Positions 1 through 39,808 of a stretch of 39,808 nucleotides of DNA are shown piece by piece. Each line of letters begins with the position of its first letter. Positions within the stretch are counted from its first letter, which is position 1. The notes under the pieces are model-generated. The model ran no database searches and was not told the DNA's origin. It worked only from the letters and a program-made list of their open reading frames with translations. Source of the DNA: Pseudomonadota bacterium. Lineage in GTDB: Bacteria; Desulfobacterota; Syntrophorhabdia; Syntrophorhabdales; Syntrophorhabdaceae. The position numbers and the translations under genes are program-made. The stretch spans positions 45,062-84,869 of the forward strand of contig JAPLKC010000134.1 of the NCBI GenBank assembly GCA_026388255.1, read 5' to 3'.

Positions 1-2
1 GA

Positions 3-677
3 GAAAAGATCAAGTACGAACCAATTCAACCAGACACAGAAACCTTGAAAAGATATATCTACATAGACAAGTATTTTTTGTTTAAGGAAGCTATTTGGAG
101 AGTATATAGAGAGCATGTTGAGGAGCTTTTTAAAGATCTGAATAATCCCGAATTTACAGATTCAGAATTCAGCATAATGAATACGTCAGAAGATTTATGT
201 AGAAAAATAATTGCTGATTTTGCGTTGACAATTGAAGGAAATGGAACCGCAGTAGATAAATTAAATCAAATACTAAGAATTCCCAATTTTTATGACATAT
301 GGAAAGAGAAACATAAGAATCAGTTCGCAATGGACATAATGAACAAAGATCTTTTCAATCAACTTGCTCAAGAGACACATGGCTATAGGAATAAACACTT
401 TGACTTACTAAATGATTCTGAAAAAGAAAAAATAATGAAAATAAACAGAATTGCCATTCAAACAGAATATCTCCTCTGCTATCCAAAACAATTTATCGAA
501 TTTAATGAGGAAAATATCATTCAATCAGTACTAGAAAAGATATCAACTTTCAATATCGGAAAACATTGGAGCTCGATAGTAAAGGATGCAATTTCTGATA
601 GCGCTGAATCTATGATAAAAACGATCGAGTCGAGCATGAATAAAAAAAGAATATTGGATAAAATCCGAATTCCGTAG
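3..677 (+). CDS. Hypothetical protein, 5'-truncated by window edge
   Basis: The reading frame is open from base 3, so the true start lies outside the window. The TTG at 45 is only the first start-like codon inside. About 225 residues are visible, rich in Lys, Asn, Ile and Glu, with no signal peptide or membrane segment. The protein looks soluble and mainly helical. I recognise no family. The AT-rich codon use differs from the genes beyond 3.3 kb and fits accessory DNA on the integrase side of the tRNA. No function is proposed. Confidence 0.6.
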   Translation, partial: EKIKYEPIQPDTETLKRYIYIDKYFLFKEAIWRVYREHVEELFKDLNNPEFTDSEFSIMNTSEDLCRKIIADFALTIEGNGTAVDKLNQILRIPNFYDIWKEKHKNQFAMDIMNKDLFNQLAQETHGYRNKHFDLLNDSEKEKIMKINRIAIQTEYLLCYPKQFIEFNEENIIQSVLEKISTFNIGKHWSSIVKDAISDSAESMIKTIESSMNKKRILDKIRIP

Positions 678-682
678 ATTGC

Positions 683-820
683 ATGTCAGTTCATATTACA
701 GTATCCGCTCGATTTACTCAGCTCTCCAAATCTGCTAAATACCGTGAATCGGTAATAAGCCCAATTGCTCAAGTCTTAGAGATTAAGATTGTTCGAGATC
801 CAGCGCAAAACTTTTTCTAG
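683..820 (+). CDS. Small ORF, 45 aa, possible gene remnant
   Basis: An ATG frame opens 5 bases after the preceding stop and runs 45 codons to TAG. It begins MSVHITVSARF and ends DPAQNFF. No convincing ribosome binding site precedes it. It may be a fragment of a decayed gene or a small real gene; the sequence alone does not decide. Confidence 0.2.
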   Translation: MSVHITVSARFTQLSKSAKYRESVISPIAQVLEIKIVRDPAQNFF

Positions 821-1247
821 GGTAGCAGATTATCTTTTATGTGCGAGAGTAGAACCTTGATCCTTTTGTACTACTCGGATGTCTTCTTTAACAGCTTTTG
901 CCGCACTTATACATTACTAAAAAGACTCGAAGATAAGATTTTTTGCCTTAAATACCCCTTTTGGATACTGTAAACAAGGTATATCACACATCGAAGCCGT
1001 ATTCCTTAGTATAGAGACCCGTTATATCACCTTCACCTATAATAGCCTCTTACACTTAATCAGAACCGATTACCCTGATACGGGCTGCTGGTCTACATGA
1101 CGACAACATTCAGTGGGTCGTCCTGTCCGCTCAGATGGCAGGATGTAGTTCTTTCATGGCAACCACTTAAACTCAGCCTCCATCTTCACCGACCAGAATA
1201 GGGATAAGAATTAGAAGATCATAAAGTTCCTACAATTTTATTTTCTA

Positions 1248-1278
1248 TTGAATAGTGCTTTTCTATCTCACTATTCAA
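1248..1278. repeat. 10-bp perfect inverted repeat (hairpin)
   Basis: TTGAATAGTG at 1248-1257 and CACTATTCAA at 1269-1278 are exact reverse complements around an 11-base loop in an AT-rich gene-free stretch. There is no clean T-run, so terminator function is uncertain. Confidence 0.45.
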
Positions 1279-1648
1279 AATCAATGTTTTCTATTATCTT
1301 ACTAAATTCTATTAAGTCAATAAAGTCAGATTTTAATTAGAATTATCATGACAGATGATGCTTGATGATATTGATTATCAGAATTTATTTTATCTTTTGC
1401 GTCTAAATTTTTATGACTGTTTCAACAGAACCCTTGCTTGCCTTATGCCCTTCAAAATCTATTGGGAGATTTGTGAGGTTTCTCCAAGAACCCTATTGTG
1501 ATGTTATTGTCTCTGAGGCAATTCTTGTCACCAAGACCATGAAAGATCGTGCCCCAACAACAGAACCTTTTCAATCTATACGATAGCCTTTTTTCAACTT
1601 TCTGCGAAAGGTGCGGTAAAGCATTACTGTGGAAGTAATATACAAATT

Positions 1649-2086
1649 ATGGACAGTGAAAAGAATAATACCCCACAACTAATTTCTGACATAAAGGGTG
1701 GCATAGACGCCTCTGAACAAGATGCCTGCATATTAAAACAGAATGTACCCAATATATGCGAGCAGTGCAATGTAAGGAATGCTGACCGCCTGCTCACCGT
1801 CGAAGAGGTCTCGTTCTTAATTCATTTCGTTCCAAAAAGCATATACCAACTTGTCCACAAAAAAAAGATACCCTTTGTAAAAATTTCAGGCGCACTGAGG
1901 TTTCCCGAGTCAGTTATATGGGATTGGATAAGAGAGAACACTGTCAGACCAGGAGGTAGTGGAGAAAAGATAAAGCGAAAAATAACAACAAAAACATTAC
2001 GGACCAAGACCAAGAATAGCTCGATAAAATCTATAAAGATTGACAAAATTGTTGAGCAATCGCGCCGAAAGTATGTGGAGAATTGA
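1649..2086 (+). CDS. Excisionase-like helix-turn-helix protein
   Basis: A 145-residue protein. Residues about 49-95 read LTVEEVSFLI then a second helix (SIYQLVHKKK) and a wing ending FPESVIWDWI, the layout of the MerR/excisionase (HTH_17-type) DNA-binding fold. The N-terminal third has a CEQC motif at about residue 37 that might bind metal. The C-terminal tail is very basic (KRKITTKTLRTKTK), suited to DNA contact. It lies 64 bases upstream of the recombinase start, the usual xis-int order of an integrative element. Role inferred: directionality factor or regulator of the neighbouring integrase. A weak GGAAG lies 13 bases before the ATG. Confidence 0.65.
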   Translation: MDSEKNNTPQLISDIKGGIDASEQDACILKQNVPNICEQCNVRNADRLLTVEEVSFLIHFVPKSIYQLVHKKKIPFVKISGALRFPESVIWDWIRENTVRPGGSGEKIKRKITTKTLRTKTKNSSIKSIKIDKIVEQSRRKYVEN

Positions 2087-2150
2087 TGCGCAATTTGTTA
2101 CAATTCATGTATCGAGCTCTATAAGGTCCGGAAAGGAGGATAGAAAACAA

Positions 2151-3278
2151 ATGGGACTTTATAGCAAACCTGGGAGTAAAAAGTGGTGGATGTCGTTCAC
2201 CTATAAAGGTAAACAATACCATCGATCAACCGGTACTGAGGACGAAGACAGAGCGGCTCTTGTTTTGTCTGATGTTAAATTAAAAATTTTCAAGGAAGAG
2301 CAGCTTGGTGTAGAAGTAAAAATTGAATACACCTTCGACGAGATGATGGAAAAGTTTATGGACGAGTACGCACCTCAACAGTCAAACAGCATGCAGAGAC
2401 GGTATAGGCAGATCCTGCAACATCTTCAGTTTTTCTTCGGAGGTATGCTGCTTACCGAGATTGACCCGAAGCTGGTTAACAAGTATATGCATAGCAGGCT
2501 TAAAGAATTATCATGCCGGAAAACACTGACAAAACCGGCAACGGTAAACCGCGAGTTTTCCATGTTGGCCAGGGCCTTCAAGCTCGCGGTGTCGAAAAAA
2601 TGGCAGATGGCTAAGGTTAACCCGTGTTCAGTGGAATATGTTGGCGAACAAATGAAATTCAAGGAAAACAACGAGAGAGAGCGTTATCTAATCAATGATG
2701 AAGAAAAGAATCTCCTGAAGGCGGCAGAGCGTTATCTCCATGGACAGCTCTGGGAGATCATTGTCGTTGCCTTGTATATGGGCATGAGACAGGGTGAAAT
2801 CCTGAAACTGCGTCACGCACATGTTGATCTTGAAGGGAAAAAGCTTATCGTAATAAAAGAGAACTCTAAAACCAAGGTTTCCAGGACAATACCAATCATT
2901 TCTGAAACAGTGTTGGAGATTTTTCGGCGCAGGATGGATAAAAAGATAATAAGCATATCTCAACCTCAGAATAGCCTTGTATTTACAACAAAAAACGGCA
3001 AAAGGATTTCAGCGCGTAATCTGCAGAGGGCTTTCGCTATCGTTTGCCAGAAGGCCGGAATCGAGGATTTTGTGTTTCATGATCTGAGACACACCTTCGG
3101 TACCTGGCTAGCCCAAAACGGTGTGGATATCTATACGATCGCCCGTTACATGGGCCACGAAGACCTGCAATCGACGAAAAGATATACGCATCATGACTCG
3201 GAAAGTTTGCGTGCCAGCGTTGGGACAATAGAAAAAATGACCGGTAAACTCAAAATGGTGATCGCAAATAATGACTAA
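2151..3278 (+). CDS. Tyrosine recombinase / phage-type integrase
   Basis: I take the ATG at 2151, preceded by GGAAAGGAGG about 11 bases upstream; the longer frame from 2040 has no such site and overlaps the upstream gene. The product is 376 residues. An N-terminal arm-binding segment (WWMSFTYKGKQYHRSTG) is followed by a core-binding SAM-like domain and a catalytic domain. The catalytic set is visible: Arg213 (GMRQGE), His310 and Arg313 (HDLRH), His336 (GHEDL) and nucleophile Tyr345 (KRYTHHD). The enzyme should carry out site-specific integration and excision. It ends 68 bases before the 5' end of tRNA-Arg and reads toward it. That is not the usual geometry, because most elements lie on the 3' side of the tRNA. 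Confidence 0.93.
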   Translation: MGLYSKPGSKKWWMSFTYKGKQYHRSTGTEDEDRAALVLSDVKLKIFKEEQLGVEVKIEYTFDEMMEKFMDEYAPQQSNSMQRRYRQILQHLQFFFGGMLLTEIDPKLVNKYMHSRLKELSCRKTLTKPATVNREFSMLARAFKLAVSKKWQMAKVNPCSVEYVGEQMKFKENNERERYLINDEEKNLLKAAERYLHGQLWEIIVVALYMGMRQGEILKLRHAHVDLEGKKLIVIKENSKTKVSRTIPIISETVLEIFRRRMDKKIISISQPQNSLVFTTKNGKRISARNLQRAFAIVCQKAGIEDFVFHDLRHTFGTWLAQNGVDIYTIARYMGHEDLQSTKRYTHHDSESLRASVGTIEKMTGKLKMVIANND

Positions 3279-3297
3279 AAAACAGAATGTTTTACAC

Positions 3298-3319
3298 TTT
3301 TATCACATTTTTATCACAG
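3298..3319 (+). repeat. 11-bp tandem direct repeat between integrase and tRNA
   Basis: TTTTATCACAT (3298-3308) is followed at once by TTTTATCACAG (3309-3319), and a degenerate third unit TTTTAGTGTAT follows at 3320-3330. TACACT at 3293-3298 and AGTGTA at 3324-3329 form an outer inverted pair. Such short repeats beside an integrase are typical of arm-type or excisionase binding sites; this role is inferred. Confidence 0.5.
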
Positions 3320-3327
3320 TTTTAGTG

Positions 3328-3333
3328 TATACT
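3328..3333 (+). promoter_or_regulatory. Probable -10 box of the tRNA-Arg promoter
   Basis: TATACT lies 13 bases before the mature 5' end of the tRNA. No good -35 hexamer was found 16-18 bases upstream, so assignment rests on the -10 box and position. It overlaps the edge of the 11-bp repeat block, so a bound integrase or excisionase could affect tRNA transcription. Confidence 0.4.
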
Positions 3334-3346
3334 CTTGGAAACCGTT

Positions 3347-3423
3347 GCGCCCGTAGCTCAGTTGGATAGAGCGTCGGCCTCCGGAGCCGAAGGCCACAGG
3401 TTCAAATCCTGTCGGGCGCGCCA
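3347..3423 (+). tRNA. tRNA-Arg (anticodon CCG)
   Basis: A 77-base cloverleaf: acceptor GCGCCCG pairs with CGGGCGC, D-stem GCTC/GAGC, anticodon stem TCGGC/GCCGA with loop CTCCGGA, T-stem ACAGG/CCTGT with loop TTCAAAT, discriminator G and an encoded CCA. Anticodon CCG decodes CGG. The 3' end overlaps the convergent CoA-binding gene by 22 bases. Confidence 0.96.
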
Positions 3424-3836
3424 ATAAAAACAGTGAACAGCCGTTCATGTTCCTTTTTTATGCAGACATCCATGAAAAATGTAACACCGTGGTTTTCGGC
3501 AGTCTTTTTTGCCTCTTCATTGGCTATTCCCAGTTGAAGCCATATACACCCCGATTTTATTGCAACCGCTTCTTCTACAACAGGCATGACACTATCAGCC
3601 CGCATGAAGATATCCACTATATCAACCTTTTCAGGAATATCCGAAAGGGCCTGGTAACACTTCTCACCCAATATTTCGTCATATCCGGGGTTAACCGGAA
3701 TTACTCTATACCCGGCATCCCTGAGATATTTTGCCACAGTATTGCTCGGCTTATCTTCTTTCGGTGAAAGTCCGACTATGGCTATCACCTTTGATGAAGA
3801 CAACAGCTCCTTTTTCTTTGCATCTTCAGCATTCAT
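3402..3836 (-). CDS. CoA-binding domain protein (YccU-like)
   Basis: A 144-residue Rossmann-fold protein of the small CoA-binding family. It shows the glycine loop [10 protein letters not shown] near residue 17, then [10 protein letters not shown] and the [13 protein letters not shown] segment that follow strand beta-2 in this family. The end of the conserved domain is [10 protein letters not shown]. The last residues, ending GAPDRI, and the stop codon are read antisense from the tRNA-Arg 3' end, so the tail is probably not conserved. The start has AGGGAGG 8 bases upstream. Function in vivo is unknown; the family binds CoA thioesters in related acyl-CoA synthetases. It is convergent with the tRNA. 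Confidence 0.85.
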
Positions 3837-3887
3837 AACAGCCTCCCTTTTTCTTCCTGCGTTCCTGCAACCCCCTTTGTCTTGCCT

Positions 3888-4499
3888 TTAAAGCTTAAGA
3901 CCTTCAAGGGATTTCAGGATATTATCCCCGCCTTTGAATATTTCCTTCTTGCCATTATGTTCAATGACACAGGTGGGGGTGGAATCGATATTGTCTTCTC
4001 TCAGGTAACCCTCAAAAACACTAAAAAGAGGCTTGACATCAAAGGGCTTGATCTTGACCCCCTTGTTTTTAAGATATTCTTCTATTTTTTCTGTTTCAGT
4101 CAGGTTTTCTTTTGCCATATCAAAGAGTAATGCCCTTACGGATAATGCATGAATGAAATCCTTTTTCTCTTTCAATATGAAGAGAAAATGTCTCGCATAC
4201 AACGAGGAATATTTGTGAAAAGGTGCATCGATAAATGTAAGGTTGATTGTGTTATCTTGAACCAGCCTTTTTATGATGGGTTCTATTCTGGGTTCCGTGG
4301 CCCTGCAAGGTCCGCAAAAATAATCGGAATACAATCTGACCTTGATTTTACCGGTTCCGAATGAAGTCATGAGGCCTGTTGCCTGCTGATCCGGCGGTGC
4401 AGCAACACAAGCGCTGTAAATAAAAATAGACCCTATGAATATCGTTGACAGCATAAGGTTTGTCCATATTTTTCGGACAGACAATAACACATTTTCCAT
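3888..4499 (-). CDS. DsbA-family thioredoxin-fold protein, exported
   Basis: A 203-residue exported protein. Residues about 13-31 form a hydrophobic signal ending YSAC, which could be a lipobox with Cys31 lipidated. The thioredoxin-fold active site is DYFCGPC (Cys62, Cys65), and a TPT segment near residue 177 supplies the expected cis-proline. The inserted helical region (residues 95-150) is typical of DsbA/DsbG-like oxidoreductases. It probably makes or rearranges disulfides in envelope proteins. The downstream CoA-binding gene is 51 bases away on the same strand, so they may be co-transcribed. Confidence 0.82.
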   Translation of the reverse strand: MENVLLSVRKIWTNLMLSTIFIGSIFIYSACVAAPPDQQATGLMTSFGTGKIKVRLYSDYFCGPCRATEPRIEPIIKRLVQDNTINLTFIDAPFHKYSSLYARHFLFILKEKKDFIHALSVRALLFDMAKENLTETEKIEEYLKNKGVKIKPFDVKPLFSVFEGYLREDNIDSTPTCVIEHNGKKEIFKGGDNILKSLEGLKL

Positions 4500-4574
4500 G
4501 AAAAAATATTATCGAAAATCGGCCTTGAAGTAAAGGGAAATGATGATGTTGCCGGTTCACAGCATCTAAACATA

Positions 4575-4603
4575 TTGACACACTTGAGCTGCCTTGTTAC
4601 GAT
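4575..4603 (+). promoter_or_regulatory. Putative sigma-70 promoter for the 4696-5363 gene pair
   Basis: TTGACA (4575-4580), 17-base spacer, TACGAT (4598-4603). It faces the unknown gene starting at 4696, leaving a leader of about 85 bases. Confidence 0.45.
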
Positions 4604-4695
4604 TAATAACGCACAAATAGCTCACAGTATATAACTGATCACATGGCAGTTACTTATAAAAGAGTTACGAGTTAAAAGTATATGGAGGTAAAAAC

Positions 4696-5031
4696 TTGGA
4701 AAGAGATAATTTTGGCGCTGACCCACAAATCAGATACCTGCGGCAGGTATTCGGACATACGGAGACAGCACAGGCAGATTTTTTGCATCGTTTAAACATA
4801 TCTCCTTTTGACGACAGGCTTCGCCGCTGGCGCGAGGCAGCATTGAAATTGTTTGAAAAAGTATGGATGTTATCGTCAAAACGGGGCATCACTTCGGAAA
4901 AAGAACAAGTCTCAAAAATCTACCTGCATTGCCTTGCCCACTTCCTTAAACTGAACAGAATAGGAGTCCCTCCTGAAATACTTCCTGTTGATGGAAATAT
5001 CGACAGTCTCATAAAGGAGGTGCTAAAATGA
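4696..5031 (+). CDS. Hypothetical protein, TTG start
   Basis: A 111-residue protein. The TTG start is set by GGAGG seven bases upstream (4684-4688); the ATG at 4682 is in another frame. It is predicted soluble and helical, rich in Arg, Leu and Glu, with no signal peptide and no motif I recognise. Its stop overlaps the next start as ATGA, so the two genes are translationally coupled and probably act together. Position just upstream of the phosphatase/kinase block is suggestive only. Confidence 0.7.
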   Translation: MERDNFGADPQIRYLRQVFGHTETAQADFLHRLNISPFDDRLRRWREAALKLFEKVWMLSSKRGITSEKEQVSKIYLHCLAHFLKLNRIGVPPEILPVDGNIDSLIKEVLK

Positions 5032-5363
5032 TCCGTCTGCGTCTCTTTGGTCGCTGCCGTATTTACCATGATCCGGTATCGCCTGTGCTCCGTGAACCGG
5101 CACAGATCGGATGGAGCGCCTGGTTCAGGATTATTGATCTCATAACGCCGCAACCGTTGAAAGGGGAAGAACTGCTCAGAAGGACGCGGGGGTGGTGGAC
5201 GGTTGAACCGACAGATGTTGCCGAGGTAGTAAATAAATATGGCCGTCTGGTAGTGGGGGACAGCGGCGAACTTATGGTAGAGTTCGAAGATGAAAATGCT
5301 GCCAGGGGCTTATCAAAGGCGCTTGGAGAACGTTTCGGGGTCCAGGTCCAACTTGCCCCGTAA
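5028..5363 (+). CDS. Hypothetical protein coupled to preceding gene
   Basis: A 111-residue protein starting at an ATG that shares bases with the upstream TGA; AAAGGAGG precedes it. It has a basic N-terminus (MIRLRLFGRCRIY), a Trp-rich middle (GWSAWFRIID, RGWWTVEP) and an acidic C-terminal part that looks like a small alpha/beta domain. No family recognised. It ends 69 bases before the PP2C gene on the same strand. Confidence 0.7.
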   Translation: MIRLRLFGRCRIYHDPVSPVLREPAQIGWSAWFRIIDLITPQPLKGEELLRRTRGWWTVEPTDVAEVVNKYGRLVVGDSGELMVEFEDENAARGLSKALGERFGVQVQLAP

Positions 5364-5398
5364 ACATTTATATGAATACATAATGCGCCACATTAGGT

Positions 5399-5426
5399 TT
5401 GACTTTCTTATATTTTTAGGTAAAAT
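5399..5426 (+). promoter_or_regulatory. Putative promoter giving a leaderless PP2C transcript
   Basis: TTGACT (5399-5404), 16-base spacer, TAAAAT (5421-5426). The expected start of transcription is around 5432-5434, at the ATG itself (5433), and no ribosome binding site precedes that ATG. A leaderless mRNA is inferred. Confidence 0.45.
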
Positions 5427-5432
5427 AGAGAC

Positions 5433-6224
5433 ATGATTGAGGCATACGGTTTAACAGACGTAGGAAAGAAAAGAAAACGGAATGAAGATTGCGTCCTTAT
5501 CAATAAAAAATTATCTCTCTTCATAGTAGCCGACGGAATGGGCGGACATTCCTTAGGGAACTATGCCAGCAATACCACGGCAAGCACAATAAATACTTTT
5601 ATAGAAAAAGAAATTTCATCATCCAACTCAAAAGATCTGAAAAAGGATGAATTTATTTTTTCTTTGCTTAAATCTGCAGTACAAACCGCTAACACAGAGA
5701 TATTCAAGCGCTCACAAAGCTTACAGGAAAAAATAACCATCGGGGCCACAGTCAGTATGACACTTATGAGGGATAGTAAAATTTATATTGCACATGTAGG
5801 CGATAGCAGTATATACAGGCTTCGTTCAGGTGTTATGGAAAAGTTGACAAAAGACGACAGCGTGGTTCAAGGCCTTATCGAAGAGGGAAAGATAAGCGAG
5901 GAAGAGGCAAAAAACCACAAACTCAGCAATATCATCACAAAAGCCGTTGGTTCATCTGCGAGTATCGAACCTTTCATCGGCATGTTTGATATGAATGACA
6001 GAGATATCTACCTTCTTTCTTCGGACGGTCTTACAAAAATGCTGGACGTGGATGTTATCAAGGGAATACTGGCCGGACAGGGTAAAGTAAAAGATAAATG
6101 CAGTACACTTCTTGGGGAAGTGCTTCAAAGGGGCGCATTGGACAATGTATCAATAATTATTATTGAGTTCGGCAAAAAAGATATATTAAAAAGAATTTTC
6201 TCTAAAATTCCGGGGCGCGCCTGA
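5433..6224 (+). CDS. PP2C-family Ser/Thr protein phosphatase
   Basis: 263 residues, the usual size of bacterial Stp/PrpC phosphatases. Motifs are in order: GKKRKRNEDC (residues 11-20), metal-binding VADGMGGHS with Asp34-Gly35, HVGDSSIYRL, then SSDGLTKM and GALDNVSIII carrying the later metal-ligand aspartates. It should remove phosphate from Ser/Thr of soluble proteins using two Mn/Mg ions. There is no membrane segment. It is convergent with the Ser/Thr kinase gene, with an 8-base gap, a common writer-eraser pairing. It probably reverses that kinase and may act on the FHA proteins nearby (inference). Confidence 0.93.
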   Translation: MIEAYGLTDVGKKRKRNEDCVLINKKLSLFIVADGMGGHSLGNYASNTTASTINTFIEKEISSSNSKDLKKDEFIFSLLKSAVQTANTEIFKRSQSLQEKITIGATVSMTLMRDSKIYIAHVGDSSIYRLRSGVMEKLTKDDSVVQGLIEEGKISEEEAKNHKLSNIITKAVGSSASIEPFIGMFDMNDRDIYLLSSDGLTKMLDVDVIKGILAGQGKVKDKCSTLLGEVLQRGALDNVSIIIIEFGKKDILKRIFSKIPGRA

Positions 6225-6232
6225 ATGTTGTA

Positions 6233-7255
6233 TCATTTAAGTATAATCGTCTCGTCCGATTCTTGCCTTTCCTTAATCTGATCTTTAGAAATTACAATTG
6301 TTTCCTGTGAATCCTCTGTGTTTTTTACCTCATACATGTCGGGGAATATCTTATTAAGATAGGTTGCAATTGTCTGTATGGTTGGCCCATACCCCTTATG
6401 GTATATAAAATATTCAAGGTCCCTGCCAAGTTCCCCGGCATCCTGATAACGCTTCTCCACATCACGCTCCAGGGCTTTAAGGATGATCTTTTCTAACGAT
6501 TCAGGAATATCCGGGTTGAGGGCGCCTGGTAACGGAATCTCTTTTGAAACAACATCCTTCATAACCTTTTCTGAACTGCCTGCGCCTCCGAAGAGTCTCT
6601 GGTCTGTAAGAAGCTCATACATAAGGATTCCGAGACTGAATATATCAGACCTCTTATCAACCGGTTTCATCATTACCTGCTCCGGCGACATATAGGCTGC
6701 CTTACCCACAAGATACTGACCATCTTTTTCATCCACGCTTCCTGTAAGAGCCACGCCAAAATCGGTAATTCGGACCTCGCCCTCTGCGCTTATCATAATA
6801 TTCTTCGGGGATATATCCCTGTGTACTATCCCCAATAGACGATTGTATTTATCTTTCTTGTTATGCGCATATTCAAGGCCCCGGCAGATACGCGATACAA
6901 TAAAGACACCCAGATCAACAGGGAATTTTGCATTCTCCGCCTTATGCTTTTGAATAAAGTCATGGAGGTCAACACCGTTGACATACTCCATTAAAATAAA
7001 ATACTGATTACCGAAGGAGCCGAGCTTGTAAACCTGTACGATATTTTGATGTACAAGGTCAGCTACGAGCTTTGCCTCTGCAATGAAGCGTTTCACGAAC
7101 TCCGCATTCTGGAAAAATGCTTTCTTGATAAGTTTCACACAGGCGAGTTTTTCAAAACCCTCAACTCCATAGATTACGCATTCGTGTATGGAGCCCATTC
7201 CCCCTTCAGCGATGAGACGCGTGAGCTTTATTCTTAGTTCATCTGAAATTTCCAT
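6233..7255 (-). CDS. Hanks-type Ser/Thr protein kinase, soluble
   Basis: 340 residues with a full kinase domain: glycine loop AEGGMGSI (16-23), ATP lysine Lys41 in ACVKLIK, catalytic loop HRDISPKN (Asp147), DFG at 165-167, and APE-like YMSPEQ. The insert VEGFEKLACVK resembles kinases common in Myxococcota and related deltaproteobacteria. It lacks the transmembrane and PASTA regions of PknB types, so it is probably cytosolic and activated by a partner. The tail after residue 310 carries two acidic-Thr-hydrophobic motifs, QETIVIS and DETIILK, similar to threonine sites read by FHA domains. It is divergent from the FHA-LuxR gene. Confidence 0.94.
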   Translation of the reverse strand: MEISDELRIKLTRLIAEGGMGSIHECVIYGVEGFEKLACVKLIKKAFFQNAEFVKRFIAEAKLVADLVHQNIVQVYKLGSFGNQYFILMEYVNGVDLHDFIQKHKAENAKFPVDLGVFIVSRICRGLEYAHNKKDKYNRLLGIVHRDISPKNIMISAEGEVRITDFGVALTGSVDEKDGQYLVGKAAYMSPEQVMMKPVDKRSDIFSLGILMYELLTDQRLFGGAGSSEKVMKDVVSKEIPLPGALNPDIPESLEKIILKALERDVEKRYQDAGELGRDLEYFIYHKGYGPTIQTIATYLNKIFPDMYEVKNTEDSQETIVISKDQIKERQESDETIILK

Positions 7256-7342
7256 ATTTAACCCGCCTTAATCAACATTATAGAAAAAACATACCACATA
7301 GTCAACGAGACATTCTTCTTATTGCAATATTTTATTAATTTC

Positions 7343-7348
7343 TATAAT
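7343..7348 (+). promoter_or_regulatory. -10 box upstream of the FHA-LuxR gene
   Basis: A perfect TATAAT 17 bases before the ATG at 7366. No good -35 is seen at normal spacing, which would fit an activator-dependent promoter. The leader is only about 10 bases, with AGAGGT as the ribosome site. Confidence 0.4.
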
Positions 7349-7365
7349 ATTCAGGAAGAGGTAAC

Positions 7366-8001
7366 ATGACAGGAAAACATGCCGGAACAGCCCCTATTAA
7401 CATCAAGGTTTATGTCAATGGAATCCTTGTTGATGAGCATGATCTCCTGCAAGGCACTTTAAGAATAGGGAGACATACAGACAACGATGTGATCTTAAGA
7501 AGCAATCGTGCTTCAAGGTACCATTGTCGTCTTGAATGGAGGGAGGGAAAACTCTTTTTAATTGATACAAGCAAAAACGGTACTTTTATAAATGGCATAA
7601 ATGTGCGAGGGCAGTCGGAGGTAATGCTGGGAGATGTAATTACTATCCATCCTTACACGCTCCTTATGGCCCCGATTGATGTTGCCGGCGCAGCGAGAAC
7701 CCATGCCAGCCCCGAGGAGTCCGATACCGTCTTTGTTGTTCCAGGGAGTAATTTACAAAGGGACTTTCTTGAGAAGAACTTCGAAATCACACACAGGGAA
7801 TATGAGATCATCGAGTACGTGCTCATGGGCCGTCATAATAAGGATATCTCGGAAATTTTACACATAAGCGAGTTTACCGTAAAAACCCATTTGAGAAATA
7901 TCTTTGAAAAGCTTCAGGTAGAGAGCAGAACTCAACTCATCGCAAAGATTACGGCAATGAATTACCCCGAGGGGGCATTTGACCCGAGAGGCAATAAATA
8001 A
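7366..8001 (+). CDS. FHA domain - LuxR-type HTH fusion regulator
   Basis: 211 residues. An N-terminal FHA domain (about 12-105) has the phosphothreonine-binding set: Gly35-Arg36, Ser50-Arg51 and His53 (SRYH), and NGTFING (71-77). A linker contains ESDTVFVV with Thr121, a possible phospho-site that could bind the FHA domain in cis or trans. The C-terminal LuxR/GerE helix-turn-helix (about 141-198) reads TVKTHLRNIF, with VESRTQLI after it. There is no receiver domain. The likely job is a transcription factor gated by threonine phosphorylation. It is divergent from the kinase and convergent with the export operon, whose control by this protein is an inference. Confidence 0.9.
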   Translation: MTGKHAGTAPINIKVYVNGILVDEHDLLQGTLRIGRHTDNDVILRSNRASRYHCRLEWREGKLFLIDTSKNGTFINGINVRGQSEVMLGDVITIHPYTLLMAPIDVAGAARTHASPEESDTVFVVPGSNLQRDFLEKNFEITHREYEIIEYVLMGRHNKDISEILHISEFTVKTHLRNIFEKLQVESRTQLIAKITAMNYPEGAFDPRGNK

Positions 8002-8021
8002 AGATTTGCTTTAAAAAAAGA

Positions 8022-8054
8022 AAGCGCACGGCTCAAACATCAAGCCGTGCGCTT
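8022..8054 (-). terminator. Rho-independent terminator of the export/Ig-like operon
   Basis: A 12-bp perfect stem, AAGCGCACGGCT (8022-8033) with AGCCGTGCGCTT (8043-8054) and a 9-base loop. On the minus strand it is followed by a T-rich tract. It lies 28 bases past the stop of the Ig-like protein gene. On the plus strand there is no T-run, so it mainly ends the minus-strand transcript. Confidence 0.8.
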
Positions 8055-8081
8055 AAAAGTACTTCCCGTTAATTTACCGCA

Positions 8082-9401
8082 CTACCTCACTTCTACCCTT
8101 TTTGTCTGACCCATGCCGTTGCGGTCAACAATCTTTATTTCGGTTATGCCTCTTCTCACAGCCTGGAACTGAAATGTATTAGGTCCAGCTTGACCCACTG
8201 TCACAATATTAGGAACAGAGAAGTATACCGAATAATTAGGTGTACCTCCCGAGATTGCGCAGTTAAATCTTTCGTTTATTGAGAAGACATCCTTTGGCGG
8301 CATCCACTGGACATTTAAAGGCGGCGCTTGAGGCGCTGTTATAGTCAATTGTAATGAAATGGTTTTGCCTGATGCATCTCTTACCATAAGGTTCGTGGTG
8401 CCGGCTCTTAAACCATAAATTCTAAATTCATTCAAAGATACACGGTTCATTCTTGTGATGCTTCCCTGTTCATAAACCGCATAGCCAGGCATGCCGTCTT
8501 TAACGGTTAAGGTTGCATAAACCGATCCACTTATTGGGATCATATAAGGATTTATGGACGCCTGGAGGGGTGGATATTTTGGCTGCACGGTCACTTTAAC
8601 GGCAGCCTGCTGTCCCTGTGCATCCTTGAAAACAACATCCGTTGTCCCCGGGTTTATTCCTATGATAAAAAAGCTGGCAGGGCCGGTCTGTTGAAGCGCC
8701 ACAATAGTTCTGTTGAATGCAGAAATATAGTACGGTTTCATGCCGCCGCTTAACGTTGCCGTAGCGCGCTCCCCTACTTTAAAATTATCCGGGGTAACGA
8801 CTGCAACAAGCGGAGGCACAGATACGGTAATCTGCGCCACTTTTGACTGGCCGTTTCTATCCTGGACGGTAATATTGGCTTGGCCGGGCATCCTTCCCAT
8901 AATATAAAAGGCATTTTCTGCTATTTGTTGTAACGATATTATGCTGCCGTTGCTAATGCCTGCGATTCTATAAGGTTTCATGCCTCCATCTATACTAAGC
9001 TTCGACTGTTGTCCTATAGTAATTTTTGGAGGATCTATGTATGTATTCAACGGTTTAGTTTTCACGGTAACAGTCACTCCGTATTGGGTACCTCTTCCAT
9101 CCCGTGCTATGATGCTGGCTGTCCCGGGATTTAAGGCCATCACTGTCCCCATATTCGAACCGGTTTGTCTCACGGCAACAATTTGCGGGTTATTTGTATA
9201 AATAGTTATGGGCGATTGACCTCCGCTTGCATTGATGCTGCCGGCCTGTCCGACCTCATATGCAGTAGGCGATACATTCAATTGAAGCGGGGCAACATAC
9301 TTATAAAACCATCCCATGCCAAATGCTGATCCGTAGCCTGTTAAAATAAAAGCGGAGATAAGCAAAATACATATGGCTTTGTGTTTTAAAAAGTTATTCA
9401 T
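8082..9401 (-). CDS. Secreted protein with five bacterial Ig-like (BIG2-type) repeats
   Basis: I choose ATG 9401 (439 aa) because GGAG ends 8 bases upstream; the GTG at 9410 sits on that ribosome site. A signal peptide (FLKHKAICILLISAFILTGY) is followed by five repeats of about 77 residues. In the 442-residue numbering from the GTG they lie near 43-118, 123-200, 201-277, 282-359 and 364-441. Each has a PLxxxxxP opening, a (S/D)GGxxPY turn, a hydrophobic core and a closing G(T/Q)xxIxVxDxxG strand, as in Ig-like stalk or adhesin modules. No sortase, autotransporter or C-terminal anchor is present. It follows the exporter permease by 93 bases with a shared terminator, so it may be cargo or an accessory of that exporter (inference). 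Confidence 0.85.
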   Translation of the reverse strand: MNNFLKHKAICILLISAFILTGYGSAFGMGWFYKYVAPLQLNVSPTAYEVGQAGSINASGGQSPITIYTNNPQIVAVRQTGSNMGTVMALNPGTASIIARDGRGTQYGVTVTVKTKPLNTYIDPPKITIGQQSKLSIDGGMKPYRIAGISNGSIISLQQIAENAFYIMGRMPGQANITVQDRNGQSKVAQITVSVPPLVAVVTPDNFKVGERATATLSGGMKPYYISAFNRTIVALQQTGPASFFIIGINPGTTDVVFKDAQGQQAAVKVTVQPKYPPLQASINPYMIPISGSVYATLTVKDGMPGYAVYEQGSITRMNRVSLNEFRIYGLRAGTTNLMVRDASGKTISLQLTITAPQAPPLNVQWMPPKDVFSINERFNCAISGGTPNYSVYFSVPNIVTVGQAGPNTFQFQAVRRGITEIKIVDRNGMGQTKRVEVR

Positions 9402-9494
9402 TTTAAACACTCCTTTTTACTTTATTTATATACAATAAGAACCTATAACAAGTCTTATGGTTTGTCAATAATACAAATGGAGTATTTTATCATG

Positions 9495-10685
9495 TTACTC
9501 CATCCTTAATGCATCAATTATTTCCATTTTTGCAGCATTTCTGGCTGGAATGTAGCCAAAAATTACGCCTATGGCCATTGAGACGAAAAAGCTTAAAAAT
9601 ATTGAAGTTACAGGAATAATGGTTTTCCAGTTTGCGACAACGGCAATGCCAAGGGACGATATAACGCCGATAATAATGCCTGCCGTTCCCCCTATGAGCG
9701 AGAGGAATACCGATTCCGAGAGTATTTGTATCATAATCACCATCCTGTCAGCACCGCAGGACCTTCTGATACCTATCTCTCTTCTCCTCTCTTTAATGGA
9801 TATGAGCATAAGATTCATGATGCCGATACCGCCGACGATGAGCGAAATAGCAGCAGTGGCAATAAGCGTCTTTGATGCGGTTTTGGACTGTTCCTCTGCC
9901 TGTTTGATAAGCATCTCCTGAGTATCGAGATTCATGCTCAGGTTGGTTCTCCGTGTAAAATAACTTATTAATTTTGCCTTTGCTTTTTCTGTCGGGTAAT
10001 CTTCCCTGATCTTTGCTTTAAAGTTTGTCAGTTTTTTTGTTTCAAAGACAATCGCCGCTTTTTGAATAGGAATAAACATGGCTTCGTTAAAATTATCCGT
10101 CAATTTATACTCAAGTTTTTCATACACGCCGATTACAGTAAATTTGTGTCTTTTCACATAAACATCTTTGCCGATGATGCCCCCTCGGCCGGCCTTGCCG
10201 AAAATCTGTGAAGCAAGCTCATAACCTAAAACACAGTAATTCTGCTCCATATCGAACTCTTCTATTTTTCTGCCGAATTTAATTTTTAATTTATTGATAC
10301 TATTAAAACTTCCGGTTATGCCAAGCACGGTTACATCCCTGAATACACCCTCTCTGCCGACAGAGGCAAATCCATCAATCCGCGCCGCTACCGATGTTAT
10401 AATATTGTTTTCATTTACCATTTTCTGTACATCTTCAGCCTTTAAAATGTATTTATCCTGAAGCCCTTTTACCTTTTCTTTGCCTGCCTGCTGCTCCGAG
10501 CCGGTAATAATGTCTGTCCCAAGCGCCTTCAATCCGGCGAGCGCCTTCTCCTTTGCGCTTTCACCTACAGAAATCATACACACAACAGCAGCAACCCCTA
10601 TGGTAATGCCGAGGAGTGCGAGAATCGTCTGGAGTTTGTTGGATGTGAGACTTCTTAACGCTTCTTTGATGGTCAGTATAAACAT
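9495..10685 (-). CDS. MacB-like ABC transporter permease (FtsX family)
   Basis: 396 residues. One N-terminal membrane helix (LQTILALLGITIGVAAVVCM), a periplasmic MacB-type domain (about 45-270) and three C-terminal helices (about 275-390) ending YIPARNAAKMEIIDALR, a hallmark of the MacB/LolE/FtsX fold. The segment SIKERRREIGIRRSCGA is the coupling region that contacts the ATPase. It starts 3 bases after the ATPase stop. With the ATPase, membrane fusion protein and TolC it makes a MacAB-TolC-like mechanotransmission pump. The ATPase is separate, unlike E. coli MacB, where it is fused to the permease. Confidence 0.92.
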   Translation of the reverse strand: MFILTIKEALRSLTSNKLQTILALLGITIGVAAVVCMISVGESAKEKALAGLKALGTDIITGSEQQAGKEKVKGLQDKYILKAEDVQKMVNENNIITSVAARIDGFASVGREGVFRDVTVLGITGSFNSINKLKIKFGRKIEEFDMEQNYCVLGYELASQIFGKAGRGGIIGKDVYVKRHKFTVIGVYEKLEYKLTDNFNEAMFIPIQKAAIVFETKKLTNFKAKIREDYPTEKAKAKLISYFTRRTNLSMNLDTQEMLIKQAEEQSKTASKTLIATAAISLIVGGIGIMNLMLISIKERRREIGIRRSCGADRMVIMIQILSESVFLSLIGGTAGIIIGVISSLGIAVVANWKTIIPVTSIFLSFFVSMAIGVIFGYIPARNAAKMEIIDALRME

Positions 10686-10688
10686 AAT

Positions 10689-11372
10689 TCAGTTGTTGAT
10701 GTAATCTTCAATAATTACACCGTTGTTGATCTTGATTACCCTCTTTGCCATTTTCGCAATCTTCATGTCATGAGTTACAAGGACTACTGTGATGTTCTTG
10801 TATTCTACCCACCCTTTGATAATATTCATTATCTCCACGCAGCTTTTCGGATCAAGGGCTCCGGTGAGTTCATCGCCAAATATAATTGAAGGTCTCGCAA
10901 CAAGCGCTCTTGCCACAGCCACCCTTTGTTGTTGACCTCCCGAAAGCTGACTTGGTTTATAGAATATCCTATCCTTAAGACCTACCTGACACAGGGCGGC
11001 GTATGCCTCTTTTCTCCTTGTATTTGGAGGGATTTTCCTGTATACGAGAGGAAGTTCGACATTTTCAATAGCGTTTAGCTTCGGGAGGAGATTATAGGAC
11101 TGGAAGATAAAGCCTATTTCTTTATTCCGGAGTTTAGACAGTTCTTTATCGGCCATCTTCTGGACTTCCACCCCATTGAGCAGGAAAATACCTGATGAAG
11201 GTTTATCCAGACATCCAAGGATGTTCATAAGGGTTGATTTTCCCGAACCGGAAGGACCTACAATAGACAAAAACTCACCTTGCCCGATCGTGAGGTTAAT
11301 CCTGTCTAACCCCTTTATTTCCCTGCCGTCAGGGCTTTTAAATATTTTTGCAATGTTTGTAAGCTCAATCAA
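10689..11372 (-). CDS. ABC transporter ATPase (MacB/LolD type)
   Basis: 227 residues. Walker A GPSGSGKST (39-47), Q-loop in FIFQSYNLLPKLNAIEN, signature LSGGQQQRVAVARAL, Walker B IIFGDE, D-loop GALD and switch His in VLVTHD. The FQSYNLLPKLNAIENVELPL segment is typical of the LolD/MacB ATPase family. The TTG start overlaps the TGA of the FHA-fusion gene, so the two are translationally coupled. It powers the adjacent permease. Confidence 0.93.
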   Translation of the reverse strand: MIELTNIAKIFKSPDGREIKGLDRINLTIGQGEFLSIVGPSGSGKSTLMNILGCLDKPSSGIFLLNGVEVQKMADKELSKLRNKEIGFIFQSYNLLPKLNAIENVELPLVYRKIPPNTRRKEAYAALCQVGLKDRIFYKPSQLSGGQQQRVAVARALVARPSIIFGDELTGALDPKSCVEIMNIIKGWVEYKNITVVLVTHDMKIAKMAKRVIKINNGVIIEDYINN

Positions 11373-13723
11373 TGCAATATCACCTTGCCGCGCTTTATCT
11401 GGCTTTCAAAGATATCTTCCGGATCTGATGTAATAACCCGCGTCCCTTCCGGTATTTTACTGTCAATTACTTCTACATTATCTTTATTTGCCTGACCTAC
11501 TGTTATGGTAGTAAAGTTTATATTGTTTTTGCCATCGAGGTATAAAATTGCGGGTTTATTCTCGAAGTAAAAAACAGATGAAGCCGGGACTGCAAGGACG
11601 TTTTGTTTTTCGTTCATAATAATGGAGGCTGAAGCCGATGCCCCGATCCTGAGCGCCTTCTTTAATTCTTCGTCAGCTTGAATCTTAATCTTTACTTCAA
11701 AGACCGATGTGTTCTCTTTTATTGTGGCCCCCAATGCAACCTCTGAAACAATTCCGATAATTTCTCTGTCTTTTATAATATCCGTAGTGATTTTTACCGG
11801 TTGCCCGACTATTATTTTTCTGATCTCGGCTTCAGGCGCCTCTATTTTTAATCCGACATTATCGAAATCCCCCAGGTATGCGAGCACTATCCTTGAAGGA
11901 GCTGTCTGGCCTTTGACTATTACATTCTTTCCGCCTGAAGTAACTACAGGAAATGTTACTATTCCGGTCACAGACGCTTTTATCTCGCTTTTCGCAAAAT
12001 TGGCTTCAAGTTCATTTAATACAGCCTGTGCCTTTTTGAAATTCAACTGGGCAACCTGTTTTGTAGCGTGTAAGCTTTTTAACAGGGCGTCAAGCTTATC
12101 CTGAAGGCCTTTCACCTGGTTTTCCACGCCCCTGTATTCTGCTTCAGCCGTCTCGATCTCATTTTTTGCCATAATGCCCTTCCCTACAAGCCGGTTGACT
12201 CTCTCCTTCTTATTTTTTACTCTGATGAAGTTATTTTCAGCCTCATTAAGCGCCCTCTTCGCCTCTATGATCTCAGGGGATTTTCCTTCTTCCCTGTTTT
12301 CGTATTCCATAACCCTGCTGTAATTAGTTTCAGCATTGAGGAGTTCTATTTTTGCCTGTTGTATCTGCTGCTGGATTGTATTGTTTTTGATCTTCAGTAA
12401 AAGCTGCCCTTTATTGACCATATCCCCATCTTTAAATCCCAGATCTTCCACTACACCTTCTATTTCGCTCATAATAGGAATAGGATTGAGAAAATTAATA
12501 ATCCCGGGGGATTCAAATGTATCAGAAAAATTTACCCTTTTTATTTCCGCCACAGAGTATTTTCCCGAAAATGCCTTTCCACCGACGCTGAAGATAAATC
12601 TGTAACCGACAAACACAGAGACTATAATGATAAGCACAGCCAACGATGAGACAATCGTGGCAAGCCTTTTCTTTTCCCACAACGATAATAAAAATGTGAC
12701 AAGCTTTTTCTTATCCCGTAACAACGAGAGGATTGTGACAATCTTTGCCTTTTTCATGACTTTTTGCAAGAATGTTTCCGAAATCTCTATATACTGACGG
12801 GACCCGTCAGATTCTGCCCACTCCTGCGCAAAAGATTCCGGGGTAAGCTGTTCTGTCTGGATTTCAGCAGGCTTTGCGAATAATATTGCTTCGGCATCGG
12901 CCTTATTATTATCGGAAATGACAAGTCTGTATGAGGACACCCTGATCTCTTCTCCAAGGTTGATCTGCTCTGTGCAATTATTGCCAGGGGGAAGGTCGCG
13001 CCCTGCAAAATTAACAAAGGAACGGCCTACATAGTTAACATCAATGCCATCGGGCAGATACTTTATGATAAAGAGGTCCCGTGAGATTTCTTTATTATCA
13101 AGCAGGATATTATTGCCCTTTGCCCGCCCTACTTTTAGCTCCAGGCCCTGCTCAAGCTTATATGCCGCTTGAAAAATATCATTCTCATAAATCTTCACAT
13201 AGATGATAGAGGGCAGTTCATATGCCTTCCGTTCAGTAAAAACAATATCTTCCCCGGGCCCATAAACTCCGACACCACCAAGCATGGTCTCTTCTTCCTC
13301 GTGCTGCTTAAAACCACCAGGCATGGTCTCTTTTTCCTCGTGTTGTTTAAAACCTCCAAGAATCGTCTCCTCAGACTCCGCAGCTTCTGTTGTTTTCATG
13401 GAAATTCCTTCAGTCTGTTCCCCCACCTCCTGAGAAATGGCAACTGCGATCTTTACATTGCCCACGGTTATTTCATCCAGATCGTTCAGCCTGATATTTA
13501 TTACCTCGCTGCCGTTTACCTTGACAGGATTTTTCCCCACGTTTTTGAGCGTATAGACACCGTTGGAATATTCTATTTGTATTTGTATGCGGGAAACGGT
13601 TGATTCCGATTCGTCAACTCTAATGGTACAGCCCGGATCTCGTCCAACCGAGATAACCTCTGTACTCATAAAATCATATTCCTTCTTGTCGCCTCTTGAA
13701 TCAATCACTTTTATGGTTATCAT
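11369..13723 (-). CDS. FHA-FHA-membrane fusion protein (MacA/HlyD type) fusion
   Basis: 784 residues, about twice a normal MacA. Order: FHA1 (3-95; Gly27-Arg28, Ser44-Arg45, VNG at 69-71); three ETxxGG repeats with threonines 120, 133 and 146; FHA2 (175-270; Gly199-Arg200, Ser214-Arg215); a basic, three-times-repeated juxtamembrane stretch (324-362); a membrane helix (about 354-375); then a periplasmic HlyD/MacA part with a lipoyl half-motif (VEDLGFKDGDMVNKGQLLLK), a long coiled-coil hairpin and beta-barrel/MP domains. By topology the FHA domains are cytosolic and can read phosphothreonine, while the rest bridges permease and TolC. FHA1 has Ile where many FHA domains have His after SR, so binding strength is unsure. 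ATG is set by GGAGA 8 bases upstream. Confidence 0.9.
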   Translation of the reverse strand: MITIKVIDSRGDKKEYDFMSTEVISVGRDPGCTIRVDESESTVSRIQIQIEYSNGVYTLKNVGKNPVKVNGSEVINIRLNDLDEITVGNVKIAVAISQEVGEQTEGISMKTTEAAESEETILGGFKQHEEKETMPGGFKQHEEEETMLGGVGVYGPGEDIVFTERKAYELPSIIYVKIYENDIFQAAYKLEQGLELKVGRAKGNNILLDNKEISRDLFIIKYLPDGIDVNYVGRSFVNFAGRDLPPGNNCTEQINLGEEIRVSSYRLVISDNNKADAEAILFAKPAEIQTEQLTPESFAQEWAESDGSRQYIEISETFLQKVMKKAKIVTILSLLRDKKKLVTFLLSLWEKKRLATIVSSLAVLIIIVSVFVGYRFIFSVGGKAFSGKYSVAEIKRVNFSDTFESPGIINFLNPIPIMSEIEGVVEDLGFKDGDMVNKGQLLLKIKNNTIQQQIQQAKIELLNAETNYSRVMEYENREEGKSPEIIEAKRALNEAENNFIRVKNKKERVNRLVGKGIMAKNEIETAEAEYRGVENQVKGLQDKLDALLKSLHATKQVAQLNFKKAQAVLNELEANFAKSEIKASVTGIVTFPVVTSGGKNVIVKGQTAPSRIVLAYLGDFDNVGLKIEAPEAEIRKIIVGQPVKITTDIIKDREIIGIVSEVALGATIKENTSVFEVKIKIQADEELKKALRIGASASASIIMNEKQNVLAVPASSVFYFENKPAILYLDGKNNINFTTITVGQANKDNVEVIDSKIPEGTRVITSDPEDIFESQIKRGKVILH
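12638..12754 (-). repeat. Three degenerate 39-bp tandem units in the fusion-protein gene
   Basis: Residues 324-362 fall into three 13-residue units aligned on Thr330, Thr343 and Thr356: AKIVTILSLLRDK, KKLVTFLLSLWEK, KRLATIVSSLAVL. The last unit becomes the start of the membrane helix. The DNA repeats with the same period, suggesting duplication inside the gene. Confidence 0.65.
13274..13375 (-). repeat. 39-bp tandem repeats encoding ETxxGG motifs
   Basis: Near-identical 39-bp units encode ETILGGFKQHEEK, ETMPGGFKQHEEE and a partial third unit, ETMLGG. Threonines fall at 120, 133 and 146, exactly 13 apart, in the linker between two FHA domains. Candidate phosphorylation and FHA-docking sites. 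Confidence 0.8.
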
Positions 13724-13746
13724 GACGGTTTCTCCTGCTTCCTCTT

Positions 13747-15210
13747 TTACTCCCTTATCTTTTTATATAGCGCTTTTTCCTTTTCGAGTTCATCTTCAAA
13801 ACTGATGTTCAGGTATTTTAGAAGCGTACCCTCGGATTTTTTTAATGCAATAGCGGTTATCTGGTAATCGGTGATTGCCTTGTTTTCTGCGGACCTTGCG
13901 GTGGAAAGATCATTCTGAAAGGTGATCACCATAAAGTTGTCAGAAAGCCCTTCGTCAAGCTTTATCATCTCCGCCTCAAGCTTCTTTTCTGCAAGCTCTC
14001 TTGCGTTTTTCGAGACTTCAACCTTTTTCTGGGCGGTCTCCAATGCGCGTATAGTCTGTTTGAGTTCTTTTGCTATAGTGTCTTTAAGCTGCGCGAGGGT
14101 TATTCTTGACTGCTGGTTGCTTATCTTGCTCTTGTAATAGGCATCTTTTTTTGCCGTGTTTGGAAAGGGAACGGAAAAATTCAATCCTCCCGTCCAGTTT
14201 CTCGTCTGATCCATCCTTGACATAGCTCCCTGTGTAAAGCCGCCCGGATTGTAATTGGAACCGGTTGTATAGCCCCCAGAGAAGGATAGATCCGGCAAAC
14301 TGCTGCTACGTGCCACTTTTAGATTCCATTCACTGATTTCCAGGTTTTCCAGTGCCGTTAGGTAATCGGGACGGTATTTGAATGAATTTTCCATGACTTC
14401 TTCATAGTTGGGGTCCAACCGGCGAAAATTCGGAGAATCAACAGGCACAATCTCCTCCGAAAGATCAAGCCTCAAGAGATTCAGTAGTGTATCCTTGTTG
14501 TCCTTTGCTTCCTTCTCTTTTGTTAAAAGTGAATCTTCCCTCGTGGATATGGCCGCTTCGGTCTGGTATTTTTCGAGTTCTGCAAGATTACCCTCTTTTA
14601 TAAGCTCAAGGGTTCTTTCATGGACTTTTTTTGCATCTTCGTAGTTTTCTCTCGAAATTATCAGCTCCTCAAGAGACATTTTCAGACTCCAGTACGCTGA
14701 ATTGACATCTGCAATAAGTTTTTCTATTCCTTCTCTCAGAGCAAGGCGCGAAACATTTAGCTGCTTCCCCGATATAACAATCGGTGCAATGGTCACATCC
14801 CAACCGAAATTTGCAAGGAGCGGCATGCTCAACGTGAATCCGGAGGCTGACTTGTACGTGGGAGACGATTCAAGAGTTGAAGTCCTATAGTAGTTCCATA
14901 CCAAGTCGACTGTCCCGCCAATGGGGAGCTTTTGCGAAATCTTGCTTGATCCGTCCTGAGTGTAAGTATCAATGTTGGCGTCCCCGGCGGTTGAGAGTCC
15001 CTGGGTAAAAGTCGGATTATATAAGGTGGCTTTAGCGATATTCACATCTAAAGCTGCCGAAACCGGATTAAGCCTCTGTATATTGAGATTGAGATTGTTT
15101 GATAAAGCTTTTGTAAAGGCATCGGTCAATGTAAGGGGCTTTTCCTCAGCCATGGATAAAGATGAAAAATGTATTGAGTATGTTACAATTATAAGGAGTA
15201 TTATAAACAA
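13747..15210 (-). CDS. TolC-family outer-membrane efflux/secretion protein
   Basis: 487 residues from the first canonical codon (TTG 15210). Two OEP repeats form the trimeric channel-tunnel: LTLTDAFTKALSNNLNLNIQ at the N-terminus, long helical hairpins, and a second half starting near SEWNLKVARSSSLPDLS. The better ribosome site (AGGAG, 15231-15235) points to an in-frame ATC at 15220-15222, which would add four residues and give the normal basic start (M)KKRLFIILL of a signal peptide. It is first in the operon and lies 23 bases before the FHA-fusion gene. It should supply the outer-membrane duct of that exporter. Confidence 0.9.
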   Translation of the reverse strand: MFIILLIIVTYSIHFSSLSMAEEKPLTLTDAFTKALSNNLNLNIQRLNPVSAALDVNIAKATLYNPTFTQGLSTAGDANIDTYTQDGSSKISQKLPIGGTVDLVWNYYRTSTLESSPTYKSASGFTLSMPLLANFGWDVTIAPIVISGKQLNVSRLALREGIEKLIADVNSAYWSLKMSLEELIISRENYEDAKKVHERTLELIKEGNLAELEKYQTEAAISTREDSLLTKEKEAKDNKDTLLNLLRLDLSEEIVPVDSPNFRRLDPNYEEVMENSFKYRPDYLTALENLEISEWNLKVARSSSLPDLSFSGGYTTGSNYNPGGFTQGAMSRMDQTRNWTGGLNFSVPFPNTAKKDAYYKSKISNQQSRITLAQLKDTIAKELKQTIRALETAQKKVEVSKNARELAEKKLEAEMIKLDEGLSDNFMVITFQNDLSTARSAENKAITDYQITAIALKKSEGTLLKYLNISFEDELEKEKALYKKIRE

Positions 15211-15355
15211 TCTTTTTTTGATTTAAAAATCTCCTATAAACTTCAATATGTCATAATACCATGTTTTTTGGCTTTACCAAGGCATTTTAACATCAACATG
15301 TTTGGAAATAAAGTATTTTATGGGGCATTTAAAGCCTGATAAAAATAAAAATAAT

Positions 15356-15379
15356 GGGGAGCCCTTCTTCTGGCTCCCC
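15356..15379 (-). terminator. Rho-independent terminator of dnaK-lon
   Basis: GGGGAGCC (15356-15363) pairs with GGCTCCCC (15372-15379) around an 8-base loop. On the minus strand it is followed by a T-rich run. It lies 55 bases past the lon stop. Confidence 0.75.
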
Positions 15380-15433
15380 TTAATAAACGCAAAACTTAAC
15401 AGAAACTGTACGGCACGACTCAGTCTTTTGCCA

Positions 15434-17782
15434 TTATGTTAAGCAGATTTCTATGGCCTCATCCATTCTCTCTATGAATTTGAAATGCATATTTTCTTTT
15501 ATGCTTTCAGGCACTTCTTCAAGGTCCTTTTCATTTAATTTCGGCAGGATTATATTCTGTATCCCTGCCCTCTTTGCTGCAAGTACCTTCTGCTTGATTC
15601 CACCTACAGGCAGGACAAGCCCGCGCAAAGTAATCTCCCCTGTCATAGCCACATCGTTTCTTACAAGCTTATCCGTAATAAGCGATACAAGAGAAACAAG
15701 CATGGTCACGCCCGCAGAAGGTCCGTCTTTCGGGATAGCACCCTGTGGAACATGGACATGCAGATCATTTTTCTCAAAAAAATCCTCGGCAATCTGATAT
15801 TCTCCTGCTTTACTCCTGATATAACTCAACGCTGCCTGGGCAGATTCCTTCATGACATCACCAAGCTGACCGGTAAGGGAGAGATTCCCTTTGCCCCTCA
15901 TCTTGGTTGATTCTATAAAGAGGATATCGCCACCGGTAGGCGTCCAGGCAAGACCTGTTGCAACACCCGAATATTTTGTTCTCTCGGCAATCTCTGAAAA
16001 AAACTTTATAGGCCCGAGATATCCATGAATGCTCTCTAACGTAACTATCTTCTTCTCTGTATCACCTTCTGCAACCAGTTTAGCTACTGCCCGGCAAATC
16101 GCTGCTATCTCCCTTTCAAGGTTTCTTACGCCCGATTCCCTTGTATATGAACGGATAATAATCTTCAGGGCCTCATCTTCAAAGGCAATCAGGTCTTCAT
16201 TGAGGCCATGTTCAAAGCGCTCTTTCGGAATAAGAAACTGTTTGGCAATCATCACCTTTTCTTCCTCAGTATAACCGGGAAGTTCAAGAACCTCCATCCT
16301 GTCCCTCAGGGCAGGGGGGACCGGATCAAGCATATTTGCCGTTGCAATAAACATCACCTTGGACAGATCAAAGGGTACTTCAAGGTAGTGGTCACTGAAG
16401 GAAAAGTTCTGTTCAGGATCCAAGACCTCAAGCAAGGCGCTTGAGGGGTCTCCCCTGAAATCCGTACCGATTTTATCTACCTCATCAAGCATGAATACAG
16501 GGTTATTGGAGCCTGCCTTTTTAACCCCCTGGATTATCCTGCCCGGTAAAGCGCCCACATATGTTCTTCTGTGCCCCCTTATCTCGGCTTCATCCCGTAT
16601 GCCTCCGAGGGAGATTCTCATAAATTTTCTCCCCAGGGCCCTGGCGATTGATTTGCCAAGTGATGTTTTGCCAACTCCCGGGGGGCCCACAAAGCATAGA
16701 ATAGGGCCTTTCATGTCCGCCTTTAGCTTTCGAACAGCAAGATACTCAAGGATTCTCTTTTTCACCTTTGCAAGATCGTAGTGGTCTTCATTGAGGATTG
16801 TATCTGCCGACGCAATGTCGAGATTATCCTCTGTCTGATTAGACCAGGGGATTTCCGTAAGCCAGTCGAGATATGTCCTTGAAACAGTATACTCTGCCGA
16901 CATGGTGCTCATCCTGGAAAGCCTGTCAAGTTCCTTTTCGGCAACCTTTTGTACATCGGGAGTCATCTTTGCATCGAGTATCTTTTTCCGTATCTCATCA
17001 ATTTCCGAAATTTTGTCATCAGTATCGCCAAGTTCTTTCTGAATTGCCTTGAGCTGTTCTCTCAGATAGTATTCTCTCTGGGTCTTATCTATGCCCTCTT
17101 TCACATTAGTCTGAATTCTACTGCTCAGTTCAAGGGTCTCAACCTCCCTGTTCAGGAATACGGTAACTTTTCTCAGCCTCTCCTTCAGGTCTATCTTTTC
17201 GAGGATATCCTGTTTTTCGATAACGCTTATATTTATAGTAGAGGCAATAAGGTCTGCCAGGTTGCCGGGGTTTTCCACCTTTGTTGCAATCTGGGAAAGC
17301 TCTGAAGAGAGGTAGGGCGCCATATCTATAGCCTTCTTAAAGAGGTTTCTGAGGTTTATATACATTGCATCTACCTCAATATCCTTCTGGTAATCCTCAA
17401 AGATCGGCAATATTTTTGCCCGTAAGTGAGGCTCCCTCTGGGTAAATTCAATGAGCTTAAACCTGCACAAACCTTGAATTACTACCCGCTGACTCCCATC
17501 CACCATTTTCACCATTTTCATAATTGTGGCAATAGTGCCGACGGTGTAGAGGTCTTCCATGTCCGGATCTTCTATGTCCGGATTTTTTTGCGTTATAATC
17601 GCAATCATCTTATCCATATTCATTGACTCATCTATAAGCTTTATAGAACGCTCTCTTCCTACTATGAGCGGCATAACAAGGTCAGGGTAAGCAACTGTTC
17701 CTCGAAGCGGCAATATGGGAAGTTCTGAAGGATAAAATATTCTGTCTTTTGTGCCTTTATCGTTTCTCAAACCTATCACCAT
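15434..17782 (-). CDS. lon: ATP-dependent protease Lon
   Basis: 782 residues, normal for Lon. An N-terminal LON substrate domain (LPILPLRGTVAYPDLVMPL) and helical linker are followed by an AAA+ module with Walker A GPPGVGKTS and Walker B VFMLDEVDK. The C-terminal protease domain carries the Ser-Lys dyad in DGPSAGVTM and GGIKQKVLAAKRAG. It degrades misfolded and regulatory proteins in the cytosol. AGGGGGA lies just before the ATG. The gene begins 9 bases after the dnaK stop and is followed by a terminator, so chaperone and protease are probably one transcript. Confidence 0.97.
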   Translation of the reverse strand: MVIGLRNDKGTKDRIFYPSELPILPLRGTVAYPDLVMPLIVGRERSIKLIDESMNMDKMIAIITQKNPDIEDPDMEDLYTVGTIATIMKMVKMVDGSQRVVIQGLCRFKLIEFTQREPHLRAKILPIFEDYQKDIEVDAMYINLRNLFKKAIDMAPYLSSELSQIATKVENPGNLADLIASTINISVIEKQDILEKIDLKERLRKVTVFLNREVETLELSSRIQTNVKEGIDKTQREYYLREQLKAIQKELGDTDDKISEIDEIRKKILDAKMTPDVQKVAEKELDRLSRMSTMSAEYTVSRTYLDWLTEIPWSNQTEDNLDIASADTILNEDHYDLAKVKKRILEYLAVRKLKADMKGPILCFVGPPGVGKTSLGKSIARALGRKFMRISLGGIRDEAEIRGHRRTYVGALPGRIIQGVKKAGSNNPVFMLDEVDKIGTDFRGDPSSALLEVLDPEQNFSFSDHYLEVPFDLSKVMFIATANMLDPVPPALRDRMEVLELPGYTEEEKVMIAKQFLIPKERFEHGLNEDLIAFEDEALKIIIRSYTRESGVRNLEREIAAICRAVAKLVAEGDTEKKIVTLESIHGYLGPIKFFSEIAERTKYSGVATGLAWTPTGGDILFIESTKMRGKGNLSLTGQLGDVMKESAQAALSYIRSKAGEYQIAEDFFEKNDLHVHVPQGAIPKDGPSAGVTMLVSLVSLITDKLVRNDVAMTGEITLRGLVLPVGGIKQKVLAAKRAGIQNIILPKLNEKDLEEVPESIKENMHFKFIERMDEAIEICLT

Positions 17783-17791
17783 CCAATCCCC

Positions 17792-19722
<1,931 letters not shown>

Positions 19723-19730
19723 TCAGGGTT

Positions 19731-19759
19731 AATATAATGCCCGTACAAGATGTTGTCAA
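19731..19759 (-). promoter_or_regulatory. Sigma-70-like promoter of dnaK-lon
   Basis: Read on the minus strand: TTGACA (19759-19754), 17-base spacer, TATATT (19736-19731). It lies about 40 bases before the dnaK ATG. No CIRCE inverted repeat was found, and there is no clear sigma-32 consensus. Confidence 0.65.
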
Positions 19760-19978
19760 TGTTACAGGGTAAACAATTTATCCTGTTAATGCAATCTTGC
19801 TGCCCCCACAATAATAAAGGTTGCAAATTAATCCGCATTATCAGAAAATATCCATAAAGATGCAGATTTTAACCTTTTGTGCTCCATGACTGATATCTAA
19901 CTCATGGCAATAAATCACCCCAAGGCAAGCTTCGGGTATAAGGCCCGAGGGGCAATTACTATTATCGGAAGGATTGCG

Positions 19979-20866
19979 ATGAATAATTACGATATTGTTT
20001 TTGTAGGTCATGTAGCAACCGGTGAGATCGTTCCTTTTAAAGGTACTTCTTCTTTAGGGGCAGGAGGTGCATCATTCTTCGGAGCAACAGCGGCATTTTG
20101 TTGCACTAAGAAGATTGCTATGGTAACAAGAATGTCCGAAGAAAATGAGCATTTTATTGAACCCTTAAAAAAAATGGGTATTGATGTCTATGTTCAGCAC
20201 ACCCGTGAGACCAGCCATATGAAGGTCGTTTATCCGACTGCAAATGTCGACGAAAGACAAATCTTTCAAACCAGGAGTGCAGGGTTTTTCCGGATTGAGG
20301 AAATGCCCTCCTTTGAGCCATGTTTAATCCATCTCGGCGCCCTCAGCGACCAGGAATTTACCCTGGAATTTATGAAGGAATTGAAAGCGCGCGGATTTCG
20401 CTTATCAACTGATATGCAGGGTTTTTTGTGGGAAGTAGATCATCAGACGCGGGCCATTCACTACAAAGATTTGCCGGAAAAAAAGGAAATCCTGTCTATG
20501 GTCGAAACGGTAAAATTAGATGCAGCCGAGGCAAAGGAATTGACGGGAACGGATGATCTTAAAAAGGCGGCAGCTATACTTGATGACTGGGGATGTTCCG
20601 AAACCATTATAACGCGTTCAGACGGCGTATTGGCATACAGCAAGGGGAAAAGTTATTTCGCGCGATTCTCAAACAGGAGCGCTCATGGAAGAACCGGGCG
20701 TGGCGATACAACAATAGGGGCATATCTTGCCCGGAGAATAGACCATTCTGTCGAAGACGCCATAAAGTTTGCCGCAGCCCTTGTATCTATCAAGATGGAA
20801 TATGAGGGACCCTTTATGGGTACCGTGGAAGATGTTCTGGCAAGAATGGAAGCAACTAAACTGTAA
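19979..20866 (+). CDS. PfkB-family carbohydrate/nucleoside kinase-like protein
   Basis: I choose ATG 19979 (295 aa), which has GGAAGGA six bases upstream and starts straight into the fold (MNNYDIVFVGHVATGEI). The in-frame ATG at 19904 adds 25 unlikely residues. The first PfkB motif region is SSLGAGGASFFGATAAF; the second is GRGDTTIGAYLARRI, whose Asp is the expected catalytic base. The protein should phosphorylate a sugar or nucleoside hydroxyl with ATP. The substrate cannot be told from sequence. It stands alone, divergent from dnaK. Confidence 0.85.
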   Translation: MNNYDIVFVGHVATGEIVPFKGTSSLGAGGASFFGATAAFCCTKKIAMVTRMSEENEHFIEPLKKMGIDVYVQHTRETSHMKVVYPTANVDERQIFQTRSAGFFRIEEMPSFEPCLIHLGALSDQEFTLEFMKELKARGFRLSTDMQGFLWEVDHQTRAIHYKDLPEKKEILSMVETVKLDAAEAKELTGTDDLKKAAAILDDWGCSETIITRSDGVLAYSKGKSYFARFSNRSAHGRTGRGDTTIGAYLARRIDHSVEDAIKFAAALVSIKMEYEGPFMGTVEDVLARMEATKL

Positions 20867-20884
20867 TTTCTCAATGTTATTTGA

Positions 20885-20931
20885 GGAACAGATGCCCGTC
20901 CCGTGGGTTCTTGCCTGCTAACATCTGTTCC
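20885..20931. other. 10-bp inverted repeat with long loop between convergent genes
   Basis: GGAACAGATG (20885-20894) and CATCTGTTCC (20922-20931) are exact reverse complements around 27 bases. The site lies between the stops of the PfkB and Cache genes and could end both transcripts, but it lacks T-runs. Confidence 0.4.
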
Positions 20932-20947
20932 CTCCATAATTCATGAT

Positions 20948-21508
20948 TTACGGCAGGTATACTCCGGTACCTATGAAATAGTCTGTTCCCGGAATAGGTT
21001 CCACATATCCCATCTTTGCAAACTCTTCTTTAGAATCTGGCTTTAACCAGTAGAAATCGACGAAGCCCCCGCCTTTCTTTGAAGCCTCACTCAAGGCGCG
21101 GATAACATATTTGCCTTTCACGTCCTTATGATCGTACAGATTTTTACCCTGTAAGTCTTTCTGTGTTGCATGGGCAATGTTTACACATTTGAAATCGTAG
21201 ACATAGAAGTAACCCGAATTATCGGGGTAGAAGCGTATGGGGGTGATAAAAGACCGGATCAGGTCGATGCGCTTCTTTTCGTTCTTCACATTTGCCAGCA
21301 CGCCGCCCAAACCAGCCGCGACTCCGTGTACCATGGTCCTGGCAATCTCCTTATACTCTTCCATTGGTGCAGATTTCACCTTCCCCTCGTTTGATGCCTG
21401 TAACGGACCAGGAAAGCTGACGAGCATCATGAAACCTAAAAGGAGTGCGAATAATACAAAAGTGTTTGTAGTTGTTGTTTTGCTGCTCTGAAAGTGCGTG
21501 TTGACCAT
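20948..21508 (-). CDS. Secreted single Cache-domain protein
   Basis: 186 residues. A signal sequence or single membrane anchor (TNTFVLFALLLGFMMLVSFPG) precedes a periplasmic small-molecule-binding Cache domain with the typical GYFYVYDF, NLYDHKDVKGKYVI and GGGFVDFYW segments and a C-terminal YFIGTGVYLP strand. There is no histidine kinase, methyl-accepting or cyclase domain, so it is a stand-alone sensor or binding protein, perhaps partnered in trans. AGGAGG lies 10 bases before the ATG. Confidence 0.82.
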   Translation of the reverse strand: MVNTHFQSSKTTTTNTFVLFALLLGFMMLVSFPGPLQASNEGKVKSAPMEEYKEIARTMVHGVAAGLGGVLANVKNEKKRIDLIRSFITPIRFYPDNSGYFYVYDFKCVNIAHATQKDLQGKNLYDHKDVKGKYVIRALSEASKKGGGFVDFYWLKPDSKEEFAKMGYVEPIPGTDYFIGTGVYLP

Positions 21509-21675
21509 AACGATGGATCCTCCTGTTGTTGGATTAGGCTATACGGCCATGTGTGTGTAGACCTAAGGTAACATACAAGGACACGATGTAGCAACACTTA
21601 TGGGAAATAGAGACGCCGTAATGTTCGAGGCCATTGACCGACAAAAAGAAAACCAGGAGAGAAAACAAGCCCTCA

Positions 21676-22485
21676 CTATCGCAGGGTTTTGTAGATAAAG
21701 GCAGTAATAAAAAACAGGAAATTTAAAAGTACAATCGTGGCTCCTGTGGGCAGATCGGCAGCAAAAGAGATGCAAATACCCAGCACAACAGATAGAACAC
21801 CTGCAATTGCGGCAATGAACATGGTAGATTTGAAGCTTCTTGCCACCTGCAGCGCCGTGACAGAGGGAATTATCAGGAGGGCGGATACAAGCATGATCCC
21901 CACCATCTTCATAGCAAGAACAACCGTTAATGCAGTGAGGAGTACAAGGATAGAATTAATCCGTTTTGTATTGACTCCCGATGCCTTCGCAGACTCCTCA
22001 TCAAATGTTACGGCAAGGAGTTCCTGGTAAAAGATCAATATCACGGCGATCAATATCATGGACAGGACAATGGAGGCTATTACCTCTTCAATGCTGATGG
22101 ACAGTATATTCCCGAAGAGGTAGCTGAAAAGATCCACATTGAAGCCGCCGGCAATGCTCGCCATCAAAACCCCTATCGCAATCCCGAGAGACGATACAAT
22201 GCCTATTGCCGCATCCCCATAGATACGGGCTTTTTCTACCAATTTCAGAATACCCAGCGAACTCAGCATCACAATAGGTACCGCCACATAAACAGGGGAA
22301 GATTTAAAAAAAAGCCCTACGGCAATACTGCCGAAGGTGACATGGGCAAGACCATCTCCGATGAGCGAAAGACGCCTCAGTACAAGAAAAACCCCGAGCG
22401 TTGAGCATAAGACTGCAATGAAAGACCCGGCAATGAGCGCCTTCTGGACAAAAGCATGATTTAGGAAGTCGAGTATATCCATCAT
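21676..22485 (-). CDS. Metal (zinc/manganese-type) ABC permease, ZnuB/MntB family
   Basis: 269 residues from ATG 22485, which overlaps the ATPase TGA; the upstream extension lies inside the ATPase gene. Eight or so hydrophobic helices are seen, with family motifs RRLSLIGDGLAHVTFGSIAV and MVGIMLVSALLIIPSVTAL of the ABC-3 permeases. It should carry divalent metal across the inner membrane. It is last in the fur-SBP-ATPase-permease operon. Confidence 0.9.
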   Translation of the reverse strand: MMDILDFLNHAFVQKALIAGSFIAVLCSTLGVFLVLRRLSLIGDGLAHVTFGSIAVGLFFKSSPVYVAVPIVMLSSLGILKLVEKARIYGDAAIGIVSSLGIAIGVLMASIAGGFNVDLFSYLFGNILSISIEEVIASIVLSMILIAVILIFYQELLAVTFDEESAKASGVNTKRINSILVLLTALTVVLAMKMVGIMLVSALLIIPSVTALQVARSFKSTMFIAAIAGVLSVVLGICISFAADLPTGATIVLLNFLFFITAFIYKTLR

Positions 22486-23252
22486 CAATGGTTTATCGCA
22501 TCGTGTCTGTGGCATATCAAATGCTGTGAATATTCGCCAAAATAGTCCGACATCTCGCTGGATACGCAAAAAGCCTCGAAACTTCCGTAAAAAATGATCT
22601 TTTTGTCAAGATAAAGGAGTTTTGATGCATATTTGCCGATTGTTCCCGTGTCATGGGTAATAATGATAATCGTTACCTTTTTCTGTTCGTTAAGTTCTTT
22701 CAAAATGCTGAAAAATTTCTCCCTTGTCTCCGGGTCAATGGCAGTTGTCGGTTCGTCAAGGATAAGCAACTCAGGCTCGCTTACTATTGCCTTTGCAATA
22801 AGGGCTCTCTGCTGCTGTCCGCCTGAGAGCTCACCGATAAGCTCATTTTTAATATCCGTAATGTCCATTAATTCCATAGCATGGCCTACAGCAAGCTTAT
22901 CGGCCCTGCCCGACCTTTTTTGAAGCTTCTTTCTTGAAATAAGGCCCAGGGCAACAATCTCTTTTACTGTGGCGGGAAAATTGGGATTAAAAGAAACGAT
23001 CTTCTGCGGCAGGTATCCGATCTTATACCAGTCCTGAAAACCGGCAGGGTCATAACCGAAGAGTTTGACAGTCCCCTTAGTCGGTTTGTAGAATCCGAGA
23101 AGCAGTTTTATCAGTGTTGTCTTGCCTGAACCATTCGGACCGACAAGCCCGATATAACCACCTTCACTCAAATCAAAGGATATATCAGTGAGGACATCCA
23201 CGGCATTATATTGAAAAGACAATCCGTCCACTGATATGACTTCTACTGACAT
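22485..23252 (-). CDS. Metal ABC transporter ATPase, ZnuC family
   Basis: 255 residues. Walker A GPNGSGKTT, Q-loop GYLPQ, signature LSGGQQQRALIAKAI, Walker B LLILDEPT, switch ITHD. The spacing and VGLVGPNGSGKTTLIKLLLG are typical of ZnuC/MntA-type ATPases. It overlaps the SBP gene by 10 bases and the permease by 1. It is the only metal-type ATPase in the window, so it may also drive the second permease at 27,515. Confidence 0.92.
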   Translation of the reverse strand: MSVEVISVDGLSFQYNAVDVLTDISFDLSEGGYIGLVGPNGSGKTTLIKLLLGFYKPTKGTVKLFGYDPAGFQDWYKIGYLPQKIVSFNPNFPATVKEIVALGLISRKKLQKRSGRADKLAVGHAMELMDITDIKNELIGELSGGQQQRALIAKAIVSEPELLILDEPTTAIDPETREKFFSILKELNEQKKVTIIIITHDTGTIGKYASKLLYLDKKIIFYGSFEAFCVSSEMSDYFGEYSQHLICHRHDAINH

Positions 23253-24211
23253 TCAAGCCCGACCTTTAAGTTTTTAAGGTTTTCCTCCATTACAACGAGG
23301 AATGTTATACCTTTTTCCATATCTTCTTTGCTGATATTGTGAGCACCGTGAAGTTTCAGCATGGTTGCTCCGGTCTCCTGTGATATAACCTCGGAAACCC
23401 TCGGCAATATGAGTCCCTCATAATATATGTATTTTATATCATATTGTTTCATCTTGTTTTTCAATTCTATGAGGCGTCTCGGAGTAGGCTCCGCGTCAGG
23501 AGACCCATGATATGCCGCAATATATTGGAGATTATACCTCTTTGCGAGATAGTTGAAGGCAAAATGGCCGCCGTGGATAAAAGTATGTTTTTTGCATATT
23601 GAGAAGGTTTCCCGGAATTTCGCATCCATTTCACTCAGTTTTGTCTTATATGCCGCGGCATTTTTTGTATAATAATCCCTGTTGGCAACATCTTTCTGTA
23701 TCACGCTGTCGAGGATGTTATCTACTATTTTCTGTGCATTTGACAGATCAAGCCACATATGGGGGTCTATCTTTCCACGCCCGTGCTTATCATCATGGTC
23801 TTTTTTATCTTCTTTTTCCTCATTTAAAACAATGCCCCTGCTTGTGTCAACAACAAAGAGTTTCTTACTGTCCAGGCCCTTTAAAATACCTTCAACCCAG
23901 GGCTCCATATACTTTCCGGTGTATATAAACAGATTGGCACTATTGATCCTCAGCATATCTCCCGGTTTCGGTTCAAAACTGTGGGGCTCTATACCGGGAG
24001 GCAGAAGCAGCGTTACCTGCGCCTTATCACCGACGATATTTCTTGTAAAGTCATAAAGAGGAAAAAGGGTCGTAACAATATTTAACTTCTTTTGCCCTGT
24101 TGGCGACTGTTCTTTCTTCCCGCAACTTATCATGCTTATCATAGCAAGAGAAAGCGCTAAAATCAGCAAAAAGCTTAAGAAATTCCGGGCTTTCAGAAGA
24201 TCCTCCGTCAT
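23243..24211 (-). CDS. Metal-binding lipoprotein (ZnuA/TroA family SBP) with His-rich loop
   Basis: 322 residues from ATG 24211, which overlaps the Fur stop as ATGA. The lipoprotein signal ends MISC with Cys30. Cluster A-I motifs: PPGIEPHSFEPKP with the first His ligand, a charged His/Asp loop (EDKKDHDDKHGRG) before DPHMWLDL, HTFIHGGHFAFNYL, and the late acidic region IKYIYYEG. The His/Asp loop is typical of zinc rather than manganese binders. It captures metal in the periplasm for the permease/ATPase encoded next. Confidence 0.92.
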   Translation of the reverse strand: MTEDLLKARNFLSFLLILALSLAMISMISCGKKEQSPTGQKKLNIVTTLFPLYDFTRNIVGDKAQVTLLLPPGIEPHSFEPKPGDMLRINSANLFIYTGKYMEPWVEGILKGLDSKKLFVVDTSRGIVLNEEKEDKKDHDDKHGRGKIDPHMWLDLSNAQKIVDNILDSVIQKDVANRDYYTKNAAAYKTKLSEMDAKFRETFSICKKHTFIHGGHFAFNYLAKRYNLQYIAAYHGSPDAEPTPRRLIELKNKMKQYDIKYIYYEGLILPRVSEVISQETGATMLKLHGAHNISKEDMEKGITFLVVMEENLKNLKVGLECQ

Positions 24212-24639
24212 ATTGATATTGCCTTGTCTCTCAGGCATGTATTGCAAAACCCGTAGACCTGCAACAAATGAGATACCACATGGCCTTTCAGGGCGCTTTT
24301 TACCTCATCTTCAATTTCTTTCATCCCGCAGAATTGAATATCCTCAACCTTTCTGCAGGAAACACATACGAAATGGTGGTGGTGGCCGGCATTACGGCAA
24401 TAAAAATAATACAGTTTGCGGTCAGGATGTATAACTTTGATAATTATCTCTCCCTTTGACAGTTCTTCAAGGTTCCGATAAACAGTGGGAAGGCCGATAT
24501 TCTTAAACCGCCCCTTCATCGTGTTCCACATCTCTTCAGGCCCCAGATACCCAGGCGCTTTCGCCAGTATTTCGAGAATAGCCAGCCGTTTCGGTGTAGC
24601 CTTCATGTGTAGCACCTTCAACTGTGTTAAAAAATCCAT
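24208..24639 (-). CDS. Fur-family metalloregulator, probably Zur
   Basis: 143 residues from ATG 24639, which has AAGGGA just upstream; the TTG at 24657 would add six. A winged-helix N-terminus (KATPKRLAILEILAKAPGY, then LPTVYRNLEELSKGEII) is followed by the metal-binding dimer domain with GHHHHFVCVSCRKVEDI and a second CxxC, GFCNTC, the structural zinc site. It heads the metal uptake operon, which argues for Zur. Expected role: with zinc bound it represses this operon and the divergent one. Operator-like motifs are listed separately. Confidence 0.9.
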   Translation of the reverse strand: MDFLTQLKVLHMKATPKRLAILEILAKAPGYLGPEEMWNTMKGRFKNIGLPTVYRNLEELSKGEIIIKVIHPDRKLYYFYCRNAGHHHHFVCVSCRKVEDIQFCGMKEIEDEVKSALKGHVVSHLLQVYGFCNTCLRDKAISI

Positions 24640-24660
24640 CCCTTTTCCCTTGCACAAATA

Positions 24661-24679
24661 GAAGTTAATTTCAATTACA
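24661..24679. promoter_or_regulatory. Candidate Fur/Zur operator at the fur promoter
   Basis: GAAGTTAATTTCAATTACA. Its first 12 bases are nearly palindromic (GAA-N6-TTC). It lies where transcription from the minus-strand promoter (24708-24681) would start. A related copy sits at 24780-24798. Confidence 0.4.
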
Positions 24680-24680
24680 T

Positions 24681-24708
24681 ATTACATTATGCAATAAATA
24701 CAGGTCAA
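24681..24708 (-). promoter_or_regulatory. Putative promoter of the fur-metal ABC operon
   Basis: Minus strand: TTGACC (24708-24703), 16-base spacer, TGTAAT (24686-24681). The start of transcription falls inside the candidate operator at 24661-24679. Confidence 0.45.
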
Positions 24709-24779
24709 GTATAATTAATATTCAATAAGTGTAGTGAGTGTATGATTGGCTTATCAGCCTTTGTCAATGTCATTAAATA

Positions 24780-24798
24780 GAATTAATTTCCATTTACA
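24780..24798. promoter_or_regulatory. Candidate Fur/Zur operator of the divergent metal genes
   Basis: GAATTAATTTCCATTTACA shares the TTAATTTC core and TACA end with the site at 24661. A TTGTCA at 24761-24766 followed 17 bases later by TAATTT would place the -10 inside this motif. Confidence 0.35.
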
Positions 24799-24887
24799 AG
24801 GTATCCAGCCCGTGTTATGATTCTATTATTGGGGCTATCGTCGCCCCCTCCATCGGCCAAGCCGCTGGAATTGATACAGGTATATTT

Positions 24888-25166
24888 ATGTTAAAAAAAC
24901 TTCTTTTTCTTTTTCTGTTGATTTTTGTGTCCGGTTGCTTTTTATCGGGCTTTCATTATCATGAGGACGGGCAACCTCACGACAATTGTCCCATTTGTGC
25001 AACAGGCGCTACCCCTTACTGTGTTTGCATAGTAAACCAGACAAGCATTCTCTGCAATGCATCAGCTTACTGCTCCCGCATTTCGGATCAGATCATAAAG
25101 GCTTCATCAACCTCTTTCCCCTCTTGCATGCACAGGGGGCCTCCTGAAACCCTGATCAATCTTTAA
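24888..25166 (+). CDS. Small Cys/His-rich putative lipoprotein
   Basis: 92 residues. The lipoprotein signal KKLLFLFLLIFVSGC puts the lipidated Cys at residue 17. Just after it comes a metal-ligand cluster, FHYHEDGQPHDNCPIC, followed by more cysteines (YCVCIV, LCNAS, YCSR). The HxH-xDG-xxH-xxCPxC pattern is common in small periplasmic proteins beside metal uptake genes. It could buffer or pass zinc to the outer-membrane protein or SBP encoded downstream (inference). It is the first gene of the divergent metal operon, 72 bases before the porin-like gene. Confidence 0.7.
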   Translation: MLKKLLFLFLLIFVSGCFLSGFHYHEDGQPHDNCPICATGATPYCVCIVNQTSILCNASAYCSRISDQIIKASSTSFPSCMHRGPPETLINL

Positions 25167-25238
25167 AACAACAAATAGAAACAATCTTTTAACTACTTAA
25201 TTTTTATCGCTTTTTTAAGAATAAATCGGAGGTGAATA

Positions 25239-26606
25239 ATGCGATACATTGTCATATTGCTGCTTTCTATATGTCTTTTTATATTCCCCGCAAAATCCTT
25301 CGGGAATGATATTGAATCAAGAATCAGGGCAATGGAGGAAACCCTCAAAACACAGCAGAAAACCATCGAAGAGCAGCAAAAGATTATTAATGAATTGAAA
25401 GAGCAAATTAAAACTGTAAGAACAGAGGAAATACCAAAAATCGAAGAGAAGGTCGCGGTGCCAAAAGAACAGGCCGGAGCGACAGGTCTTTTCGGGGGAT
25501 CAGCTCTTACCAACCCCTATATATCGTTAGTTCTCAACACTTACGCCTACGGGTCTGATGTGAAAGAAAGCGAGTTAAAAACACGGGGCATCCCCGGATA
25601 CACTTTTTTGGGAAATGAGAACAAGAAAAAAGGCTTTAACCTCGAATCGGCAGAGCTTTTTCTGTTCGCCCCTGTAGACCCTTTTTTCAATGCCTATGCC
25701 ACCATCCCCGTCAAGGAAGATGGAGCGGAACTTGAGGAGGCATATTTTGTCACCACCTGCCTGCCCCAGGGTTTTCAGGTTAAAGGGGGCAAATTTAAAA
25801 GCGCCTTCGGAAGGATTAACGGACAGCACCCCCATGCCTGGGATTTTGCGGACTCGCCGCTCATTTACAGGACATTTATCGGTGATGAAGGATTAATAGA
25901 AAAAGGCGCCCAGTTTACCTATCTGCCGAGCCTGCCTTTTTATACGATACTCGGAGCTGAAATCCTCCAGGGCGATAACAAGTACCTTTTCGCGGCTGAC
26001 GCGACACCCGGCCCGCACGCCTATACCACTTTCGCCAAATCTTCTTTTGATGTAAGCGATTATTCAACCTTTCTTTTCGGGTTGTCGATGGTAACAGGAA
26101 AAACCCGAACCAATACAATAACTTCTGAAAACAGCCAGTTCAGGGGAAACTCAACCCTCTACGGCGCCGAACTTACCTACAAATGGAAACCTTCAAAAAA
26201 GAAAAGTTTCATCTTGCAGAGCGAATACTTCCAGAGAAGACAGAGCGGTGATTTATACGACACAACACTGGCAACCATAAACCGCCTTACAAGGCAGCAG
26301 GACGGCATGTACATACAGGGCTTGTACCAGTGGGAACGATGGAGATTCGGAGCCAGATACGATGTTCTTGATCTTTTTAACAATGATTTTGTTCTTGCAG
26401 GCAACCGGACGGATTTCGGAAGAAGACCCTGGAGGGCAACGGGAAGCCTGGAATTCAATCCGTCGGAGTTTTCACGTATCCGCTTACAATATAATTATGA
26501 TAAATCGGCAAGGAACATATTCAACCCTGCGAGTCCTTCGACAAATAATGAAGTTTTTCTGCAATTTATTTTCGGCATAGGCGCACATGCCGCACACCCT
26601 TTTTAA
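25239..26606 (+). CDS. Outer-membrane beta-barrel (porin-like) protein of the metal operon
   Basis: 455 residues. Signal peptide (RYIVILLLSICLFIFPAKSFG), then a coiled-coil of about 35 residues (MEETLKTQQKTIEEQQKIIN), then a long run of alternating beta-strands ending in Phe, the usual outer-membrane targeting residue. The last residues, GIGAHAAHPF, carry two histidines. There is no TonB box or plug, so it is a porin-like channel rather than a TonB receptor. GGAGGTG lies 5 bases before the ATG. It is flanked by a metal-ligand lipoprotein and a metal SBP, so metal entry is the likely job, but substrate is inferred only. Confidence 0.8.
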   Translation: MRYIVILLLSICLFIFPAKSFGNDIESRIRAMEETLKTQQKTIEEQQKIINELKEQIKTVRTEEIPKIEEKVAVPKEQAGATGLFGGSALTNPYISLVLNTYAYGSDVKESELKTRGIPGYTFLGNENKKKGFNLESAELFLFAPVDPFFNAYATIPVKEDGAELEEAYFVTTCLPQGFQVKGGKFKSAFGRINGQHPHAWDFADSPLIYRTFIGDEGLIEKGAQFTYLPSLPFYTILGAEILQGDNKYLFAADATPGPHAYTTFAKSSFDVSDYSTFLFGLSMVTGKTRTNTITSENSQFRGNSTLYGAELTYKWKPSKKKSFILQSEYFQRRQSGDLYDTTLATINRLTRQQDGMYIQGLYQWERWRFGARYDVLDLFNNDFVLAGNRTDFGRRPWRATGSLEFNPSEFSRIRLQYNYDKSARNIFNPASPSTNNEVFLQFIFGIGAHAAHPF

Positions 26607-26618
26607 GGAGGTATTATC

Positions 26619-27500
26619 ATGAGAAAGCTGCTTATGATTTTCATTATGTTTTGCCTGTACGCAACCCCTGCATTGGCAAAACTTAACGTTGTGACCACAT
26701 TGCCCTGGATAGGGAGCATTGCCTACAGCATCGGAGGGGATAAGATTAAAGTGACCGCTCTCGTGAAGGCAAATCAGGACCCTCATTCCATCGAGGCAAA
26801 ACCAAGCATGATTCTCGCGGCTCGGAACGCGGATATTATCATGTATAACGGCCTTGACCTTGAAATCGGCTATCTCCCGCTGCTTATCGAGTCGTCACGG
26901 AATCCGAAAATCCAACCAGGCAGACCGGGGAATCTTGACTGCTCGAATTTTGTGGAAGTCATAGAAAAAAATACAGCTTCCGACAGAAGTATGGGCGATG
27001 TGCACCCCCTGGGGAATCCCCATTACCATATTTCCCCGAAAAACATGGGAAGAGTTGCAAAAGGCATTACAAGGGCATTATCCGGCATTGATCCTGAAAA
27101 CGCGCAGATCTTCGAAAAAAACCTTGCCCTCTTTAATGAGAAACTTAAGAAAAAACAGAATGACTGGGCTTCAAAAAACATCCGCGGGAAAAAGTTCGTA
27201 TCCTACCACAAGTATTTTGAATACCTGGCATCGGAATACAACTTCCGGATCATCGGCTATGTTGAGCAGAAACCAGGAATTCCGCCCTCCGCGGCCTACA
27301 TAGAATCACTAATAGACACGATGAAGAAAACAAAGCCCGATTCAATACTTACAATAGAATATTACGGCAGCGCCGGAATTGAACTGCTAACAAAAAGAAC
27401 CGGCGTAAAAAGTATTGTCGTCCCCCATGAGGTGGGTTCTGCCCGCGACATACACGACTGGTTCGGACTAATGGACGCCGTATTCAAGTCACTGGAGTAA
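26619..27500 (+). CDS. Second metal-binding periplasmic protein (ZnuA/TroA family)
   Basis: 293 residues with a cleavable signal (LLMIFIMFCLYATPALA), not a lipobox. Family motifs: KLNVVTTLPWIGSIAYSIGG, KANQDPHSIEAKPS with the first His ligand, HPLGNPHYHISPKN with further His ligands, VSYHKYFEYLASEY and SILTIEYYGSAG. It lacks the charged His-rich loop of the other SBP, so affinity or metal may differ. AAGGAGG lies 8 bases before the ATG. It is followed 14 bases later by its permease. Confidence 0.9.
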   Translation: MRKLLMIFIMFCLYATPALAKLNVVTTLPWIGSIAYSIGGDKIKVTALVKANQDPHSIEAKPSMILAARNADIIMYNGLDLEIGYLPLLIESSRNPKIQPGRPGNLDCSNFVEVIEKNTASDRSMGDVHPLGNPHYHISPKNMGRVAKGITRALSGIDPENAQIFEKNLALFNEKLKKKQNDWASKNIRGKKFVSYHKYFEYLASEYNFRIIGYVEQKPGIPPSAAYIESLIDTMKKTKPDSILTIEYYGSAGIELLTKRTGVKSIVVPHEVGSARDIHDWFGLMDAVFKSLE

Positions 27501-27514
27501 GAGGAGGTACAAAT

Positions 27515-28309
27515 ATGGAAGCGCTCAATATTTTTTTGTTTCCCTTTCTTGCATGTGTGCTGCTCATCCTGATCCACTCATACTTCGGCATCCATATCCT
27601 TGAAAGGGGCATTATATTTGTCGATCTCTCTCTGGCTCAACTGATCGGCGTCGGCATCGCCTTTTCCCTCCTTTTCGGTCATGACACAACGGACAAATAT
27701 CTCTTTTCCATTGTTTTTGCCGTATTGGGCGCTTTCCTTCTTTCCTTTTCCCGGCAGATAGGAAAATTTACCAACATAGAGGCATTTATCGGGGTTCTTT
27801 ACATTTTTTCCTTTGCCGCAAGCATTCTCATCCTTGACCGCACGCCTCACGGACTTGAAGAGTTTAAAACAATACTGAACGGCAATATTATATGGGTAGG
27901 GCAGCAGGATGTTTTACAGGCATTGGCGCTCTATATTGCCATCGGCATATTCCATTACATATTCAGGAAAAGATTTTTCGCCCTTTCCGCTGACGGAACA
28001 GGCGGGTTTATCTGGGAATTTCTGTTTTTTCTGAGCTTTGCAATGGTCCTCGTTAAATCAGTCCAGATGGCAGGCATACTTCAGGTATTTTCTTTCCTTA
28101 TTATCCCTGCCCTTATCGGGAAACTGTTCACTGATAAGCCTGTAAAAATCCTGCTTCTCGGTTGGTTCCTGGGACTGCTTTCAACCCTTTTCGGTCTCAC
28201 CGCTTCCTATAAGTGGGACCTTCCAGCCGCTCCGCTCATCGTGGCCTCTCTGAGCACCATGTTCTTCCTGTCCCTGATGGCAAAGGTGATATACAGGAAA
28301 AATATGTAA
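27515..28309 (+). CDS. Second metal ABC permease, ZnuB-like
   Basis: 264 residues and about eight membrane helices, of the ABC-3 family: GIHILERGIIFVDLSLAQLI corresponds to the RR-SLIGDGLAH region of other members, and SVQMAGILQVFSFLIIPALI to the second motif. AGAGGAGG lies just upstream. No ATPase gene follows before the 465-base gap, so it needs an ATPase from elsewhere, the obvious one being at 22,485. It is more divergent than the first permease. Confidence 0.85.
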   Translation: MEALNIFLFPFLACVLLILIHSYFGIHILERGIIFVDLSLAQLIGVGIAFSLLFGHDTTDKYLFSIVFAVLGAFLLSFSRQIGKFTNIEAFIGVLYIFSFAASILILDRTPHGLEEFKTILNGNIIWVGQQDVLQALALYIAIGIFHYIFRKRFFALSADGTGGFIWEFLFFLSFAMVLVKSVQMAGILQVFSFLIIPALIGKLFTDKPVKILLLGWFLGLLSTLFGLTASYKWDLPAAPLIVASLSTMFFLSLMAKVIYRKNM

Positions 28310-28372
28310 GCTGTAAAATCTACTTTTTTGCGGTTGCATTGCGTAGAACAGCCTCCATATTGCCTTTCCGTT

Positions 28373-28417
28373 GATTTCCGAAATTGCTATCACAGTGATA
28401 GCAATTTCTTCCGGCAG
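28373..28417. repeat. Palindromic repeat unit, left copy
   Basis: A 45-base unit containing GAAATTGCTATCAC / GTGATAGCAATTTC, exact 14-base arms about one central A, then TTCCGGCAG. It matches 34854-34898 at 41 of 45 positions. Two of the differences are paired (A to T in one arm, T to A in the other) and keep the palindrome. Confidence 0.8.
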
Positions 28418-28505
28418 GTTTTCGTATCTTTGATTGTATCTCAAGATTCCCTCATAAGCCTATCCAATTACAAAAATGCATTTCTCTGTATGCTGCATTT
28501 ACTCT

Positions 28506-28576
28506 GCGAGAGATAATGCCTTTAATTCCTTTCCTCTCGCCCCCTTGGCAGGGGACAGGTCCGCTCCCTTACGGTC
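28506..28576. repeat. Second repeat block (GCGAGAG...CTCTCGC), left copy
   Basis: GCGAGAG (28506-28512) and CTCTCGC (28534-28540) form an inverted pair around ATAATGCCTTT. CTCCCTTACGGTC follows at 28564-28576. The same elements in the same order occur at 34905-34955. Confidence 0.7.
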
Positions 28577-28774
28577 ATTCGGGCAGGTAAATGTTAAATT
28601 TTCGAACGTTACTTTAGCATTTGCTTCCCATGATTTCGTTGTCATATCAATGTTGTTATGGTACATTTTTGGCAGTTTGTATCCGATGATTTCAAACGAT
28701 GATATGATTCTGCGGGCATACCTGAAAGCCTGATCCGGCATAATATGCTGCCGCAGTAAATAGGAGGCTTATAA

Positions 28775-30004
28775 ATGGGATGGAAAGATAAAACAGGGCT
28801 GTTTTTTTACGTGGGTGTCCTTATCGTTTCAGGGATCGCCTTGTTGTCATCGGGATGTAAAAACAGCCAAACCAAAGAAGCCGGGTCTGCGCCCACCGTC
28901 GAAGTAGCCGAGGTTTTGGTGAGGGACATTCCCGTTTATTCTGAATGGACAGCCTCTACGGACGGCCTCGTGAATGCCACTATACGTGCCCAGGTCCAGG
29001 GCTATCTCATTGAACAGAATTACAAAGAAGGCGATTTTGTCAAAAAGGGGCAGGTTCTCTTCAAGATCGACCCCCGTACCTTCCAGGCAGCACTCGAACA
29101 GGCCAAAGGTCAACTTGCGCAGCAGCAGGCGCGGTGGGAAATTGCCAAAGCAAATCTTGAGCGTATCAAGCCCCTTGTAAAACTAAAGGCCATCAGTTTG
29201 AAGGACCTCGATGACGCTGTGGGCACCGAGCAGGCGGCTCTGGCTTCCGTTGCAGCGGCCCAGGCAGTGGTGGACAAGGCCCAGGTTGACCTCGGTTTTA
29301 CGAAGATTACCTCGCCTATTGCCGGCATCGCCGGCATTGCCAAGGCACAACTCGGCAATCTGGTAGGTATCGGGTCTATAGAGGAGTTGACCACGGTTTC
29401 GACGGTGGATCCTATCAAGGTCTACGTATCCATGAGTGAACAAGAGTACCTGGAATATGTTCAGTACAACGGCGGGCACGGTCAGAAGCTGCCGCTTCAG
29501 ATGATTCTTGCTGACGGCCGTATCCATCCCCACAAAGGAAGTTTTGCCTTTGCCGACCGCCAGGTGGATGTGAGGACAGGTACCATCAAAGTCGCGGCTC
29601 TTTTCCCCAATCCCGGAAATATAATCCGTCCCGGACAATTTGCGCGGGTTATTGCCCGGACAGCGATCAAAAAAGGCGCCCTTCTGGTGCCCCAACGGGC
29701 GGTGACGGAACTTCAGGGAGGATTTCAGGTCGCCATCGTGGCCCTTGATAACAAAGTCAGCATCAGACCCGTCAAAGTAGCGGAACGGGTCGATAACCTC
29801 TGGGTTATAGAAACGGGTCTCAAACCGGGAGAGCGGGTCGTGGCTGAAGGTGTTCAGAAAGTGAGAGAGGGGTCTGTTGTGACGGTAAAGCCCTTCGTCG
29901 GCGCCAGTGAGCAGGACACGGGGCCGAAGAATGTTCCCGGGACCCAGCCCAAAGAGGGAACAAAATCTGGAGATGGCTTAAAGCAAAAGGACAAAAGGGA
30001 TTAA
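28775..30004 (+). CDS. RND efflux periplasmic adaptor (AcrA/MexA family) lipoprotein
   Basis: 409 residues. The lipoprotein signal ends LSSGC at about residue 28. A lipoyl half-motif (IRAQVQGYLIEQNYKEGDFV, then KKGQVLFKIDPRTF), a coiled-coil hairpin with Ala/Gln-rich heptads, the second lipoyl half (VDLGFTKITSPIAGIAG) and beta-barrel/membrane-proximal domains follow. The C-terminal tail is hydrophilic and Lys/Gly-rich. It links pump and outer-membrane factor. It is first of a three-gene operon; the pump starts 15 bases later. Confidence 0.95.
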   Translation: MGWKDKTGLFFYVGVLIVSGIALLSSGCKNSQTKEAGSAPTVEVAEVLVRDIPVYSEWTASTDGLVNATIRAQVQGYLIEQNYKEGDFVKKGQVLFKIDPRTFQAALEQAKGQLAQQQARWEIAKANLERIKPLVKLKAISLKDLDDAVGTEQAALASVAAAQAVVDKAQVDLGFTKITSPIAGIAGIAKAQLGNLVGIGSIEELTTVSTVDPIKVYVSMSEQEYLEYVQYNGGHGQKLPLQMILADGRIHPHKGSFAFADRQVDVRTGTIKVAALFPNPGNIIRPGQFARVIARTAIKKGALLVPQRAVTELQGGFQVAIVALDNKVSIRPVKVAERVDNLWVIETGLKPGERVVAEGVQKVREGSVVTVKPFVGASEQDTGPKNVPGTQPKEGTKSGDGLKQKDKRD

Positions 30005-30019
30005 GGGAGGAAACCGGGC

Positions 30020-33000
30020 ATGTCAAAGTTCTTCATAAACCGCCCTATCGTTGCTATGGTCATCTCCATTATGTTCGTTGTCTTTGGATTGGTAGCAATG
30101 TTTCAGTTGCCGGTGGCACAATTTCCCGACATTGTTCCCCCTGAGATTCAGATCTGGACAACTTATACAGGCGCAGATGCCGAAACAGTGGAGCAATCAG
30201 TCGCCACACCCATGGAGCAGAAGTTAAGCGGCGTGGATAATATGAACTACATGTATTCAGTGAATGCCAGTAACGGAACCATGCGTATCTTCGTAAACTT
30301 CGACGTCAAGACCGACCCCAATACCGATCTGATTTTCACTCAGATACGCCAGAACCTGTCTCAGCCTCAACTTCCCATTGATGTTCGAAATTACGGGGTG
30401 AACATTCAGAAATCAAGGTCATCACCGCTCATGATTCTGGGACTCTACTCACCAAAAGGAACATACGACTCAACATTCCTGGGGAATTACGCCAACATCA
30501 ACATTATAGACCAGTTGCTCCGGACGCCCGGTGTTGCCCAGGTTAATCTCTTTGGTGCTTCAGATTATGCGATTCGTATCTGGGTCAATCCGGATACTCT
30601 GGGTAAACTGGGAATAACTGTCCCCGATATTGTCAGCGCTATCCAGAAACAGAACACCGTCAACCCTGCTGGGCAGATCGGGGCAGAACCGGCGCCTCCG
30701 GGACAGGAATTCACCTATACGGTCCGGGCAAAGGGTCGCCTTGTTTCACCGGAAGACTTCGAGGCAATTGTGGTTCGTGCAAACCCCGACGGATCGATTG
30801 TCCGGTTGAAAGACGTAGCCCGCGTTGAGCTTGGCGCCCAGGCTTACAACGTTAAGAGTCGGATAGACGGAAGAGATGCGGGTATGTTGGGCATCTATCA
30901 GTTGCCCGGATCCAACGCTCTCACAACCGTGGAGGGTGTAAAGAAGGTGATGGAGGAAGCTAAAAAACGCTTTCCCGCCGATCTCGATTACGTGGTTTCC
31001 CTCGACACGACGAGGTCCATTAATGAGGGCATCAGCGAAATTATTAAGACTCTCCTGGAAGCTCTGGCGCTGGTGATCCTCGTGGTTTTTCTCTTCCTTC
31101 AAGGATGGAGGGCGACTCTCATCCCTGCGCTCGCTGTGCCCGTCTCCCTCATCGGCACATTTGCCGTTTTTCCTTTTCTTGGTTTTTCTATCAACACCCT
31201 TTCGCTTTTTGGCCTTGTCCTTGCTATCGGCCTGGTGGTCGACGATTCCATCATTGTTGTAGAAGCCACAGAACGTCACATCGAGGAAGGATTGTCGCCA
31301 AAGGAAGCATCTCTCAAGGCTATGGAGGAGGTGTCAGGCCCGGTTATGGCCATTGCGCTGATTCTCGCAGCCGTCTTCATCCCCACGGTCTTCATTCCGG
31401 GCATCACCGGCAGGCTTTATCAGCAGTTTGCCGTGACCATTGCCATCTCAGTCATTATTTCGGCCTTTAACGCCCTGACCTTGAGTCCAGCGCTTTGTGC
31501 CCTGCTTCTGAAACCGGGGAAAACACATGGACCCCTCGCCCCCTTCTTCGAATGGTTTAACCGGGTCTTCAACAGGGCCTCCAGGGGGTATGTCAGCGTA
31601 TGCGGGTCGTTGATCCGCAAGAGTACTTTCAGCCTTCTCTTCCTGGCTTTCATAGCAATTATGAGCGGTCTTCTCGGCAAGGGACTTCCTGCCGGCTTCC
31701 TCCCGAATGAAGATGTCGGATATTTCTATGTAAACATGGCTCTTCCAAACGCCGCTTCGCTCCAGCGCACCGCCGACACCATGAAAAAAGTCGAGGATGT
31801 CTTAAGCAAAACGCCGGGAATCGAACATTACCAGACTATTGCGGGACTCAGCCTGATGAGCATTGCCCAGAATACATACAGCGGTTTTGCTTTTGTAAGT
31901 CTGAAAGAATGGAAGGATCGCAAAAAGCCCGAGGAGAAGTATCTGGCGATTATGGACCATGTGAGGCAGGAGTTAGGCAAATTGCCCCAGGGCGTTTCTT
32001 TTGTCTTTCCCCCGCCCCCGATTCAGGGCATTGGCCTTGCCGGGGGTGCCCAGGTTGTCCTGCAGGATCGGGCAGGCAGGGATATTAACTACCTCTCGGA
32101 GAATGTGAACAAATTCATCGAAGCGGCGCGCAAGAGGCCTGAACTGGAGAGCGTGATCACCACTTTTCTTCCGGCAGTGCCTCAACTCTTTGTGGATGTA
32201 GACCGCGACAAGGTCCTCAAACAGGGGGTTGATCTGGGGCAGGTCTATCAAACCCTGCAGGCTTTCATGGGCGGCTACTTTGTGAATTACTTCAATCGTT
32301 TCGGCCGCCAGTGGCAGGTCTATGTTCAGGCAGAAGGAGCCTACCGGACAAAAGCCGAAAACATCCGACGGTTCTACGTGAATAATGACAGAGGCGATCC
32401 GGTGCCGCTTTCGGCATTGACAAACATAAAGTCGCGCCCGGGCCCGGAATTCACCATGCGTTACAACCTTTATCGTTCCGCTCAGGTCAACGCCACCGGT
32501 AAGCGGGGATACAGCTCCGGACAGGTAATGAATGCGCTGGAGGAGGTGCATAAGCAGACTATGCCTTCGGATATCGGGATCGGTTATATCGGCATGAGCT
32601 TCCAGGAAAAAAAGGCGCGGGAAGGCATCCCTGCGGCGGCCATCTTCGGTTTTTCGCTGTTCTGCGTCTTTCTGATCCTTGCAGCCCTGTATGAGAGTTG
32701 GTCCTTGCCGCTTAGCGTACTTCTCGGCACCCCGGTTGCAATATTCGGAGCCTTTGCCGCTATATGGCTGCGCGGATTGGAAAATAACGTCTATGCCCAG
32801 ATCGCTCTCATCGTCCTCATCGGCCTGTCTGCAAAGAATGCGATTCTTATCGTCGAATTTGCGAAAACAAGACATGAGCAGGGGAAAGGAATTGTAGAAT
32901 CTGCGCTTGAGGGAGCACAGCTTCGTCTCAGACCCATACTTATGACATCCTTTGCCTTTCTCCTCGGGGTACTCCCTCTTGCTGTTTCGACCGGCGCAGG

Positions 33001-33202
33001 CGGGAACGCTCACCAGACCATGGGAACCGCGGTAATGGGCGGCACAGCAACGGCATCGGTAATTGCTATTTTCCTTATTCCCGTTACCTTTTATGTTGTG
33101 GAAAAGACTGTCCGTCGGAAAAAGAAAAAAGCACCGGTCTTAGAAGAGGAGACGGCTGCAGGTCGGACGAATGACGGGAAGGAGGAGGATAACCATGCAT
33201 AG
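30020..33202 (+). CDS. RND multidrug efflux pump (AcrB/MexB, HAE1 family)
   Basis: 1,060 residues, the full HAE1 length. It starts SKFFINRPIVAMVISIMFVV, has the proton-relay aspartates in GLVLAIGLVVDDSIIVVEA (TM4) and the partner Lys in GLSAKNAILIVEFAK (TM10), and two large periplasmic loops. GGGAGGA lies 9 bases before the ATG. It should expel hydrophobic drugs, detergents or solvents by proton antiport. The C-terminal tail is charged (RRKKKKAPVLEEETAAG). Confidence 0.97.
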   Translation: MSKFFINRPIVAMVISIMFVVFGLVAMFQLPVAQFPDIVPPEIQIWTTYTGADAETVEQSVATPMEQKLSGVDNMNYMYSVNASNGTMRIFVNFDVKTDPNTDLIFTQIRQNLSQPQLPIDVRNYGVNIQKSRSSPLMILGLYSPKGTYDSTFLGNYANINIIDQLLRTPGVAQVNLFGASDYAIRIWVNPDTLGKLGITVPDIVSAIQKQNTVNPAGQIGAEPAPPGQEFTYTVRAKGRLVSPEDFEAIVVRANPDGSIVRLKDVARVELGAQAYNVKSRIDGRDAGMLGIYQLPGSNALTTVEGVKKVMEEAKKRFPADLDYVVSLDTTRSINEGISEIIKTLLEALALVILVVFLFLQGWRATLIPALAVPVSLIGTFAVFPFLGFSINTLSLFGLVLAIGLVVDDSIIVVEATERHIEEGLSPKEASLKAMEEVSGPVMAIALILAAVFIPTVFIPGITGRLYQQFAVTIAISVIISAFNALTLSPALCALLLKPGKTHGPLAPFFEWFNRVFNRASRGYVSVCGSLIRKSTFSLLFLAFIAIMSGLLGKGLPAGFLPNEDVGYFYVNMALPNAASLQRTADTMKKVEDVLSKTPGIEHYQTIAGLSLMSIAQNTYSGFAFVSLKEWKDRKKPEEKYLAIMDHVRQELGKLPQGVSFVFPPPPIQGIGLAGGAQVVLQDRAGRDINYLSENVNKFIEAARKRPELESVITTFLPAVPQLFVDVDRDKVLKQGVDLGQVYQTLQAFMGGYFVNYFNRFGRQWQVYVQAEGAYRTKAENIRRFYVNNDRGDPVPLSALTNIKSRPGPEFTMRYNLYRSAQVNATGKRGYSSGQVMNALEEVHKQTMPSDIGIGYIGMSFQEKKAREGIPAAAIFGFSLFCVFLILAALYESWSLPLSVLLGTPVAIFGAFAAIWLRGLENNVYAQIALIVLIGLSAKNAILIVEFAKTRHEQGKGIVESALEGAQLRLRPILMTSFAFLLGVLPLAVSTGAGGNAHQTMGTAVMGGTATASVIAIFLIPVTFYVVEKTVRRKKKKAPVLEEETAAGRTNDGKEEDNHA

Positions 33203-34628
33203 GAGAAAAACTGCATGCAGCACTATTGTCACAATTTTCCTTTTTCTCTCCTTTTCCGGTTGCGCAATCGGACCAGATTACCGGCGTCCTTCCATCGACG
33301 CACCGTCATCATGGCGTCTCACTGAGCCCGAGGCAAAGGACCTTGCAGACACAACCTGGTGGAAACAGTTTGATGATCCTGTCCTTAACGAACTTATCAC
33401 ATCGGCACTCAAGGAGAACAAAGATCTCCGTATGGCAGCGGCAAGGGTTGAGGAATTTATTGGACGCTACGGCATTACGCGCTCAGCGCTCTTTCCGCAA
33501 GTCAGTGTGTCCGGCATCGGGCAGAGAAAAGGCGGGACGGATTATACCAATCCTCCCTGGTCATCTGCGGCTGATAACCCCTATAACAACTTTCAGGCAT
33601 TTTCAAGTGCGAGTTGGGAGATTGACATGTGGGGACGTATACGCAGGGCCACCGAGGCAAGCCGCGCCGACCTGCTCGGCACCGAAGAAGGGCGGAGGGG
33701 CGTGATCTTAACGGTAGTAACAGCGGTTGCAATAGCCTACACAGATTTGCGTCATCTGGACAAACAGCTTGAAATTGCACAAAGGACGGCAAAAAGCCGG
33801 AAAGATTCCTTCAATCTCTTCAGCCTTCGCTTCGAACGGGGACTTATCTCGGAGCTGGAGCTTCGCCAGGCAGAATCTGAATATAAGTCGGCTCTTGCTA
33901 CAATCCCTTTGCTTGAAAAGCTCATCGGTCAGCAGGAAGACGGTCTGAATGTGTTACTCGGGCGGAACCCAGGTCCCATACCGCGCGGCAGGCATCTTGA
34001 TACCCTTGTGCTCCCGGAGGTGCCGGCAGGCTTGCCCTCTCAGCTTCTTGGCAGGCGCCCTGATATACGCCAGGCCGAGCAGAACCTTATTGCTGCCAAT
34101 GCCCGGATCGGCGTGGCAAAGGCGCTCTATTTCCCCAGCATCTCTCTAACCGGTTCCTATGGTGTAGAGAGTAAGGACCTCTCGAATCTCTTCACAGGAC
34201 CTTCCAAAATGTGGAGTTATGGAGTACCGGTTACGGTGCCGATCTTTACCGCAGGTGGCATTGCAGGACAAGTGAAAGCGGCAGAGGCACTGCGGGATCA
34301 AAACCTTATCAGATATCAACAGGTGATCCAGCAGGCATTCCGTGAGGTAGAGGACGCTCTTATCGATCAGCGAAAATCGAGGGAGCAACTGGCCATGCTG
34401 AAACAGCAACTGGAAGCGCTGCGCAGCTATTCGAGCCTCGCAACCCTGCGCTACGAGAATGGCTACACCAGCTATCTGGAGGTTCTCGACGCAGAGAGGG
34501 GCCTCTTTAATGCCGAGCTTGCCTATGCCCAGACTCAGGGGGTTCTCTTCCGGGCGCTTGTGAACCTTTACAAATCAGTTGGCGGCGGCTGGGTAGCACA
34601 TGCGGATAAGATAACAGAAGAGAGATGA
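33195..34628 (+). CDS. RND outer-membrane factor lipoprotein (OprM/NodT family)
   Basis: 477 residues from ATG 33195, set by GGAAGGAGG a few bases upstream; the earlier ATG at 33171 sits inside that ribosome site region. The start overlaps the pump gene by 8 bases. Lipobox FSGC with the mature Cys followed by AIGPDYRRP, the NodT-family signature, then two OEP repeats with LPSQLLGRRPDIRQAEQNL. It forms the outer-membrane duct and completes the tripartite pump. Confidence 0.95.
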   Translation: MHRRKTACSTIVTIFLFLSFSGCAIGPDYRRPSIDAPSSWRLTEPEAKDLADTTWWKQFDDPVLNELITSALKENKDLRMAAARVEEFIGRYGITRSALFPQVSVSGIGQRKGGTDYTNPPWSSAADNPYNNFQAFSSASWEIDMWGRIRRATEASRADLLGTEEGRRGVILTVVTAVAIAYTDLRHLDKQLEIAQRTAKSRKDSFNLFSLRFERGLISELELRQAESEYKSALATIPLLEKLIGQQEDGLNVLLGRNPGPIPRGRHLDTLVLPEVPAGLPSQLLGRRPDIRQAEQNLIAANARIGVAKALYFPSISLTGSYGVESKDLSNLFTGPSKMWSYGVPVTVPIFTAGGIAGQVKAAEALRDQNLIRYQQVIQQAFREVEDALIDQRKSREQLAMLKQQLEALRSYSSLATLRYENGYTSYLEVLDAERGLFNAELAYAQTQGVLFRALVNLYKSVGGGWVAHADKITEER

Positions 34629-34752
34629 AGAAATATTTCATCTTTCTTTCTGGTGCAGATGCTAATCCGGAATAAAATAAACATAATGTCTTCATTTTCA
34701 ATTCCCTGTTCTGCCTCTTTCTTATTTTGATTTGCTGCAAAGGGATAATTAT

Positions 34753-34772
34753 ATCCCTAATCTTTTAGGGAT
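34753..34772 (+). terminator. Probable terminator of the RND operon
   Basis: ATCCCTAA (34753-34760) pairs with TTAGGGAT (34765-34772), loop TCTT, with TTTT three bases downstream. An overlapping alternative pair, AGGGAT (34741-34746) with ATCCCT (34753-34758), would exclude it. Confidence 0.5.
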
Positions 34773-34831
34773 CAGTTTTAAAAGTGATATTGTGCAAAGC
34801 ATCGTTATTATTGACTTTCCTGGGATTTTAA

Positions 34832-34858
34832 AAATCCGTGTAACAGTTACACGGATTT
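34832..34858. repeat. Perfect 27-base palindrome
   Basis: AAATCCGTGTAAC (34832-34844) and GTTACACGGATTT (34846-34858) flank a single central A. It abuts the repeat unit at 34854-34898, so two palindromes lie in tandem. Confidence 0.8.
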
Positions 34859-34898
34859 CCATAATTGCTTTCACAGTGAAAGCAATTTCTTCCGGCAG
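34854..34898. repeat. Palindromic repeat unit, right copy
   Basis: AATTGCTTTCAC / GTGAAAGCAATT about a central A (34863-34887), followed by TTCCGGCAG. Same family as 28373-28417. Read on the minus strand, both copies encode LPEEIA(I/F)TV(I/K)AI(S/M)EI in an open frame. Confidence 0.8.
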
Positions 34899-34904
34899 TA
34901 CCCT

Positions 34905-34980
34905 GTGAGAGATAATGCCTTTGATTTTTTTCCTCTCGCCCACTCCCTTACGGTCGTTCAGCGAGAGATAATGCTTTTGA
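34905..34980. repeat. Second repeat block, right copy, partly duplicated
   Basis: GTGAGAG / CTCTCGC around ATAATGCCTTT (34905-34939), then CTCCCTTACGGTC (34943-34955), then a further GCGAGAGATAATGC copy at 34961-34974. It matches 28506-28576. The surrounding stretch 34629-35083 has no supported gene. Confidence 0.7.
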
Positions 34981-35083
34981 ATTTTCTTCCGGACATTGCC
35001 CGGGTGTCTTTTTAATTATTTATAAATTCCCTAATATCAAAAATTACCTTGCATATTTAAAGGCTGTGTTTTAAAATGCAAGC

Positions 35084-36235
35084 ATGATCCAAAGAAGCCT
35101 CCAGGGTGCCATCATCGCTTCCATGAAAAAATACCCGGTTGTCGGTATTCTTGGTTCCAGGCAGGTAGGAAAAACAACCCTTGCAAAGGCTATACAGGAG
35201 ATGTTCCTGCCTGATTCGGTCTATCTTGATCTGGAGCTTCCTTCTGATTGGAACAAACTTCAAGATCCTGAACTCTACCTTGGGCAGTTCAGCAACACCG
35301 GTGTGATTATTGATGAGATACAAAGGATGCCGGCATTATTCCCGCTCATCAGGGCACTGGTGGATCAAAACAGAATTGGCGGTCGTTTCCTCATCCTTGG
35401 GTCAGCTTCACCGGATCTCTTGCATCGTTCCTCGGAGACCCTTGCCGGTCGCATCATCTATCATGAGCTTTCACCGTTCACAATGTTTGAGGCCAGCCAT
35501 GACGAACCTCAGAAGCTTTGGCTTCGCGGTGGATATCCAGGAAGCTATTTGGCAGAAAATGACCAGGAAAGCCTTGACTGGCGGGAATCATACATAAAGA
35601 CCTATCTGGAGATGGACATTCCGCAGCTTGGCATACGCATACCTTCGGCACAGCTCAGAAGGTTCTGGACCATGCTCGCCCATTTACACGGACAGCTCTG
35701 GAATGGAAATAAGATTGCAGGCAGCCTCGGAGTTTCGGCCCCCACTATCCGGCATTATCTGGACATTCTGGAAGATACTTTTATTGTAAGGCAACTTCAG
35801 CCGTATCATGCCAATGTCAAAAAAAGATTGATAAAGTCACCGAAGGTATATATCCGGGATGCTGGCCTCCTGCATGCCCTGCTGCGGATCAGAAACTTTG
35901 ACGATCTCCAGGGCCACCCTTCACTGGGCAGCTCCTGGGAGGGTTTTGTAATCGAACAGATAATCGCTCTGTTGTCCGGTAATCGCGAGATATATTTCTA
36001 TCGAACCAATGCGGGTGCGGAAATCGATCTTCTTTTTTTCGACAACAAGAACAACCCCGTAGCAGTCGAGATCAAATACTCAATGAGTCCCTCGGTCTCC
36101 AGAGGCTTCTGGAATGCCTGCGAAGACCTGTCCTGCACGATGGGATATGTGGTATACCCGGGCAATGAGATATATCCCGTAGGTAAAAACATCTTCACCC
36201 TGCCCTTCAAACAATTGGAAAAGATTCTTGAATAA
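35084..36235 (+). CDS. AAA-14 / DUF4143 family ATPase
   Basis: 383 residues. Walker A GSRQVGKTT near residue 22, Walker B GVIIDEIQRMP, sensor segment RFLILGSASPDLL, then a winged-helix middle (NKIAGSLGVSAPTIRHYLDIL) and a C-terminal DUF4143 nuclease-like domain with NAGAEIDLLFF and AVEIKYS, the PD-(D/E)XK-type arrangement. The family is frequent in accessory DNA and often frame- or copy-variable; its function is poorly known. No clear ribosome site precedes the ATG, so an alternative start is possible. It stands alone between a repeat block and the TA/cassette region. Confidence 0.88.
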   Translation: MIQRSLQGAIIASMKKYPVVGILGSRQVGKTTLAKAIQEMFLPDSVYLDLELPSDWNKLQDPELYLGQFSNTGVIIDEIQRMPALFPLIRALVDQNRIGGRFLILGSASPDLLHRSSETLAGRIIYHELSPFTMFEASHDEPQKLWLRGGYPGSYLAENDQESLDWRESYIKTYLEMDIPQLGIRIPSAQLRRFWTMLAHLHGQLWNGNKIAGSLGVSAPTIRHYLDILEDTFIVRQLQPYHANVKKRLIKSPKVYIRDAGLLHALLRIRNFDDLQGHPSLGSSWEGFVIEQIIALLSGNREIYFYRTNAGAEIDLLFFDNKNNPVAVEIKYSMSPSVSRGFWNACEDLSCTMGYVVYPGNEIYPVGKNIFTLPFKQLEKILE

Positions 36236-36402
36236 TGACAGCGACACGCTGAACTAAACCGCTACGCGGTGGCTCCCTCCAGGGCAATTCTTTTCTTTTC
36301 CATATCTTCCCGTAATCTCTTAACTCTTCCCTGTTACAAATAGTCTGCTTCAGGCGTACAATCTCCATATGTGCTGCTTTAACGGCAGCATCAGAAAAAA
36401 GC

Positions 36403-36461
36403 TTATATGTTATGCAAAATGCAAAACAAGCATATAAATGAAAAAACTTCTATGATATAAT
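36403..36461 (+). promoter_or_regulatory. hicAB promoter with inverted repeat (candidate operator)
   Basis: TTATATG (36403-36409) and CATATAA (36431-36437) form an inverted pair around a TGCAAAA-TGCAAAAC direct repeat, upstream of a perfect -10 TATAAT (36456-36461). HicB proteins usually autoregulate; this HicB looks too short to bind DNA, so the factor is unknown. Confidence 0.4.
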
Positions 36462-36476
36462 TAAATAAATAGAGAT

Positions 36477-36674
36477 ATGCCAAGAAAAATAAGAGACTTG
36501 ATTAGAGATTTGGAGAAGGAAGGTTTTATAAATAGAGGAGGCAAAGGAAGTCACAGAAATTTTGTACATCCGATGCTGAAAAAGCCTATAACTATTTCAG
36601 GTAATGGAAATGAAGATGCGAAACACTACCAGGAAAAAGCAGTACAAACTGCCATTGAGGAGGTTAAAAAATGA
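36477..36674 (+). CDS. hicA: HicA family mRNA interferase toxin
   Basis: 65 residues, a double-stranded-RNA-binding-like fold. The motif GGKGSHRNFVHP holds the catalytic His26, and the KPITISGNGNEDAKHYQEKA segment is diagnostic. It cleaves mRNA and arrests growth when unopposed. It overlaps hicB as ATGA. It is placed just upstream of an attC-like site, as expected for a cassette-borne toxin-antitoxin pair. Confidence 0.92.
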   Translation: MPRKIRDLIRDLEKEGFINRGGKGSHRNFVHPMLKKPITISGNGNEDAKHYQEKAVQTAIEEVKK

Positions 36675-36910
36675 CCCCTGGATCAAAATACGTAAAAATC
36701 ATTGAGTGGTCAGACGCTGATAACTGTTTCATAGGTAGTTGTCCTGAACTTTTCTATGGTGGGTGTCATGGAAACGATGAGCGCGAAGTATTCAACGAAC
36801 TTTGTGAGATTATAGAGGAAACAATACTGCTCTATAAAGAGGACAACAAACAACTCCCTGTACCGATATCTGGCAAAGAACTTGTAAATAAGTTACAAAA
36901 AGTAGCATAA
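36671..36910 (+). CDS. hicB: HicB family antitoxin, short form
   Basis: 79 residues with the partially degraded RNase H-like fold (KIIEWSDADNCFIGSCPEL, then YGGCHGNDEREVFNELCEII). It neutralises HicA by direct contact. It lacks the C-terminal HTH or ribbon-helix-helix DNA-binding domain of longer HicB proteins, so self-regulation by DNA binding is doubtful. Its TAA is the first edge of the following attC-like site. Confidence 0.9.
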   Translation: MTPGSKYVKIIEWSDADNCFIGSCPELFYGGCHGNDEREVFNELCEIIEETILLYKEDNKQLPVPISGKELVNKLQKVA

Positions 36911-36971
36911 TCAATCGCTGGAGCCAATCGGCAACAAACGGCGTTGCCTCCCGGTTATGCAAGCGTTAGAT
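36910..36971 (+). other. Integron attC-like recombination site 1
   Basis: The right end AAGCGTTAGAT contains the R' core GTTRRRY (GTTAGAT, 36965-36971). The left end ATCAATC (36910-36916) is a degenerate R'' that pairs at 5 of 7 positions. Inner arms AATCGG (36926-36931) and CCGGTT (36951-36956) pair with one G-T, and CAAC/GTTG pair further in. It starts at the hicB stop. It is the weakest of the three sites on the left arm. Confidence 0.5.
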
Positions 36972-37037
36972 CTTATGATGATAAATAAAATAATACACGC
37001 AAAACGACCTCAAAAAACCTGAAGAATGGGGGTTAAT

Positions 37038-37793
37038 ATGTGGTTCAACAACCTGCAGATACTCAAGACCATTAGCCAGTGGTTGTTTTGGAGCATTGTC
37101 CTTATTCCGGCCCTATTAGCCATCTCAAAATTCATAATCGACAAAAGGATAGATAACGTAAAGGACCGCCTCTCAAAAGAACAAGAATCACAATATCAAA
37201 CAAGAATCGGAAGTTTACAGACAACCATCAAAACTCAAGACGAAAAACTGAACACCCTCGATAGTCAATTGCAGTCTGAAAAGTTGATCATTAGAGATTT
37301 TGCCTCGATAGTCAAAGTTATTTTTTCTGGAAAATGGTCCTCAAAGCCATATCCTATTCAGATAATGTCACCGATAAACCATCAGTACTATTTGGAATTG
37401 CAGGGAGCAAATCCCAACAATTCCATTAAATTCTATGCAACACAACCCTATCATTTTCAATCTATTGATAATACGCGTGCCGTATTTGAGTCTCGTCAAG
37501 CTGTCAATACCGGGAGCTTCCCACTTGGCAAGTCAATTAATGACCTATCTTCTATTACTGAAATCCAAATACATGTGCCATTTATCCTCCATAATAACAT
37601 TGAAGGTAACAGGGTAGCTTTTCACCGGGTCGAAGTAAAATTCGTTGTAAATGGTAAAGAACGGCATACCCTCTTAATCGAACACCCGTATGAATTGCCT
37701 ATCATTGATACGGGGTCAATTGGCTGGGCAAATCTGGCAATTAAACTTGCCCCAAACGCTTTGTCTGATTGGCTACTCGGCGAGAAAGGGTAA
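37038..37793 (+). CDS. Hypothetical protein with N-terminal membrane helix, cassette gene
   Basis: 251 residues from ATG 37038, preceded by GGGGG five bases upstream; ATG 37026 (255 aa) has no ribosome site. One membrane helix (about LFWSIVLIPALLAISKFII) is followed by a coiled-coil (KEQESQYQTRIGSLQTTIKT) and a soluble beta-rich C-terminal domain of about 150 residues. No family recognised. It lies between two attC-like sites, so it is the product of a single-gene cassette. AT-rich codon use differs from the RND genes. Confidence 0.72.
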   Translation: MWFNNLQILKTISQWLFWSIVLIPALLAISKFIIDKRIDNVKDRLSKEQESQYQTRIGSLQTTIKTQDEKLNTLDSQLQSEKLIIRDFASIVKVIFSGKWSSKPYPIQIMSPINHQYYLELQGANPNNSIKFYATQPYHFQSIDNTRAVFESRQAVNTGSFPLGKSINDLSSITEIQIHVPFILHNNIEGNRVAFHRVEVKFVVNGKERHTLLIEHPYELPIIDTGSIGWANLAIKLAPNALSDWLLGEKG

Positions 37794-37858
37794 TAAATGA
37801 GGTTGTTTGCTGTGTTGACAACGACCACTAAGAAACAACGACGACATGCAAACTATAT

Positions 37859-37917
37859 GTCTAACCATGCCATGCACCGGCCATAAAGCCGGCCTCCTGG
37901 TGATGGCTGTGTTAGAA
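37859..37917 (+). other. Integron attC-like recombination site 2
   Basis: R'' GTCTAAC (37859-37865) and R' GTTAGAA (37911-37917) pair. L'' GCCATgCACC (37869-37878) pairs with L' GGTGATGGC (37899-37907), leaving one extrahelical G as attC sites do. Unpaired spacers (CAT / TGT) separate R and L boxes, and GGCC/GGCC closes the terminal part. Confidence 0.75.
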
Positions 37918-37939
37918 TTCATCTTTAAAGGGGGCTTCA

Positions 37940-38665
37940 ATGAAAAAGTTGTGTTTAGCTTCTATTCTTGCGTTGCTATTGCTGATGGCGGGCTGTGCAT
38001 CGGTACCGAAATGCTTTGTAAACGTTGACTCCTTACAGGCGCCAGGCACTGATGATAAAAAGAACTTCATCCTTCTTCCGGGCAATAAGGACACATCTTT
38101 AAGCGACCTTCAGTTTAGGGAATACGAGGCTTATATAAATCGCGCACTGATCTCAAGAGGCTTTGTGCCAGCAGAATCTATCGAAACAGCAAACCTTGCC
38201 ATTTTTGTTGTTTACGGCATCGGAGACCCTCAACAACATCAATACTCATATTCAGTACCTGTGTGGGGACAGACTGGGGTCTCTTCATCCACGACACAGG
38301 GTATGTTAAGTACGTATGGAAATTATGGAACTTATAGTGGGACAACCACGTATAACCCAACTTACGGTATCAAGGGTTATTCATCTCACGTTGGCACTTA
38401 TACAACGTACTTCAGATTCTTGGTGCTTGATGCTATTGACCTATCTGAGTACCGAAAATCAAAAAAGGAAGTGCAGCTGTGGAAAACAACTGTAACGAGC
38501 GCAGGCAGGAGTGGTGATCTAAGGCGTGTTTTTCCAATTATGGTCACTGCCTCAAAACCACATATCGCTACGAATTCAGGGCAGCAGATCAAAATAGAGA
38601 TTTATGAGAATGACCCCAACATTCTCGAAATAAAAAACCAAGTGCCCATGAGCCCAAAAAAATGA
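37940..38665 (+). CDS. Lipoprotein resembling DUF4136 family
   Basis: 241 residues. The signal KKLCLASILALLLLMAGC has Cys19 as the lipid anchor. The mature part begins with a beta-strand domain (FILLPGNKDTSLSDLQFREY), then a Tyr/Ser/Thr/Gly-rich stretch (SSTTQGMLSTYGNYGTYSGT) and a second conserved part (FRFLVLDAIDLSEYRKSKKE). The pattern resembles DUF4136-type outer-membrane lipoproteins, but the match is by eye. GGGGG lies 6 bases before the ATG. It starts 22 bases after attC-like site 2, so it is the first gene of a following cassette. Confidence 0.7.
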   Translation: MKKLCLASILALLLLMAGCASVPKCFVNVDSLQAPGTDDKKNFILLPGNKDTSLSDLQFREYEAYINRALISRGFVPAESIETANLAIFVVYGIGDPQQHQYSYSVPVWGQTGVSSSTTQGMLSTYGNYGTYSGTTTYNPTYGIKGYSSHVGTYTTYFRFLVLDAIDLSEYRKSKKEVQLWKTTVTSAGRSGDLRRVFPIMVTASKPHIATNSGQQIKIEIYENDPNILEIKNQVPMSPKK

Positions 38666-38754
38666 GAGACGGGGACAGGGGCATCCTTCAATATTTCAAT
38701 TAAACGGATGGCGTGAAGTAAAATGAATAGTCATAAATCTTCAATAATGAGACT

Positions 38755-38798
38755 TTGTAGACAATGTGTCTACAACATTTGTAGAAAATGTTTCTACA
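38755..38798. repeat. Two tandem palindromes with matching ATG centres
   Basis: TTGTAGACA-ATG-TGTCTACAA (38755-38775) then TGTAGAAA-ATG-TTTCTACA (38780-38798). The second looks like a copy of the first with paired arm changes. Hairpins or operator half-sites; about 325 bases upstream of brnT. Confidence 0.7.
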
Positions 38799-39086
38799 GA
38801 ATTTAGAATCCCCGTAAAGCCAATACAGGCTTTGGTTTGAGCAATTAAGTATTATATGTATTCACTGTGAATGTAAGCATGGAAACCTGTTGATAAATGT
38901 TTTTTCTGAAGTACAGATGGGGACCAAGAGAACATTCCTGAAATGTTGAAATGTGATAAGTGCAAAATCTTATAATGACCGCCCCACGAGATAATACAGC
39001 CGACGTCTTACAACCATGGTTGATTTTGTCGTTATGCGATGAATATGAGCACAATATATAGCCATACATATTACCATACTTTAGTA

Positions 39087-39115
39087 TTGCCAGAAGTGGG
39101 CAGTTCTGGTATAGT
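39087..39115 (+). promoter_or_regulatory. brnTA promoter, probably leaderless
   Basis: TTGCCA (39087-39092), 17-base spacer, TATAGT (39110-39115). Transcription should begin at about 39122, the A of the brnT ATG, and no ribosome site precedes that ATG. Confidence 0.55.
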
Positions 39116-39121
39116 CTAATA

Positions 39122-39409
39122 ATGAGAAAAGCAACTTTTGAATGGGATGAAGAAAAAGACAAGGAGAACCAAACCAAACACGGTATTTCTTTTCTGACCG
39201 CACAACAGGCTTTTCTTGATCCCCGCCGTGTTATCGCGGAAGACGTTACCCATAGCACCGAAGAGGATAGGTATTACTGCATGGGATATGTCGGTGAAGG
39301 TATTCTGACCGTCAGATTCACATACCGTGGCAATGTTATTCGCATCTATGGCGCAGGTTATTGGAGAAAAGGAAGGAAAATCTATGAAGACCAAAATAAA
39401 ATACACTGA
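39122..39409 (+). CDS. brnT: BrnT family ribonuclease toxin
   Basis: 95 residues of the BrnT (DUF497) family, a RelE-like fold. Diagnostic segments are FEWDEEKDKENQTKHGISF at the N-terminus, FLDPRRVIAED, then TEEDRYYCMGYV and a late VIRIYGAGYWRKGRKIYE that carries the expected basic catalytic residues. It cleaves RNA unless bound by BrnA. It overlaps brnA by 26 bases. A 6-base gap from the -10 box to the ATG suggests a leaderless transcript. Confidence 0.92.
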   Translation: MRKATFEWDEEKDKENQTKHGISFLTAQQAFLDPRRVIAEDVTHSTEEDRYYCMGYVGEGILTVRFTYRGNVIRIYGAGYWRKGRKIYEDQNKIH

Positions 39410-39623
39410 TGAAACTATGGGCGATCTAAAGATCGTCAAAGACTTTCTCCCCCCACCCGATCAATTGGTGCTGAGGGAAGACAATGTGAAGGTCACCATA
39501 TCTTTGAAGAAATCAAGTATCACTTTCTTTAAAGAACAGGCAAAGAAACAGAAGACTTCTTACCAGAAGATGATAAGAGAGGTAGTGGACTGGTATGCTT
39601 CACATTATCAGAAAAGTGCATAA
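39384..39623 (+). CDS. brnA: BrnA family antitoxin
   Basis: 79 residues from ATG 39384, set by AAGGAAGGA upstream; the longer frame from 39327 lies inside brnT. An N-terminal toxin-binding part (DLKIVKDFLPPPDQLVL) is followed by a C-terminal ribbon-helix-helix (VKVTISLKKSSITFFKEQAK) ending YQKMIREVVDWYASH. It neutralises BrnT and should repress the operon. Its stop codon is part of the following attC-like site. Confidence 0.9.
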   Translation: MKTKIKYTDETMGDLKIVKDFLPPPDQLVLREDNVKVTISLKKSSITFFKEQAKKQKTSYQKMIREVVDWYASHYQKSA

Positions 39624-39674
39624 CCCGTCATTCCAGGGCATCCGCAAAGCGTCGCGCTGAATTCTGTGTTATAT
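39618..39674 (+). other. Integron attC-like recombination site 3
   Basis: R'' GCATAAC (39618-39624) pairs with R' GTTATAT (39668-39674) through ATAAC/GTTAT. L'' ATTCCAGGGC (39630-39639) pairs with L' GCGCTGAAT (39654-39662) with one mismatch and one extrahelical C. Five-base unpaired spacers (CCGTC / TCTGT) separate the boxes, and CGC-AAA-GCG closes the tip. It overlaps the brnA stop. Confidence 0.65.
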
Positions 39675-39698
39675 TTTGAAATGCATTTATAGAACGAA

Positions 39699-39808
39699 AT
39701 GAATATAAGACAAAAAATACGAAAAGGTCTCATTTTATTTTCTTTCTTTTTATTCCCGGCAACTTTCTACTATTTATCTCCAGTGCTCATTGTTCAGGCA
39801 AGCTCAAA
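39699..39808 (+). CDS. Membrane protein, start only; resembles NapH/YccM-type 4Fe-4S protein
   Basis: 36 codons are visible from ATG 39699 to the window edge: a basic start (MNIRQKIRKGLI) and a hydrophobic helix (LFSFFLFPATFYYLSPVLIV), then QASSK. From memory this start resembles membrane 4Fe-4S proteins of the NapH/YccM type, but no cysteine motif is in view. No clear ribosome site. It probably marks the return to non-cassette chromosome. Confidence 0.45.
   Translation, partial: MNIRQKIRKGLILFSFFLFPATFYYLSPVLIVQASS

Follow-up and report, generated by a model that had tools for sequence, protein, structure and literature searches.

A triplicated threonine motif between the two FHA domains of a MacA-like exporter adaptor encoded near genes for a Ser/Thr kinase and a PP2C phosphatase

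FHA domains are specific for phosphothreonine (PMC7761784), and the residue at +3 of the phosphothreonine is described as crucial for recognition (PMC6733907). Rv1747 of Mycobacterium tuberculosis is an ABC transporter with an FHA–disordered linker–FHA region that is phosphorylated by PknF (PMC9312465, PMC7761784); PknF is encoded in the same operon, and the condensates driven by phosphorylation are reversed by PstP (PMC9312465, PMC7761784, PMC3908365). Phosphorylation-driven clustering of an exporter is already known for a mycobacterial ABC transporter. GarA has its phospho-sites in an ETTS motif outside the FHA domain and binds its own phosphothreonine (PMC5448819). The FHA domain of DgcB from Bdellovibrio reads a phosphothreonine of the same protein and activates the attached output domain, and the +3 position matters there (PMC6733907).

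Here we analysed 39,808 nucleotides (hereafter, the window) from a genome of the Syntrophorhabdaceae, phylum Desulfobacterota (assembly GCA_026388255.1, contig JAPLKC010000134.1). One gene encodes two FHA domains, the linker between which holds three threonine repeats, and then a transmembrane segment and a periplasmic adaptor of the MacA/HlyD type (Table 1). A different subunit, in an outer-membrane bacterium, has apparently arrived at a layout similar to that of Rv1747, with the threonine motif multiplied. The original prediction, which was made from the letters of the window, placed threonine repeats between two FHA domains and proposed that they are self-docking phospho-sites; it included neither the continuation of the protein into an efflux-pump adaptor nor the kinase and phosphatase a few genes away.

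Table 1 Coordinates of features in the window
Feature	Position	Strand	Basis
PP2C phosphatase	5433..6224	+	Pfam
Ser/Thr protein kinase; C-terminal tail ends SQETIVISKDQIKERQESDETIILK	6233..7255	-	Pfam, translation
FHA-LuxR regulator; linker motif SDTVFV (Thr121)	7366..8001	+	Pfam, sequence
MacB_PCD/FtsX permease	9495..10685	-	Pfam
MacB-type ABC ATPase	10689..11372	-	Pfam
784-aa FHA1-linker-FHA2-transmembrane-periplasmic adaptor (MacA/HlyD) fusion	11369..13723	-	FHA E 1.1e-13; TIGR01730 114 bits
Periplasmic adaptor (HlyD/MacA) domains	11426..12484	-	Pfam, NCBIfam profiles
Transmembrane segment; hydropathy peak from about residue 354, preceded by basic residues	12578..12664	-	Hydropathy
FHA2, about residues 194-267 (divergent)	12923..13144	-	Weak profile match, hhalign, joint model, sequence
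Repeat unit 3 (half unit), ETMLGG, Thr146	13274..13291	-	Tandem Repeats Finder and translation
Repeat unit 2, ETMPGGFKQHEEE, Thr133	13292..13330	-	Tandem Repeats Finder and translation
Repeat unit 1, ETILGGFKQHEEK, Thr120	13331..13369	-	Tandem Repeats Finder and translation
FHA1, residues 21-93	13445..13663	-	Pfam, fold match, motifs
TolC-like outer-membrane efflux protein	13747..15210	-	Pfam

The first FHA domain is certain. In addition to its Pfam match (E 1.1e-13), the corresponding part of the joint AlphaFold2 model (residues 1-100) resembles solved FHA domains, with a Z score of 14.6 to 3poa and 12.9 to FHA-1 of Rv1747 (6ccd). It retains the GR (G27, R28) and SR (S44, R45) motifs and the loop asparagine (N65), and reads KNPV where the majority of FHA domains read NGTF. 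The second domain is divergent and probably genuine, as judged by profile comparison and the succession of strands in the model. It lacks a Pfam match, is recovered as a weak profile match at residues 194-267 and by hhalign (E 4e-5, probability 70%), and shows an FHA-like order of strands at a pLDDT of around 62-80 in the joint model, the overall confidence of which is low (mean pLDDT 58.7); a single-sequence model of this domain had no confidence. FHA2 keeps GR and SR and has apparently lost the loop asparagine. Both domains depart from the consensus in the phosphothreonine-holding loop.

The C-terminal part scores above the curated cut-offs of RND_mfp (TIGR01730; 114 bits, cut-off 94.9) and HlyD_3 (41.5 bits, cut-off 22.2) and below that of the MacA equivalog model (NF008606; 37.2 bits, cut-off 342). 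Because basic residues precede the transmembrane segment and the periplasmic adaptor follows it, the FHA1–linker–FHA2 region should be cytoplasmic. As in MacA–MacB–TolC systems, the adaptor is clustered with a MacB_PCD/FtsX permease, an ABC ATPase and an outer-membrane factor; in contrast to them, permease and ATPase are separate genes and the adaptor carries a cytoplasmic extension of around 350 residues.

The kinase lies in the same cluster, four genes from the adaptor gene, and kinase, PP2C phosphatase and FHA-LuxR regulator all fall inside 8 kb. The genome has two FHA genes above the Pfam cut-off, both of which are found here within a span of around 7 kb beside the kinase and phosphatase, and three kinases above the cut-off, including this one. 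Directly downstream of the permease, 8082-9410 encodes a protein that looks secreted and has repeated pilus-N-type (T2SS-T3SS_pil_N) domains; the pump might export it or work with it in the envelope. Elsewhere in the window, dnaK—normally a single frame—is broken at 19213-19692 into an N-terminal ORF of 118 amino acids and a C-terminal ORF of 473 amino acids in different frames, which may be an assembly error.

Among the described systems, Rv1747 is a nearer analogue than GarA. It also combines an export machine, two cytoplasmic FHA domains, a disordered linker and a nearby Ser/Thr kinase, and its phosphorylated state is reversed by a phosphatase. However, the FHA module of Rv1747 sits on an ABC half-transporter of the ABCG type, whereas here it sits on the adaptor of a MacB-type pump, ATPase and permease being separate polypeptides without FHA domains, and the linker motif occurs three times with a period of 13 residues. 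The protein is thus outside the Rv1747 family and carries the module on another subunit. GarA and OdhI resemble it in having an E-T motif within a disordered stretch apart from the FHA domain; their motif contains the phospho-sites and is read by the protein’s own FHA domain (PMC5448819), but it lies in the N-terminal tail of a soluble metabolic regulator with one FHA domain and no repeats; the NCBIfam OdhI model gives 23.6 bits (cut-off 200), which places the protein outside the GarA/OdhI family. DgcB likewise has an FHA domain that reads a phosphothreonine of the same protein and an attached output domain (PMC6733907); in DgcB, a hydrophobic residue occupies +3 of an N-terminal motif and the output domain is a diguanylate cyclase.

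The linker array comprises two complete units followed by half of a third (ETILGG, ETMPGG and ETMLGG, on the minus strand); the 39-bp repeat was detected at 13274-13369 with a copy number of 2.5, 85% matches and a score of 143. The repeats had been described as exact: the spacing of Thr120, Thr133 and Thr146 is indeed exactly 13 residues, whereas the units themselves are only near-identical, and their placement between two FHA domains was borne out. Seven of the 39 bases separate unit 1 from unit 2, 4 of the changes being synonymous and 3 non-synonymous, and the array is therefore not the product of an assembler duplicating one read. The linker is acidic (17 acidic and 6 basic among 73 residues) and, with a pLDDT below 50 in the joint model, is probably disordered. 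Units 1 (ETIL) and 3 (ETML) have an acidic-Thr-Φ-Φ core (Φ, hydrophobic) between the two FHA domains; unit 2 (ETMP) departs from it in that Pro occupies +2 and Lys -2. The residue at +3 is Gly in each copy.

We compared the linker with those of other FHA proteins, using a non-redundant set of 78 proteins, drawn from all loci collected, in which an FHA domain is N-terminal, or 77 once the window protein was left out. They had been retrieved by FHA1 patterns, an FHA profile or similarity to the FHA region of the window protein, and the linker motif was not a criterion. Within the 60 residues that follow FHA1, the motif [DE]-x?-T-Φ-Φ is present in 25 of the 77 (3.7 expected by shuffling) and with a further Φ at +3 in 23 (1.0 expected). 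The Ser version is not enriched (1 versus 4.5 expected) and the reversed motif is at chance level; a K/R-T control is also elevated (13 versus 3.0 expected), because DKT or EKT is common among the motifs. Proteins with two FHA domains carry [DE]-x-T-Φ-Φ in the linker in 21 of 32 cases, compared with 4 of 45 without a nearby second FHA domain (Fisher’s exact test, p 2e-7), although the comparators are related and both this value and those from shuffling overstate independence. Across several phyla the Thr of these linkers is kept while the flanks drift, with kinase and PP2C genes adjoining in many cases, and the preference for Thr over Ser fits the phosphothreonine specificity of FHA domains. 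Retention of the Thr amid drifting flanks is what the original prediction had set in advance as a check. Its proposal of FHA self-docking fared less evenly: the recurrence of the Thr motif in inter-FHA linkers and the precedent of GarA speak for it, but the residue at +3 is hydrophobic or aromatic in at least 23 of the 25 comparators and Gly in every unit here. Together with the off-consensus loops of FHA1 and FHA2, this weakens the case for docking, and we regard the phospho-docking interpretation, which is comparative in its basis, as partly supported.

The C-terminal tail of the kinase holds two further motifs of the ET-Φ-Φ-Φ type, ETIVI and ETIIL. The FHA domains could therefore be receptors for the phosphorylated tail and for other proteins, with the ETxxGG units serving as substrate sites or as spacers, unbound by the FHA domains, and the adaptor tethered to the kinase instead of to itself. 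The tail motifs and that of the FHA-LuxR regulator have a hydrophobic +3 (I, L or V), closer to the comparator consensus than ETxxGG, and on sequence this arrangement would satisfy the +3 preference better than self-docking does; the interaction of Rv1747 with PknF in a yeast two-hybrid assay also requires the FHA domains of Rv1747 (PMC3908365). By contrast, the tail motif was not found in other kinases that adjoin two-FHA genes, whereas the linker motif is widespread, and we consider tethering to the kinase somewhat unlikely.

Searches of the genus, the class (46 genomes), the phylum (395 genomes), genome contigs, plasmids and viral contigs for relatives of FHA1–linker–FHA2 returned partial FHA matches only; the same searches found no other FHA–adaptor fusion, and the triple ETxxGG repeat, the copy number of which might vary between strains according to the original prediction, in no genome other than that of the window. 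With the best two candidates per genome scored, the full protein matched proteins of the phylum in the adaptor domain only, at 20-32% identity, a PAS domain preceding the adaptor in several of them. Those of the long FHA ORFs in the phylum (around 620-820 amino acids) that were read directly have other architectures with no sign of an adaptor, and we found no paper in the literature that describes an FHA–adaptor fusion. Fusion and repeat are known from one genome, so the conservation seen in other linkers concerns this type of Thr and not Thr120, Thr133 and Thr146 themselves.

Nine genomes of the same class encode a stand-alone FHA–linker–FHA protein of around 230 amino acids, next to a PP2C phosphatase and a CHASE2-kinase in the loci that were read. 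It shares with the window protein the domain order, the acidic-Thr-Φ-Φ core and, in some cases, the genomic site, but is soluble, has a single motif copy and no adaptor, and its FHA2 is without GR and SR. The linkers read SM(D/N)ET(I/V)LLSP or SMDATIVLDT, the Thr being invariant in 8 of 8, and Thr120 aligns with this column (MAFFT). In two genomes the stand-alone cassette sits between lon and a small conserved gene that corresponds to 5028-5363, which is the site of the exporter module in the window. Across the loci compared (L091, L093 and L220), this site is empty in one genome, contains CHASE2-kinase, PP2C and FHA–FHA genes in two, and contains the exporter module in the window; other genomes have unrelated genes there. 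The site is therefore variable, and two different phospho-signalling modules have entered it. We rejected the idea that the exporter module simply replaced the stand-alone cassette in place, given that in G024 lon directly adjoins the homologue of the 5028 gene and that G001, in which lon is 97% identical, has other genes at the site.

These comparisons bear on whether the copied threonines have a function, or whether slippage simply lengthened an acidic, disordered spacer. The 85% matches are those of a recent tandem duplication, the repeat was found in one genome, and a second tandem array in the same gene (12641-12717), with the same 39-bp period and the same number of units, points to a slippage-prone gene; it encodes three 13-residue basic-hydrophobic units (KAKIVTILSLLRD, KKKLVTFLLSLWE and KKRLATIVSSLAV) and runs into the transmembrane segment. 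Against functionless copying, the ETIL of unit 1 recurs in the one linker motif that the stand-alone proteins carry, the Thr is retained in all three units, and synonymous changes are in excess between units 1 and 2 (dS ~0.57, dN ~0.09, p 0.02, on 7 differences). We judge slippage without function to be unlikely. The units might instead dock another partner through their GG-F-K-Q-H-E-E segment, with the Thr incidental, as Gly-Gly and FKQHEE are conserved between units 1 and 2 equally to the Thr; but unit 3 is ETMLGG only, having lost FKQHEE, and the related linkers have only the acidic-T-Φ-Φ core in common, which makes such a partner very improbable.

From the domain order, the repeat, the kinase–phosphatase–FHA neighbourhood and the conservation of the Thr type in inter-FHA linkers, all of which are directly established, we favour the reading that the cluster encodes a tripartite ABC exporter regulated by phosphorylation which, judging by its layout, would work like Rv1747. 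The repeat would then be a linker of triplicated kinase sites and FHA-docking sites at the cytoplasmic side of the MacA-like adaptor, switching or clustering the exporter by phosphorylation, a reading to which we assign a probability of about 0.5. The adjoining kinase would phosphorylate Thr120, Thr133 and Thr146, and FHA1, perhaps also FHA2, of the same or neighbouring protomers would bind the phosphothreonines. Adaptors of the MacA-like kind work as oligomers and each chain has several sites, so binding could be multivalent or graded, as the original prediction had proposed. Phosphorylation would be expected to tighten or cluster the adaptor and its ABC partner, with a putative effect on export, and the PP2C phosphatase would reverse this state. 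More tentatively, the adaptor of this envelope-spanning pump may possess its own cytoplasmic multivalent phosphothreonine–FHA network, in which kinase and phosphatase control how many units are phosphorylated and thereby how the pump assembles or clusters.

Several HlyD-type adaptors of the phylum (L006, L007, L008 and L024) have an N-terminal PAS domain by Pfam, another fusion of a signalling domain to an adaptor. As in the window protein, a cytoplasmic signalling domain stands ahead of the adaptor, but it is PAS in place of FHA and has no Thr repeats. In Lamprocystis purpurea, an FHA–FHA–ABC transporter of the ABC2 membrane type (L120 8623-12760) is encoded beside a kinase. This arrangement in a Gram-negative bacterium resembles that of Rv1747 and lacks the linker motif.

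The recurrent [DE]-x-T-Φ-Φ-Φ linker motif may allow self-docking sites of FHA proteins to be predicted from sequence. Besides the window protein, more than one copy was found only in an FHA–FHA protein of Marinobacter (L170, with the near copy L174 clustered with it), which is an independent instance of a multiplied linker motif. With one motif in the relatives, three in the window and three in Marinobacter, a natural valency series is available in which the number of sites can be tested against cooperativity. The Marinobacter genes (L170 8947-9990 and L174 8917-9960) adjoin PP2C and multihaem cytochrome-like genes, and of their three linker motifs (DATLLYG, DATLLHG and EPTLIG) two are in tandem (DPDATLLYG and DPDATLLHG) and the third, EPTLIG, has Gly at +3, as in the window.
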